Positions 1-64,000 of a stretch of 64,000 bases of DNA are shown piece after piece (the first letter of the stretch is position 1; each line of letters begins with the position of its first letter). The translations under genes were made by a program, and so were the position numbers. Source of the stretch: Leptospiraceae bacterium (GTDB lineage Bacteria; Spirochaetota; Leptospiria; Leptospirales; Leptonemataceae); contig BPKM01000003.1 of NCBI GenBank assembly GCA_026005135.1, forward strand, positions 434,001 through 498,000, given 5' to 3'. The notes under the pieces were generated by a model. The model worked only from the letters and a program-made list of their open reading frames with translations. It ran no database searches and was not told the DNA's origin.

Positions 1-1
1 A

Positions 2-46
2 GTAGATGCTGACTATACAGTAGTTGATGATGAAAATAAAAATTAA
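2..46 (+). CDS. dnaK: C-terminal end of DnaK (partial, VDADYTVVDDENKN*)
   Basis: Frame 2 reads VDADYTVVDDENKN-stop, a typical DnaK C-terminus, immediately upstream of dnaJ. Confidence 0.8.
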   Translation, partial: VDADYTVVDDENKN

Positions 47-52
47 TTCAAG

Positions 53-86
53 AGCCCCATTTATGGGGCTTATAATATTTTTTTAT
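53..86 (+). terminator. Rho-independent terminator after dnaK
   Basis: AGCCCC-ATTTAT-GGGGCT hairpin followed by a T-rich tract. Confidence 0.75.
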
Positions 87-99
87 AAGAGGGTGAATT

Positions 100-1212
100 A
101 TGACAGATAGAGATTATTATGAAATTTTAGGTGTAAGTAGAAATGCTACACAAGATGAGATTAAATCTGCTTATAGAAAATTAGCTCTAAAATACCATCC
201 AGATAGAAATAAAAATGATCCTCAAGCGGAAGAAAAATTCAAAGAAGCTACAGAAGCATACGAAGTACTTTCTGATCCAGAAAAAAGAGCAATTTATGAT
301 AAATATGGTAAAGCCGGATTACAGGGAGCTGGTTTTGATGAACATGGTTTTGGTTATAAGGCTTATACAGATTTTTCTGATATTTTTAGTGATTTTTCAT
401 CAATATTCGAAGAAATTTTTGGTGGTGGATTTCGTTATTCCAGTGGCGATTATTCTCGTAGAGGCGCAGATTTAAGATATAATTTAGAAATTTCTTTAGA
501 AGATGCTGCAATTGGTAAAGAAATTACTGTTGAAATACCACGAAAAGAAACCTGTGATGAATGTAAAGGAACAGGTGCAAAACCTGGTTCCAGACCTCAA
601 ATGTGTTCTTTATGTCAGGGAAGTGGACGTGTAAGAACAACTCAGGGATTTTTTTCTATAACAAGTACCTGTCCTCAATGTAAAGGTTCTGGAAAAATTA
701 TTCGTGATCAATGTAGTAAATGTAAAGGTGAAGGTTTAGTAACTAAACATCGTAAATTAAATATAAAAATACCACCAGGAGTAGAAAATGGTAGTAAAAT
801 ACGAATTAAAGGAGAAGGAGAAGCAGGTCCTCAAGGTGGCCCCCCTGGTGATTTATATGTAATTGTATATATTAAGAAACATCCTATTTTTGAAAGACAA
901 GGAGATGATTTAGTTATTAAAGTAAATATACCTATAACAAAAGCAATACTTGGTGGAGAAATAGAAGTTCCTTTAATCGATGGAAAAAAAGCAAAATTAA
1001 AGATTCCACCTGGAACACAGAATAATCAAATTTTTAGAATAAGAAGCAAAGGAATGCCTATTATGGGAAGTAGTAGTAAAGGAGATCAGCTTGTTATAGT
1101 AAATATTCAAATTCCTCAAAATTTATCAAGTCGAGCAAAAGAATTAATTAAAGAGTTAGATAAAGAATTGGAATTAATGGGATTAAAAAAAGAAACCTAT
1201 GCTAAACCTTAG
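100..1212 (+). CDS. dnaJ: Chaperone protein DnaJ
   Basis: J-domain with HPD, Gly/Phe region, four CxxCxGxG zinc motifs; SD-like AGAGGGTG upstream. Confidence 0.98.
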
Positions 1213-1257
1213 ATTTATTCTTTACATTATTAAATATTAAATTAATTCGTTCGTATA

Positions 1258-2222
1258 ATGAAAAAGCCAAAAATCGGTATTATTGGTGTTGGCCATATGG
1301 GCCAATATCATGTAAATGTTGCTGTTTCTATTCCTAAAATAGAAGTTTCTGGTATATATGATAAAGATAATCAGCGTTTAAAAGAAATATCTGATAAATT
1401 TCTTGTTAAACCCTATTATGATATGGATCAACTTATTAAGGATTCCGATGCATTGATTATAGCTGTTCCAACGAAATATCATTATGAGGTTGCAAAAAAA
1501 TGTTTAGAATATGATAGACACATGTGCTTGTTGAAAAACCCATGACCCAAACAGTGGAACAAGCTCAGGAATTGGTAGATTTAGCAGAAAAAAAAGGGCT
1601 TATTTTACAAGTGGGTCATGTTGAACGATTTAATGGAGCAATTTTAGAAATTAAAAAGATTATAGATAATCCTTTTTTTATAGAAACAAAACGTTTAGCT
1701 CCTTATAATCCTCGAATTTCTGATGTAGGCGTTGTTTTAGATTTAATGATACATGATTTAGATATTATTTTAAATTTAATTCCTTCAGAAATAAAATCAT
1801 TACACGCCAGAGGATTAAAAACATTTTCTGAATACGAAGACGTAGCAATTGCATTAATACAATTTGAATCTGGAACAATTGCTAATTTAGTTGCAAGTAG
1901 AGCAACACAGAATAAAATTCGATTATTAACAATTACACAAGAGAAATCTTATGTTGTCTTAGATTTTGCAACACAGGATATAGATATATATAGAATGGCT
2001 TCCAGCGCTTATTTAATGACAAAAGAAGAATTAAAATATAAGCAAGAATCGTTCGTTGAGAAAATTTTTGTTCATAAAGATAATCCCTTAAAACTGGAAC
2101 AATTACATTTTATAAATTGTATCTTAGGTAATGAAGAACCTTTAGTTCCTAATTCAAAAGATATTTTAACATTAACTTATGCTTATCAAATTTTAGATGA
2201 TATTCATAAAAATATAAATTAA
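1258..2222 (+). pseudogene. Gfo/Idh/MocA family oxidoreductase, split by a frameshift near 1519-1524
   Basis: ORFs 1258-1545 (N-terminal Rossmann GVGHMGQYH) and 1524-2222 (LVEKPMTQ.. onward) are contiguous halves of one family; removing one CA of CACATGTG restores DRHVLVEKP. Confidence 0.85.
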
Positions 2223-3337
2223 ATTATATTGCGAATTGCATTAATAATTCTTTCTACATTACCTGCTGTCAACATAGGATATACGGGTATACAAAAGCTT
2301 TTTTTATATAGTCGTTCAGAATTGGGAAAATCCATTGCACTATAATTTAAATATTTATGTAAAGGTAATGGAATTGGTTGGATTTCGATTTTAACAGATT
2401 TAAAATAACGTTGAACTTCTTCTGGTGATTTATAAAATAAAACCGGAAATTTATGATAATTATCATAAATAGGATTTTTAAAATAAGTTTCGTTAGGAGA
2501 ATTTTTTACACCTTCCATATATTTATGGCCAATTTTTTTCCTTCTTGTTAATATATTGCCTAATTTATTTAATTGATGAATCCCCATAGCGGATTGAAAA
2601 TCTTCTAAAATATAATCATAAGCAATTTTATTAATATTTCTATATTTTCCATAGCAGATTTCCTGTATTTCTTTATAAATTTTATTTGATTCTGTTAAAA
2701 TCATTGCACCTTTACCAGTTGTTATAATATCATCTTCATATAATCCACAAATTTGAATTATACTATATTTCCCTATTTCTGGTTCTTCTATTTCATTATT
2801 ACCATTTGCTATTTGGTAACCTAATATACCTGTGATATCTTCTATTATTTTTATTTTTTTATCTGTTAATAATTCGAATGGAAATTTAAAATAAGCTCCA
2901 TAAATATAATCTGCAATAAAAATATCATTTTCTTTCATTTCATTTTTTATTAATTCTTCTAGTAAATCTGATGAAGGAAAAAAAGAATTTTTATCAATTT
3001 CAATTAGACGAATATTTAGATTAAGATATCGGGCTGCATCTACTGCATGAATTGAAGATAAATTCATAAGCCAAATGGTATTTTCTGGTTGAATATCAAG
3101 AGATAAAAAACTTAAATGATAAGCTGAAGTTTTAGAATTTACAGCGATTCCTTTTTTAAAATTTAATGTTTCGCAAAATAGTCTTTCAAATTTTTCTGTT
3201 ATTGTTTCTGAGGTAATATTATCTTCTAATAGACAATTTAAAACAGCTTCTAATTCTTCTTTTGCTAAATAAGTTCTATTATATTCGATGGGTTTTATTG
3301 CTTCTTTCTTATTTAGATAACTTTGTAAAGAACTCAT
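2219..3337 (-). CDS. DegT/DnrJ/EryC1/StrS-like aminotransferase-fold protein, apparently lacking the PLP lysine
   Basis: Fold-type I pattern (NSKTSAYHLSFLSLDI, IIEDITGILGYQ, ITTGKGAMI) resembling DegT family. Confidence 0.65.
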   Translation of the reverse strand: MSSLQSYLNKKEAIKPIEYNRTYLAKEELEAVLNCLLEDNITSETITEKFERLFCETLNFKKGIAVNSKTSAYHLSFLSLDIQPENTIWLMNLSSIHAVDAARYLNLNIRLIEIDKNSFFPSSDLLEELIKNEMKENDIFIADYIYGAYFKFPFELLTDKKIKIIEDITGILGYQIANGNNEIEEPEIGKYSIIQICGLYEDDIITTGKGAMILTESNKIYKEIQEICYGKYRNINKIAYDYILEDFQSAMGIHQLNKLGNILTRRKKIGHKYMEGVKNSPNETYFKNPIYDNYHKFPVLFYKSPEEVQRYFKSVKIEIQPIPLPLHKYLNYSAMDFPNSERLYKKSFCIPVYPMLTAGNVERIINAIRNII

Positions 3338-3378
3338 ATCAGTTTATATTTTTAATATACCCTATTTCGACAACAAAA

Positions 3379-4650
3379 TTATAAATTAGTAGAAGCTAAA
3401 TAAATCCAGCTTTTATCTTCTACTTCTATTTCTATATGAATTTTACGATCTTTAATATCTCCGGGGAAAAATAATATTTCCCCTTCTTCAATGATATGTT
3501 CTTCTTTAATAGAATTATCACTAATATTTAATTTTAGAGAACCAGAAAGAATAATCATAATGCTAGGATAATCTTCTATTGGTATTTTTGTTGCGTATTC
3601 TTTATTATATGGTTCATGTAATAATTTTACAATAAAATCGTTAATAGGTAAAGGATAATATTTATATAAATTTTTATAATTTACTGGAATAATAGGTTTA
3701 ATATATTCACCTTTATAATTAAGCATTGAAATTAAAACTTCTATATCTTTGAATTTATTTGTAAGCCCACCTCTTACAACATTATCAGAATCAGCCATAC
3801 ATTCTAAAATTTCTCCTTTTAAATATGCGTGGGGTATATTAGGACCTAAGAAAATGGCTTCTCCTTTTTTTAGATTATAATAGTTATATAAATAAATAGA
3901 AAATAAACCTGGATCCCTTTTTCCATAAAAATGGATAAGTTGTTTAAACCATTGATCTCTTTCTGGTTCAGGTGAGTTGGTATTAAGAAAAGATAATATA
4001 TTTTCAACTATTTCTTCGATTTTTTCTGGTTCTAAATACATAATTTTTTTATATAAATTTTTTATAAAATTATCTTCATTTAGTTCATCTAAAGAAAAGA
4101 AATAATTTATAGGATAAACTTTGTAAAAATTCATAATTTCTTCTATAGGACGAAAACCTACAATTGCTTCGAAATTTCCAAGACTAATAGCAAGTTCTGG
4201 TTTATGATTATCATCAGGATAATTTACCGGATCTTTTTTATGAAGTATTTCTGCTAATTTTTTATCTGGATGTGCCTGAATGGATAAAGGTTTTTCTGCA
4301 TCTAAGATTTTAAAAAGAAAAGGTAATTTTTTAATATTTCTATTATTTAGAGAATTACCTAAGAAATGTGCAGGATCATTTTCTATGAGTTGGTCTAAAT
4401 ATTTTTCTTGCTGTAATAAAATTTCTGGATGTTTTTCTAAATATTTTACCGGAAATGGCGTAAGTTTTGATGGGCTTTTTTTATGAGCTCCCTTCCAGAG
4501 TTCAGCAATGGGAATACCATTATTTAAATGTAATTTATTCTTTTTTCTAATAAAATTTTTAATAAATCCATTATTGGATCGATTACCCCAATCATAATGT
4601 TGAATGGTTGGAGTAAGTATGTAAAATATTGGTTTAATATTTGTTCCCAT
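3379..4650 (-). CDS. manA: Mannose-6-phosphate isomerase, class I
   Basis: QHYDWGNRS, AELWKGAHKKSPS, KPLSIQAHPDKKLAEILH, NHKPELAISL, IPHAYLKGEILECMADSDNVVRGGLTNKFKD motifs. Confidence 0.95.
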   Translation of the reverse strand: MGTNIKPIFYILTPTIQHYDWGNRSNNGFIKNFIRKKNKLHLNNGIPIAELWKGAHKKSPSKLTPFPVKYLEKHPEILLQQEKYLDQLIENDPAHFLGNSLNNRNIKKLPFLFKILDAEKPLSIQAHPDKKLAEILHKKDPVNYPDDNHKPELAISLGNFEAIVGFRPIEEIMNFYKVYPINYFFSLDELNEDNFIKNLYKKIMYLEPEKIEEIVENILSFLNTNSPEPERDQWFKQLIHFYGKRDPGLFSIYLYNYYNLKKGEAIFLGPNIPHAYLKGEILECMADSDNVVRGGLTNKFKDIEVLISMLNYKGEYIKPIIPVNYKNLYKYYPLPINDFIVKLLHEPYNKEYATKIPIEDYPSIMIILSGSLKLNISDNSIKEEHIIEEGEILFFPGDIKDRKIHIEIEVEDKSWIYLASTNL

Positions 4651-4653
4651 ATT

Positions 4654-4863
4654 TTATATATCAGGTGTTTGAATTATATCATAGTTATTATAATTTGTAT
4701 ATTTATTAATTGCATTATAGATGATTAAACCTATAAATAAAAAAAAACAAAAATACAAAAATAATTTCCATAGTTTTAGAGGATCATTCTTTTCTGTAAA
4801 AATACTTATAATATCATTTAAAATAAAATTAAAAACACCACGTACAAAAATAAGAAATTTCAT
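4654..4863 (-). CDS. Small single-TM hypothetical protein
   Basis: ORF in a short intergenic interval downstream in the manA direction, one hydrophobic helix. Confidence 0.45.
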   Translation of the reverse strand: MKFLIFVRGVFNFILNDIISIFTEKNDPLKLWKLFLYFCFFLFIGLIIYNAINKYTNYNNYDIIQTPDI

Positions 4864-4960
4864 AGCGGTAATATTTTATTAATAATGTAAGATTGCAAGA
4901 AATTCTTATACATCATCAAATACTTTTTATCGCTTGATTTTTAAATGAACTATAAGTTTT

Positions 4961-6268
4961 ATGAAAAATAAAAAAATGCAAAAAAGTAAATTTAAATTTA
5001 TATCATTTAATAAATTTATAAAAGATTTAGAAAATAGCTATTTAGATCCTGTAGTAAGAAATATTTTTATTCCCGATGAAAATTTTAAATATATTATTGC
5101 TATTTCTGGTGGACCAGATTCTGTCTTTCTTTCTTATGTTTATTATAAATTGTATTCAAATCAATTCATTAAAGAACCAGTGTTATTTCATTTTAATCAT
5201 AAAATAAGAGAAGATTCAGACAAAGAGGAAAATTTTGTGATTCAATTAGCAGAACAATTGAATCTTCCTTTATATGTGGAGACTAAAAATGTTTTAAAAT
5301 CATCAAAAAAATTAAAAAAGAATTTAGAGGAAACAGCAAGAATTTTAAGATATCGTGCTTTATTTCGCTTAACACAAGATTTAAATGAAAATAGTATTAT
5401 TGTAACAGGACATCATGCAGATGATTATTTAGAAACTATTTTTTTACGTTTATTACGAGGTTCCTCTTTTCGAAATATTTACTTTCCCTATTTAAGAAGT
5501 TTACCTTTAACGATTGCAAAAAAGAGATATTTTGTAAGAGTATTAAGCCCTTTGCTTCTTTTTGAAAAATTAGAATTATTGAAATATTTAGAAAAAAATC
5601 AAATTCAATTTGTTGTGGATTCTTCTAATTATAATATAGATTTTAAGAGAAATTTTATAAGACATAATGTTATAGCTCCCTTAAAAAAAATAGGCTTTCA
5701 TTCTGGTATTATATGGCAAAGAACACATTTAAATCTTATACAATTTAACCAAGATTATCGTATTCTTGATTATTATATTTTAGAAAAATCATTATTTTAT
5801 GGATTAGGTAATAGAGAAATTAAAATAATAATGGATCAGATTAGTAAAAATTTAGGTATATTACCATTTTCTTCTTCTATTATATCTGAATTTATCTATG
5901 AATCTTATAATAATAAAATTCAAATAGAAACAAAAGAATGTTACATAGAGAGTGTTAAAAATAAAATATGGTTTATAAGAAAAGATTCTTTATTATTTCA
6001 GGAACCTGTAATTTCTTATAATAATAATTATTACGAAGTTTATTGGAATAATCAAAAAAGAATATATAAAGATGATATTATAAAAATTCAATATCTAAAA
6101 ATAGAAAAAGATTTAAAATTAAAAAACTATTTAAAAGAAATTATGAGGGAGAAAGAATTTCCACGTATTTTAAGACAACATATTCCTTATATAATATACA
6201 AAGATAAAATTCGTATTCTTTTTTCTTTTCTTGATACTTTTTGGGATTATAATTCAAAAAAAACTTGA
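4961..6268 (+). CDS. tilS: tRNA(Ile)-lysidine synthase
   Basis: PP-loop SGGPDSVFLSYVY, HHADDYLETIFLRLLRGS, DSSNYNIDFKRNFIRHNVIAPL. Confidence 0.93.
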   Translation: MKNKKMQKSKFKFISFNKFIKDLENSYLDPVVRNIFIPDENFKYIIAISGGPDSVFLSYVYYKLYSNQFIKEPVLFHFNHKIREDSDKEENFVIQLAEQLNLPLYVETKNVLKSSKKLKKNLEETARILRYRALFRLTQDLNENSIIVTGHHADDYLETIFLRLLRGSSFRNIYFPYLRSLPLTIAKKRYFVRVLSPLLLFEKLELLKYLEKNQIQFVVDSSNYNIDFKRNFIRHNVIAPLKKIGFHSGIIWQRTHLNLIQFNQDYRILDYYILEKSLFYGLGNREIKIIMDQISKNLGILPFSSSIISEFIYESYNNKIQIETKECYIESVKNKIWFIRKDSLLFQEPVISYNNNYYEVYWNNQKRIYKDDIIKIQYLKIEKDLKLKNYLKEIMREKEFPRILRQHIPYIIYKDKIRILFSFLDTFWDYNSKKT

Positions 6269-6304
6269 CAATTATATGATACTCTATCTATTACTAAAAG
6301 AAAC

Positions 6305-7090
6305 ATGGAATTTAAAGATATAGTAAAACAATTAAAAATCAATTCCATACAAAAAAATATTCAAAAAGAATTTGATAAATTATTATATAAAAAATTTACC
6401 CATAAATTTTTAGAAGGATTATACGAATATACAAATCCAACGATAGAAGGGATAGAAAATATCCCTAAGTATGGATCAGTACTTGTTATTCCTAATCATA
6501 GTGGTGTACTGGCAATCGATGCTCTTGTTTTACAATATGTAATAATGAAACAGGTAAAACGTTTTCCCTATACAATGAGTCATAATTTCTGGCATAGTCA
6601 TCCTTTTTTTAAGTATTCATCAGAAAAAATGGGATATATATCTCAGGATTTTAAAGCAGCATTAAAATTACTAAAAGAAAAAAAGTTACTTGTACTTTTT
6701 CCGGAAGCAGAAGAAGGAAATTTTAAACCAAGTATTTATATGTATAGATTACAAAAATTTAATCCAGGATTTGTTTCTCTTGCTATTTTATCAAATGCTA
6801 AGGTTGTGCCAACATGTATTATTGGAGCAGAAGAAGCTAATATAAATCTTGGATATATAACCTTAGAAAATAATATAAAAGTGCCTTTACCATTGAATTT
6901 AATTCCTTTACCAGTAAAATGGAAAATTATTTTTTTAAAACCGATTGATTTTTCTAAATATGATAAATCACAAGCAAAAGATCTTGATTTTTTACAGGAA
7001 GCAGCTCAAATTGTAAGGATGAAAATTCAGCATAGAATTCATCAGGAATTAATAAATAGAGGAATATTAAAATACCTTGTAGATGGGTAG
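6305..7090 (+). CDS. Lysophospholipid acyltransferase family protein (PlsC/LPLAT-like)
   Basis: VIPNHSGVLAIDALVL and LFPEAEEGNFKPS motifs. Confidence 0.8.
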   Translation: MEFKDIVKQLKINSIQKNIQKEFDKLLYKKFTHKFLEGLYEYTNPTIEGIENIPKYGSVLVIPNHSGVLAIDALVLQYVIMKQVKRFPYTMSHNFWHSHPFFKYSSEKMGYISQDFKAALKLLKEKKLLVLFPEAEEGNFKPSIYMYRLQKFNPGFVSLAILSNAKVVPTCIIGAEEANINLGYITLENNIKVPLPLNLIPLPVKWKIIFLKPIDFSKYDKSQAKDLDFLQEAAQIVRMKIQHRIHQELINRGILKYLVDG

Positions 7091-7589
7091 GGTTATGGGA
7101 GTAGTAGAAGATATTGATATACAATATGCAAAAAAGGTAATTGAAAGAAGTGAAAAATTATTAAAAGCAACAGTAGACGAAGTAATGACTAAAAATGTAA
7201 TTACAGTTGATTATGATGATCCAGCAGCAAAAGCTACAAGAATTATTTTAGAAAATGGATTTCTAAGCTTACTTGTATTAAAAGAAGGAAAGCCATTTAA
7301 TATGATTAGTGTTTTTGAATTATTACGAATAGGTTATGAAGAAACACTTAGTCTGGATAAAGATTATTTAACAACAAAGATAGGAGAATTGATCAAAAAT
7401 AAAAAATTTTATTATTTACCTTCTGGAACACTACTAAAAGATGCAGTAAATTTTATGATGGATAGAAAATTACGAACGATTCCTATTATAACGGATAATA
7501 TCGTGAATGGAATTTTATCTATTATTGATATGGTCCAATGGTATAGATTGAACCATGAGGAGGTATTATTTGGAAAAAAACCCCGTTGA
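7083..7589 (+). CDS. CBS-domain pair protein
   Basis: Two CBS repeats (VDEVMTKNVITVDYDDPAAKATRIILENG; LKDAVNFMMDRKLRTIPIITDNIVNGILSIIDMVQW); true start possibly ATG 7095. Confidence 0.85.
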   Translation: MGRVMGVVEDIDIQYAKKVIERSEKLLKATVDEVMTKNVITVDYDDPAAKATRIILENGFLSLLVLKEGKPFNMISVFELLRIGYEETLSLDKDYLTTKIGELIKNKKFYYLPSGTLLKDAVNFMMDRKLRTIPIITDNIVNGILSIIDMVQWYRLNHEEVLFGKKPR

Positions 7590-7908
7590 ACCTTATCCTT
7601 TTTTTAATTTTGGAGAAGAATGGATTAAAAAAGAAAAGGAAAAGGCTAAAAAATTAAAAAAAACTTCCTGGTGGCGGAGAAAAAAAGCAAAAGGAATCTG
7701 TTATTATTGTAAAAGAAAATTTAAACCTAATGAACTTACGATGGATCATGTAATACCATTATCACGGGGGGGAATGTCTACAAAAGAAAATTTAGTACCT
7801 TGTTGCAAAGAATGTAATTCTAAAAAAAGATACTTATTACCAGTAGAATGGGAAGAATATATGAATAAAATTCGTTCTTATAATATAAATCAAGAAGATA
7901 AAGAATAA
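7570..7908 (+). CDS. HNH endonuclease
   Basis: CYYCKRKF...LTMDHVIPLSRGGMSTKENLVPCCKECNSKK; AGGAGG at 7558-7563 ahead of TTG 7570. Confidence 0.88.
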   Translation: MEKNPVEPYPFFNFGEEWIKKEKEKAKKLKKTSWWRRKKAKGICYYCKRKFKPNELTMDHVIPLSRGGMSTKENLVPCCKECNSKKRYLLPVEWEEYMNKIRSYNINQEDKE

Positions 7909-7995
7909 TTTTTTGTGGGATTCACATTTTTTTCTTTAAAATTTTATGTTTTATACGATATAATAAGTGACTAATAAGATAAAAGGAGTGTGATT

Positions 7996-8382
7996 ATGGA
8001 TATTTTTTCTTATAGTGGTGTACAATTTCCGTCGGGAAATCCAAAAGTTTATGGAGCTGAAACGATTTCTCCTTTAAAACTAAGAACTATACATGAAAAA
8101 CATATGCAAATCAGTCAAAAACCTCCTTTAACTGATATTGTACCAGAAAAAGAACGATTTGTTTCTAATTTTGCAAAAAGTTTGAATGAACTCTTAGGAA
8201 GTGTTGAGCAATTATCTAATGAATCAGATGAATTAACAAAAAAAGCTGTTTATGATCCAGATAATGTAGATGTTCATGAAATTATGATAGCAGCACAAAA
8301 AGCACGTTTTGCTTTAAATCTTACAAAAACTATAACTGATGGAGTAATTAGAGCCTATAAAGAATTAACAATGCCACGATAA
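7996..8382 (+). CDS. fliE: Flagellar hook-basal body complex protein FliE
   Basis: C-terminal VDVHEIMIAAQKARFALNLTKTITDGVIRAYKELTMPR typical of FliE; SD AAAGGAG. Confidence 0.9.
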   Translation: MDIFSYSGVQFPSGNPKVYGAETISPLKLRTIHEKHMQISQKPPLTDIVPEKERFVSNFAKSLNELLGSVEQLSNESDELTKKAVYDPDNVDVHEIMIAAQKARFALNLTKTITDGVIRAYKELTMPR

Positions 8383-8513
8383 TACTATACATATTATAAG
8401 TAAAATTTTTTCTAAATTTTCTATATTAAGTATAAAAAAATTCTGTACAAATAATATTTTCTAAGAATATGTTGTTTTTTAAATCAAAAACTAAACAAAA
8501 AAAGGAATAAATT

Positions 8514-10202
8514 ATGCCAGAGGGTTTAAAAAATATATTTAATAAATTTATTGAGGTTTGGAATAAATTAGATACCACAAAAAAAATAACAATAGGGATT
8601 ATTTTAGCAATTGTAATAATAGCATTTATCTTTATTGCCAATTATTCTAAAAAACCAGCAATGGAGATATTGTATGAAAATTTAAATGCATCTGATTATG
8701 CTGCTATAACTAAATTCTTAGATGCAAACGGATATGAATGGAAAGGGGTAGGAACTTCTACCATTTATGTTAATGGCTTAAAACGACAGGAAATTATAAC
8801 AAAATTAGCACAGGAAAATTTAATACCAGCAGGAGTAGAAGGTTGGGAAATATTTAATATGTCTCGTTGGGACGAAACTACATTTGATAAAAACGTAAAG
8901 TTACATCGAGCAATCAAAGGTTCTTTAGAACAAATGCTTATGACACTTGATTTTGTAAAAACAGCAAAAGTGGAATTAGCAATACCCCAAAGAAATAATT
9001 TTTTAACGGATACGGAGCCAGTAAAAGCTTCTGTTGTAATAACGTTAAAGCCAGGTATTGAAACAATTTCTCGAAAGCAAGTAATGGGGATTAAAAATTT
9101 AATTTATCGAGCAGTACCAAACTTAAAAAGAGAGAATATAACTATAACGGATAATTATGGAAAAGAATTTGTAGAACCAGACGAAATTGATGAAGAACAA
9201 AGAAGATTAGAATTAGTAGAAAAGAAAAAAGAAATTGAAGAAAGAGAAAGAAGAAAATGGTTAAATGAAATTCAAAAAAGTTTACATGAATTTTATACGG
9301 CAGATAGAATTTCAATTATTCGTGTAGCATTAACAATGAACTGGGATGAAGTTAAAGAAAAACAACATCTTGTAGAACCAGTAGAAGCACAGCCAGAAAA
9401 TCCAGATACCCCTTATCCAGATAGAAAACTAATGCCAAATGGAACTTTGATTATTTCTGAAAATGCAAGAAATGAACGATTTAGAGGAAATGGTTTTACA
9501 CCGGGTGGTCCAACAGGGACAGAACAACAATTACCGCCAGGATATAGAGATTTAGATTATCAAAGAGCAGAATATGGTAATAATGATGTTATTAGAAATT
9601 ATGATTATAATAGAATAGAAAAAGAAATTACAAGACAACCATGGGAAGAACGTGCACGTTCTATTGCCGTTGCAGTAGATGGAAAATGGATAAAGAAGGG
9701 TATTAAAGAAGATGGTTCGGGTTATATTAGAGAATATATTCCACCTACAAAAGAAGAACTTAAAACAATAGAAAAACTACTAAAAGCATCTATATTATAT
9801 AAATCATCTCGGGGAGACCAAATTGTTGTAGAACATTTACAAAAAGATAGAACTGCTCAATTTGAAAAAGAAGATGAAGAATTAAGACAGAAATTAATGA
9901 TGCAAAGATTATTAATTGTTTCTGCTATATCTATACTTGCATTTTTATTACTGTATCTATTATATAGAGCAATTAAAAATGAAATAGCCAGAAGACGCCG
10001 ATTAAGGGAAGAAGAATTAGCAGCACAACAGCAGTTGATGAGGGAAGCAGCATTGCGTGTTGCAGATGAAGGAGCGGCTGAAGTAGAACTATCTATTGAT
10101 GAAAAAGCAAGAAGAGAATTATTAGAAAATGCAATCAATCTGGCAAGAGAAAAACCAGATGAAGTAGCAAAATTATTAAGAACATGGATGAACGAGGAGT
10201 AA
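8514..10202 (+). CDS. fliF: Flagellar M-ring protein FliF
   Basis: Two TM segments, LYENLNASDYAAITKFLDANGYEW, VELAIPQRNNFL, C-terminal FliG-binding-like tail; SD AAAAGGAATAAATT. Confidence 0.95.
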   Translation: MPEGLKNIFNKFIEVWNKLDTTKKITIGIILAIVIIAFIFIANYSKKPAMEILYENLNASDYAAITKFLDANGYEWKGVGTSTIYVNGLKRQEIITKLAQENLIPAGVEGWEIFNMSRWDETTFDKNVKLHRAIKGSLEQMLMTLDFVKTAKVELAIPQRNNFLTDTEPVKASVVITLKPGIETISRKQVMGIKNLIYRAVPNLKRENITITDNYGKEFVEPDEIDEEQRRLELVEKKKEIEERERRKWLNEIQKSLHEFYTADRISIIRVALTMNWDEVKEKQHLVEPVEAQPENPDTPYPDRKLMPNGTLIISENARNERFRGNGFTPGGPTGTEQQLPPGYRDLDYQRAEYGNNDVIRNYDYNRIEKEITRQPWEERARSIAVAVDGKWIKKGIKEDGSGYIREYIPPTKEELKTIEKLLKASILYKSSRGDQIVVEHLQKDRTAQFEKEDEELRQKLMMQRLLIVSAISILAFLLLYLLYRAIKNEIARRRRLREEELAAQQQLMREAALRVADEGAAEVELSIDEKARRELLENAINLAREKPDEVAKLLRTWMNEE

Positions 10203-10205
10203 TCA

Positions 10206-11525
10206 TTATCGGCCTTCGTAACCTATTACATCCATAAATGCACTAACAGAAAAAACAGCTTTTCCTCTACCTGGTTCACCATATCCTGGTGGAACAGGTA
10301 ATTTATATTTTTCAAAAGTTCTTTTCCATACAGTTAATAATTCTAAAAAATATCTTAATGGTGGTTTTTGTTGGTTTCCAAGTGTTGTATATGGTTCTGG
10401 ACACCAGGTAGTAAAGCGTGGTACAACACCATGGCTCATAAAAAAATCTAAGCCTTCAGCTGTTGATTGAATTGCCTCTTCGATTGTTTTAAAACCATAA
10501 GGTTTTGCAAGTTCAACACCACCAACAAAGTTAGGTATAACATTTGAGGGTCCAAAAATATCCACAGATTCAATGATTCTTCTTATCCAGTTTTCTCTAC
10601 CGATAAATCGTTCTTTCCCAGGACATAATAAAGAAAATAATCTTTTATCCCATACTTCGTAATTAGGATGATAGATTTTAATTCCAGCCTCTTTAAAGCG
10701 TACTAAATCTTCTTTTTCCCATGCCTGAACTACCATTTTACCTATCCATCTATTTGGAAAATGACTTTCTATTGCTTCTACATATTGAAAATAAAAATCC
10801 TGTTCTTTTTTATTTTGTAAATGAGTAACGACAGAACCACCTGTAATTGTATAAGCTTTAGCTACATTATCTTCTTTATCGATCCAGGAAAGTACTTCTA
10901 TAATATCTTGTATATTTTTAATACCAGTATAAGGCCTTTTTAAGATTTTTTGTTGTCGCCAGTTATGATTTATATCACAAAATGCACATTCTTCTTCTTT
11001 ACCAAAATATTGACAATTACGAAATACTGTTAAATAAATTAAATATCCCCATTCTATTACTGGTGCTATTTCTCCAGGTTGTTTACCTGAAGAAGTTTTA
11101 TATTTATACCATGTTGGTACAGGAGGAAATTCAACATAACCCAATATTGTATTATCAAATTTTAATACAACGTTATTATCCTGATCTAAGGTTATAAGGT
11201 ATGGAGAATTTGGATCAATCCGAACAGATATAACAGTTGGCAGTAGATTAAAATATCCATTTGAAATTTTTATTTCTTCTGGTGCTTTAAAACGATATTC
11301 TTCTGGTTGTTCTGTTAGAGGAACATGATCAAAAGTAAATATAAAATAATCTTTAGCTTTGTAGGTATGATTTTGTAAGGCTTTTACATCAAATTTTAAA
11401 CCTAATCGTAAAATATCCTGCTTAATAATGGCTTCTAAAGGGATTTCTTTATAGATTTCAATGAATTTTTCTAAAATATTAATATTAGTAATTTGATTAT
11501 CAATTTGTTCGATTGTATGGGACAT
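10206..11525 (-). CDS. Radical SAM family protein
   Basis: NCQYFGKEEECAFCDINHNW cysteine cluster, AYTITGGSVVTHL, GGVELAKPYGF; resembles radical SAM enzymes. Confidence 0.75.
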   Translation of the reverse strand: MSHTIEQIDNQITNINILEKFIEIYKEIPLEAIIKQDILRLGLKFDVKALQNHTYKAKDYFIFTFDHVPLTEQPEEYRFKAPEEIKISNGYFNLLPTVISVRIDPNSPYLITLDQDNNVVLKFDNTILGYVEFPPVPTWYKYKTSSGKQPGEIAPVIEWGYLIYLTVFRNCQYFGKEEECAFCDINHNWRQQKILKRPYTGIKNIQDIIEVLSWIDKEDNVAKAYTITGGSVVTHLQNKKEQDFYFQYVEAIESHFPNRWIGKMVVQAWEKEDLVRFKEAGIKIYHPNYEVWDKRLFSLLCPGKERFIGRENWIRRIIESVDIFGPSNVIPNFVGGVELAKPYGFKTIEEAIQSTAEGLDFFMSHGVVPRFTTWCPEPYTTLGNQQKPPLRYFLELLTVWKRTFEKYKLPVPPGYGEPGRGKAVFSVSAFMDVIGYEGR

Positions 11526-11647
11526 AATACCAGATAATTTTTATATAAAATAAAAAAAAGAAAATTTTATGTCTATATAGAAATTCAATATGCCATTTTA
11601 AATTTGACTTGTTAAAAAGCAAAAAAAAGGTGTAAATAAATCTGTTT

Positions 11648-11737
11648 GGAGAGGTGACCGAGAGGCCGAAGGTGCAGCACTGGAAATGCTGTGTACCCCC
11701 AAAAGGGGTACCGAGGGTTCGAATCCCTCCCTCTCCG
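11648..11737 (+). tRNA. tRNA-Ser (anticodon GGA)
   Basis: Acceptor GGAGAGG/CCTCTCC, long variable arm TACCCCCAAAAGGGGTA, T-arm GAGGGTTCGAATCCCTC, anticodon loop CTGGAAA. Confidence 0.97.
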
Positions 11738-11970
11738 AATTTTTTACCCACATCAATATTTATTTCTTAATTAAAATAATTATTCAGACTAATTTTTAAT
11801 AATACTATATTTCAATTATAATTATTTTAAAGATTCTTTTTTATTATTTTACCAAATAGATAGAAATACTATAGAATGATATAACATTAAACCGTTTAAT
11901 ATAAAATAAAAAAATTATAATTACCATAAAAAAATTGAAACAAAATTACAAAAAAATGTAGTATATATAA

Positions 11971-12882
11971 TTGATGGAAAAGAAAAAAAAGCATAATCGT
12001 AAAGCAACAAAGTCATCATCATTTGGAACAAGGGGAAGAATTAGTCATAATTCTTCTGATTTTTATAATAGTAAATTATATCATCAAATTAATATAAATT
12101 CCAATATTCCTTATAGAGAAAATACTATACCTGAGGATTATATCAATCAAATCTTAAATAAAAGTTCAGAAAATATGAAAGAAATTCCCGATGAAAGTAT
12201 ACATCTTATTATTACATCCCCACCATATAATGTAGGTAAAGATTATGATAAAGATTATACTCTAGAAGATTATAGAAAATTTTTAATCAATGTCTTTAAA
12301 GAAAGTTATAGAATTTTAGTACCTGGTGGAAGAATTTGTATTAATATAGCAAACATAGGACGTAAACCTTATATACCTTTACATGCCTATTTGATTATTG
12401 ATCTATTAAAGATAGGCTTTTTAATGAGAGGAGAAATTATATGGAATAAAGGTGCAAGTGCTCTAAATTCTACTGCCTGGGGAACATGGTTAAAAGCAAC
12501 GAATCCAGTATTAAGAGATATTCATGAATATATATTGATTTTCTGTAAGGATACTTTTACAAGAAAAAACCCAAAAAAAAGAAAAAGTACGATTACTAAA
12601 GAAGAGTTTTTAACAAATACAAAAAGTATTTGGGAAATACCAGCAGAAAAAGCAAAAAAAATTGGACATCCAGCACCTTTTCCAGTAGCATTACCCTATA
12701 GATTAATACAACTATATACATTCGAAGAAGAAATTATATTAGATCCATTTGTTGGATCAGGTACAACCTGTATTGCTGCATTACAATCCAATAGAAAGTT
12801 TATAGGTTATGAATCTAATAGAAAATATTATCTTTTAGCAAAAAATCGTATTAAAGAATTTTTAAAAAGTTTAAATACCTAG
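11971..12882 (+). CDS. Beta-class DNA (N4-cytosine/N6-adenine) methyltransferase, orphan
   Basis: SPPYNVGKDYDKDYT (motif IV) precedes LDPFVGSGTTCIAALQSNRKFIGYE (motif I): beta-class order. Confidence 0.92.
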   Translation: MMEKKKKHNRKATKSSSFGTRGRISHNSSDFYNSKLYHQININSNIPYRENTIPEDYINQILNKSSENMKEIPDESIHLIITSPPYNVGKDYDKDYTLEDYRKFLINVFKESYRILVPGGRICINIANIGRKPYIPLHAYLIIDLLKIGFLMRGEIIWNKGASALNSTAWGTWLKATNPVLRDIHEYILIFCKDTFTRKNPKKRKSTITKEEFLTNTKSIWEIPAEKAKKIGHPAPFPVALPYRLIQLYTFEEEIILDPFVGSGTTCIAALQSNRKFIGYESNRKYYLLAKNRIKEFLKSLNT

Positions 12883-13330
12883 AATTAATTTTATTTATAT
12901 TATTTATATTTTCTAATTCTTTTAATAAAAAATAAAATCAAATGGCTAAATAAAAATATAAATTTTATAACTATTAAATTAAAATATTCAAAATAAAGTT
13001 GAAATAATTTATTGGCTTCTGTTTCAATAGCTACCATTTCAAAGCAAATTTTTTTATGAATCTTCTATATTCCATTCCAACTTTCGTTTATCTATTATGT
13101 GAATTTTTTAATTATCTTATTAAAATAAAATTGACAAATATATCAATATAAATACAAAGAAAATCATAATTTTATTAAGAAAATGGGAATAGAAAAAATT
13201 TATAGTTAGTTTATTAGATTTATCTTAAAATAGATAATGAAAAATAACAAGCTTTTGAAAAAAAAGTTAGCCTTATAAGGTAGCCTTATTAAACATTGTA
13301 AAGAAAAAACGTGTCAGTTCTCTAAACAAC

Positions 13331-13790
13331 AATCCTAAAAAAAGGCGGGAAAAAACCGTCGCTGGGCTTTCATAGCGACAATAGGAGGGAGGGTGGGATA
13401 ACTTAAAAACCGTCGGCGGGTTTACTCGCCGACAACCCTAAAAAAATAGGGTTGGGATTGGATGTGTACAAATAGCCGTTGGTTTTACACAACGGCAATC
13501 CTAAAAAAGATGGGTGGGCAAAAGAAACCGTCGCTGGGCTCTGCACAGCGACAACCCTAGGAGGGACGGGTGGGCAAAAGAAACCGTCGCGGGCTCTGCA
13601 CTGCCGACAACCCTAAAAAAAAAGGGTGGACTGGGTGGGTAAAAATAGCTCGCTTGGCTCTGCACAGCGGCAATCCTAAAAAAAGACGGGTGGGCAAAAG
13701 AAACCGTCGCTGGGCTCTGCACAGCGACAACAGGAGGGAGGGGTGGGATAACTTAAAAACCGTCGGCGGGTTTACTCGCCGACAACCATA
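13331..13790. repeat. GC-rich hairpin repeat array, eight units, upstream of acyl-CoA synthetase gene
   Basis: Eight palindromic cores (GTCGCTG..CAGCGAC, GTCGGCG..CGCCGAC, GCCGTTG..CAACGGC etc.) with conserved linkers CCTAAAAAAAGACGGGTGGGCAAAAGAAACC, period about 54-63 nt. Confidence 0.93.
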
Positions 13791-13801
13791 AAGGAAAGAA
13801 T

Positions 13802-15442
13802 ATGAAATCAACAATGATGAATTATCCATTAGTATTAGGTTCCATTTTAAAAAGGGCTTATAATGTACATCCAGAAAAAGAAGTTGTTTCGAAAATGAAT
13901 GATGAATCAATCCATAGATATACTTATGGAGAATATTTTAAAAGAACATTACAATTAATGTCTGCTTTAAAACGTAATGGTGTAAATTCATTTGATAGAA
14001 TAGCAACTTTTGCATTGAATCATTATAGACACTTAGAATTGTATTTTGCTATTCCGTGTATTCAAGGAATTCTTCATACATTAAATATTCGATTATTTCC
14101 AGAACAGTTAGAATTTATAGTAAATCATGCAGAAGATAAATTTATATTTATTGATAAGTCTCTAACAAAAGCTATTGCTCCATTAGTAAATCAATTTAAA
14201 TCAGTAGAAAAATTTATTATTATTGATGATAAAGAAAATATTGAACCAGCTAACTTACCTAATGCAATAGATTATGAAGAATTTTTAGCTATGGGAGATT
14301 ACAAGGAAGGCTGGGATTTACTCCATTCTTTAAAGATAGACGAAAATGATCCAGCAGGAATGTGTTATACATCTGGAACTACAGGAAATCCAAAAGGGGT
14401 TTTATATAGTCATAGAACAATTTTTTTACATTCTATGGGGATCTGTTTAGCAGATGCTTTATGTTTAAGCGAAAACGAAACTGTATTACCTGTTGTACCT
14501 ATGTTTCATGCTAATGCATGGGGAATACCTTTTGCTTGTGTAATGACTGGAGCAAAATTAGTTTTTCCTGGTAAACATCTATTAGGTCATCCATTAGCTG
14601 AATTATTAGAACAAGAAAAAGTAACGATAGCAGCAGGTGTCCCTACTGTCTGGAATGTTTTATATCAACAATTAAAAAAGAAACAATATAATTTAAAATT
14701 ACATACCATGGTTGTTGGAGGTTCTGCAGCACCACGTTCTATGATAGAAAATTATGAAAAAGAATTTGGTATTAATATTTTACATGCATGGGGAATGACA
14801 GAAACTTCCCCTTTAGGTACAGTTTCTCGTTTAAGAAGTTATATGAAAGATTGGGATGAAGAAAAACAATATACAATGCGTGTTAAGCAGGGATTTGCTG
14901 TACCGGGGATAGAAATACGAGCAATAGATGAGAATGGTAATGATATACCACGAGATGGAAAAAGTGTAGGAGAATTAATTGTTCGTGGGGCATGGGTTAC
15001 AGGAAGCTATTATAATATGGACATAAAAGAATCCTTTACAGAAGATGGATGGTTTCGAACAGGTGATGTAGTGACAATTGATGAATATAACTTTATGCAG
15101 ATTACAGATAGAAAAAAAGATTTAATAAAAACAAGAGGAGAATGGATATCCAGTGTAGAGATGGAAAATATTGTAATGGGATTACCTTTTGTAATGGAAG
15201 CAGCAGTTGTTGGAAGACCTGATAAACTAAAAGAAGAAGCACCTGTTATATTTTGTGTTCCTAAGGAAGGAGAATCCATAGATAAAAAAGCTATTATTGA
15301 AGAATTAAAAAAACATTTTGCTCATTGGCAAATACCTCATATAGATGATATTCATATAATTGATAGTATACCAAAAACGAGTGTAGGTAAATTTGATAAA
15401 AAAGTGTTAAGAAACAAAATTAAAGAAATATATAAAGAATAG
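13802..15442 (+). CDS. Long-chain fatty-acyl-CoA synthetase / AMP-dependent ligase
   Basis: [59 protein letters not shown]. Confidence 0.95.
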
Positions 15443-15462
15443 GAATCTTTGTCCTATTCTTT
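15434..15462. terminator. Bidirectional terminator between convergent acyl-CoA synthetase and nadA genes
   Basis: AAAGAATAGGA-atctttg-TCCTATTCTTT hairpin with A/T flanks, overlapping both stop codons. Confidence 0.75.
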
Positions 15463-16453
15463 ATTTTACTTTTTGATAGGAGATTTCGAACATTCTTAAT
15501 ATGGATTTTCTAGCTTTTTCAGCAATTTCTTCTGGAACTTTTACTTCGTATTGTTCATAAAGTAGTGCATCACGGATTTTGGGAAGAGTAATTTTTTTCA
15601 TATGTGGACAGGTATGACATGTTCCAATAAAGTTTCTATCGGGAAATTCACTTCTTAAATTATCAGCCATACTACATTCTGTAACTAATAAAACATTTTT
15701 TTGAGGATGATTTTTAATAAAATCAGCCATCTGAGAAGTACTTCCAGTAAAGTCACTAGCTTCTGTAACATCAGTATTACATTCTGGATGGGCAATAACA
15801 AGAAGATCATTAAATTGTTTTCTGTAGTATTCAATATCTTCTTTAGTATATTGTTCATGAACCATACATTTTCCTTTATCCCATAAAATAAGCTTTTTGT
15901 TAGTAAATTTTTGTATATTTTTCCCTAAGTATACATCAGGTAAAAAAATAATTGTATCAGAATCAATACTTTCTACAATTTTTAATGCATTTGCACTAGT
16001 ACAACAAACATCTGTTTCTGCTTTTACTTCTGCTGAGCAATTGATATATGTTACAACTGGGACACCGGGATATTGTTGTTTTAATTTTCGTACATCATCT
16101 GCTGTTATACTTTCAGCTAATGAACAACCAGCTTCTAAATCTGCAATCAAAACCTTTTTATCGGGATTAAGAATACTAGCTGTTTCTGCCATAAAATGAA
16201 CACCATTAAATAATATGATATCAGCCTGAACTTCTGCAGCTTTTTTTGCTAAACCAAGAGAATCTCCTACATAATCAGAAACACCATAAAATACGTCTGG
16301 TGTCATATAATTATGACCTAATATAACAGCATTTTTTTGTTTTTTTAAATCACGAATTTCTTTTATAAGTTCTATTGCTTGATCTATTTCGTGTGGCATG
16401 TATAGTTTTTCTAATTTTTCTTTTACCTGATCAATTGTTAAATCTAACTTCAT
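15461..16453 (-). CDS. nadA: Quinolinate synthase
   Basis: [82 protein letters not shown]. Confidence 0.97.
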
Positions 16454-16874
16454 AAGCTCAAAAAAATAAAAAAAAATTTTAAGACAAGAAGATTTTAAAA
16501 TGAAATATCTAATATAAATTTTATTAATAAAGCTATAAATGATATACTATAAAAAAAATAGTAAAAAAAGAAACGATAAAATAATAATTTAGCTTTGTTG
16601 CTTAAAAGTAAATTATTTGCAATTTATAAAAATATTTATAAATATTGTTAAACAATTTTTCGTGATATGAGAAAAAGTATTGAATTTTCAAATATATGTT
16701 AGTAATATTTTAAAAAAATTTTTTGTTTTTATAAAAAATATGCTTTTAAAAAGGGAGTTATGCAACAAAACACCTTTCTTGTTTCCCTTTTCAGAATGAG
16801 GTTTTACTAAATTCATTATAAATATATATTTTTAATATTTAAAAACAAGTTAATAATGTCATATTTTTTTAGAA

Positions 16875-16932
16875 TTGCTGCCGTGCTTTGCCCGTCGACG
16901 TTTTTTTTCTCGCCCAACCTAACCCTAAAATT
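16875..16932 (-). repeat. Solitary degenerate copy of the 13.3-13.8 kb hairpin repeat (opposite strand)
   Basis: Reverse complement TTTTAGGGTTAGGTTGGGCGAGAAAAAAAACGTCGACGGGCAAAGCACGGCAGCAA aligns to TAGGGTTGGG..AAAAACCGTCGGCGGGTTTACTCGCCGACAA. Confidence 0.6.
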
Positions 16933-17066
16933 TTTGCATTTTTATACCCTCTGATAATTGTTTTTCGAAATTACTATATTTAACATAATACATTTCTTGT
17001 TATTAATTATTAAGGTTAAGTATTTTTCTTGTTTTTAATATTTATATAAAACTTATAAAATCTTAT

Positions 17067-18350
17067 TTAATATTTTAGATGAATGAGTTTTAAAACTGGA
17101 TTAATATAATCAGAAAAATTAAAAACTTCTTCTAATACATAAAAAATATTTTCATCTGTTCCAAAAATGATTTTCCCATTAGAAATAAGAGGAGAATTTA
17201 GTACTGAACCTTCTGTTTCGTATTCCCAGATTGTTGTACCATCTTCGACAGAAATACACATTAATTTAGGTGGGTTTACAAATAGACCGGAATCTGTTGT
17301 TGCTGTTATACCATTTACACCAAAATACATACGATTTCCTGCTATTGTGGGAGCACTGGAAGTTGGATAACGTAATTCTTTTGTCCATACTATTTCGCCA
17401 GTATATTTGTTAAATGCTCTTATGATGGTATCTCCAGATGTATAGATTACTAAATCTTTCCATAATGCTGGAGCCATATAATCTAATAATTCTACATGGT
17501 CTAAAAATGTAGTTCTTTCATTAACGGGAAAAAATAAACTGGTTTGGTAATAATCTGTTTTTTGCCATAAAAGTTCACCTGTAATTCTGTCCATTGCATA
17601 ATAATTAAATTCAACTCCTTCGCTTCCTTTAAAAAAACTCGAAGAAAAATAAATATTTTTATCATCAATTGCTGGAAAAGAATACCATAAAGGATAGGGA
17701 GCGTCAACATTAACAAACCATAAAAATTCTTTTGTATCAATTTTAAATGCACCAAATCGTCGTCCACTGGGAGCCCAATAAACTATATCATCATAAACCT
17801 GAAAAGTATGATGAGACCATACTGGATTGGGTAATTGATATACTGGGTTTCCATTTAAATCTAAGAAATATGTAGCACCTGTATCGCTTGTAAAAATAAT
17901 ATTTTCTTTATAACGTAATACCAAGGATTGAACGGTTCTTCCAGTATAAAAAGACCATACTTTCTCTCCAGTTTCTTTATTTACTGCATAGACATTACCA
18001 TCATTAGAACCAAAATAGATATTTTTCTCATCTGCGAAAGGTACAGAATTAACTGCACCTTTTGTTTTAAATATCCACTTCATATAACCTGTTTCTAAAT
18101 CAAAAGCATAGAAATTTCCATCTGGTGATCCAAAATAAATTATATTATCAATAATAATAGGAGGGTTAAATGCCCTCTTTTTTTGCATTTTTTCTTTCTG
18201 GATCTTTATCTTCCATTTTAAACCAAGAGGTGGAAGAATATTTTCTGCTGTAAATCCTGATCCATTTTTTCCTCTATATTCGATCCAGTTAAATTGATTA
18301 CTACATTGAATAAAAATAAATAAAAGTAAGAAATATATTAACCTTATCAT
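17067..18350 (-). CDS. PQQ-like beta-propeller repeat lipoprotein
   Basis: Repeated GxxYALDxxTGxxxWxF-type blades; lipobox-like FIFIQC. Confidence 0.85.
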   Translation of the reverse strand: MIRLIYFLLLFIFIQCSNQFNWIEYRGKNGSGFTAENILPPLGLKWKIKIQKEKMQKKRAFNPPIIIDNIIYFGSPDGNFYAFDLETGYMKWIFKTKGAVNSVPFADEKNIYFGSNDGNVYAVNKETGEKVWSFYTGRTVQSLVLRYKENIIFTSDTGATYFLDLNGNPVYQLPNPVWSHHTFQVYDDIVYWAPSGRRFGAFKIDTKEFLWFVNVDAPYPLWYSFPAIDDKNIYFSSSFFKGSEGVEFNYYAMDRITGELLWQKTDYYQTSLFFPVNERTTFLDHVELLDYMAPALWKDLVIYTSGDTIIRAFNKYTGEIVWTKELRYPTSSAPTIAGNRMYFGVNGITATTDSGLFVNPPKLMCISVEDGTTIWEYETEGSVLNSPLISNGKIIFGTDENIFYVLEEVFNFSDYINPVLKLIHLKY

Positions 18351-18352
18351 AA

Positions 18353-20686
18353 TTATATTTTATAAAATATTCCTTTTAAAGTAAAAATTCGTTTTAGTAA
18401 ATGTTTTATTCCCTTAGGTTTCACATTATTTAAAGTTTTTTTGTAAATATTTAATAATTCCTTATATAAATTTATTTTTTCGCTTTCGGGTAAATTTATA
18501 CGAAATTTTAATTCAATTAATTTTTGTGCAAATTCAAAAGTTTCTGGAAGTTTTTCTGCATATTCAAGTGGTGTTTCGTAATATTTCCTTTTAGGATAAC
18601 CATATTCATATAACCTCATATAAAATAACTGATTTAAATAATTTAATGCTCTGGGACTATATTTTCTACTAAAAATATAATAAAATAAATTTAAACATAT
18701 TCTATAAATATAAAGAAGTAATAAAGTAATTCCTCCAACAATTCCTAAGAACATAAAAAATATTTTATATGGAAATACGAATTTTTTAGGCTTTGGTGGA
18801 TAAGGTTCTTCTTCTATTAATGGGATTACAACATCTTTTGCATTGGGATCAAATTCAGGTTTAGGAGGAATTGCATATGATGTGGTTTCTATATCAATCC
18901 AACCATATCGAGGGAAATAAACTTGTATCCAGGCATGTCTGTGCGATGTAGTAACAAGATATAAATCATTTAAGTCAAATTTTTGTAAATAAGGAATCTT
19001 TTTTCTTAAATGTATTATACCTCCAACATGAGCTGGAGTCTGAAGTTCTCTTGATGCTATCCAACCATGAACCAAACGAGAGGGAATACCAGCCATTCTT
19101 AATAATAATATTGTAGTAGCAGAAAATTCCGTACAATCACCTTCTTTTGTTTTTTCTAAAAAATTTTTAATTGTTTCTATATCTGTGTATTCATTAAATC
19201 CGAGTTTATATTGGTAGGTTTTATAGAATTGTAAAATACTATCTAAAACAATAAAATAATTGCTTTTGTCTTTATTTTTTAAAATAGATTCTAAATAATT
19301 TTCTAAAAATTTTTTATCTTTTTCATTTAATTGTAATTGTGTATATTTTTTAATATTTATATTGTTTTCTTCTTTTAAATCTAAAATAGATAATGATTTC
19401 CACTCTTCTGGTGTAGAAATACTGATACCACTTATAGCAGTGTAAGATAAATCAAAAGGATGATAACGTTGATCCATAATGGTTGGTTCTACCTGAAATG
19501 GACGATAAGCAAGAACTCGATCCTTAATAGTAGATAAGTAGAAAATTGAATAAGGAGAACGTTTTTCATCTGTCTGTGGGAAAGGATCTTTCCAGGTGGA
19601 AATTAAATGTTGATCTTTTAATTGATTTAATAATTCTTCTTTATCTAATTCAAATCCTTTTTCCGGATTGTAATTGGTAAGATAGCTTTCTGCTGCATAT
19701 ACTGGCTGGATATTCGAAGCAATAATCATTACTGCTAATTGTTTTCCTTTTTTAGCCTGTTGCGAATTTTTAAATTGTTCCCATTGATCAGAAGGAACAC
19801 CTTCTAAACGATTTTTAGATGAATTTCCACTGGAATTTTGATCCTGATCTTGATTTTGTGGTAATTCCTGAGGTTGAGAATTATTATCTTGATTTTGTCC
19901 TTTATTCTGTAATTCTGATGGATATTTTTCCTGTCTTTTGCCTAAGGGTTTTCCATTTCTAAAATTACGTTCCTGCTCTCCCTGTCCATTTCTTCTTTTA
20001 AAAAAACCTTCTCCATCTAATGGATTTAAAGGAGGCTCAGGTTCTAATTCATTAAATACTGTTTGGTGTTTGATAAAATCTGGTGGTAAAATAAAAGTAA
20101 ATAAAATAAAAAATGGAATACCAATAAAAGAAAATATTAAAATTTCTTTTTTAAATTCTTTTAATGTTTTATCAGAATATATTGTAATATACAAAATTAA
20201 TGAATGAAATAAAAAACTTATAATCGTAATTACTATATAAAAATTTGTAATACCTTCGCTAATTTTAGCAATATCCTCTGATGAACGACTATATTGTAAA
20301 ATTTTATAATAAATAAATCCTAAAATAAAAATTTCAATTGTTCCAAGAAAAGGAAATCTCCCTTTTGTATTAAAAATCAATAATGTACTAAAAAATCCCC
20401 ATAAAGAAATAAAAATGGGGAATAAAATTGCTCTATTAAATGGAAAAAAAATTAAGCATATTAAAAATAGAGTTATGATTAAAATTAAAAATCCCTTAAT
20501 AAAACTTTTAGGAGGTTTATAATAATAAGCAAGAAACATAGATATAGGGAGCAAAAAGATTAAAGATATTTTAGTATAAATGTCATGAGGAACAGCAATC
20601 GCTGGATGAAATATAGGAAGTATTACTGCTAAAAGATATAAAGTTGTTCTGGATATAAATAATAAATGTTTTTGAATTACTTTCAT
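18353..20686 (-). CDS. Membrane-anchored transglutaminase-like domain protein
   Basis: KEGDCTEFSATTILLLRMAGIPSRLVHGW ... HRHAWIQVYFPRYGWIDIETT (Cys-His-Asp), several TM helices. Confidence 0.9.
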   Translation of the reverse strand: MKVIQKHLLFISRTTLYLLAVILPIFHPAIAVPHDIYTKISLIFLLPISMFLAYYYKPPKSFIKGFLILIITLFLICLIFFPFNRAILFPIFISLWGFFSTLLIFNTKGRFPFLGTIEIFILGFIYYKILQYSRSSEDIAKISEGITNFYIVITIISFLFHSLILYITIYSDKTLKEFKKEILIFSFIGIPFFILFTFILPPDFIKHQTVFNELEPEPPLNPLDGEGFFKRRNGQGEQERNFRNGKPLGKRQEKYPSELQNKGQNQDNNSQPQELPQNQDQDQNSSGNSSKNRLEGVPSDQWEQFKNSQQAKKGKQLAVMIIASNIQPVYAAESYLTNYNPEKGFELDKEELLNQLKDQHLISTWKDPFPQTDEKRSPYSIFYLSTIKDRVLAYRPFQVEPTIMDQRYHPFDLSYTAISGISISTPEEWKSLSILDLKEENNINIKKYTQLQLNEKDKKFLENYLESILKNKDKSNYFIVLDSILQFYKTYQYKLGFNEYTDIETIKNFLEKTKEGDCTEFSATTILLLRMAGIPSRLVHGWIASRELQTPAHVGGIIHLRKKIPYLQKFDLNDLYLVTTSHRHAWIQVYFPRYGWIDIETTSYAIPPKPEFDPNAKDVVIPLIEEEPYPPKPKKFVFPYKIFFMFLGIVGGITLLLLYIYRICLNLFYYIFSRKYSPRALNYLNQLFYMRLYEYGYPKRKYYETPLEYAEKLPETFEFAQKLIELKFRINLPESEKINLYKELLNIYKKTLNNVKPKGIKHLLKRIFTLKGIFYKI

Positions 20687-20689
20687 ATA

Positions 20690-21949
20690 TTAAATATAAT
20701 GTATTTTTATTTTTTCTTCTATCAATTTTCCATTAATTGGTTTTGGAGAAGAGCGATCAGGTTTTTCTTTTCTAAAAATCCAGAAGCCTGGTATAAGATT
20801 GAATATTTCTGAATAAAAAAATGGTACCTTTCTATTTGAACCATATACAGTTCGAAATAAATAAATTTTACTTTTATTATTAGCTATATAATTAACAATC
20901 TGTTTATCAAAACCTGTACTGAATATAAATTTTTCTAAACTGGTTGGTTGTTCTATTATTGTTGAATGAGTCATGTAATCTAATTCCACTAATTTTTTAG
21001 CAAGTTGTAAAATTTCTTCTTCTGAATCAATCAAAAAAGCTTCTTTACCAGTAAAAATATGAAATTTATAATTTGGATGATTTTTTTTCATTACACTTAA
21101 AAACGATAATACCCAGCTTTTTAAATAATTGAATTGTAAAACAGCATTAATTCCATCTTTATTTTTATCATAATGATAGGGGCGAATCTCAATATATATT
21201 AGATGAGATTCTTCTGGTGAAGATGGAGAAATTCTTGTAATTAATTCATTGAGTTTAATGGAGCTTTTCCAGTTAATATCTTTAAGACGATCTCCTGGAA
21301 TATATTCTCTCATAAAATATTTTTCTTCATCAGAAGTTTGGATATTTCTTAAGCTTTCCTGTGTTGTCGAAGGTAAAATATGAATCTGTGGCTTTTCGGA
21401 AAAGAGAGGTGGTAAAACATATAATTTGAATTCTTCAGGTGGCTTAAAATATATTCGAGTTAATCCAAAAATATCACCAATAGAAGAATAGCCTTTAAAA
21501 TAACCAATACCACAAAAGGGAAAATATATGGATATTAGTAAATCTTTATTTTTTTCTGGCTTTATACTATTTTCGAAATAGGCATAATAATAACATTGTC
21601 TTCCTACTTTAAATTTTCCTTTTATTGTATAATGAATTCTAAAAAAAAGAGGTAAATATTCAATACTACAAAGAATTTTAACTGTTTGATTTTGTAATCG
21701 TGCAATAACTGGTTTTACCAGTTCAATAGTTAATGTTTCGTCGATATTTTTTAATTTTAAAATTATTCCTATAATTGTTAGTAATATAATTGTTATTAGT
21801 CCTAATATAGAAAAAAATAATGCATATAAATTCCAAGAACCGAAAGCAATGCCTAATAATAATAAAGAAAACAATAAAAGTAACGTACCATTTAGTGTTA
21901 GAGGGAAATAATATCGTATTTTGAATAATAAATTAGAAAAAAAGCTCAT
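20690..21949 (-). CDS. DUF58 domain-containing protein
   Basis: MREYIPGDRLKDINWKSSIKLNELITRISPSSPEE motif; follows a MoxR ATPase gene. Confidence 0.88.
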   Translation of the reverse strand: MSFFSNLLFKIRYYFPLTLNGTLLLLFSLLLLGIAFGSWNLYALFFSILGLITIILLTIIGIILKLKNIDETLTIELVKPVIARLQNQTVKILCSIEYLPLFFRIHYTIKGKFKVGRQCYYYAYFENSIKPEKNKDLLISIYFPFCGIGYFKGYSSIGDIFGLTRIYFKPPEEFKLYVLPPLFSEKPQIHILPSTTQESLRNIQTSDEEKYFMREYIPGDRLKDINWKSSIKLNELITRISPSSPEESHLIYIEIRPYHYDKNKDGINAVLQFNYLKSWVLSFLSVMKKNHPNYKFHIFTGKEAFLIDSEEEILQLAKKLVELDYMTHSTIIEQPTSLEKFIFSTGFDKQIVNYIANNKSKIYLFRTVYGSNRKVPFFYSEIFNLIPGFWIFRKEKPDRSSPKPINGKLIEEKIKIHYI

Positions 21950-21950
21950 T

Positions 21951-22949
21951 CTATATTTTAGTTGGAACGTCTTTTAAAATATTAGTCATAATTTCTTTAG
22001 CATCCATTGCAGGATCTTCTAATTCTAAACGATGTGCTAATACAGGTATAGCAATTTCTTTAACTAAATCTATTGTTACAAAATCCATTCCACGAATTAA
22101 TGCTAATGCTCTAGAAGCACGAGATAATTTTATACCTGCTCTTGGGCTTGCACCTGTTATAATGCCTGGATAACTACGAGTTTTTCGTATCAAACGAGTA
22201 ATATATTCAATTACATCACGCGAGATAGTTATATGATCCAATAATTTTTGCCAGGCTAATAATTCTTTTGCCTGAACAACAGGACCAAAACCTTTCCATG
22301 AATCTTCCTTACCATGTTTTTCTATAATATCTGCTTCGTCTTTTTCTTCTGGATACCCCATTGATATTTGAAGCATAAATCTATCTAATTGAGGAGCAGG
22401 TAAGGGGAATAAATGAGCACCTTTTAGATTCATTGTAGCAATAATAAAAAATGGATCAGGAATTTCGTATGTAATCCCTTCTATTGTTACATTTTGTTCT
22501 TCCATTACCTGAAAAAATGATCCCTGTGTTTTAGGAGTTAATAAATTAATTTCATCAGTCAGGATAAAATGAGCGAATATAGGTCCTTTATTAAATTTAT
22601 ACTGGTTTGCTTTTAAATCAAATTGGTTAAAACCTAAAATATCCTGTGGTAATAAATCCACAGTACATTGAATACGGGAAAAACTTTCGATAGGTATTCC
22701 CTGTTTATTGGTTGTTGAATCATTCCATTCTATTGAACCTGCTAATGCACGAGCTAAAGAAGTTTTTCCTACACCATGAGAATCTGCTAAAATAACATGA
22801 CCACCAGCAATTTTTGCAGCCAATATATATTCCAATTTTTGAGTTTTAATTGTAATAACACTTTTAATATTTGCCATCAATCGTATAATACCATCTCTTG
22901 CAATTTGAAAATATTCTGATGGAACTGTTTCTGCTATTGTTTTATCCAT
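21951..22949 (-). CDS. MoxR family AAA+ ATPase
   Basis: Walker A SHGVGKTSLARALA, Walker B FILTDEINLLTPKTQ, ATMN, GASPRAGIKLSRASRALA. Confidence 0.94.
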   Translation of the reverse strand: MDKTIAETVPSEYFQIARDGIIRLMANIKSVITIKTQKLEYILAAKIAGGHVILADSHGVGKTSLARALAGSIEWNDSTTNKQGIPIESFSRIQCTVDLLPQDILGFNQFDLKANQYKFNKGPIFAHFILTDEINLLTPKTQGSFFQVMEEQNVTIEGITYEIPDPFFIIATMNLKGAHLFPLPAPQLDRFMLQISMGYPEEKDEADIIEKHGKEDSWKGFGPVVQAKELLAWQKLLDHITISRDVIEYITRLIRKTRSYPGIITGASPRAGIKLSRASRALALIRGMDFVTIDLVKEIAIPVLAHRLELEDPAMDAKEIMTNILKDVPTKI

Positions 22950-22988
22950 AAAAGAAATATAAATTTATATAGAAAAAACTGTCAAAGA

Positions 22989-23189
22989 TTATTTTAATTT
23001 ATACTTACGCTTAAATTTTTCTACTCTACCTGCAGAATCTACAATTTTTTGGGTACCTGTATAAAAAGGATGACAATTTGCACAAATTTCTATATGTAAA
23101 TTACCTTTAGTTGTTTTTGTTTTATATTCTGCACCACAAACACAACGTATTACCGCTTCTTTATATTCTGGATGTATTCCCGCTTTCAT
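22989..23189 (-). CDS. rpmE: 50S ribosomal protein L31
   Basis: [63 protein letters not shown]. Confidence 0.97.
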
Positions 23190-23306
23190 ATCTTTAAACC
23201 TCAATACAATAATCAATATTTTAAAATAGCAATAAAAATAAAATTTATTTACAGGTCAATAAAATTTGCTTATAACTTCTAAAGTATTGTGATTTTTATG
23301 AATAAA

Positions 23307-24716
23307 TCATGTTTCATTTTGATTTAAATTTTTATGACCGTATTTTTTTATTATATGTATTACTTTGTTATGTTTTTCTTCGTTATAATCAAATAAAATA
23401 AAGATAAAACCTGCTATAATAAAAATAATACCTACTCCATAACCAAAAATATATGAAATTCTTTTAGCAATAATATCATTTATTAAATCAGGATTGGAAA
23501 AACCAATGATACTTAATAAAAAGCCAGAAATAATAATAGAAAAGGCACGAGAGATTTTAATACAGAATTTTAAGAATCCGAAAAAAAGACCTTCTCTTTT
23601 TATTTTTAATTTTAATTTTACATAATCATAATCTGCTAAATCAGCTATTAAAGTATCCAATAAAACAATAGATGCAACAAGTATTCCTCCAATAATAGAT
23701 GCAATAATTGGAAATAAAAGTTGTTTTTCTGGAAAGTAGGGATAAGAAAACATTGTACCTATTCCTAATAGGAATATAGCTAATATAACAGATCTTTTTT
23801 TGCCAATAATTTTAGCTAAATAAATCCATAATGGAATAGCCATAGTCCATATAATTAGAAATGTCAATAAAATCATAGAGATTTGTTCTTGATTTAATTT
23901 TAAAAAATATTCATAATAATATAAAGCAATTGTTGAATTTATACCAATAGCAATATAAGCAATAATATAACTGAGTATTAAAATAAATAAATATCTGTTC
24001 TGAAATAACGTTAAGAAATTTTTTAAAATTTTATATAAATGTTTTGTAAAATTATTATTATTATTATTAATTATATTATGAGTAAATTTATCATAATTAA
24101 AACCTACAGAAATGGAAATAAAACTACTACCGAAAATTAGAAAAAATAATATAAAACTTCTTAATAGAAATTCCTGTGTATTTTCCAATTTTAGAAATAC
24201 AGGTATAAGAATACCCGAAATTAATCCTAGATTACCCCAGAATAAACGAAAACCAAAAATTTTATTTCTTGTTAGAGTATCAATTGTAGCTTCTCCACAT
24301 AAAGCAGAATGTGGAACGGAGGATATTGTTAAAAATGTGTTTAAAGCTATATAACAAAATAATAAATAAATAAATTTGAAGATATCATTTTGATTTTTTA
24401 TGTAAGGATTAAATATTAACGAGATAAAGATTCCTGCAAAAAATGATCCAATTATAATGTAGAATATACGTTTTTTTATGTAAGTTTTTTTCTTCCAATT
24501 TATTTTAATAGGAAAATGATCAGAAATATATCCCATTATGGGATCAGATATTGCATCCCAAAGAATACCTATAGAAATAGCAATGCTTGCTAAAAATGGC
24601 TCTAATTCAACAATATCTGTATAATATTTTAATAAATAAAGCCTGATAAAAATTTCAATTATAAAATAACCATATTCAGCTGTTCCCAGAAATAGAATAG
24701 ATTTTTTATTTAACAT
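23307..24716 (-). CDS. MFS (GPH-like) transporter
   Basis: Many TM segments; SIGILWDAISDPIMGYISDHF motif typical of GPH symporters. Confidence 0.85.
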   Translation of the reverse strand: MLNKKSILFLGTAEYGYFIIEIFIRLYLLKYYTDIVELEPFLASIAISIGILWDAISDPIMGYISDHFPIKINWKKKTYIKKRIFYIIIGSFFAGIFISLIFNPYIKNQNDIFKFIYLLFCYIALNTFLTISSVPHSALCGEATIDTLTRNKIFGFRLFWGNLGLISGILIPVFLKLENTQEFLLRSFILFFLIFGSSFISISVGFNYDKFTHNIINNNNNNFTKHLYKILKNFLTLFQNRYLFILILSYIIAYIAIGINSTIALYYYEYFLKLNQEQISMILLTFLIIWTMAIPLWIYLAKIIGKKRSVILAIFLLGIGTMFSYPYFPEKQLLFPIIASIIGGILVASIVLLDTLIADLADYDYVKLKLKIKREGLFFGFLKFCIKISRAFSIIISGFLLSIIGFSNPDLINDIIAKRISYIFGYGVGIIFIIAGFIFILFDYNEEKHNKVIHIIKKYGHKNLNQNET

Positions 24717-24745
24717 TAAGATAAATATATTTAATTTTCTTTATA

Positions 24746-24774
24746 TGTCAAATAATTTGTAAAAACATTTGACA
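24746..24774. promoter_or_regulatory. Candidate operator site D (TGTC-N21-GACA dyad), between MFS and adenylyl cyclase genes
   Basis: TGTCAAATAATTTGTAAAAACATTTGACA; 29 bp upstream of MFS ATG; matches sites A-C in reverse orientation. Confidence 0.6.
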
Positions 24775-24840
24775 AAAATGGGTTTGAAATTAATATTTTT
24801 TCAGTTGCCAAAAAAATATAAAAATTTTAATTTTTTGTAT

Positions 24841-26685
24841 ATGAATTTAAAAGAATTTTTATCATTATATCCATGGGAAAAAGAATATAATGTAAATCAA
24901 CTTAATTTACAAAATAATGAAAAACTGGATTTTTTATGGAATTTAAAACTGGAAATTAAGCCAGAAGAAATTTGGGATTATTTAGCTGATACATCTACTA
25001 CTAACAAGGAATTAGGTTTGCCACCAATGGAATTTAAAGAAGAAAATGGAATTTTAATGGGTAAATCTAAAAATGCTGGAATTCATTTAGAATGGAGGGA
25101 AGTCCCATGGCAATGGGAATATCCCAGATTTATTAAAAATGAAAGAATCTATATAAAAGGATTTGCCAGATATGTTCGTGCTATGTATCTTTTGGAGAGT
25201 GAAAATAATCATACAAATCTTTATATTTATTTTGGATGGATTCCTCGAAATATCTTTGGTAAAGTGATATTAAAAATCGGTATGCCAAAAATACAAAAAA
25301 AATATCAAGATTATTTACAATACCTGATTGAACAAATTAAATATAATAAGTTTATTTTAAGTAAAAGCTTAATCGATAAAAAACAAAAAGAAGAAATTTT
25401 CAATAAAATAGAAAATGTTTATAACAGAATTAATGATAAAGAATTAAATTTATATTATAAAACAATATGGAATTATTTATTAAATCAGGATAATAATTTT
25501 TTGTATCGAATTAAAATCAAAAAGATTGTAAAAGATCTAAATCTAAATTTTTATGATGTTTTAACGTTTTTTTTAAAATCTACAAAACAGGGTTTATTTT
25601 TATTGAGTTATGATATTATTTGTCCTCATTGTAAAGGTGTAAGAAAAGAACTTAATCATTTAGGCGAAATTCCCGAAAAAGAAAGTTGTGAAGTATGCGA
25701 AATTGATTTTGAATCTACTGGTTTTAATAATATCGAAATTACATTTAAAGTACATCCATCAATTTTCAAAGTAAAACAGGAATTTTATTGTGCAGCAGAA
25801 CCAGCTAAAAAGCCACATATTATTTTGCAAAAGAAAATAGAACCTAAAACTACTTATAAATTTTTTCTTCATTTTACTAATGATATTTATAGGTTGCGTT
25901 GGAAAGGTCAGAAACAATATATTATATTAAAAAAATGTCAAAATGCAAAAAAAGAATTAATTATTAACGATTATATTACAACAGATCAATATATTGAATT
26001 AGAAGATAATGCACAGATTATTATAGAAAATACTTCAGATAGTATAAAAGAAATTATTTTAGAATATATATCAGAAGATGAATTCTTTTTAAGACCTTAT
26101 GAATTATTTAATTTTCAGGGATTTCGAGATCTTTTTTCTGAAGAGGTTTTAAATACAAATATAAAATTGGACATAGGAATACAATATTTAATGTTTATCG
26201 ATATTGTAGGTAGTACAAAATTATATATAGAAAAAGGAGATGATTTTGCTTTTTATCAGGTAAAAAAATTTTTTGAATTTTGTTATGAAAAAATAAAAAA
26301 ATATTATGGAGCTGTGATAAAAACAATGGGAGATGCTATTTTTGCTTCTTTACCAGATGAAGAATCTTTAATACAGTGTGCAAAAGAAATATGGAATAAT
26401 TTTAATAATAAAGAAATCAAAATTCGTATAATCTTAAATAGTGGTAAAGTTTTTGCAGTAAATTTAAATACCGGAATTGATTATTTTGGAACACCTGTTA
26501 ATTTATTAGCAAAAATGGAAAAATATTTAAAAGAACAAGAAATAGCTATACCAGAACATCTTTATAAGAAAGAAAATATAAAAAAATATATAAATGATTT
26601 AGAATATCTAGGTATGGAAAATTTATCTTTAAAAAATGATGAGAACTTTATGTTTTATATATTTGGAAATTTTAAAATTTATTAG
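24841..26685 (+). CDS. SRPBCC (DUF5939-type) domain - class III adenylyl cyclase
   Basis: C-terminal MFIDIVGSTKLY..KTMGDAIFAS..GIDYFGTPVNLLAK cyclase motifs (K..D substrate pair); N-terminal SRPBCC-like; start MNLKEF preferred over 24769 TTG. Confidence 0.85.
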   Translation: MNLKEFLSLYPWEKEYNVNQLNLQNNEKLDFLWNLKLEIKPEEIWDYLADTSTTNKELGLPPMEFKEENGILMGKSKNAGIHLEWREVPWQWEYPRFIKNERIYIKGFARYVRAMYLLESENNHTNLYIYFGWIPRNIFGKVILKIGMPKIQKKYQDYLQYLIEQIKYNKFILSKSLIDKKQKEEIFNKIENVYNRINDKELNLYYKTIWNYLLNQDNNFLYRIKIKKIVKDLNLNFYDVLTFFLKSTKQGLFLLSYDIICPHCKGVRKELNHLGEIPEKESCEVCEIDFESTGFNNIEITFKVHPSIFKVKQEFYCAAEPAKKPHIILQKKIEPKTTYKFFLHFTNDIYRLRWKGQKQYIILKKCQNAKKELIINDYITTDQYIELEDNAQIIIENTSDSIKEIILEYISEDEFFLRPYELFNFQGFRDLFSEEVLNTNIKLDIGIQYLMFIDIVGSTKLYIEKGDDFAFYQVKKFFEFCYEKIKKYYGAVIKTMGDAIFASLPDEESLIQCAKEIWNNFNNKEIKIRIILNSGKVFAVNLNTGIDYFGTPVNLLAKMEKYLKEQEIAIPEHLYKKENIKKYINDLEYLGMENLSLKNDENFMFYIFGNFKIY

Positions 26686-27732
26686 TTATTTTAATTGTTT
26701 AATTTTTTGTATTAAATTATTATAGTTTAAATTTGATTTTAATTCATTATGATTTAAAGTAAATAATTGAATTTCTACTTGATTTTTTGTTACGTACTTT
26801 CCAATTTTTTTAAATTCATAAAATATTTTTTGATCTAATAAGGATTCATCAAAAATTAAGAAATAATTTGTTTTTCTCGTAATTGCTTGAATTTTTGCAG
26901 CAAGATTTACTGGATGTCCAATATAGGTATAATCTTTTTTATTTTTAGAACCAATATTTCCTTCTAATATTTTTCCTTTACTCATACCGAAACCAGCATA
27001 TAAATAATGGTATGGATGATTTTCTGGATAACTATTTCTCAATGTTTTTAATTGTTTCGATATTTCTATGACTGCATTTAGTGCATTATTTAAATAGTCT
27101 TGAGAGAAACTTCCTAAGAAACCATCACCTAACAGTTTTGAAACATTTCCACCATATTTATTAATAGTATCAATAGTAATTTCAAAAAATATTTCAAATA
27201 GATCATAAACTTGATTAGTATTGAGAATTTCTGTAAACGTTGTCGAAGCAAATATATCACCAAATAGAATTATTTTATCTTTAAATTGTGGTTTGTAATC
27301 TAAGGGATTTTCTCCTTTTTGAATCGTTTTTAATATAACATCTGAAACATATTTTTCCAGTAAAATCCAGCTATCTGTAATAGTATTTAACATATCAGTT
27401 AAAGGCTGGATCAGATAATCTTGTGATTCATCTAATATGACTGTTTTCATAGACCATTCCGAAAATTTTCTTTTTTCTATATTTTTTTCTACTTTTAAAA
27501 CAAATATATCTTTGTGTCTATTATCATTAAAAATAATATTTAATCGTTTATCTAAATTTCTCTCTGGACCTTCTATAATTTGATAGAATATATTTTTATA
27601 AGTAAATAATACACCAGTTAATTTATCTCTGGAATTATTTTTCTGCGAAATTTCTGCAATTTTTTCTATATCTTCTTTGGAAAGTGGTTTAGCAAATTTA
27701 CTAATATAGCTAACTCGTTTTAATGTATCCAT
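26686..27732 (-). CDS. BLUF domain - class III adenylyl cyclase (photoactivated cyclase)
   Basis: BLUF residues RVSYIS (Tyr), NNSRDKLTGVLF (Asn), IFYQIIEG (Gln), FSEWSMK (Trp/Met); cyclase FGDIFAST, KLLGDGFLGSF, KDYTYIGHPVNLAAK. Confidence 0.93.
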   Translation of the reverse strand: MDTLKRVSYISKFAKPLSKEDIEKIAEISQKNNSRDKLTGVLFTYKNIFYQIIEGPERNLDKRLNIIFNDNRHKDIFVLKVEKNIEKRKFSEWSMKTVILDESQDYLIQPLTDMLNTITDSWILLEKYVSDVILKTIQKGENPLDYKPQFKDKIILFGDIFASTTFTEILNTNQVYDLFEIFFEITIDTINKYGGNVSKLLGDGFLGSFSQDYLNNALNAVIEISKQLKTLRNSYPENHPYHYLYAGFGMSKGKILEGNIGSKNKKDYTYIGHPVNLAAKIQAITRKTNYFLIFDESLLDQKIFYEFKKIGKYVTKNQVEIQLFTLNHNELKSNLNYNNLIQKIKQLK

Positions 27733-27760
27733 AAATTAAAAAAAATATATAATTATTTTA

Positions 27761-27789
27761 TGTCGATACTTTTTTGTATAGTTTTGACA
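27761..27789. promoter_or_regulatory. Candidate operator site A (TGTC-N21-GACA dyad) upstream of BLUF-cyclase gene
   Basis: TGTCGATACTTTTTTGTATAGTTTTGACA, 28 bp before the ATG. Confidence 0.65.
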
Positions 27790-28236
27790 CTATTGATTAA
27801 AAATTTCTTCAATTCTGGTAAAACGATAATCAAAAATATCTTTTAATTTTTCTTTTACTAGAAATAAAAAGAAATCCGAAAAAGGAGAAAAAGGAAGTTC
27901 ATAATATACAATATCTTTCATTAAAACTCCATTATTATTAGGTAAAAACAAATGAGTATGGTGCCATAATTTATAAGGACCGATTTTTTGTTCATCAATA
28001 AAATATTCGAATTTTTTTATATGTGTAATTTCTGAAATCCATTTTAAAGGTATTCCCAAAAAAGGTTTAACACGATATTCAATTATAAGTCCTTCGTACA
28101 TTTTTTCTGGTAAATTGCTTATAATATCAAATCCTAAATAAGGAGGAGTTATAATTTTTAAATTCTTAGGGTTACTAAAAAAATCCCATACTTCTTCTAT
28201 AGAAGCTTTTATAAATTGTTCTTTTGCTAATATCAT
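27790..28236 (-). CDS. SRPBCC family ligand-binding protein
   Basis: AKEQFIKASIEEVWDFFSNPKNLKIITPPYLGFDII...FTRIEEIF. Confidence 0.8.
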   Translation of the reverse strand: MILAKEQFIKASIEEVWDFFSNPKNLKIITPPYLGFDIISNLPEKMYEGLIIEYRVKPFLGIPLKWISEITHIKKFEYFIDEQKIGPYKLWHHTHLFLPNNNGVLMKDIVYYELPFSPFSDFFLFLVKEKLKDIFDYRFTRIEEIFNQ

Positions 28237-28246
28237 ATATTTATCC

Positions 28247-28969
28247 TTATTTATATTTAAATATAATTTTAACATTATAGGCTTTATTATTTTCATCATA
28301 GAGATTGGAAATACCTGTATATTGTAATAGATCCTTTGATTCTTTATCATAATCTATATAAATTGGTTTAACGAGTAAGCGAAATACAAAATTATCTACT
28401 TCGAATATAAATCGTACAATTTTTTTATTATCTTTCTGATATTCTTTTATTTTATAAACTTTAAAAGAAATCAGAGTTAAACGACTTGGTACAGCAAATT
28501 CTATTTTTAATGTTTTGTTATTAAGCAATTCATCAAAATGATTTTGTATAAATTTATGGAATCCAGAATCCAATACAATGTTTTCTTTAAAAGGAAATAA
28601 TTTAGAAATATTTTTTTTATTATTTTCTATAAAATAAATTTTAAATTGATTTTTTTCGTACAAACTTCCTTCTTCATATCCATTTCGGAAATCTTTAAAA
28701 TGAAATAATGGTATCTGGCTATTTTTTGTATAATCCGAAATTTTTTCTGCAATTTTTTTATTTTCTTTATCTCTATATATGAGAATAGTTTTAATATGTT
28801 TATTATTGGAATAAAATTCTGTATGATTTTCTGTATAAAGAAGTTTATTAGTACTTATATCATAAGCATAACCAATAAATGTTCTTTGATGAGAAAAAAT
28901 TTGATTTCCCATAATAAATATTGCCGATATTAAAAAAATTTTAAAATATATTTTAATAGTTTTTTTCAT
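28247..28969 (-). CDS. Exported hypothetical protein of the light-response cluster
   Basis: N-terminal signal peptide, no recognised catalytic motif, same strand and tight spacing with cfa. Confidence 0.6.
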   Translation of the reverse strand: MKKTIKIYFKIFLISAIFIMGNQIFSHQRTFIGYAYDISTNKLLYTENHTEFYSNNKHIKTILIYRDKENKKIAEKISDYTKNSQIPLFHFKDFRNGYEEGSLYEKNQFKIYFIENNKKNISKLFPFKENIVLDSGFHKFIQNHFDELLNNKTLKIEFAVPSRLTLISFKVYKIKEYQKDNKKIVRFIFEVDNFVFRLLVKPIYIDYDKESKDLLQYTGISNLYDENNKAYNVKIIFKYK

Positions 28970-30272
28970 AATTTTTATTTATTTTAAATTCTGTAGAATC
29001 AATAATATTAATATTTCTTGCTTTAGATAATACAACCTGTGATACATTTATATAACGGGAACGGAATCCTACTTCACAATAGGTAAGGTAATAAATCCAT
29101 TTTCTTATAAAATAATCATCAAAATTGAGTTGTTTTATTTTATCAATATTGTTTATAAAATTATCCTTCCATTGTTTTAAAGTTTTTGCATAACTAATAC
29201 CAAAACTTTCTAAATCATAAATACAAAGTTCAGAAACTTTATGTAATGATTTTAATACTTCTAAATGAGATAAAAGTTCTCCACCAGGGAAGATATGTTT
29301 TTTTATAAAATCAACAGATTTTAGATAATTTTTGTAATGAGATTCTGGAAAATTAATGTATTGTAAAACGACAATTCCATCATCTTTTAGCATTTCTGCA
29401 ATTTTTTTAAAATAAACATCTAAATATTTGTGTCCTAATGCTTCTGCCATTTCTATGGATACAATTCTATCATATTTACCAAAAACACTTGTGCTGAGTT
29501 GTCGGTAATCTAAGAAATGTACATTAATTTTATTATTTAATTGATATTGGTTGATAAGATTTTTTGTATATTCATATTGTTCTTTTGATATTGTAATTGT
29601 ATCAACTTTACAGTCATAATTTTCTGCGATATATTTAGCAAATCCACCCCATCCAGAACCAATTTCAAGAACTCTTAATCCGGGTTTTAAATTTAATTTA
29701 ATACAAATTCTTTCATATTTTTCTATTTGGGCATCTGTTAAATTATTAATATTAGGAGAAAAGACAGCTGAAGAATAAGTCATAGTAGAATCTAACATTA
29801 GTTTATATAGTTCATTGGATAAATCGTAATGTTTGGAAATATTTTCCTTAGCAATTTTTATAGTATTAGGTCTAAATAAATGTATGATTTTATTGTAAAA
29901 TCCTAAAATATTAATAAAAAATTGTTTTGTTCTGGAATAGCTGGAACCTGGATTATTTTCTGAATTATCTACAAACCATTCTAATAATCTGTATAAATCT
30001 GGCGTTTCGAAATAACCAAGAATAAAAGCTTCTGCAAAACCAATTCCACCAAATAATATACAATGTTTAAAAAAATATTCGTTTTTTACATAAATATAAG
30101 CAGGTATTTTATAATTTTCTTTGCCAATTTTAATATATTCCTGCTCATTTAAGAAAATATATAGAATTCCATTAGTCATATTTTTTAATGCTTTAATGAA
30201 TAAATATTGATATAAATTCTTTGGCTTTATATTTTGAATTTCTTTTTTCTTTTGTAATTGTAGTTCCATCAA
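28953..30272 (-). CDS. cfa: Cyclopropane-fatty-acyl-phospholipid synthase family protein
   Basis: HYDLSNELYKLMLDSTMTYSSAVF, LEIGSGWGGFAKYIAENY, SIEMAEALGHKYLDVYF, HIFPGGELLSH. Confidence 0.95.
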   Translation of the reverse strand: MMELQLQKKKEIQNIKPKNLYQYLFIKALKNMTNGILYIFLNEQEYIKIGKENYKIPAYIYVKNEYFFKHCILFGGIGFAEAFILGYFETPDLYRLLEWFVDNSENNPGSSYSRTKQFFINILGFYNKIIHLFRPNTIKIAKENISKHYDLSNELYKLMLDSTMTYSSAVFSPNINNLTDAQIEKYERICIKLNLKPGLRVLEIGSGWGGFAKYIAENYDCKVDTITISKEQYEYTKNLINQYQLNNKINVHFLDYRQLSTSVFGKYDRIVSIEMAEALGHKYLDVYFKKIAEMLKDDGIVVLQYINFPESHYKNYLKSVDFIKKHIFPGGELLSHLEVLKSLHKVSELCIYDLESFGISYAKTLKQWKDNFINNIDKIKQLNFDDYFIRKWIYYLTYCEVGFRSRYINVSQVVLSKARNINIIDSTEFKINKNYEKNY

Positions 30273-31057
30273 TTCCTCCTTTTAAAATTTTGATTTTTTA
30301 ATATGTTATCGACTTCATTTTTTTTAAAATAGGGTATTTTTTTTATCCATAGTAATAGTGCATGCCAATGTATACCAATAATAATTTTTAATGTAACAAA
30401 AGGAAATTTAAATGTTTCAATTAAAATGGTTTTTGTATTTAATGGTTTTTTTATTCCAGACATAGATGCTTTTACATGATATTCTTTTTTTTCATTAAAA
30501 TATCCAGAATCTACCTTCATTAATAATTTATCTTCGGGTATATTAAATCGAAATAGAAGGTCTGTATCGTATTTTACAAAAGGAGAAACATAAAAATCTT
30601 TCTTAGTTTTATAGTAATAAAGATTATTTCTTTTTTGTGTTTCTTTTATGGGAACAAGAATGGGTTTTTGTTCATGAAATGTATTGTTTACTTCAGAGAT
30701 AATATAGATTAATTGTTTATTTTTAAAACAATAATAAAAACTTACTGGATTAAAAACATACCCAAGAAACCTTAAATTGGTTAATAAAAATACTTTATCA
30801 GGAATTTCTAATTGATTTTCTTTAATATAGTGCAATAGATTTTCTTTGATGGAAGAATAATTATCATAAAAATAAAAATGATCTTTATCATAAAGAGAAT
30901 AAAAATTTAATTTATTATAAGATAAAAAAGGAATATTATTTAATAAATCAATTTCATCTAAATCAATATAAAACATAAAAATTTTATATTTTAATAAATG
31001 CTGTTTTAGATATTCTCTTTTATGTATAATGGTTATTTCGTATATTCGGGAGTTCAT
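30269..31057 (-). CDS. DUF1365 domain-containing protein
   Basis: LLTNLRFLGYVFNPVSFYYCF ... EVNNTFHEQ ... FYVSPFVKYD. Confidence 0.9.
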   Translation of the reverse strand: MNSRIYEITIIHKREYLKQHLLKYKIFMFYIDLDEIDLLNNIPFLSYNKLNFYSLYDKDHFYFYDNYSSIKENLLHYIKENQLEIPDKVFLLTNLRFLGYVFNPVSFYYCFKNKQLIYIISEVNNTFHEQKPILVPIKETQKRNNLYYYKTKKDFYVSPFVKYDTDLLFRFNIPEDKLLMKVDSGYFNEKKEYHVKASMSGIKKPLNTKTILIETFKFPFVTLKIIIGIHWHALLLWIKKIPYFKKNEVDNILKNQNFKRRN

Positions 31058-32321
31058 ATTTACTTTTTTCTATGAAAACATTATTTTTAATTTTATTTAC
31101 AACTTCTAAAGAAGATAAAATACCATCTTCATGGAAACCATAACGAAAGTATGCACCACAGAAGTAAACTAAACCATTATCATTTAATTCAGATAACCTA
31201 TACTGATATTTAATAGCTTCTGTATCAAATACTGGATGTTCATATTCAATGATTTGATAAATTTTTTTATCATTGATATTTTCATATTCATTAATGGAAA
31301 CAAATAAATCAAATTCTATCCAGGGTTGTAGTTTTTTCATATAATAGGTAGTAGAAGTTTTAAAATCCTTTCCTATTTTATAATTCCAGGATGACCAGAT
31401 TTTTTTATCATAACACATTACATTACTATCTTCATGTAAAATAGCAATGTTTTTTTGATAATGAAATTTACTTAGAATTTCTTTTTCTTTTTCGCTTGCA
31501 TCTTTTAAAATTTTTAATGCTGTTGGTGTATGTGTTGCTATAATTGCAAAATCAAATTCTTGTTTTCTATTTTTTGTTAAAATTGTAATATTATTTTTCT
31601 CTTTATTTCGTATTACTTCTAATACAGGTTCATTTAAATAGTATTTAAAAGATGATTTTTGTAATACTTTTTTAATATAATTATAAGAGCCATTTTTTAC
31701 AGTATACCACTGATAATGTCCATTCACACTGGCAAGTCCATGATTTTTAAAAAAATGCACTAAGGTTTTTAAGGGAAAATCTAATATTTTTTGTGGATCT
31801 GTTGACCATATAGCAGAACACATAGGGATTAAATAGTTTTCACTAAAAAAAGTGTCAAATTGATATTCTTTTAAGAAGTCATTTATAGATATTGAATAAG
31901 AAATTTCTTTGTTATAGTATATATGAATTAATTTATTAAATCGTAAAATTTCCTTTAATAATTTATAAAATCGAATATTAAAAAAATTTTTTCTTTGTGC
32001 AAAAATGGTATTGATATTAGTTCCCGCATAATATAGATTTTTATTTTGATTCCAGACGGAAAAACTCATATTTGATTCTATAAATTCTATTTCTAATTCA
32101 TTAAAAAAATTTAATAGATTAGGATACGTATGTAAATTGAATACAATAAATCCAGTATCTACTGGTATAATTTTATTATCTCGTAAAATTTCTATAGTAT
32201 TTGTATGACCACCTAAATAATTTTCTTTTTCGAATAGGGTAATATCAAACTCTTTACTTAAATAATAAGCACATGCAATACCTGATATTCCACTACCAAT
32301 TATAGCTATTTTGGGTTTCAT
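31020..32321 (-). CDS. NAD(P)/FAD-dependent oxidoreductase (amine-oxidase fold)
   Basis: KIAIIGSGISGIACAYYLSKEFDITLFEKENYLGGHTNT, VDTGFIVFN, FCGAYFRYGFHEDGILSSLEV. Confidence 0.93.
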   Translation of the reverse strand: MKPKIAIIGSGISGIACAYYLSKEFDITLFEKENYLGGHTNTIEILRDNKIIPVDTGFIVFNLHTYPNLLNFFNELEIEFIESNMSFSVWNQNKNLYYAGTNINTIFAQRKNFFNIRFYKLLKEILRFNKLIHIYYNKEISYSISINDFLKEYQFDTFFSENYLIPMCSAIWSTDPQKILDFPLKTLVHFFKNHGLASVNGHYQWYTVKNGSYNYIKKVLQKSSFKYYLNEPVLEVIRNKEKNNITILTKNRKQEFDFAIIATHTPTALKILKDASEKEKEILSKFHYQKNIAILHEDSNVMCYDKKIWSSWNYKIGKDFKTSTTYYMKKLQPWIEFDLFVSINEYENINDKKIYQIIEYEHPVFDTEAIKYQYRLSELNDNGLVYFCGAYFRYGFHEDGILSSLEVVNKIKNNVFIEKSKYELPNIRNNHYT

Positions 32322-33133
32322 TTCTTTTCCTTGTATTTTTTATTTTGTTGTAGCATTAGTCTATATCCATATCCACCAAAAAGAATATCTGTATTAGAAA
32401 TTTTTTGAATTTTTTTCTTTAATTTTTCCAATGCTTCTTTTTTCTGAGGTAATACAATACTAATACTTACTAATTTATAGTTATTTTGTTTTATTTCATT
32501 TAGTAATTCTTTTTCTGGAAGCATTCCTACAAATTTTGCTGGAATTTTATAATAGAGTAATTTTGCAAAATGTAATAATGCTCCTAATTCATGTGGATCT
32601 CCCGGAAATACAGCTACTGACCAGATAGGTTCTTTATAAAGATATAATTTTACAATTTTACTGGAAATATAATTATAGATCCATCGGGAAAATGTATGTT
32701 CTTCAGAAATGGTTATAAAATTTTTTTCCCATGCTTTGCCAGTTAATATAATTAAATTATGAATTTCTTTTAACCATTTTAAATAATGTTTTGTTTTATA
32801 AATTCTATCTAAATAATTTTTTATTTCTTTAAAATTATATTCAGAGATAGATTGAATAAATTGCATTTCTTTTGAATTAAATTCATTGAAGTAGATTTCT
32901 TTGGATAATATAACTTTTCGGGGAATCTTTAAAATTTCTTTTGGTGATTTTCCTTTTTTTATTTCATTTTTAAAAAATAATAATATTTTTAAATCTTCAT
33001 TATCATAATAATAATAACCATTTTTTCCTTTTTTAGGATTTAATATATGATAACGTTCCTGCCATTTTCTAATTCTTGCTGGACTTAATCCTGTAATATT
33101 AGATAAATCTTTAATTAAATATTTCATTTTCAT
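32318..33133 (-). CDS. MerR-type regulator with B12-binding domain (CarH/LitR-like photoreceptor)
   Basis: MerR HTH LSNITGLSPARIRKWQERYHIL; cobalamin motif DPHELG; W-x9-EH (AWEKNFITISEEH); C-terminal GGYG. Confidence 0.9.
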   Translation of the reverse strand: MKMKYLIKDLSNITGLSPARIRKWQERYHILNPKKGKNGYYYYDNEDLKILLFFKNEIKKGKSPKEILKIPRKVILSKEIYFNEFNSKEMQFIQSISEYNFKEIKNYLDRIYKTKHYLKWLKEIHNLIILTGKAWEKNFITISEEHTFSRWIYNYISSKIVKLYLYKEPIWSVAVFPGDPHELGALLHFAKLLYYKIPAKFVGMLPEKELLNEIKQNNYKLVSISIVLPQKKEALEKLKKKIQKISNTDILFGGYGYRLMLQQNKKYKEKK

Positions 33134-33160
33134 TATACAAAATAATCAAAGTGAAAAATA

Positions 33161-33189
33161 TGTCAAAACTTTTTTATTAACTATAGACA
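33161..33189. promoter_or_regulatory. Candidate operator site B (TGTC-N21-GACA dyad) between carH-like gene and photolyase
   Basis: TGTCAAAACTTTTTTATTAACTATAGACA, 27 bp before the regulator ATG. Confidence 0.65.
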
Positions 33190-33227
33190 TTATTTGACAA
33201 AAAAAAACAATAAATTATTATGTAATA

Positions 33228-34625
33228 ATGTTTCAGATATTCTGGTTCAGAAGAGATTTACGTTTAGATGATAATCACGGACTTTATCAAGCTTTAAAGC
33301 AAAATCAAACTACAATTCCTATTTTTATTTTTGATGAATATATTTTAAAAAATTTACCAGAAGAAGATAGACGAGTTTCTTTTTTATTTGATAGAATTAT
33401 TTCTCTAAAAAAAGAAATTGAAAATTGTAATTCTTCTTTATTGGTTTTATATGGTAAACCAGAAGAAATTTTTTTATTATTGTTGGAAAACTTTCCAATT
33501 TCTTCTGTTTATCTTAATCATGATTATGAACCTTATGCAATAGAAAGAGATAATAAAATTCAAATTCTTTGTAGAAAGAAAAATATAGGTTTTTATTCAT
33601 TTAAAGATCAGGTTATTTTCGAAAAAGATGAATTATTAAATCAAAAGGAAGAACCTTATAAAGTATATTCTCAATATAAAAAAGCTTGGTTTAAAAAGTT
33701 TGATTTACATCAATTAGAAGAATATCCTTCTAAAAAATATATCAAAAATTTTATTTCTTTAGAAATGATTTCAAAATATAAAAATGAATTTATAAAATTA
33801 TTATCTAAAGTAAAAAATATTTATGAAAGTTTAGATTACTTTGTTAATAAATTTCCTGAACCAGTTTTGAATAAAATGAATTTTAAAAAAACTTATTATA
33901 TCATGCCAGAAATTCATTTAGATCAAATTTTTTTAAAAGATTATAAAAATACACGAGATTTTCCTTATTTAAAAAGAGGAACATCTCATTTAAGTGTTTA
34001 TTTAAGATTTGGTTTAGTTAGTATTCGCGATATAATAAATAAATCTTATTTTGAATCAAAAACATTTATAGAAGAACTTATATGGAGAGAATTTTATATG
34101 TATATTTTATATCATTATCCTTATAGCGAAAATTTAGAATGGAATTTAAAATATCAGCATTTAAGAAAATACTGGAGAAATCCAGATCAGGACATAAATG
34201 CTAAAAAAGATTTTGAATTATGGTGTAAAGGTTTAACAGGTTATCCTCTTGTAGATGCAGGTATGAGAGAATTAAATCAAACTGGATATATGCATAATCG
34301 TGTTCGAATGATTTGTGCCAATTTTCTTGTAAAGGATTTACATATTGATTGGAAATATGGAGAACGATATTTCGCTTTAAAATTAATGGATTTTGAATTA
34401 GCTTCTAACGTAGGTAACTGGCAATGGTGTAGCGGGACAGGTGTAGATGCTGCCCCATATTTTCGCATTTTTAATCCTGTTTTACAACAAAAGAAATTTG
34501 ATCCAGAATTAAAATACTGTAAAAAATGGATTCCAGAATTAGGAACAAAAAAATATCCTAAACCTATGGTTGATCATAAGAAACAAAAGGAAGAATTTAT
34601 AAAACTTTTTACGATTTTTTCTTAA
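33228..34625 (+). CDS. phr: Deoxyribodipyrimidine photolyase (cryptochrome/photolyase family)
   Basis: WFRRDLRLDDNHGL, GYPLVDAGMRELNQTGYMHNRVRM, SNVGNWQWCSGTGVDAAPYFRIFNP. Confidence 0.96.
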   Translation: MFQIFWFRRDLRLDDNHGLYQALKQNQTTIPIFIFDEYILKNLPEEDRRVSFLFDRIISLKKEIENCNSSLLVLYGKPEEIFLLLLENFPISSVYLNHDYEPYAIERDNKIQILCRKKNIGFYSFKDQVIFEKDELLNQKEEPYKVYSQYKKAWFKKFDLHQLEEYPSKKYIKNFISLEMISKYKNEFIKLLSKVKNIYESLDYFVNKFPEPVLNKMNFKKTYYIMPEIHLDQIFLKDYKNTRDFPYLKRGTSHLSVYLRFGLVSIRDIINKSYFESKTFIEELIWREFYMYILYHYPYSENLEWNLKYQHLRKYWRNPDQDINAKKDFELWCKGLTGYPLVDAGMRELNQTGYMHNRVRMICANFLVKDLHIDWKYGERYFALKLMDFELASNVGNWQWCSGTGVDAAPYFRIFNPVLQQKKFDPELKYCKKWIPELGTKKYPKPMVDHKKQKEEFIKLFTIFS

Positions 34626-35628
34626 ATAAATAATGAGCTATAAACCATTCATTCCCTTGATTGGTTTTAAAAAATTCTGCAACCGCAAGATAAAAGATAT
34701 ACCATCTATAATACCATAATAATGGATCATTATAATAATTTTTAAAAATATTTAAGATTTCTTTTTTATATTTTTTATGATTTTTTAACCATTCCATAGA
34801 TGTTTTATAATAATGGATTCCATTAACATGCCATTCTTTTTCAATTACTAAATGATTTTGAAAATAATGTAATAAATTAGAAGAAGGCATAATACCATTA
34901 GTAAAAAAATATTTTGACATCCAATCCGTTTCATCTTTTACTTCGTAATAATAACAAAATTGTTTATGTACAAAAATATGAACAAATAATAGACCATCTT
35001 TTTTTAAAAATTGAGAAATTTTTTTAAGTAATAATTCATAATTTCTCATATGTTCAAACATCTCAATAGAAACAACTCGATCAAATTTTTGTTTAATATT
35101 AAAATTATTCATATCAGCATTTATAATCTTTAAATTTTTTATTTTTCTTTTTTTTATTTGTTTTTCTATATATTCTTTTTGTAGACGGGAATTGGAAACT
35201 CCTACAATTTTAGAATCTGGAAAACGTTCTGCTAAATATAAAGAAAAAGAACCCCATCCACATCCTAAATCTAAAATGCTGTGCCCATTTTTTATCTCTG
35301 CTCGTTCTATATATAAATTTAACATATTTTTTTCAGCTTGATCTAAGTTCTCATTTTCATAAAAATAGCAACAACTATATTTTTTATATTTTCCTAATAC
35401 CAGATCAAAATATTCAAAAGGAAGTTCATAATGTTGTTCATTAGCTAAATCTGGTGTTAAAGCAATAGGAGATTGTTTTAGCTCCTGAACTTTATCCATT
35501 ATTTTTTTTTGATTTTTTTCTACATCCTTTTCATCTTCTGTTTTTAATCGTTTTTTATTTAATTTATTAATAATTATTCTTAAAGCAAAATCTGGAATCA
35601 ATCCCGTTTTTAATATGGTATCTTGCAT
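34609..35628 (-). CDS. Class I SAM-dependent methyltransferase, CFA-synthase-like
   Basis: YELPFEYFDLVLGKYKKYSCCYF, ILDLGCGWGSFSLYLAERFP, VSIEMFEHMRNYELLL. Confidence 0.88.
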   Translation of the reverse strand: MQDTILKTGLIPDFALRIIINKLNKKRLKTEDEKDVEKNQKKIMDKVQELKQSPIALTPDLANEQHYELPFEYFDLVLGKYKKYSCCYFYENENLDQAEKNMLNLYIERAEIKNGHSILDLGCGWGSFSLYLAERFPDSKIVGVSNSRLQKEYIEKQIKKRKIKNLKIINADMNNFNIKQKFDRVVSIEMFEHMRNYELLLKKISQFLKKDGLLFVHIFVHKQFCYYYEVKDETDWMSKYFFTNGIMPSSNLLHYFQNHLVIEKEWHVNGIHYYKTSMEWLKNHKKYKKEILNIFKNYYNDPLLWYYRWYIFYLAVAEFFKTNQGNEWFIAHYLFKKKS

Positions 35629-35644
35629 ATATATATCTCCTATT

Positions 35645-36454
35645 TTATTTTTTTAGTTTTTTATATAATTTATGTGGTAATGGTATTAATGGCGAAGTGT
35701 TTTCTATATAATTTTTATAATTTTCTCCTTTACTCGAAAGATTCTGTTCTTCTGTTGCAGGGATACCAGTAATTTTCAAGATAAAAAATAGTAATATAAA
35801 AAATGATACAAAGGCTACATAACCATATTCTAAGTTGATATGGTATAATCCAAAAGAAAACCATATAACAAGCTCAAAAAAATAATTTGGATGTCGGGAA
35901 TATTTCCATAAACCTGTTTTTAATGTTTTATTTTTATTGTTTGGATTTTTTTTAAAATAATATAAATGAAAATCTGCAATAGATTCTCCTATAAAACCAA
36001 TAATAAAAAATAATATTGCTATATAATGGTTGATTTGAATTTCATTATTTTGATATAAAGCTAAAAATAATGGAACACTTAAAATAACATTTGTAATTGC
36101 CTGAAATTGAAAAAATATAAAAAATTTTATATCTAAATGTTTTTTCCATTTTTCTCTTAATTTAAGATATCTTCCTTCTTCGGGTTTAAAAAGGATTCTT
36201 GTAAATAATAAATAAAATGCTAATCGAAAGCTCCATATAATAACCATTATATAAAATATCAAACTGATTTTTGATATTTCTTTAGTTGTATGTATCAAAT
36301 AAAAAGCTATTAAACTAAAATTAATGCTCCAGCCAAAATCAACTATTGCCATATTATTAAAAATTTTTCCCAGTATGAATAATATACTCATTACTATAAA
36401 ACACAATAATATTGTAATTAATACAATTTGTATTAAATGATTTTCTAAAAACAT
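35645..36454 (-). CDS. DUF1295 family membrane protein (steroid-5-alpha-reductase-like)
   Basis: GLWKYSRHPNYFFELVIWFSFGLY, multiple TM helices. Confidence 0.88.
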   Translation of the reverse strand: MFLENHLIQIVLITILLCFIVMSILFILGKIFNNMAIVDFGWSINFSLIAFYLIHTTKEISKISLIFYIMVIIWSFRLAFYLLFTRILFKPEEGRYLKLREKWKKHLDIKFFIFFQFQAITNVILSVPLFLALYQNNEIQINHYIAILFFIIGFIGESIADFHLYYFKKNPNNKNKTLKTGLWKYSRHPNYFFELVIWFSFGLYHINLEYGYVAFVSFFILLFFILKITGIPATEEQNLSSKGENYKNYIENTSPLIPLPHKLYKKLKK

Positions 36455-36482
36455 AATTCCAACATATTTATACTATTTAAAA

Positions 36483-36511
36483 TGTCTAATGTTTTTTATA
36501 TAGTTATGACA
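36483..36511. promoter_or_regulatory. Candidate operator site C (TGTC-N21-GACA dyad) upstream of DUF1295/CFA-like pair
   Basis: TGTCTAATGTTTTTTATATAGTTATGACA, 28 bp before the DUF1295 ATG. Confidence 0.65.
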
Positions 36512-36573
36512 GATATATTAAAAATATCTTAACTACTTTATATTTAATATTCCAAATTCGATAATAACATTAT

Positions 36574-37398
36574 ATGTGTAATATTAGACAAAATAATCAA
36601 CAAAATAATGAAAATTGTATACCTAAGAGCCAAGAAAAATATTATAATCGTTTTTTAGATTTAGTACAAAAAAGTCGTGGAAAATTATTGAAAGACCCTT
36701 TTTTTAAATTTAAATGTAAAAAAAATTCTATAGAAATATTTAAAGAAGCATTAAAATATGCACATGATTTAAGAAAATTTGAAATTGAATTATACTGGAG
36801 AAGAGCATTGTATTTCTGGGGTTTTATAACAGTTTTAATAACATTATATAGTGGTTTATTTAAATTAATTATAATAAAAAAACTGCAAGAGGATTTATAT
36901 TTATTTTTTATTTTAATAATAATAAATTTAATGGGGATTTTATTTTCTTTTGGATTTTATTTAGCTAATCGAGGAAGCAAATTCTGGCAGGAAAACTGGG
37001 AGGCTCATGTAAGTTATTTAGAAGATATTGTAACAGGTCCATTATTAAAAACGATTCGTCATAGTAATAAAACATTTTGGAATCTATTATCTGAATATCC
37101 ATACTCTGTTTCGAAAATAAATTTAATTTTGAGTTTGGTTATATTGATTTTTTGGATTTACATCTTGATTTTCAATATAAAATATATTATATGTGATAAG
37201 TTAAAAAAATTGTTAGATTCTGAGATTATTGTTAAACTAATTTTTTCATTAGATTTTATTATGATATTAATAATATTATTTTCATTATTATTTATATTTA
37301 TATTTCCTTATTTTGCAAAAAGCAGACATAGTAAATATAAATGTAGTTCCAATAATAATACTGAATATGAATTTATTTCTATAAAATTATCAGATTAA
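36574..37398 (+). CDS. RipA-like multi-TM membrane protein
   Basis: KFEIELYWRRALYFWGFITVLIT ... NRGSKFWQENWEAHVSYLED; resembles the RipA octameric membrane protein family. Confidence 0.65.
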   Translation: MCNIRQNNQQNNENCIPKSQEKYYNRFLDLVQKSRGKLLKDPFFKFKCKKNSIEIFKEALKYAHDLRKFEIELYWRRALYFWGFITVLITLYSGLFKLIIIKKLQEDLYLFFILIIINLMGILFSFGFYLANRGSKFWQENWEAHVSYLEDIVTGPLLKTIRHSNKTFWNLLSEYPYSVSKINLILSLVILIFWIYILIFNIKYIICDKLKKLLDSEIIVKLIFSLDFIMILIILFSLLFIFIFPYFAKSRHSKYKCSSNNNTEYEFISIKLSD

Positions 37399-37466
37399 TT
37401 TTTTTTAGAACAAAAATATATTATTATAAGTCTAAATATTAAAAAGGAAAAGTTTGAGGAGAGTTT

Positions 37467-38254
37467 ATGAAAAAATTACAAATATTTTATGTATTTATGA
37501 TTTTAACTATTCTAAATTATGAATCATTATATGCATATGCGAAATCTGTGGGATTTTATTTAGAAATTAGGGGAGGTAATGGATTATCATATTCTGGAAG
37601 TGAATATAATAATATTAAAAATTTGAATAAAAATTTAACATTTCCAGATATTATAAATCAATATAATGTTTTAAATTATGGAAGTCTAGAACAAAAGATC
37701 CAATATTTCTATTTTTATTCTAATGTAAAAAAACCAGAATTGAATACAAAAACTTTAGATTTAAGTCTTGGTAACTTAGGAGGATTAAAATTAGAATGGA
37801 ATAGGGAAAATCAGACTATTACTGGGTTAAGAGATAATTTTCTATCAGAATGGATTATGATAAATTCTTTTTTATATGACGGACAGTATTCTTCTGATAT
37901 AAATAGTATTTTTCAGAAAAATTATCCATATATTCTATTAAGTGTTCTGGATACATCTAAAACCATTAAAGAGCAAATTAATAGTTTAAATTTATATTTT
38001 TATATCTTTTCAGGTAAAGTTTTTCGTAGTTTTTATCTTTATCCAAGATTAGGTATTGGATTGGTTCTGCTGCAAGTTTGGAAAGTGGAGTTTTTCGATT
38101 AACATTGGGTTCTAGCTTTATAGCTAGTTTTAAAGGAAGACAAATTCTTGATATTGGAATAGATTTTGTTCATAATTATTTTTTTAGAACAAGAACAGCT
38201 CTAAACGAAGTAAATTTCAGTATTGGTATTGGGTTCTTAGTTTTTAGTTTTTAG
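37467..38254 (+). pseudogene. Outer-membrane beta-barrel protein disrupted by a frameshift near 38060
   Basis: Signal peptide; ORF 37467-38102 stops early, +1 frame continues GSAASLESGVFRLTLGSSFIASF...NFSIGIGFLVFSF-stop at 38254 with C-terminal Phe. Confidence 0.75.
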
Positions 38255-38321
38255 GAAGTAATTTATAAAATTAAATTTATGAATTAAAACATAATTTTTG
38301 ATTATTTTATAAATTTTTATA

Positions 38322-38630
38322 TTATTTATTATTTTGTATTAATTTAACGAGATTTAGAATGGTTTGATCTAAAATCATAATATCTTTATCCCATCGAGAT
38401 AATATCCAGTCTTTTTCTGGTTCTGCGATTAAAACACCTTCATCATTGGTAGTATACCAGATCACTTTTTAAACATTTGCATTTAATAAATCTTCTGTTT
38501 TTTGTTTTATATAGTCAAAAGTTCCATCAAAGGATTCCAGATCAGCTTTTGTATCTACTTCTATTACTATTAAAGGAGGAATATCAATATAGCCATTAAA
38601 GGATTGTATATCATATAATATTAAGCACAT
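38322..38630 (-). pseudogene. Uma2-family nuclease (DUF820) remnant with in-frame stop
   Basis: Minus-strand reading [74 protein letters not shown]. Confidence 0.65.
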
Positions 38631-38705
38631 TTTCAATTAAAATATTTTATTCAATTTTCAAGCTTTTTTTATTTATACTTAAGAAATGCAAAAAATTTTG
38701 TCTAT

Positions 38706-41504
38706 ATGCTGGATCATATTATTATACAGGGTGCAAGAGAGCATAATTTAAAAAATATTTCTTTAAAAATTCCAAGAAATCAATTTGTTGTAATAACAGG
38801 TGTATCTGGTTCTGGAAAATCTTCCCTTGCTTTTGATACTATTTATGCAGAAGGTCAAAGACGATATGTGGAATCTTTAAGTGCCTATGCAAGACAATTT
38901 TTGGGACAGATGAATAAACCAGATGTTGATTTTATTGAAGGTTTAAGTCCAGCTATTTCTATTGAACAAAAAACTACTCATAAGAATCCACGTTCTACTG
39001 TTGGAACTGTAACAGAAATTTATGATTATTTACGATTATTATTTGGGAATGCTGGTATTCCTCACTGTCATCAGTGTGGAAGATTGGTAGAAGCAACTAC
39101 TATTGATCAAATTGTTGAAAAAATTTACAAATTACCAGAGGGAACAAAAATTCAGATTTTAGCACCACTTGTCCAGAACAGAAAAGGGGAACATAAAGAA
39201 TTATTCGAAACAGCCAAAAAAAATGGATTTTTACGTATTCGTATAGACAATCAATTATACGAAATAGACGAAATTTTAGAACAAAAAAAAGTTAAAATCG
39301 ATAAAAATAAAAAACATACAATTGATCTTGTAATTGATAGACTTGTTCTTCGTAAAGAAAATAGAAGTAGATTGACCGATAGTATAGAATTAGCTCTTAA
39401 AGAAGGTAATGATACTGTAATTATTTTAGAACATACAAATAATAATCATTATAAAGAACATTTTTTTTCTACAAAACTATATTGTAATAATTGTGAAATA
39501 TCTATACCAGAACCAAAACCTGCAAGTTTTTCTTTTAATTCTCCTCTTGGAGCATGTCCCAATTGTAGTGGTCTTGGTTTTTTATTAGAATTTGATGAGG
39601 GTTTAATTATAAAAAATCCCTATAAATCCATTAAAGAAGGAGCTATTGATGTTTTTGGTAAAATGGATGAATCCAAATATATATATTCAAGATTTGAAAA
39701 ATTATCAAAAATATTAAAATTCAAATTAGATACGCCCTGGAAACAATTAAAATTAGAAGTACAGAAAGCAATTCTTTATGGATATTTCGAGAAAGGATTT
39801 ATGATATTTGAGGGTGTAATACCTGGTTTACAAAGAAGATTTAAAGAAACAAAATCAGAAGAGATGAGGGAATGGTATAAAAAATTTATGATTGAAAAAA
39901 TATGCCCTGTTTGTAAGGGAAAACGTTTAAAACCAGAATCTCTTGCAGTAAAATTTCATGGGAAAAATATTTCAGAAATTGTAGATATGACTGTGGAAAA
40001 TTTAGTCGATTTCTTTCAGAATATAAAATTAACAGATTATGAAGCAAAAGTTGTAGGTAGAGTAATACAGGAAATACAAAAGCGATTAGAATTTTTAAAT
40101 AATGTAGGAGTTGGTTATTTAACTTTATCTCGTTCAGCTGGAACATTATCTGGTGGAGAAGCGCAAAGAATCAGATTGGCAACACAGATTGGTTCATCTT
40201 TAATGGGAGTTATTTATATATTAGATGAACCTTCTATTGGATTACATCAGAGAGATAATGCAAAATTAATCGAAACACTAAAAAATCTACGCGATACTGG
40301 AAATACTGTCTTAGTAGTTGAACATGATGAAGAAACTATGTTAGAATGCGATCATATAATTGATTTAGGACCTGGTGCAGGAATACATGGTGGTTATGTT
40401 GTGGCTCAGGGTACACCGGAAGAAATAAAAAATCATCCTGATAGTTTAACGGGAAAATATTTATCAAAACGACTAAGAATAGAAGTTCCTAAAAAACGAA
40501 GAGAAGGGAATGGAAATTATTTGTCCATTATAGGTGCCAAAGAAAATAATTTAAAAAATATTAATGTAAAATTTCCGCTTGGTAAATTTATTTGTATAAC
40601 AGGTGTATCTGGTTCTGGAAAATCTACTCTTGTTTATGATATTTTATATAAAGGTATATTAAGAGAATCTAATCCTTATATACAATCTGGAAAATATGAT
40701 AAAATAGAAGGTTTAGAGAATATTGATAAAGTAATAGCAATTGATCAGGAGCCAATAGGAAGAACTCCTCGTTCTAATCCAGCAACATATACTGGTGTTT
40801 TTACACCAATTAGAGAATTATTTGCTAATTTACCAGATGCAAAACTTCATGGTTTTAAACCTGGTAGATTCAGTTTTAATGTTAAAGGTGGAAGATGCGA
40901 AAACTGTCAGGGCGCTGGAATTTTAAAAATAGAAATGCATTTTTTACCAGATGTTTATATTACCTGTGATGTATGTAATGGAAAAAGATTTAATCGAGAA
41001 ACATTACAAATCAAATATAAGAATAAAACCATATATGATGTATTAGAAATGACCGTAGAGGATGCCTATAATTTTTTCGAAAATATACCTCAGATTAAAA
41101 ATAAATTGGAAACATTAATGCGTGTTGGTTTAGATTATATAAAATTGGGACAACCTGCAACAACTCTTTCTGGTGGAGAAGCTCAAAGGGTTAAATTGGC
41201 AACGGAATTATCAAAACGAAGTACTGGTAAAACAGTTTATATACTTGATGAACCAACTACTGGTTTACATTTTCATGATATTAAAAAACTATTAGAAGTG
41301 CTGCATGAATTGGTTGATAGAGGGAATACTGTAATTGTAATAGAACATAATTTAGATGTAATTAAAACAGCAGACTGGATTATTGACTTAGGACCAGAAG
41401 GTGGAAATAGAGGAGGAGAAATTATTGCAGAAGGTACACCAGAAGATATAATAAAGATAAAAAAAAGTTATACTGGTCAATTTTTAAAAAAATATATAGA
41501 ATGA
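38706..41504 (+). CDS. uvrA: Excinuclease ABC subunit A
   Basis: Two ABC ATPase halves [10 protein letters not shown] / [10 protein letters not shown], two LSGGEAQR signatures, zinc CxxC motifs. Confidence 0.98.
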
Positions 41505-41505
41505 T

Positions 41506-42636
41506 CTATAATTCTTCTTCAGAATTGATAAAATTTTTATTATAATTTTTGCATTTATAGGTTTTAATATCACTTGAACATACAAATGGTAATGGATTAA
41601 TTCTTTCCATATCATTTATAAGAATTTCATAATGAAGATGAACACCTGTAACACGCCCTGTTGATCCCATTAAACCAATTAGATCCCCTTTCTTAAGGAT
41701 TTGATTGGTTTTTACTAAGGGTTTAGCTAAATGTCCATATAACGAATAATAGCCATATTGATGTTTGATTATTACAGCATAACCATAACCATAATCATAA
41801 AATACTTTATAAACTTTACCATCAGCAGTATTATAGATGGGTTCTTTATAATTTCCAGCCATATCCATTCCTGCATGAAATTCAAAACGATTTTTTGTTA
41901 CGGGATCAAGTCTTAAACCATAAGGAGAAGTATCTCTAAAACGAAAATACTGGACAGGCCTTCCATTTGGTATTTCATTTAAAAGATTCATTTTTTCTAT
42001 CAATAAATTTTTTACTAAGTTAATAATTTCATAATTGTATATAAGATGGTTTTTTATTGCACTGGAAATATATGTTGCTTTAAGATATTTTGTATTGGGT
42101 TTTAATTCTTTATTATTTCTAATTTCAGTATTAAGCATTAAATCTGATTTTTGAATGGAATGTTGGTAACTTATTGGTAAATATTTAATTTTTACTTCCA
42201 TATTATAAAATTCCTTTAAATTTTTATGAACCTGATTTTTAATTTCTTTTTGAATATCATTTAATGATGTTTGAATATTAAAGGTATTCTGATAATTCTT
42301 ACCATAAAGTTTTTTTAGTTCTGCTATTTTATCTGATATTTCCTTATATCTATAATAACCATATAGACTGATACATAACAAAAAAGTGAATAAAAATGTT
42401 AAAAATATAATCATTAAAAAACTTAAATGAAAGCTATAAATCTTATCATTTCCATGAGGAATAAACATAATTGTTAAACGTTCAACAGATTTTTTTTGAA
42501 TATAATTTAAAATATTTTCTTTTTTTTGAGCTATATAAGTTTTCATTTCATATATCCATATCATTTGTTTATCTAATAAATTTTTTATTTTTTTTATTAA
42601 TATAACTTTAATATTTAAAAACATAAAATGCCTCAC
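41506..42636 (-). CDS. M23 family metallopeptidase (membrane-anchored)
   Basis: FHAGMDMAG...KHQYGYYSLYGHLAKPLV...VTGVHLHYEILIN; N-terminal TM. Confidence 0.93.
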   Translation of the reverse strand: MRHFMFLNIKVILIKKIKNLLDKQMIWIYEMKTYIAQKKENILNYIQKKSVERLTIMFIPHGNDKIYSFHLSFLMIIFLTFLFTFLLCISLYGYYRYKEISDKIAELKKLYGKNYQNTFNIQTSLNDIQKEIKNQVHKNLKEFYNMEVKIKYLPISYQHSIQKSDLMLNTEIRNNKELKPNTKYLKATYISSAIKNHLIYNYEIINLVKNLLIEKMNLLNEIPNGRPVQYFRFRDTSPYGLRLDPVTKNRFEFHAGMDMAGNYKEPIYNTADGKVYKVFYDYGYGYAVIIKHQYGYYSLYGHLAKPLVKTNQILKKGDLIGLMGSTGRVTGVHLHYEILINDMERINPLPFVCSSDIKTYKCKNYNKNFINSEEEL

Positions 42637-42786
42637 GTTATAATACTTAAAAAATAATAATTTATCTAAGTCAATTTTTTTTTATTTTGGTATAATTTAT
42701 CCTATATAATCTAAAATTATAAAAAATAATACTTTGAATAAAATTTGTGATTTTTTTACTATGCCTTACAAAAAAAATGGTACTTA

Positions 42787-44292
42787 ATGAATGATCAATA
42801 TGAAGTACGGTTAGAAAAGTTAAATAAATTAAAACAAAAAAATTATGATCCCTATCAACAGGAATTTGAAAGAAAACATACAATAAAAGAATTACTGAAT
42901 ATTGATCCATCTCAATATACAGAAGAAAAAAAATATTTTATAGCTGGTAGAATTCGTTCTAAACGTATGATGGGAAAAGCTGGCTTTTTTACAATTGAAG
43001 ATGATAATGGGAAAATTCAATTTTATGTAACAAAAAACGAAAAAAATGTAGATTTCGATATAGTAAAAAATTTAGATTTAGGAGATATCGTTGGTATTAC
43101 TGGTTATTTATTTTTAACGAAGGTTGGAGAAAAAACAATACATGTAGAAAATATTAAATTATTAGCAAAATGTTTAAGACCACTTCCTGTTGTAAAAGAA
43201 GCAGATGGAAAGGTTTTTGATGCTTTTTCTGATAAAGAACAACGCTATCGATTAAGATATGTAGATTTAATTGTTAATCCACATGTTAGAGAGACCTTTG
43301 TTATTCGATCAAAAATCATTAGTTTTATAAGAAATTTTTTAACAAATGAAGGATATTTAGAAGTAGAAACACCAATGATGCAGCCTATTCCTGGAGGTGC
43401 AAGTGCAAGACCATTTATAACTCATCATAATGCATTAGATATAGATTTATATTTAAGAGTTGCACCAGAATTATATTTAAAACGATTACTTGTAGGTGGT
43501 TTTACCAAAGTTTTTGAATTAAATCGAAATTTTAGAAATGAAGGTATTAGTTATAAACATAATCCGGAATTTACAATGTTGGAGGTTTATCATGCCTATG
43601 GTAACATGTATACTATGATGGATCTTTGTGAGCGATTAATTATTTCTGTAACAAAAGAAATTCATGGTACATTAAAAATTCATTATGAAGAACATGAAAT
43701 TGATTTAACGCCTCCCTGGAAGCAAATCACCTATTTAGATGCAATAAAACAATATTCAGGAGTAGAAATTCATCCAGATTCAAAATTAGAAGAAATTATT
43801 GAACAGGCAGTTTCCAAAGGTTTTTCAATAGATTTATTTCAACATGTAAATAGTATCTGGGATGTAGCAGAAATTCTTTTTGACGAAGCAGTAGAAAAAC
43901 ATTTAATTCAACCTACTTTTATTATTAAGTATCCAAAAGAAATATCTCCATTAGCAAAAGCGAGTAAAGAAGATCCTCGATTTGTAGATCGATTTGAGCC
44001 ATATATTGCTGGTAGAGAAATTGGAAATGCATTTAGTGAGTTGAATGATCCTTTTGATCAGAAAGAACGATTTTTGGAACAGGTTAAAAAAAGAGAAGCA
44101 GGTGATGAAGAAGCACAATACATGGATTATGATTATATAAGGGCTTTAGAATATGGAATGCCACCTGCTGGTGGTCTTGGAATTGGAATTGATAGATTAG
44201 TAATGTTATTAACAAATCATCATTCTATAAGGGATACAATATTATTTCCTTTATTAAGGCCAGAAAAACCAGAAGATATTATAAAAAAATAG
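42787..44292 (+). CDS. lysS: Lysyl-tRNA synthetase, class II
   Basis: [42 protein letters not shown]-fold N-terminus. Confidence 0.97.
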
Positions 44293-44334
44293 TTGCGTAA
44301 ATTTTTTCATTTTTTAAGTTTAGAATTAAATATT

Positions 44335-45441
44335 ATGAAGAAAAAAAATTATTTTTGGATTGTTTATTTATTAATATTTTCTATGATTTATTCCTGTACT
44401 TCTATGCAAAAAATAGAGATAGAAAAAATCTTAAATCAAAGAATCAAAGATCCTATGATAGATTCTAAAGAAATAAATATTTATATTATAACCAATCGTA
44501 TAACAACAACCAATCGGGAAGATTGTAATAATCAATTTTTTAGAAATGCACCTTCTTCAGTAAAATACATATTATGTAGTGTAAATGTTCCTAAAGAACA
44601 TAGTATAGGTGCTTTAGATACATCTTCTGATAATTCCTTAAATAAAGATAAATTTTTTTTTGCAAGGAATTATAGATCATTAACTAAAGAAGATTTTTAT
44701 AAACAAATTACACAAGAACAAGAAATTCTAATATTTGTTCATGGATTTAATGTAGAATTTGAGGAAGCATTATATCGAATTGCACAAATTCATTATGATT
44801 TAAAATTTCAGGGGACAAGTGTTTTATATACCTGGCCTGCAGGACCAGAAGAAGGATTATTTTCTAGTATTTTAATTAACGATACATATAAAAACAATCA
44901 AGAACATGCGAAGGTTTCAATTCCAATATTTAAGAATTTCATAGAAGAGATATTTCAGCAAATTGATAATAAAAAAAAGAATATTTATTTGATTGTTCAT
45001 TCAATGGGACATCAAATTGTAATACCTTCTCTGATTGAAATAAGTAAAATAAAATATAATAATATTAAATTTAAAGAAATTATTTTTAATGCACCAGATT
45101 ATCCTGTAGATACTTTTAGAGAAGAGGTAAACATAATTAGTTCTTTAGCAAATAGAATTACCATTTACTGTTCACCTGATGATAATGCTTTAAAAGCATC
45201 TGAAACAGTTAATGGAACAAGACGAATAGGTCAATGTTATAAGGTTAATGGTATAGATGTAATAAATGTACAAAGGGTTGATTCTCCAATTCTTGGTATA
45301 GGTGGATTAGGGCATGGTTATTATTCCAGTAGAGCAATTTTAACAGATTTATATCAATTAATGTTGGGTTTAGAAGCTAAAAATCGTTTATTTATAATAA
45401 AAAGTAATCAGTCTACAGAAGATTATATTTTAAGGGATTAG
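44335..45441 (+). CDS. Alpha/beta hydrolase lipoprotein (DUF900-like)
   Basis: Lipobox MIYSC; ILIFVHGFNVEFEEALYRIAQ, LIVHSMGHQIV. Confidence 0.88.
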   Translation: MKKKNYFWIVYLLIFSMIYSCTSMQKIEIEKILNQRIKDPMIDSKEINIYIITNRITTTNREDCNNQFFRNAPSSVKYILCSVNVPKEHSIGALDTSSDNSLNKDKFFFARNYRSLTKEDFYKQITQEQEILIFVHGFNVEFEEALYRIAQIHYDLKFQGTSVLYTWPAGPEEGLFSSILINDTYKNNQEHAKVSIPIFKNFIEEIFQQIDNKKKNIYLIVHSMGHQIVIPSLIEISKIKYNNIKFKEIIFNAPDYPVDTFREEVNIISSLANRITIYCSPDDNALKASETVNGTRRIGQCYKVNGIDVINVQRVDSPILGIGGLGHGYYSSRAILTDLYQLMLGLEAKNRLFIIKSNQSTEDYILRD

Positions 45442-45448
45442 GGGATTT

Positions 45449-46201
45449 ATGGAGCAAAAACAAATTTTACAAGATAAAAAAGCAAAGTTTAATCTAAAAA
45501 GAAAATTATGGCATCTATTAGGATTAATTATTCCTTTATTATTATATTTAGATATTTTTAGATTTATAGAACCAGAGAATCCCCATATTACACGATATAT
45601 AGGTATGTGGCTTATTTTAGGTTTTTTGATTTTTCTAATCCTTATAGAAATAATCCGTTTGAATTATGAACCATTTAATCAATTTTTTATTAGAGTATGT
45701 GGACCTTTATTAAAAGAAAATGAATATCATCAGATGCATGGTTCTATTTCGTATATTTTTGCAAATTTTATATTATTTCTTTTTTTTACAAAAGAAATTA
45801 TTACTTTATCTTCTTTAATTTTAATGATTTGTGACCCAATAGCAGCATATATTGGTATTTTTTATGGAAAAAGAAAATTCAAAAATGGAAAATCTATAGA
45901 AGGATTTATTGCTTTTTTTATTTCTTCGTTTATTGTAAGTATAGCATTTTTAGGATTAATAACATTATTTCATATAGGGAGTGGAGAATTATTTTTATCA
46001 AAATTAAATTTTTTTAAAGTCACTATAATTTTAAGTATATCTTCTTTATTTTGTTCTCTGATAGAATTTTTTTCTTTTACTACTTTAAATGGTTTAATTG
46101 ATGATAATTTAACAATACCTCTTGGAGCAGCATTTATTTTAAGTATTTTGTTTTATTTATTTGGTTTTCCTTTAGAGGCTGTTTTTTCTCCTTTAATTTA
46201 G
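45449..46201 (+). CDS. Diacylglycerol/polyprenol kinase family membrane protein
   Basis: KLWHLLGLIIPLLLYL ... MICDPIAAYIGIFYGKRKFKNGKSIEGFIAFF. Confidence 0.8.
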   Translation: MEQKQILQDKKAKFNLKRKLWHLLGLIIPLLLYLDIFRFIEPENPHITRYIGMWLILGFLIFLILIEIIRLNYEPFNQFFIRVCGPLLKENEYHQMHGSISYIFANFILFLFFTKEIITLSSLILMICDPIAAYIGIFYGKRKFKNGKSIEGFIAFFISSFIVSIAFLGLITLFHIGSGELFLSKLNFFKVTIILSISSLFCSLIEFFSFTTLNGLIDDNLTIPLGAAFILSILFYLFGFPLEAVFSPLI

Positions 46202-46204
46202 TTT

Positions 46205-47320
46205 ATGCTTTATATTAAAATATTAGATCGGTATATAACAATACAATTTATTAAATCTTTTTTATTTTCTCTTATTGGTTTAATTTTTGTTTTTTTATTA
46301 ATAAACTTATTAGATGCAATGAAAATTGAAACAGATCAAAGCAAAAAGTTATTATACTTATCTTTATTATATTCTATTCCCCAAATATCTGTTTTTATAA
46401 TTCCAGCTGCCATTATGTTTTCTGTAAGTTTTGTTGTTTCTCAGATGACGAATGATAAAGAATTTATTGCTATTTTTTCTTCTGGAATCTCATTTTATAG
46501 AGCTATATCTGGAATTTTAATTCTTTCTGTTTTTATTAGTTTTTTTATTTTATATATACAGGATAAAATTGTAGTACCATTTAATAAAATCTCTCAATCT
46601 TATTTAAACGAATATAAAAAAAATGTAAAAAAAATGAAAGCCCCCAGAGATGTAATTTTTCAAATGAATTTAAAGGGAAAGGATAGTTATTATTTTATAC
46701 AATATTATGAACCTTCAAAAAAAGAAATTTTAGGTGGATTCCATATATATAAATTTATAAAAAAAAATAATTTAGAAATACCATATCTCATTATTGAAGC
46801 TGAATCTGCTAAATATAATCAAGAAACAAAAAAATGGTTTTTAAAAAAAATTCGAGAAATATATTTTAATGAAAATTTAGAGATTACTAAAATAAATTTC
46901 TATTTAGAAAAAGAATATGAATTGGTTGAAAGTATAGATTTTTTTGAAAATCCCAGTAAAAATCCTACGGAATTAAGTTTAGAAGAATTAAGAAAAGAAA
47001 TAGATTTTAGAAAAAAATATTCATTAGATGCCACACCATATGAAGTTCATTATCATGCATTATTATCTTTCCCCTTTATCTGTATTATTATTTCTATTAT
47101 TGGTGCTATTACTGGAAATATGGGGGGATTACGTTCTGGAAGTCCTCTTATAAAATCCTTATTATTATCGACATTAACAATTTTTTTATATCAAATTATT
47201 TTTCGACTTGGATTAAGTTTGGGAGAAGGAGGTGTGATTTCTCCTTTTATTGCAGGTTGGGGACCATTATTTCTATTTACTGGTATTGCTATTTATCTTG
47301 TTATCAGACACCGTAGATAA
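46205..47320 (+). CDS. LptF/LptG family LPS export permease
   Basis: ILDRYITIQFIKSFLFSLIGL ... LSLEELRKEIDF ... YHALLSFPFICIIISIIGAITG. Confidence 0.9.
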   Translation: MLYIKILDRYITIQFIKSFLFSLIGLIFVFLLINLLDAMKIETDQSKKLLYLSLLYSIPQISVFIIPAAIMFSVSFVVSQMTNDKEFIAIFSSGISFYRAISGILILSVFISFFILYIQDKIVVPFNKISQSYLNEYKKNVKKMKAPRDVIFQMNLKGKDSYYFIQYYEPSKKEILGGFHIYKFIKKNNLEIPYLIIEAESAKYNQETKKWFLKKIREIYFNENLEITKINFYLEKEYELVESIDFFENPSKNPTELSLEELRKEIDFRKKYSLDATPYEVHYHALLSFPFICIIISIIGAITGNMGGLRSGSPLIKSLLLSTLTIFLYQIIFRLGLSLGEGGVISPFIAGWGPLFLFTGIAIYLVIRHRR

Positions 47321-48439
47321 AAGGTTTTTTTGTTTTTTATAATTATTTATAACAGTATTTCTATTTTTTATAAAATCAGGTATAGGCAATTTTAATATTT
47401 CACAAATTTTCTCATAAACATCTTCTGGTTCTATCCAATACATACAGGCAAGATCTTTTCTATAACATTTTTTATTACCGAATATAGCACAAGGTCTACA
47501 AGATAATATTTCTGTTGGAATCTGAACAATTGTATTTTCACTTTGTCCATATGGACCAAAACCAGAATATGGATGTGTTGCACCCCATATAGATATAACT
47601 GGAATCCCAATTAAGCTTGCTATATGCATATTAAAGGAGTCCATAGCAATCATTAAATCTAATCTTTCTATTAATGCCATTTCGCCATCAAGAGTTAAAT
47701 TACCAGCAACAACATAAGTAAAGTCTGGAAATTCATTATGAAGTTCATTCAACAGCTTTATTTCTTTTTTTCCACCACCAAATAGAAATACCTTGCATTT
47801 TAAATTGTATTTAATAAGATTTAATAATTGTTTTATTTTAAAAAAAGGCCAGGTTTTAGGAATATGACCTGCAAAAGGAGCTATACCGATCCATAATTCT
47901 TCTTTTTTGTAGATTCGATTTTTTATTAAATAATCTTTTGCAATTTTTTTTGCCTGTAAATCTAAACTAATATATGCTCCTTTTAATAATTTAGGATAAA
48001 AACCAGCTCTTTCAAAAACATGTAAATATCTTTCTACTGTATGAGGTAATGGTTTAAGGATTTTATTTTTTCTTCTTGTTTGTAATCGCTTTTCTTTTCT
48101 TCCTTTTACAATTGTTGCAAATTTTAATTCTTTACCAAAAAATAATTGTAATAGTTTACTTCTTAAACTACCATGTAAATCAATACCATAATCATATGGA
48201 CCTAAACGTTTAAGTTCTTTATATAATCGATAAATACCCTGAATACCACGATAATGTTTATCTTTTAAGTTAACACCTATAATTTCAACACCTGGAATAT
48301 TATAAAAAAAAGGTTCATATTCTTTCCTAGTAACAAATGTAATACGTATATCTGGATAACTACTTACAAGAGATGATATTACGGGGATTGTTAATGCAAC
48401 ATCCCCCATTGCGGAAAATCGAATTACAAGAAGATGCAT
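47273..48439 (-). CDS. Glycosyltransferase family 9 (heptosyltransferase-like)
   Basis: LVIRFSAMGDVALTIPVISSL, IDLHGSLRSKLL, AMDSFNMHIASLIGIPVISIWGATHP. Confidence 0.92.
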   Translation of the reverse strand: MHLLVIRFSAMGDVALTIPVISSLVSSYPDIRITFVTRKEYEPFFYNIPGVEIIGVNLKDKHYRGIQGIYRLYKELKRLGPYDYGIDLHGSLRSKLLQLFFGKELKFATIVKGRKEKRLQTRRKNKILKPLPHTVERYLHVFERAGFYPKLLKGAYISLDLQAKKIAKDYLIKNRIYKKEELWIGIAPFAGHIPKTWPFFKIKQLLNLIKYNLKCKVFLFGGGKKEIKLLNELHNEFPDFTYVVAGNLTLDGEMALIERLDLMIAMDSFNMHIASLIGIPVISIWGATHPYSGFGPYGQSENTIVQIPTEILSCRPCAIFGNKKCYRKDLACMYWIEPEDVYEKICEILKLPIPDFIKNRNTVINNYKKQKNLLSTVSDNKINSNTSK

Positions 48440-49071
48440 TATTTTTTTAATTTTCTTAATACTGGATTTAGTTCTTCATCATTATACATTTTCATTTGGC
48501 GATATACTTTCATTATTTTATCACCATTTAAAATATCATGGATATATTCATCATAACAAATAGATAAGTCCTTTTGTTGTTCTAAAAGAATTTCTAATTT
48601 ATTTTTGCATTTTTCTTTATGCTCATTTGTAGCATCTTCTCTTTTGACTTCTTCTTTCATATGATAAATTTTTAAACATAAAATAGACATTCTATCCAAA
48701 ATCCAGGCTGGAGATTCAGAATTCATTCTTGGATTAGGTTTTGGTTTAATATTTTTAAATTGTTCTAAGAACCAATCATCAATTTTTTCAACAGTATCAT
48801 TCCTTTCTTGATTAGATCTATCAATCCATCGCTTTAAGAAAACCACCTGTTTATCTTCAATATTGGGAGCACGTATTTCATCTTCTAAATGCCATTGAAC
48901 TGTATCTATCCAGTTTTTATGATATAATAACCATTCAATTGTATTTTCTGGATATGGATTCTTTTCTTTTGCATAAATATTATCTTCCAAATGATAATCA
49001 TCAATTGCTTGATTAAATATTTCAATTGCTCTTTGAGATGTTAATTCTGATGGATGTTGTATTAACTTCAT
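48439..49071 (-). CDS. DUF4254 domain-containing protein
   Basis: NTIEWLLYHKNWIDTVQWHLEDEIRAP...WIDRSNQERNDTVEKID. Confidence 0.85.
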   Translation of the reverse strand: MKLIQHPSELTSQRAIEIFNQAIDDYHLEDNIYAKEKNPYPENTIEWLLYHKNWIDTVQWHLEDEIRAPNIEDKQVVFLKRWIDRSNQERNDTVEKIDDWFLEQFKNIKPKPNPRMNSESPAWILDRMSILCLKIYHMKEEVKREDATNEHKEKCKNKLEILLEQQKDLSICYDEYIHDILNGDKIMKVYRQMKMYNDEELNPVLRKLKK

Positions 49072-49072
49072 A

Positions 49073-49870
49073 TTATTTTCCTAATTCTCTACTTTTTTGG
49101 GTAGCTTGATGTATTGCATCATAGACTGCAAACTTAAAATGGTTTTTTTCTAAGGCAGATAAACCTTCAATTGTAGTTCCTCCCGGCGAAGTTACATTTT
49201 TTATTAATTCTGCTGGATGTAAGTAGGTTTTATTATTTTTATTATAATCTAATAAAATTTTCGTTGTACCTAAGATTGTATTTATAGCAGCATCATAGGA
49301 TAACTCATAAGTTAATCCTTCTCGAATACCTGCTTCTATCATTGCCTGTAAAAATAACAAAACATAAGCAGGACCTGAACCAGATAAACCAGTAATGGCA
49401 TGCATTAACTCTTCATTGTCAAGAATAATTGTTATGCCAATTTTATCAAAGATTGATTTTGTTAGCTTCAGTGTTTCTTGATTTAAAGAAAAAATGGCAC
49501 TTACAGAATGATTAGAAAAGGCACCTAAATTGGGCATAACACGAGCTAAATTCTTAATATTTGAATTCCATTCCAGAATTGTTTTTGTAGATATACCAGC
49601 TGCTATACTAATATAATGTTTTTCTGAATATCCTTTTGTTTTTATAATAACATCTTTTAAATCTTTTGGTTTTACAGCAAAAATTATTGTACTACTTCTC
49701 TTTTCCATTTCTTCTATTGAGGGTAAGATTTGGATTTGATTTTTTAATTCAAATTGAGATATAGCTTCTTTGTTTATATCATATACATTAATGATCAAAT
49801 TCTTATCTAAAGAACATAATCCTTTAGTAATGGCTTTTGCCATCTTTCCAAATCCAATAAAACCAATCAT
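49073..49870 (-). CDS. proC: Pyrroline-5-carboxylate reductase
   Basis: IGFIGFGKMAKAITKGL ... ITGLSGSGPAYVLLFLQAMIEAGIREGL ... VTSPGGTTIEGLSALE. Confidence 0.95.
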   Translation of the reverse strand: MIGFIGFGKMAKAITKGLCSLDKNLIINVYDINKEAISQFELKNQIQILPSIEEMEKRSSTIIFAVKPKDLKDVIIKTKGYSEKHYISIAAGISTKTILEWNSNIKNLARVMPNLGAFSNHSVSAIFSLNQETLKLTKSIFDKIGITIILDNEELMHAITGLSGSGPAYVLLFLQAMIEAGIREGLTYELSYDAAINTILGTTKILLDYNKNNKTYLHPAELIKNVTSPGGTTIEGLSALEKNHFKFAVYDAIHQATQKSRELGK

Positions 49871-49963
49871 TAATTACCAAATTTTTTTAAAAAAATATTG
49901 CTTCAAACGTTTTTTGATTTTTTAATTGTTTCGCATTACAATCATAAAAAATAGGTTATTAAA

Positions 49964-51349
49964 ATGAAATTCCCGGATATAGAAATACCCAGAAAACCAG
50001 AAATTATAAGATTAAAGAATGATATTAACTTTTTAACCTTATTTGAAAAGATTGAAAATGACTTTCTTACCTGTTTTTTTTTGGAATCCTTAGGAGAACA
50101 TAATTCTAACTCTCGTTATTCTGTTATTGGTTTTGAACCAGAAGCAATTATTATCGGAAATAAAAATCAATTAACCTGGATAGATTCCCAAAAAACGATT
50201 TCTATAGAGACAAGAAATCCATATTATTATTTAGCTACCTGGTTTCCAAAGAATATAATATCACGAATTTATTCAGGAGGATTAGTAGGATACTTAGGAT
50301 ATGATGCAACTACATATTTTGAACCTGTTTTAAACTTATCTTTACATCCAGATTTTCCTCAGTTTATGTTTGGTTTATATTTAGATGGCTTGGTTTATGA
50401 TACCATGACGGGAGAAACATTTTATTTTTTTTATAAAGAAAATCGAATAAAGTTAATCGAACAATATTTAAAATCGGATAAATTGGATTCTAAGAAGACA
50501 TTATCAATACGTTTTATAAATCAATCTGTAACAAAAGAACAACATAGAGAGATGGTAGAATTAACAAAAGAGGAAATTATTAAAGGTAATACATTTCAAT
50601 GCCAGATAGGATTTCAAAAAAATTACGAAATCGTAAATACAAATAGTTTATTTTTATTTTATAAAAAATTAAGGAATATTAATCCATCTCCTCATATGTT
50701 TTATATTAAATTTAATCAAAAAAAACATTTAATTGGTGCCAGTCCAGAACTTGTTTTTCGATTAAGAAATGGAGAAATGGAAACATTTCCTTTAGCAGGA
50801 ACAATACAGAGAGGAAAAACAATCGAAGAAGATATAGCTTTAGCAAGAAAATTATTAAATGATCCAAAAGAAATTGCAGAACATAATATGTTAGTAGATT
50901 TGCATCGTAATGATCTTGGTAGAGTAGCAAGACCAGGAACAGTAAAAATAAGACATTTAATGGATATAAAGAAATTCAGCCATGTACAACATATATCAAG
51001 TGAAGTAACAGGTTTAATCAAAAAAAATTATACTATGTTTGATGGTTTAGCAAGTGTATTCCCAGCAGGAACATTATCAGGCGCTCCTAAAATTGAATCT
51101 ATGAAGATCATTGAACGAATTGAAAATTCACCTCGTGGACCTTATGGCGGGGCAATAGGACATTTTGGTTTTGATGGTAATTGTACTTTTGCAATACCAA
51201 TACGTACATTTTTTGTTTCTGAAAATTTTGGATTTGCACGTGCATCAGGAGGTATTGTTTATGATTCTATACCAGAAAATGAATATTTAGAAATTATAAG
51301 AAAATTAGGCGCAATTGAAAAATGTATAGAATATTTTTCCCATGGATAA
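49964..51349 (+). CDS. trpE: Anthranilate/aminodeoxychorismate synthase component I
   Basis: PAGTLSGAPKIESMKIIERIE, LVDLHRNDLGRVARPGTVKI, GGAIGHFGFDGNCTFAIPIRT. Confidence 0.88.
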   Translation: MKFPDIEIPRKPEIIRLKNDINFLTLFEKIENDFLTCFFLESLGEHNSNSRYSVIGFEPEAIIIGNKNQLTWIDSQKTISIETRNPYYYLATWFPKNIISRIYSGGLVGYLGYDATTYFEPVLNLSLHPDFPQFMFGLYLDGLVYDTMTGETFYFFYKENRIKLIEQYLKSDKLDSKKTLSIRFINQSVTKEQHREMVELTKEEIIKGNTFQCQIGFQKNYEIVNTNSLFLFYKKLRNINPSPHMFYIKFNQKKHLIGASPELVFRLRNGEMETFPLAGTIQRGKTIEEDIALARKLLNDPKEIAEHNMLVDLHRNDLGRVARPGTVKIRHLMDIKKFSHVQHISSEVTGLIKKNYTMFDGLASVFPAGTLSGAPKIESMKIIERIENSPRGPYGGAIGHFGFDGNCTFAIPIRTFFVSENFGFARASGGIVYDSIPENEYLEIIRKLGAIEKCIEYFSHG

Positions 51350-51355
51350 AATGTT

Positions 51356-51961
51356 ATGAAAGTATTAATTATAGATAATTACGATTCATTTACATACAAC
51401 TTATATCAATATGTTGCTGAGTTATTAGAAGAAACCAATTCACATATTGATGTATTTCGAAATGATGAAATTTCTCTTTCGAAAATTATTCATAAAAATT
51501 ATGATAGAATTATACTTTCTCCCGGTCCTGGACATCCAGCTGATCCACAATATTTTGGTATTTGTGCCGATATTTTAATTCATTTATCTAAGGATATACC
51601 AACACTTGGTGTTTGCTTAGGTATGCAGGGAATGGCTACGGTTTTTGGTGGTAAAGTTATAAAAGCAAAAATTCCAATGCATGGTAAAACCTCTATTATT
51701 AAACATGATTCTAAGGGAATTTTTAAAGGGCTTCCTCAAAATATATCTGTAATGAGATATCATTCCCTTATTGTGGATAAAAATCATTTACCTGATTGTT
51801 TAGAAATTACTGCAGAAAGCAACGATACAAATGAGATTATGGGATTACGACATAGAGATTATCCTTCTTATCCATTAGAAGGAATTCAATTCCATCCAGA
51901 ATCTTTTGCAACAGAAGGTGGAATGCAAATGATTGCCAATTTTTTATTTACATTTAAATAG
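51356..51961 (+). CDS. trpG: Anthranilate/aminodeoxychorismate synthase, glutamine amidotransferase component
   Basis: IIDNYDSFTYNLYQYV, LSPGPGHPADP, LGVCLGMQGMA, GIQFHPES. Confidence 0.92.
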   Translation: MKVLIIDNYDSFTYNLYQYVAELLEETNSHIDVFRNDEISLSKIIHKNYDRIILSPGPGHPADPQYFGICADILIHLSKDIPTLGVCLGMQGMATVFGGKVIKAKIPMHGKTSIIKHDSKGIFKGLPQNISVMRYHSLIVDKNHLPDCLEITAESNDTNEIMGLRHRDYPSYPLEGIQFHPESFATEGGMQMIANFLFTFK

Positions 51962-51986
51962 GAGAAAAGAAAACTAATATTGTATT

Positions 51987-53003
51987 ATGTTTAAAACAAA
52001 ATATTTTGATTTTAATACCAGTCCTATTCCTTATATCATTGCAGAAATTGGATTAAATCATAATGGTGATGAAAATTTAGCCATACAAATGATAGAAGCT
52101 GCTGCACGTTCTGGTGCCCATGCTGTTAAATTTCAACTTTATAAGACAGAAAATTTTATTGAAAAAAAAGCTTCTCTTCCTTCTTCTGTAGAAGGTTCTT
52201 TATTTGAATTTTTTAAAAAATTTGAATTATCAGCATCTACCTGGATAAAATTAAAAGAATTAGCAGATAAACTAAAAGTAGATTTTTTATGTTCTGTCTT
52301 TGACAAAGAATCCTTGTTTTTTTATTATTCTGAATTAAATTCCGAATTTATTAAAATTGCTTCTACTGATTTAAATAATTATTTATTATTAGATGAAGTA
52401 AAGAAAATGAACTTTAAAATGATATTATCCACAGGAGCATCTGAAGAAAAAGAAATTGAAGATGTTGTAAAACGTTATGGAGAACCTTTTCTTTTAATGC
52501 AATGTGTATCTCATTATCCAGCATTACCTATAGAATATAATTTAAGTATACTTTCTTACTGGAAAAATAAATATAATTGTTTAGTAGGTATTTCGGATCA
52601 TTGTATGGATAATAAAATAGCAATAGCTTCTTTATTTTTTAATTGTTCTGCTATAGAAAAACATTTTACCATTGATAAAAATTTACCTGGTCCAGATCAA
52701 AAACTTTCTATATTACCAGAAGAACTTAGACAACTAAGAAATGATTTAGAAATCTTACAAAAATCCATCGGTAAACCAGTTAAAATACCCTTAGATACAG
52801 AAGAAAATGTAAGAATGTTTGGAAGACGCTCCTTATTTTATAATAAAGATTTACAAAAAGGGCATAAATTAAGTAAAGAAGATATAATTGCATTAAGACC
52901 TGGTGGTGGTATTCCTCCGAATGAGTATGAACAGATTATAAATAAAACATTAACAAGAGATGTAAAAAAAGGGGAAAGGGTTAAATATTATGAGCTCATT
53001 TAA
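51987..53003 (+). CDS. N-acetylneuraminate synthase family protein (NeuB/LegI-like)
   Basis: IPYIIAEIGLNHNGDENLAIQMIEAAARSGAHAVKFQ; C-terminal SAF domain. Confidence 0.9.
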   Translation: MFKTKYFDFNTSPIPYIIAEIGLNHNGDENLAIQMIEAAARSGAHAVKFQLYKTENFIEKKASLPSSVEGSLFEFFKKFELSASTWIKLKELADKLKVDFLCSVFDKESLFFYYSELNSEFIKIASTDLNNYLLLDEVKKMNFKMILSTGASEEKEIEDVVKRYGEPFLLMQCVSHYPALPIEYNLSILSYWKNKYNCLVGISDHCMDNKIAIASLFFNCSAIEKHFTIDKNLPGPDQKLSILPEELRQLRNDLEILQKSIGKPVKIPLDTEENVRMFGRRSLFYNKDLQKGHKLSKEDIIALRPGGGIPPNEYEQIINKTLTRDVKKGERVKYYELI

Positions 53004-54621
53004 AAAAGAATATTCATTAATTAATTTTGATAAAGAATTATTAGAAAATATATTATTTTCTATAGATATACCTATTATTTTGTTTAATAATGATTCTCGT
53101 ATTTTATATGCGAATGAACGTTTTTATCAATTTACTAAAATGAAGCCAGAAGATGTATTAAATAAGAAAATTGATTTAAATTCTTCAAGGCTTAAAGAAG
53201 AATTGTATTTTTTTACAATAAATGTAAAAATTAATCATCCCGAAACAAAAGAAGAAATTAATACTCCTTTAAATATAATTCCTTTTGAATATAATAATCA
53301 AATTTATTACATGGGAACCATACATGATGGTTATTATGATAATTTAACAGGATTTCCTAATGCATCTGTTTTTGAATTTAATCTGGAAAAAGCAATAGCA
53401 TCTGCGAAAAGAAGAAATAAAATTTTAGCTATTTTATTTATTGATTTAGATCGATTTAAATTTATAAACGATACATATGGTCATTTAATGGGAGATAAGA
53501 TTATACAAAAGGTTGCAAAAATACTGGAAGCCAGTATACGTATAGATGATTTTATTACAAGAAAGGGAGGTGATGAATTTATTATATTATTAAATGATCT
53601 TGCTAAAAAAGAGGATATAAATTATGTAATAGATAAAATCTTTTCGAATTTTGAAAAACCTTTTGAAATAGAAAATCAAAAAATACCTTTAACATTAAGT
53701 ATAGGTATTAGTATTTTTCCAGACGATGGTGATTCTGTTAAAGAATTAATACAGAAAGCAGATTTTGTAATGTATAAAGCAAAAAAAACCGATAGAAATT
53801 CCTATGCATTTTATTCTCAGGAATTAGAAGAAGATTTAAAATTCAAACATCAAATTGAAAGGAAATTAATAGAAGACTATAAATCAAATTTTCAGAATTT
53901 TGAAATTGTATTTCAGCCAATTTTTACTAATTTACAAAGAAATAAATTTTCAATAGAAGCATTAGAAGTATATTTAAGATGGAAAATAGATAATAATCAA
54001 TATGTGGATACCAATCTTCTAATAGAAATAGCAAAAAATAAAGGTATTATATTCGATATTGATAAATTTGTGCTTTTAAAGATTGTAGAATTTTATAAAA
54101 AAAATCCACATTTCCAAATTCCTGTGCATTTAAACATATCTTCTCGGATGTTTTATGATATTAATTTTATTTCTTTTCTTACAGAAACGATTAATGAGTA
54201 TGATCTTTCACCAGAAATGTTTGTTATAGAAATTCAGGAATCTACATTAAATAAAAATTTAAAGTATAGCAATGAAATATTACATGATCTTAAAAATAAA
54301 AAATTTTTGATTTGCATTGATGAATTTACATCATCACCTTCGTATTTACCTCTACTTTACAAAATTAAACCGGATTATTTAAAAATCAATTTTAATATCA
54401 ATGATAATGAAGAATTAAAAATTTTATTAGAAATTATAGATTCTTTATATTTTATATTTAAAACGAAAGTTATTGCAAATAAAATTGAACGTAAAGAAGT
54501 GTTTGATAAATTAATGGAATCAAAACGAATAAATCATTTTCAGGGTTTTCATTTTACAAAAACATTAAATACAAAAGAAATATTAAATTATATTGAAAAG
54601 GGTTGGTTTTATGAATTTTAA
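52990..54621 (+). CDS. PAS-GGDEF-EAL protein with intact GGDEF and degenerate EAL
   Basis: RKGGDEFIILL; EAL-like ALEVYLRW, EIQES, IDEFTSSPSYL, KINFNI, QGFHFTK. Confidence 0.88.
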   Translation: MSSFKKEYSLINFDKELLENILFSIDIPIILFNNDSRILYANERFYQFTKMKPEDVLNKKIDLNSSRLKEELYFFTINVKINHPETKEEINTPLNIIPFEYNNQIYYMGTIHDGYYDNLTGFPNASVFEFNLEKAIASAKRRNKILAILFIDLDRFKFINDTYGHLMGDKIIQKVAKILEASIRIDDFITRKGGDEFIILLNDLAKKEDINYVIDKIFSNFEKPFEIENQKIPLTLSIGISIFPDDGDSVKELIQKADFVMYKAKKTDRNSYAFYSQELEEDLKFKHQIERKLIEDYKSNFQNFEIVFQPIFTNLQRNKFSIEALEVYLRWKIDNNQYVDTNLLIEIAKNKGIIFDIDKFVLLKIVEFYKKNPHFQIPVHLNISSRMFYDINFISFLTETINEYDLSPEMFVIEIQESTLNKNLKYSNEILHDLKNKKFLICIDEFTSSPSYLPLLYKIKPDYLKINFNINDNEELKILLEIIDSLYFIFKTKVIANKIERKEVFDKLMESKRINHFQGFHFTKTLNTKEILNYIEKGWFYEF

Positions 54622-55906
54622 AATCAATAAAAGCGAAGAAATATATAAAGAAGCATTAAAATATTTACCTGGTGGTGTAAATAGCCCAGTTAGAGCTTTT
54701 CGGCAGGTTGGTGGAAATCCAATTTTTATAAAACATGCAGAAGAATGTTATATTTACGATATAGATGATAATAAATATTTAGATTTTTGTAATTCCTGGG
54801 GACCTTTAATTTGTGGTCATAGACATCAAGATATAATAAAAGCAATAGAAGAACAGTTAAAACATGCATTATCCTTAGGAATTCCTTGTGAATTAGAAGT
54901 AGAATTAGCAAAAAAAGTGATCGATTCTATACAAAAGAAAATACCAACTATACAAAAGATACGTTTTGTCAATTCTGGAACAGAAGCTGTTATGAGTGCT
55001 ATACGATTAGCAAGAGGATATACGAATCGAAATAAAGTAATAAAATTTGAAGGTTGTTATCATGGTCATGTAGATTCTTTATTGGTTAAGGCAGGTTCTG
55101 GTCTTGCCACATTTGGACAACCAAGCTCTGCTGGTGTTCCTAAGAGTTTTTCTGAACATACAATAGTATTGCCACTGGATAACGAAGAAGTAATTTTAGA
55201 AGCTTATAAAAAGTATCCAGATGATATAGCTTGTATTATTATTGAACCAATTCCAGCAAATAATGGTTTATTAATTCAGAGAAAAGAATTTTTAGAATTT
55301 TTAAGAAAAGTAACAGCAGAACATCAGAGTTTGTTGATATTTGATGAAGTAATTTCAGGTTTTCGCGTAGGATTTTATGGTGCTTCTGGTTATTATGATA
55401 TTTATCCCGATATAGTGACTTATGGAAAGATTATAGGAGGAGGATTACCAGTAGGTGCATTTGCTGGAAGAGAAGAAATTTTTGAAATGCTTTCGCCAGA
55501 TGGACCTGTTTATCAAGCAGGTACATTAAGTGGAAACCCTTTAGCAATGGCTGCTGGTCTAGCACAATTAAATTTATTAACAGATGATTTATATATGGAT
55601 CTTGAAAAAAAAGGGCAATATTTAGAGAGAGAATTTAATAAAATCACAGAAAGCAAATCTTTAAATTTTAAAATGATTCGTATCGCTTCTATTTTCTGGA
55701 TATATATAAATTTAGAAAATCCTCCGAGAAGAGCGGATCAAATTTCTTCGGATAGTATGAAGATTTATGCGAAATTTTTTCATCATTGTTTAAAACATGG
55801 TATTTATTTAGCTCCATCTGGTTATGAAGTAGGATTTTTAAGCAGTCCTATGACGTTAAATGATTTAGATAAATTCTTAGATGTTGTAAGTCACTTTGAT
55901 GTTTAA
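54611..55906 (+). CDS. hemL: Glutamate-1-semialdehyde 2,1-aminomutase
   Basis: YLPGGVNSPVRAFRQVGG, VNSGTEAVMSAIRLARG, YGKIIGGGLPVGAFAG. Confidence 0.97.
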   Translation: MNFKINKSEEIYKEALKYLPGGVNSPVRAFRQVGGNPIFIKHAEECYIYDIDDNKYLDFCNSWGPLICGHRHQDIIKAIEEQLKHALSLGIPCELEVELAKKVIDSIQKKIPTIQKIRFVNSGTEAVMSAIRLARGYTNRNKVIKFEGCYHGHVDSLLVKAGSGLATFGQPSSAGVPKSFSEHTIVLPLDNEEVILEAYKKYPDDIACIIIEPIPANNGLLIQRKEFLEFLRKVTAEHQSLLIFDEVISGFRVGFYGASGYYDIYPDIVTYGKIIGGGLPVGAFAGREEIFEMLSPDGPVYQAGTLSGNPLAMAAGLAQLNLLTDDLYMDLEKKGQYLEREFNKITESKSLNFKMIRIASIFWIYINLENPPRRADQISSDSMKIYAKFFHHCLKHGIYLAPSGYEVGFLSSPMTLNDLDKFLDVVSHFDV

Positions 55907-56958
55907 AATTTTTAAACGATTAGATTTATATATTATTATATTAATGATTTTAATTTTTATTCAGATGATATGGTGGTTAATATTTTTTTTTAAATTTCAA
56001 AATAATTATATAAAATTGTGGAATGAATATGATAACATTATTCTTTTAAAATTAAATCAAGAGAAATACGAAAATATACCAGATTTTATATATTATGATG
56101 CAAAAGAAAAAAAATATAAAATAAAACAGGAACATTTAAAAAGAAGACTGGAAAGTATAAGAAAAAATAAGACAATGTTAATTGCAGAAGCATCTTTTTT
56201 TCTATTTGTATTTTCTCTTACTTTCTATATTAATACTTCAATTTTATTATAAACAGCAACGACTATTACAGGAAAAAACTATTTTTTTAAATAGCTTTAC
56301 CCATGAATTAAAAACACCATTAACAGCTATAAAATTAAATTTACAAACATTAGAAAAAAAATTGCCTAAGGATAAAATCATTCATGAACTAATAAAATCC
56401 AGTCTTTACGAAATTGAAGTTTTAAATCAAAAAATCAATAAAATATTATATAATAAAGAAATTCAAATACAATCTATAAAAAAATTAACAGAAGTATCTA
56501 TACAAGATGTTTTAAATGAAGTATTAAAAGATTTAGAAAAGGAAATAATAAAAAAAGAAGCTAATATTAAAATTAATGATCAATTGAATAAAGAAAAAAT
56601 ATTTCTAAATATACCTTCTCAATGGCTATCGTTAATTTTAAAAGAAATTATTTTAAATTCTTTGAAATATTCTGATAAGAATGTTCAAATACACATTAAT
56701 TTAAAAGAAGTTGATGTCTGGATAAAAAAATACTTAAAAATTATTATAGAAGATACTGGCTGGGGTATAGAAGATATAAAACAGATCAAATCTATTACAA
56801 AACCATATATACGATATCATAATGATAAGGGATATATTAATGGAACTGGATTGGGATTATATTATGTAAATGAAATTATAAAAAAATGTAAGGGAAAATT
56901 GTTAATAAAAAATAAAGAAAAGGGATTAAAAGTAGAAGTTTATTTAAAAAAATATTAA
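55899..56958 (+). CDS. Sensor histidine kinase of the heme locus (HemK-sensor-like), frameshifted at a T7 tract
   Basis: ORFs 55896-56252 (TM1 + sensor) and 56182-56958 (NSFTHELKTPL, GTGLGLYYVNEI) join in one frame if T7 at 56195-56201 is T6. Confidence 0.82.
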
Positions 56959-56965
56959 ATGAATT

Positions 56966-57679
56966 ATGAATCACAATAAATATAAAATCTTACTAATAGA
57001 AGATGAAGATGTTATCCGAAATGGTTTAAAATTAAATTTAGAAGATGAAGGTTTTTATGTAAAAGAATATAAAAGCGCAGAAGATTTTTTAAATCATGAG
57101 GTACATTTTTGGGAAAATTTTATTTATGATCTTGCAATTATTGATGTAATGCTTCCAGGTAAAATAGATGGTTTAAAATTAACATCGCAAATAAAATCTC
57201 GATGGGATATTCCTATAATTATACTTACAGCAAGAAATCGATTAGAACAAAAATTAGAGGCTTTTGAAATAGGAGCAGATGATTATATTACGAAACCATT
57301 TGAATTAGAAGAATTAATAGCAAGGGTTAAAGTTAAATTACGAAAGAAACATCGTCATAAGATAAAAATTGGAAATCATTTAGTTGATTTTCATAAACAG
57401 GAAATTATAAATTTAAATACAAAAGAAATTATAAAGTTAACCAATAAAGAAGCTGGTATTTTATATTTACTCTACGAAAATAAAGGAAAACCAGTAAGTC
57501 GAGAAGTAATATTAGATAAATTGTGGTATGGAGAATACCCCACAAATAGAACTATCGATAATTTTATATTACGATTAAGGAAAATTTTAGAAAAAGATTT
57601 ATCAAATCCAGAATATATTATAACTCGACATGGTAAGGGTTATGAATTAAGCGATAAAATAGAAGAAATAAAAGATTAA
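56966..57679 (+). CDS. OmpR-family response regulator (HemR-like)
   Basis: LLIEDEDVIRNGL, AIIDVMLPG, ADDYITKPFELEELIARV, winged helix C-terminus TIDNFILRLRKILE. Confidence 0.93.
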   Translation: MNHNKYKILLIEDEDVIRNGLKLNLEDEGFYVKEYKSAEDFLNHEVHFWENFIYDLAIIDVMLPGKIDGLKLTSQIKSRWDIPIIILTARNRLEQKLEAFEIGADDYITKPFELEELIARVKVKLRKKHRHKIKIGNHLVDFHKQEIINLNTKEIIKLTNKEAGILYLLYENKGKPVSREVILDKLWYGEYPTNRTIDNFILRLRKILEKDLSNPEYIITRHGKGYELSDKIEEIKD

Positions 57680-57692
57680 TAAGGGAAAAGTT

Positions 57693-58718
57693 ATGAGAAT
57701 TTTAAAAGCATTAAGAAAAGAACCTATTGATCGTATTCCATTCTGGTATATGAGGCAGGCAGGAAGATACTTACCTGAATATAATGAATTGAAAAATAAT
57801 GATAGTTTTTTAGAATTAGCAACAAATGTAGAAAAAGCAATTGAAATTTCTATACAGCCTTATAAGCGATTTAAAATGGATGCAATTATAATGTTTGCAG
57901 ATATTTTAACACCATTTCATGGTATAGGTATACCACTTGAATTTAAAGAAAAAATTGGACCCATTTTACAATTTGATGTTTTTGATAAAATTGATAAAAA
58001 TAAATTAAAAAATTTTAACCCAGAAATACAAATTTCTTATATAGAAGAAATTATAAAAGGAATAAAACATTATATTAATACAATACAAGATAATAATCTT
58101 GCCTTGATTGGCTTTTCTGGAGCTCCATTTACTTTATTAAGTTATTTAATTGAACAGGGAACATCGAAAAAATTTGAAAAAACAAAAGAATTTATGTTCT
58201 CTTTTGAAAAAGAATTTCATATACTAATGAATGATTTAACAGAATTAACAATTCAATATTTAAAATTTCAAATAAAAGCAGGTGTGGATTTAGTACAGAT
58301 TTTCGATAGCTGGGGTGGAAATTTATCTTCTCAACATTATGAGGAGTTTTGTTATCCTTATATGGAAAAAATTATTAAAGAAATAAAATCATTGGTTCCA
58401 GTAATTCTTTTTGTAGGAAACAATGCTCATTTATTACCTTTATTGGTAAAAATGAAGCCAAGTTGTATAAGTTTAGATTGGCGTATTAATGATATTTCTG
58501 TTATACCAGAAGAAATTGCCATACAGGGGAATTTAGATCCCTTAGTTTTATATGGAAAACCAGAAAGAGTTCAAAAAGAGGTATTAGCAATATTAAATCG
58601 ATTTTCTAAAAGAGGAAATTTTATATTTAATTTAGGACATGGAATTTATCCAAATACACCATTGCATAATGTAGAAGTTATGGTAAAGACAATAAAAGAA
58701 TATTCTTTAAACGAATAA
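57693..58718 (+). CDS. hemE: Uroporphyrinogen decarboxylase
   Basis: PFWYMRQAGRYLPEY, FSGAPFTLLSYLIEQG, DSWGG, FNLGHGIYPNTP. Confidence 0.97.
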   Translation: MRILKALRKEPIDRIPFWYMRQAGRYLPEYNELKNNDSFLELATNVEKAIEISIQPYKRFKMDAIIMFADILTPFHGIGIPLEFKEKIGPILQFDVFDKIDKNKLKNFNPEIQISYIEEIIKGIKHYINTIQDNNLALIGFSGAPFTLLSYLIEQGTSKKFEKTKEFMFSFEKEFHILMNDLTELTIQYLKFQIKAGVDLVQIFDSWGGNLSSQHYEEFCYPYMEKIIKEIKSLVPVILFVGNNAHLLPLLVKMKPSCISLDWRINDISVIPEEIAIQGNLDPLVLYGKPERVQKEVLAILNRFSKRGNFIFNLGHGIYPNTPLHNVEVMVKTIKEYSLNE

Positions 58719-59666
58719 TTCTAAACCTTCATAAGCAATATGTATTTTTAAGGATTTTTTATTTTCTGAATCTATCATATCTCTATAACGTTTTGCGCGA
58801 AGAAAAACTTCATCTAATGTTTCATCAGAATAAGAAGGATCATGATGAAATAATACAAGATTTTTTACATTTGCCTTTAGAGCCAGATCTGTTGCTACAG
58901 CTGCAGAACTATGGCCCCAATCAATCTTTTTTAATTGTTCTTCAAATGTATATTGTGTATCAAAAATTAGAATATCTGCATCTTTAAAATATTCAATGTA
59001 AGGATCCAGATTATCAATATTATCTAAACGAAATTCTGCATCGCTACCAAATATAATTGTTTTCTCTTTTTCTTTTATTTTGTAAGAATAAGAACCTCCT
59101 GGATGCTTCATACCTTTGCTTGTTATTGTTAAATCGTATATTTGAAAACTTTCACCTTCTTTATGTTGATAAAATATTTTAGTTGCTTCCATTTTATCAA
59201 ATGAGACAGGGAAATGTTCAAAATTATGTTGATATCTTAATCGATGTTCTAAATTATCAGATATACCATGAATATGAAAAACATTTCCTTTAATATAAAA
59301 AGGAGTAAAAAAAGGTAATCCCTGAATATGATCCCAATGGGTGTGAGTAAAAAGAATATGACATTCTCCTTTTCCATCGTTATAACCTTCATTTAATAAT
59401 ACATTTCCTAATTCTCGTATTCCCGTACCTGCATCTATTATAATTAATTCGTTTTTTTCTGTTCTAATTTCTAAACAGGTAGTATTTCCACCATAGGTAT
59501 GTGTTAAAGAAAATGGTAAAGAATTGATAAAATTTTTTATAGATTGTTCATCTAATAGATCAGAGGGTTTTGCTAATGTTAAAATATTTTTTATTTTTTC
59601 TCTAATGGAAATGCCTTTAATAGGAGATGGTATGGAACCTCTAACACCCCAAAATTTAACTTTCAT
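58707..59666 (-). CDS. MBL-fold metallo-hydrolase
   Basis: MKVKFWGVRGSIPSP, HILFTHTHWDHIQGLPFF, GHSSAAVATDLALKANVKNLVLFHHDP. Confidence 0.92.
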   Translation of the reverse strand: MKVKFWGVRGSIPSPIKGISIREKIKNILTLAKPSDLLDEQSIKNFINSLPFSLTHTYGGNTTCLEIRTEKNELIIIDAGTGIRELGNVLLNEGYNDGKGECHILFTHTHWDHIQGLPFFTPFYIKGNVFHIHGISDNLEHRLRYQHNFEHFPVSFDKMEATKIFYQHKEGESFQIYDLTITSKGMKHPGGSYSYKIKEKEKTIIFGSDAEFRLDNIDNLDPYIEYFKDADILIFDTQYTFEEQLKKIDWGHSSAAVATDLALKANVKNLVLFHHDPSYSDETLDEVFLRAKRYRDMIDSENKKSLKIHIAYEGLELFV

Positions 59667-59769
59667 AAAACCGAATTTATTTTACTATAATATAATTTAA
59701 ATCAAAAATTACCAGAATATATAAAAAATAGATTGCAAAAATATAAGTATTTTACAAATAAACTAAAAA

Positions 59770-61731
59770 ATGTATAATAATCAATATGATAAATTCTATG
59801 AAATTCTATTTGAACATTCAGAATTAGCTATATTTATTTTTGAAGTTATAGAAAATAGAGATAATAATTTAAAACAGAATTATGATTATAAATTTATTTT
59901 AACCAATACACTACACCAGAAACTGACTGGAATATCTTTAAATGAAATTCAGAATAAAACGTTATGGGAATTGAATCATATTATACCTATAGAAGATTTA
60001 ACCAGAATTAAAAAAAAATATGATGAATGTGTATTAGAAAAAAAAATTATCGATTACGAAGAAGAAATAATTATAAAAAATAAAACAACTTATTGGTTTA
60101 CCAGACTTGTTCCCGTTACTATAAATAATAAAGTTCAATATGTTATTGGAATGTCAATTGATATAACTTCAAAAAAATCCTTAGAAATTGAAATAGAAAA
60201 TTATTATAATTTATTAACAAATTTATTAAATAGTTCTCCTGTAGGAATAGGTGTTGTAGATAAAGAATATCGGCTTATTTATTTTAATAATAATTTTTTA
60301 AAAATATGGAATTTATCAGAAAAAGATGTAAAGAATAATAAATTAGTACTTTTTAAAGTTTTAAAACAGGTTCAAAATAGAAAAAAAGTTTATCCGAAGA
60401 TATTAAAAATTGTTAAAGAACAAAAAAAAGGATTAATTAAATATCTAAAACTTAATAAAAAATACATTCAGATGGAAATTTATCCCTTAAAAGATAAAAA
60501 TAATGAAATTAGAGGCTATATTGGAATTTATATTGATAGAACAAAAGATTATATACAGGAAAAACAATTAATCAAAGCATTAAAAGAAGCACAACTATCT
60601 AATAAATCAAAAACTGAGTTTTTAGCAAATATCAGTCACGAATTAAGAACTCCCCTTACTACTATTATGGGGTTAACAGAATTATTAGAAAATCAGGTAA
60701 GTAATGAATTACTAAAATTTATAAAAATGATACAGGAATCAGCCAGCTATCTTAAAGATTTAATCGAAGATATTCTTGATCTTTCTTCTATTGAATTACG
60801 TACTTTAAAATTAAATTATAAACCTTTTCAATTAAATAAACCAATAGATTTATTGGTAAAAACTTATCAAATTCACTGTAATCAAAAAAATATAGATTTT
60901 TATTTTAATACAAATTTTCAAACATTTCCCATTGTAAAAGGAGATGAAAAAAGACTTTATCAGATTATTAATAATTTATTATCAAATGCTTTAAAATTTA
61001 CTTCTATTGGATATATTTCTTTATCTTTATTTAAATTAAAAGAGACTGATAAAGAAATATTTATAGAAATAGAAGTAAAAGATACTGGTATAGGTATTCC
61101 AGAAGATAAACTACCTTATATTTTTGAACGATTTAAAAAGTTTGATGAATTTAATATTAATCCCAAAGGAGTGGGCATAGGACTTTCTTTAGTAAAAGAA
61201 TTTGTACAAATGATGAATGGTACAATAGAAGTATTTTCTAAATTAGGAGAAGGTACAACCTTTAAAATCCATTTAACATTAGAAAAGGCAGATTTACTTT
61301 CTCTTGATAAACTCGAAGAATTAACAACAGAAGAATTAATAGAACAATATAAATCTATATTGGAAAATAAAAGAATTTTAATTGCAGAAGATACATTCGA
61401 AATTCAATTATTATTAAGAAAATTTTTATCCGATACAGGATTAATTGTAGATATAGTTTCTAATGGATTAGAAGTATTAGAAAAATTAAAGAAAAATAAA
61501 TATGATTTAATTTTATTAGATTTACGAATGCCTGTTATGGATGGAATTGCTACTTTTTTACAAATAGATAAAAAAATAAAAGAAGAAACTCCCATTGCTG
61601 CTCTAACCGCTCATGCAATGGAAGAGGATATTAAAAAAACAAAAGAAATAGGATTTACTGATCATATTACAAAACCCATCAAGAGAAAAGAATTATTAAT
61701 ACATATTATAAAGATATTATTAAATTCTTAG
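59770..61731 (+). CDS. PAS-domain hybrid sensor histidine kinase with C-terminal receiver
   Basis: FLANISHELRTPL, KDTGIGIPEDKLPYIFERFKK, receiver YDLILLDLRMPVMDG. Confidence 0.94.
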   Translation: MYNNQYDKFYEILFEHSELAIFIFEVIENRDNNLKQNYDYKFILTNTLHQKLTGISLNEIQNKTLWELNHIIPIEDLTRIKKKYDECVLEKKIIDYEEEIIIKNKTTYWFTRLVPVTINNKVQYVIGMSIDITSKKSLEIEIENYYNLLTNLLNSSPVGIGVVDKEYRLIYFNNNFLKIWNLSEKDVKNNKLVLFKVLKQVQNRKKVYPKILKIVKEQKKGLIKYLKLNKKYIQMEIYPLKDKNNEIRGYIGIYIDRTKDYIQEKQLIKALKEAQLSNKSKTEFLANISHELRTPLTTIMGLTELLENQVSNELLKFIKMIQESASYLKDLIEDILDLSSIELRTLKLNYKPFQLNKPIDLLVKTYQIHCNQKNIDFYFNTNFQTFPIVKGDEKRLYQIINNLLSNALKFTSIGYISLSLFKLKETDKEIFIEIEVKDTGIGIPEDKLPYIFERFKKFDEFNINPKGVGIGLSLVKEFVQMMNGTIEVFSKLGEGTTFKIHLTLEKADLLSLDKLEELTTEELIEQYKSILENKRILIAEDTFEIQLLLRKFLSDTGLIVDIVSNGLEVLEKLKKNKYDLILLDLRMPVMDGIATFLQIDKKIKEETPIAALTAHAMEEDIKKTKEIGFTDHITKPIKRKELLIHIIKILLNS

Positions 61732-62117
61732 ACTATTTTTAAATTTAAAGCATTTAAAATTTTTTCTTTTGTTTCTTCGTTATCTAATTCTGCTTTTCCA
61801 AAACCATAAAGAGCACCATATCTAACAGCTTCTTCCTGAGCTTCTTTATAGTTTGATACTAACATAACTGGAATATCTTTAATATCTGGATCATTTTTAA
61901 TTTTTTTTATTAAATCGATTCCATTAGAATAATCCAAATCAATTTTTCGATTAATCAGTACAAGTGCATATTTATTTTTATTTTCTTTTAAAAGCTTAAT
62001 TACTTCCTCTGGAATATCAATTTTTTCTAATTCTACTCCTAACTTATCAAAAAGTTTTTTAATGGATAAATGATCAGGAAAACATTGTCCTACATTCATA
62101 ACAACTTTCGAAGACAT
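61728..62117 (-). CDS. Atypical receiver-domain protein (Asp to Asn at putative phosphosite)
   Basis: YALVLINRKIDLDYSNGIDLIKKIKNDPDIKDIPVMLVSNY...YGFGKAEL receiver-like pattern. Confidence 0.75.
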   Translation of the reverse strand: MSSKVVMNVGQCFPDHLSIKKLFDKLGVELEKIDIPEEVIKLLKENKNKYALVLINRKIDLDYSNGIDLIKKIKNDPDIKDIPVMLVSNYKEAQEEAVRYGALYGFGKAELDNEETKEKILNALNLKIV

Positions 62118-62268
62118 GATTTTCTCCTTATTTTTAGTTGAGATTTTGAGTTTATTATCCTAAATATAATAAAATATAATTATAGAGAAAATCATTTTTT
62201 TTATAATAATAAGCATTATTAATATATATAAATGTTGCTTATAGTATATTTCTAAAAAAAAAGAACCT

Positions 62269-63369
62269 ATGTCTTTAAAATGTGGAATAGTTGGTTTACC
62301 AAATGTAGGAAAATCTACAATATTTAATGCATTAACAAAAGCAAATGCACAATCAGCAAATTATCCTTTTTGTACAATCGATCCTAATATTGGAGTAGTA
62401 GAAGTTCCAGATAAACGATTATGGAAATTAGCCGAAGTAATTAGGCCTAAAAGTGTTGTTCCAACTTATATGGAATTTGTTGATATTGCAGGTCTTGTAG
62501 AAGGAGCACATAAAGGAGAAGGTTTAGGAAATAAATTTTTATCGCATATTAGAGAAACTCATGCAATTGCACATATTGTTCGTTGTTTTGATGATCCTAA
62601 TATTATACATGTTAAAGGAAAAGTAGATCCCTTATCAGATATAAGAATAATACATTTAGAGTTGATATTAGCAGATTTAGAATCTCTTGATAAGCAATTA
62701 CAAAAATTAGAAAAAAAAGCAAAAGGTAATGATAAAGAAGCAAAAAAACGTTTTGAATTAGGAAAAAGAATATTTCAATTATTAGAACAGGAAAAAAAAG
62801 CAAGAGAAATTTTACCAGAACTTTTACCAGAAGAAATAAAATTATCGAAAGAGTTCTACCTTATTACATTTAAGCCAGAAATTTATGTTTTAAATGTTGA
62901 TGAAAATTCATTAATTGAAGGAAATGAATGGACAAAACAAGTTATCGAAAAAGCTAAAAAAGAACAAACCGAATATATAATATTATGTGGAAAAATAGAA
63001 GAAGAGTTATCTGTATTATCTAAGGAAGAACAAAAAGAATATTTACAATCCTTAGGTGTTGAACAATCGGGATTAGAAAAAATGATATTAGCTTCTTACA
63101 GAATGTTAGATTTGATCACTTTTTTTACAGCTGGAGAACAGGAAGTAAGAGCCTGGACAATTAAAAAAGGAACAAATGCAAAAGATGCAGCAGGAGAAAT
63201 TCATACAGATATATCCAAGGGATTTATAAAAGCAGAAGTTATTTCTTACGAAGATTTTGAAAGATATGGTTCCTTACAAAAAGCAAGAGAATCTGGAAAA
63301 ATGCGATTGGAGGGAAAAGATTATATTGTACAAGACGGAGATATATGTTATTTTAGATTTAATGCATAA
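62269..63369 (+). CDS. ychF: YchF/OLA1-type redox-regulated ATPase
   Basis: GIVGLPNVGKSTIFNALTKANAQSANYPFCTIDPNIGVV, TGS domain C-terminus. Confidence 0.97.
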   Translation: MSLKCGIVGLPNVGKSTIFNALTKANAQSANYPFCTIDPNIGVVEVPDKRLWKLAEVIRPKSVVPTYMEFVDIAGLVEGAHKGEGLGNKFLSHIRETHAIAHIVRCFDDPNIIHVKGKVDPLSDIRIIHLELILADLESLDKQLQKLEKKAKGNDKEAKKRFELGKRIFQLLEQEKKAREILPELLPEEIKLSKEFYLITFKPEIYVLNVDENSLIEGNEWTKQVIEKAKKEQTEYIILCGKIEEELSVLSKEEQKEYLQSLGVEQSGLEKMILASYRMLDLITFFTAGEQEVRAWTIKKGTNAKDAAGEIHTDISKGFIKAEVISYEDFERYGSLQKARESGKMRLEGKDYIVQDGDICYFRFNA

Positions 63370-63408
63370 TTGGTTTGACAGTTAAAAAAATTATTTTAAA
63401 CGTTTATT

Positions 63409-63927
63409 ATGATATATCCATATAAAGATTATTATCCACAAATAGCAGAGGAAGTTTTTATAGCTCCAAGTGCAGATGTGATTGGTAATGTAAAGATAGG
63501 AAAAGGAAGTAGTATTTGGTTTGGTTGCTTAGTGCGTGGTGATGTTGATAAAATAGAAATTGGAGAATATACAAATATACAGGATCATAGTATAATTCAT
63601 GTAACTGGTGGTAAATATCCAACTATAATAGGAAATCATTGCACCCTGGGTCATAGAGTTACAATACATGGATCTGTTTTAAAAGATTATGCTTTTATTG
63701 GTATTGGAGCAACGGTTTTAGATAATTGTACTATTGGTAGTTTTTCGATTTTAGCTGCAGGAAGTTTGCTTCCTCCGGGTAAAGAAATACCTGATGGTAT
63801 GTTAGCAATGGGAGTACCTGCAAAAATTATAAGACCTATTACAGACGAAGAAAAGGAAATGATCCTTAAAACACAGGAAAAATATTATAAATTAGCTCAG
63901 GAATATAAAAATAAAATAAGCAACTGA
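63409..63927 (+). CDS. Gamma carbonic anhydrase family protein
   Basis: Left-handed hexapeptide repeats; GDVDKIEIGEYTNIQDHSIIHV, GHRVTIHGSVL. Confidence 0.93.
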   Translation: MIYPYKDYYPQIAEEVFIAPSADVIGNVKIGKGSSIWFGCLVRGDVDKIEIGEYTNIQDHSIIHVTGGKYPTIIGNHCTLGHRVTIHGSVLKDYAFIGIGATVLDNCTIGSFSILAAGSLLPPGKEIPDGMLAMGVPAKIIRPITDEEKEMILKTQEKYYKLAQEYKNKISN

Positions 63928-63941
63928 AATCCAGTTGCTTA
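63917..63941. terminator. Bidirectional terminator between convergent genes
   Basis: TAAGCAACTG-aaatc-CAGTTGCTTA 10-bp hairpin overlapping both stop codons. Confidence 0.7.
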
Positions 63942-64000
63942 TACATTCATATAATCTTTAAAATATTCATGTACTTCTCTATCTTCTATATGTGCTAAAT
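63939..64000 (-). CDS. C-terminal fragment of an unidentified CDS (partial at window edge)
   Basis: Minus frame reads LAHIEDREVHEYFKDYMNV-stop into the window end. Confidence 0.45.
   Translation of the reverse strand, partial: LAHIEDREVHEYFKDYMNV

Follow-up and report, generated by a model that had tools for sequence, protein, structure and literature searches.

Bacterial 5' leaders that combine a hairpin with a G-quadruplex sequence, on the sense strand and upstream of the Shine-Dalgarno site, have been described by Lee et al. 2024 (PMC11087576). These leaders are synthetic and contain one or two structures; the distance from the quadruplex to the Shine-Dalgarno site is 46 bp. Both in vitro and in E. 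coli, translation rose with an RNA G-quadruplex in the leader and rose again when a hairpin was added, reaching as much as 12-fold; the authors propose that a physical barrier biases the movement of ribosomes toward the AUG (PMC11087576). TAACTGA heptamer arrays are forward tandem repeats just before the start codons of many unrelated genes, with a copy number that varies between strains, and their 7-nt repeats mostly overlap the position where a Shine-Dalgarno site would be expected but is absent (MacGregor 2015, PMC4679880). The GGGNATC repeats of Xanthomonas and Nostoc are quadruplex-capable intergenic tandem repeats near ORFs, but upstream of ORFs they prefer the antisense strand and they have no hairpin module (Rehm et al. 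2015, PMC4692102). REP/BIME elements, with their RAYT transposase, are dispersed palindromic units with compensated stems. Ribosome standby sites, as outlined in PMC3936740, comprise a structured leader whose single-stranded spacers lie 5' of the Shine-Dalgarno site; that outline treats them leader by leader and not as a family of dispersed repeats.

Here we describe arrays of hairpins and G-tracts in a Leptospiraceae bacterium. The window, by which we mean the whole analysed stretch of 64,000 nucleotides, contains one of them; the genome it belongs to (G000) is a 3.4 Mb assembly of 18 contigs. Unlike the leaders of Lee et al., the arrays are natural, contain as many as eight or nine modules in tandem and place a hairpin nearest the ATG. 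Like the TAACTGA arrays they are tandem repeats in sense orientation, close to the start codons of unrelated genes, but their units are 50–66 nt of hairpin and G-tract with the Shine-Dalgarno site intact, and neither a TAACTGA-type sequence nor the loss of that site is seen. Dispersed intergenic palindromes with compensated stems are shared with REP/BIME elements, and the sequence-only reading had listed such an element with a trans-acting transposase among its possibilities. This now appears unlikely: a search for Y1_Tnp (PF01797) gave 0 matches in G000 (94% complete) while control genomes were positive, the copies stand strictly in sense before start codons, and they form tandem arrays with G-tracts.

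The array before the acyl-CoA synthetase gene

Eight palindromic hairpins had been claimed upstream of an acyl-CoA synthetase gene. All eight are present between 13358 and 13783, six clean and two (5 and 6) imperfect, and a covariance model of the unit (R1) finds each of them, with E from 1e-11 to 1e-5. The features are as follows.

13297..13342 (+), decayed ninth unit at the array's 5' edge (R1 search by cmsearch: 19.8 bits, E 0.075)
13358..13379 (+), hairpin 1, GTCGCTG/TAGCGAC (enclosing unit 13344-13391, E 3e-8)
13384..13397 (+), G-tract linker GGAGGGAGGGTGGG, quadruplex-capable by sequence
13412..13433 (+), hairpin 2, GTCGGCG/CGCCGAC (covariance-model match)
13475..13496 (+), hairpin 3, GCCGTTG/CAACGGC (covariance-model match)
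13530..13552 (+), hairpin 4, GTCGCTG/CAGCGAC (covariance-model match)
13560..13574 (+), G-tract linker GGAGGGACGGGTGGG (sequence)
13586..13608 (+), hairpin 5, imperfect (covariance model, 40.5 bits)
13624..13639 (+), G-tract linker GGGTGGACTGGGTGGG (sequence)
13648..13671 (+), hairpin 6, imperfect (covariance model, 35.0 bits)
13706..13728 (+), hairpin 7, GTCGCTG/CAGCGAC (covariance-model match)
13733..13747 (+), G-tract linker GGAGGGAGGGGTGGG (sequence)
13762..13783 (+), hairpin 8, GTCGGCG/CGCCGAC, 18 nt from the ATG (covariance-model match)
13790..13795 (+), Shine-Dalgarno-like AAAGGA (sequence; equivalent place in other arrays)
13802..15442 (+), AMP-binding acyl-CoA synthetase gene, 546 aa (Pfam PF00501, E 1e-72; PF13193)
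16865..16913 (-), solitary decayed unit with no recognised gene directly behind it (cmsearch, 25.1 bits, E 0.0037)

The array has a G+C content of about 0.52, against 0.26 for the window, and its hairpins are spaced 54, 63, 55, 56, 62, 58 and 56 nt apart. The recurrence of modules 1 and 2 as 7 and 8 is confirmed, at an offset of 349–350 nt and with identities of 98% and 91%, as is the short distance to the gene, with 18 nt between the last base of the array (13783) and the ATG (13802). The linkers were said to be conserved. As a class they are, each being G-rich and then A-rich, with the G-tracts on the sense strand; they come in several versions, however, and not as one sequence. The solitary decayed unit lies on the minus strand, about 400 nt upstream of nadA.

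A number of other identities were considered and set aside. In an Rfam search the window yields a tRNA only, the best match to the array having an E of 0.99, which leaves no known leader or riboswitch. Phage or plasmid cargo was rejected since the window array has no match in either collection, and two exact unit patterns found no match among viral contigs. A repeat peptide is rejected as a general explanation: although the spacing is a multiple of 3 in some arrays, and an ORF traverses one of them (L047), this is not so in the window array and others. Intrinsic terminators on the sense strand do not fit either, the hairpins being followed by AAC and A-runs, not T-runs. A promoter within the array is argued against by the operon-internal copies described below, and no sense promoter match lies inside it. 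A TTGACA at 13131 was dropped as a promoter conserved with the related genome G003, the AT-rich alignment being ambiguous there.

Copies of the unit in the genome

Dispersed copies, which the sequence-only reading had foreseen, are abundant. BLAST of the window array against its own genome returned many more, and R1 gave 77 matches in G000 at E up to 0.005, these E-values being rough. With weak neighbours included there are about 80 units in 17 hairpin arrays, so the window array is far from a chance occurrence. When all 17 arrays were read, each was found in sense orientation and immediately before a Shine-Dalgarno site with its start codon, both assigned from sequence; the position in front of the gene, as expected of a 5' leader, is upheld and is the same address throughout. 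At the 3' junction the pattern is hairpin-AAC-TCTAAAGGAG-N-ATG, so that the last unit merges into the start region. The last paired base is 18–20 nt from the ATG in 15 of the 16 arrays where this could be measured; in L044 the distance is 25 nt, and L042 has lost its last hairpin.

The genes behind the arrays are unrelated and share no common pathway. They include recA (L032), rplJ (L040), pyruvate phosphate dikinase (PPDK, L033), acetyl-CoA synthetase (acs, L035), a ccoP-like gene (L036), a norB/ccoN-like oxidase (L034), hsp20 (L039), a CoA-transferase (L041), TRAP dctP (L042), a TetR regulator (L038), two lipoproteins (L043 and L044) and others, named partly by library search and otherwise by sequence recognition. 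The copies at norB, hsp20 and rplJ are internal to operons. Near-identical composite modules occur at separate loci (L033 and L034; L031a and L035), and runs of identical units in L031b and L037. In the latter (9987-10350, minus strand), six near-identical units precede only an 18-codon ORF (MKKLSCATLNITVPKRHS) with a contig end nearby; the short ORF is possibly a broken gene or an assembly fault.

The compensated changes in the stems are borne out across the family. Over all model hits, 96.1% of stem cells are standard pairs and six of the seven stem pairs vary on both sides; the stem covariation score is 0.494, against 0.193 when shuffled and at most 0.081 in slid controls, in a count that still depends on the model. 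An earlier count, which used rows selected for palindromy and thus carried a selection bias, agreed. There are 37 distinct stems and few common loops, with GGTTTACT in 33, GGCTTTGCA in 29 and GGCTCTGCA in 14 of 105 units. Does such covariation imply selection on a folded molecule, as had been argued? The covariation is there, but by itself it is no proof, because template switching can create hairpins and also keeps their arms matched (PMC8794818). On the sense strand G-U pairs outnumber A-C mismatches by 23 to 9 on distinct units and by 16 to 9 on distinct stems, the latter a weak excess, which leans slightly toward a role as sense RNA over one as DNA.

Quadruplex potential in the linkers is well above that of shuffled sequence. 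By a sequence criterion only, 47 of the 63 linkers could form a quadruplex of at least two layers, compared with a mean of 5.2 and a maximum of 13 in shuffles, and three layers are possible in 8 compared with 0; about a quarter of the linkers are without four G-runs, and most others permit two layers only. The minimum-energy structure of the window array, folded in ViennaRNA with quadruplexes allowed, contains a single quadruplex at 37 C, and at 60 C it has none; this whole-array fold pairs identical hairpins that are far apart and is not evidence on local quadruplexes. A five-base Shine-Dalgarno-like word is present in 37 linkers against 19 in shuffles, which makes a different ribosome-based role possible. 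A scan of G000 with the G-tract sequence GGNGGGNGGG found sense leaders at 22 of 25 loci, the other three being antisense to ORFs. The additional loci are mostly single G-tracts directly before the Shine-Dalgarno site, with the hairpin absent or very weak; such leaders precede clpP and genes for a cytochrome c peroxidase-like protein, a lipase-like protein, an Fe-S protein and bactofilin.

Occupied and empty sites in related genomes

In three other species of the genus, the covariance model found units in G003 only, at five places, and it found none in 57 further relatives or in the order's other genomes. G022, from the same order, has another dispersed repeat, GGGTGGGAACTCCATTCTCGAAGAATCTGCTGGGGAGAATTATG, in more than 20 copies (contigs C1 and C2). 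G001 and G002 have isolated G-tract leaders only, one of them at ccoP in G001; the GGNGGGNGGG matches of G002 with intact context fall within genes. In G003, 9 of 13 GGNGGGNGGG loci are sense leaders (binomial p 4e-10, assuming 3000 genes and 100-nt leaders), and tandem G-tracts without hairpins occur at L158, L159 and L164 (ahcY-like). The element is common to the leaders of G000 and G003 at recA, ccoP, PPDK, clpP, both L031 genes and the L043 lipoprotein gene. Its form differs: in G003 both the recA and the ccoP leader combine a G-tract with a hairpin, which is diverged at recA and at ccoP has a 9-bp stem of unrelated sequence (GGCAATGTG/CACATTGCC). The CoA-transferase leader of G003 has an unrelated hairpin and no G-tract. 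Taken together, the leaders look like a series that runs from a single G-tract, through a G-tract with a hairpin, to tandem arrays.

Most sites occupied by arrays in G000 are empty in G003. At norB and hsp20 the G003 sequence passes cleanly from the end of the upstream gene to the same Shine-Dalgarno site within about 20 nt, where G000 has more than 300 nt including the array. For acs, the Shine-Dalgarno site and spacer TAAAGGAGAGAGAGTATGG are identical with and without the array. The empty sites keep the native Shine-Dalgarno site, and the array has therefore been placed 5' of it. Such presence and absence at orthologous sites would be expected of a mobile element; no clear target-site duplication was found at the junctions read. 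The reverse case is an array between the etfB-like and etfA genes of G003, where G000 has none. Two G003 contigs (C9 and C22) begin within an array (L048 and L049), apparently the two sides of this one, where the repeats interrupt the assembly. Since the etf array coincides with two contig ends, the array counts in these assemblies are lower bounds.

The only named record found to contain the unit is contig BPII01000034.1, whose MAG bears the label Candidatus Sericytochromatia KatS3mg068. With 97.4% identity to the L031 region of G000, this contig has both arrays; one consists of 9 units where G000 has 8, and the last unit of the other is different, so that copy number does vary between strains, a comparison the sequence-only reading had proposed. 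The Sericytochromatia label or the binning of this contig (L046, L047) may be wrong. Behind L031a stands an acidic protein gene whose frame is broken by a frameshift in G000 (L031 3185-3241) and open in BPII01000034.1 (L047, about 7437-7750).

Possible roles of the arrays

Our preferred reading, to which we give a probability of roughly 0.42, is that the arrays are leader-RNA modules on mRNA that most likely affect translation initiation. The mRNA of the acyl-CoA synthetase gene would carry the window array in its leader. The repeating module (G-rich tract, A-rich spacer, hairpin of 7–9 bp, AAC, YCTAA) would sit between an upstream feature, either a promoter or the gene before, and the Shine-Dalgarno site native to the gene, and would have been amplified in tandem and copied to other genes. 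The footprint of an initiating 30S subunit extends roughly 20 nt to the 5' side of the AUG. With a spacing of 18–20 nt, the last hairpin would therefore lie at the upstream edge of the space for that subunit, and the hairpins and G-tracts stacked behind it may act as a bulky barrier or standby platform, raising or tuning initiation on the cistron. We infer that the arrays are transcribed as leader and that their G-tracts form quadruplexes; the direction of the effect and the way it comes about are inferred as well. It is the spacing, together with the ingredients shared with the leaders of Lee et al. (a hairpin and G4-capable sequence, in sense, 5' of the Shine-Dalgarno site), that leads us to favour an effect on initiation. 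Several observations count against it. The limited quadruplex potential of part of the linkers and of the folded window array is one, and the weak G-U excess on distinct stems and the Shine-Dalgarno-like words in the linkers are others; in addition, the G003 ortholog of the window gene, 88% identical, has no array, and a quadruplex near the start codon has been reported to lower expression, a result known to us as cited in PMC11087576. More tentatively, and with some doubt, we suggest a dispersible expression-tuning module, in which units of hairpin and RNA G-quadruplex are copied between genes to a place exactly 5' of the native Shine-Dalgarno site, the number of units serves as a translation dial, and the arrays have grown from single G-tract leaders of the kind still present in the sister species.

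Alternatively, the arrays may do nothing for their genes. Neutral or selfish palindromes might spread by recombination between leaders, grow in tandem and be tolerated only between the upstream feature and the Shine-Dalgarno site, with arms matched by the template switching that makes and maintains hairpins (PMC8794818). The near-identical composite modules at different loci (L033/L034; L031a/L035), the identical runs in L031b and L037, the 8 and 9 units in strains 97.4% identical, the decayed lone unit at 16865-16913 and the majority of sites that are empty in G003 would all be in line with this. Tolerated junk, however, is not expected to keep a nearly fixed spacing of 18–20 nt and strict sense orientation, nor does it account for unrelated hairpins at the equivalent place before ccoP and the CoA-transferase gene in G003, or for leaders common across species (recA, PPDK, clpP, ccoP, the two L031 genes and one lipoprotein gene); we regard it as somewhat unlikely, though the most serious of the alternatives. 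Less probable again is a trans-acting RNA-binding regulator, recruited or titrated by the conserved loops of tandem hairpins (GGYTYTGCA, GGTTTACT) and co-regulating the array genes. The loops are indeed far more conserved than the stems, and multivalent binding sites typically come in tandem copies, as these do, but genes as different as recA, rplJ, PPDK, acs, ccoP, hsp20 and those for lipoproteins have no common pathway, there are G-tract-only leaders without any hairpin, and no candidate protein was found.

Two further roles fit the position of the arrays poorly. Hairpins at the 5' end stabilise some bacterial mRNAs, and the stable GC-rich hairpins here, within otherwise AT-rich mRNA, might likewise block decay that depends on the 5' end; this is improbable, given that several copies are operon-internal and not at a 5' end (norB, hsp20, rplJ) and that stability needs no fixed spacing from the ATG. 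Least credible, to the point of being very improbable, are transcription terminators on the antisense strand that would shield the leader from antisense transcription. T-runs do follow some hairpins on the minus strand, giving 2 terminator-like sites against 0.8 in shuffles, but only 2 of the 8 hairpins pass, other bases mostly separate stem and T-run, and neither the spacing from the Shine-Dalgarno site nor the G-tracts would be explained.

If the arrays prove to be neutral, they would still offer a clean case of palindromes matched by mutation alone and confined to one spot before the start codon. If instead they tune translation, they would represent, in nature and across a whole genome, an effect hitherto shown in engineered leaders, with comparisons built in: genes that have an array in one sister species and lack it in another, and unit numbers that differ between near-identical strains. 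They would then show the leaders of unrelated genes gaining one RNA module by copying.
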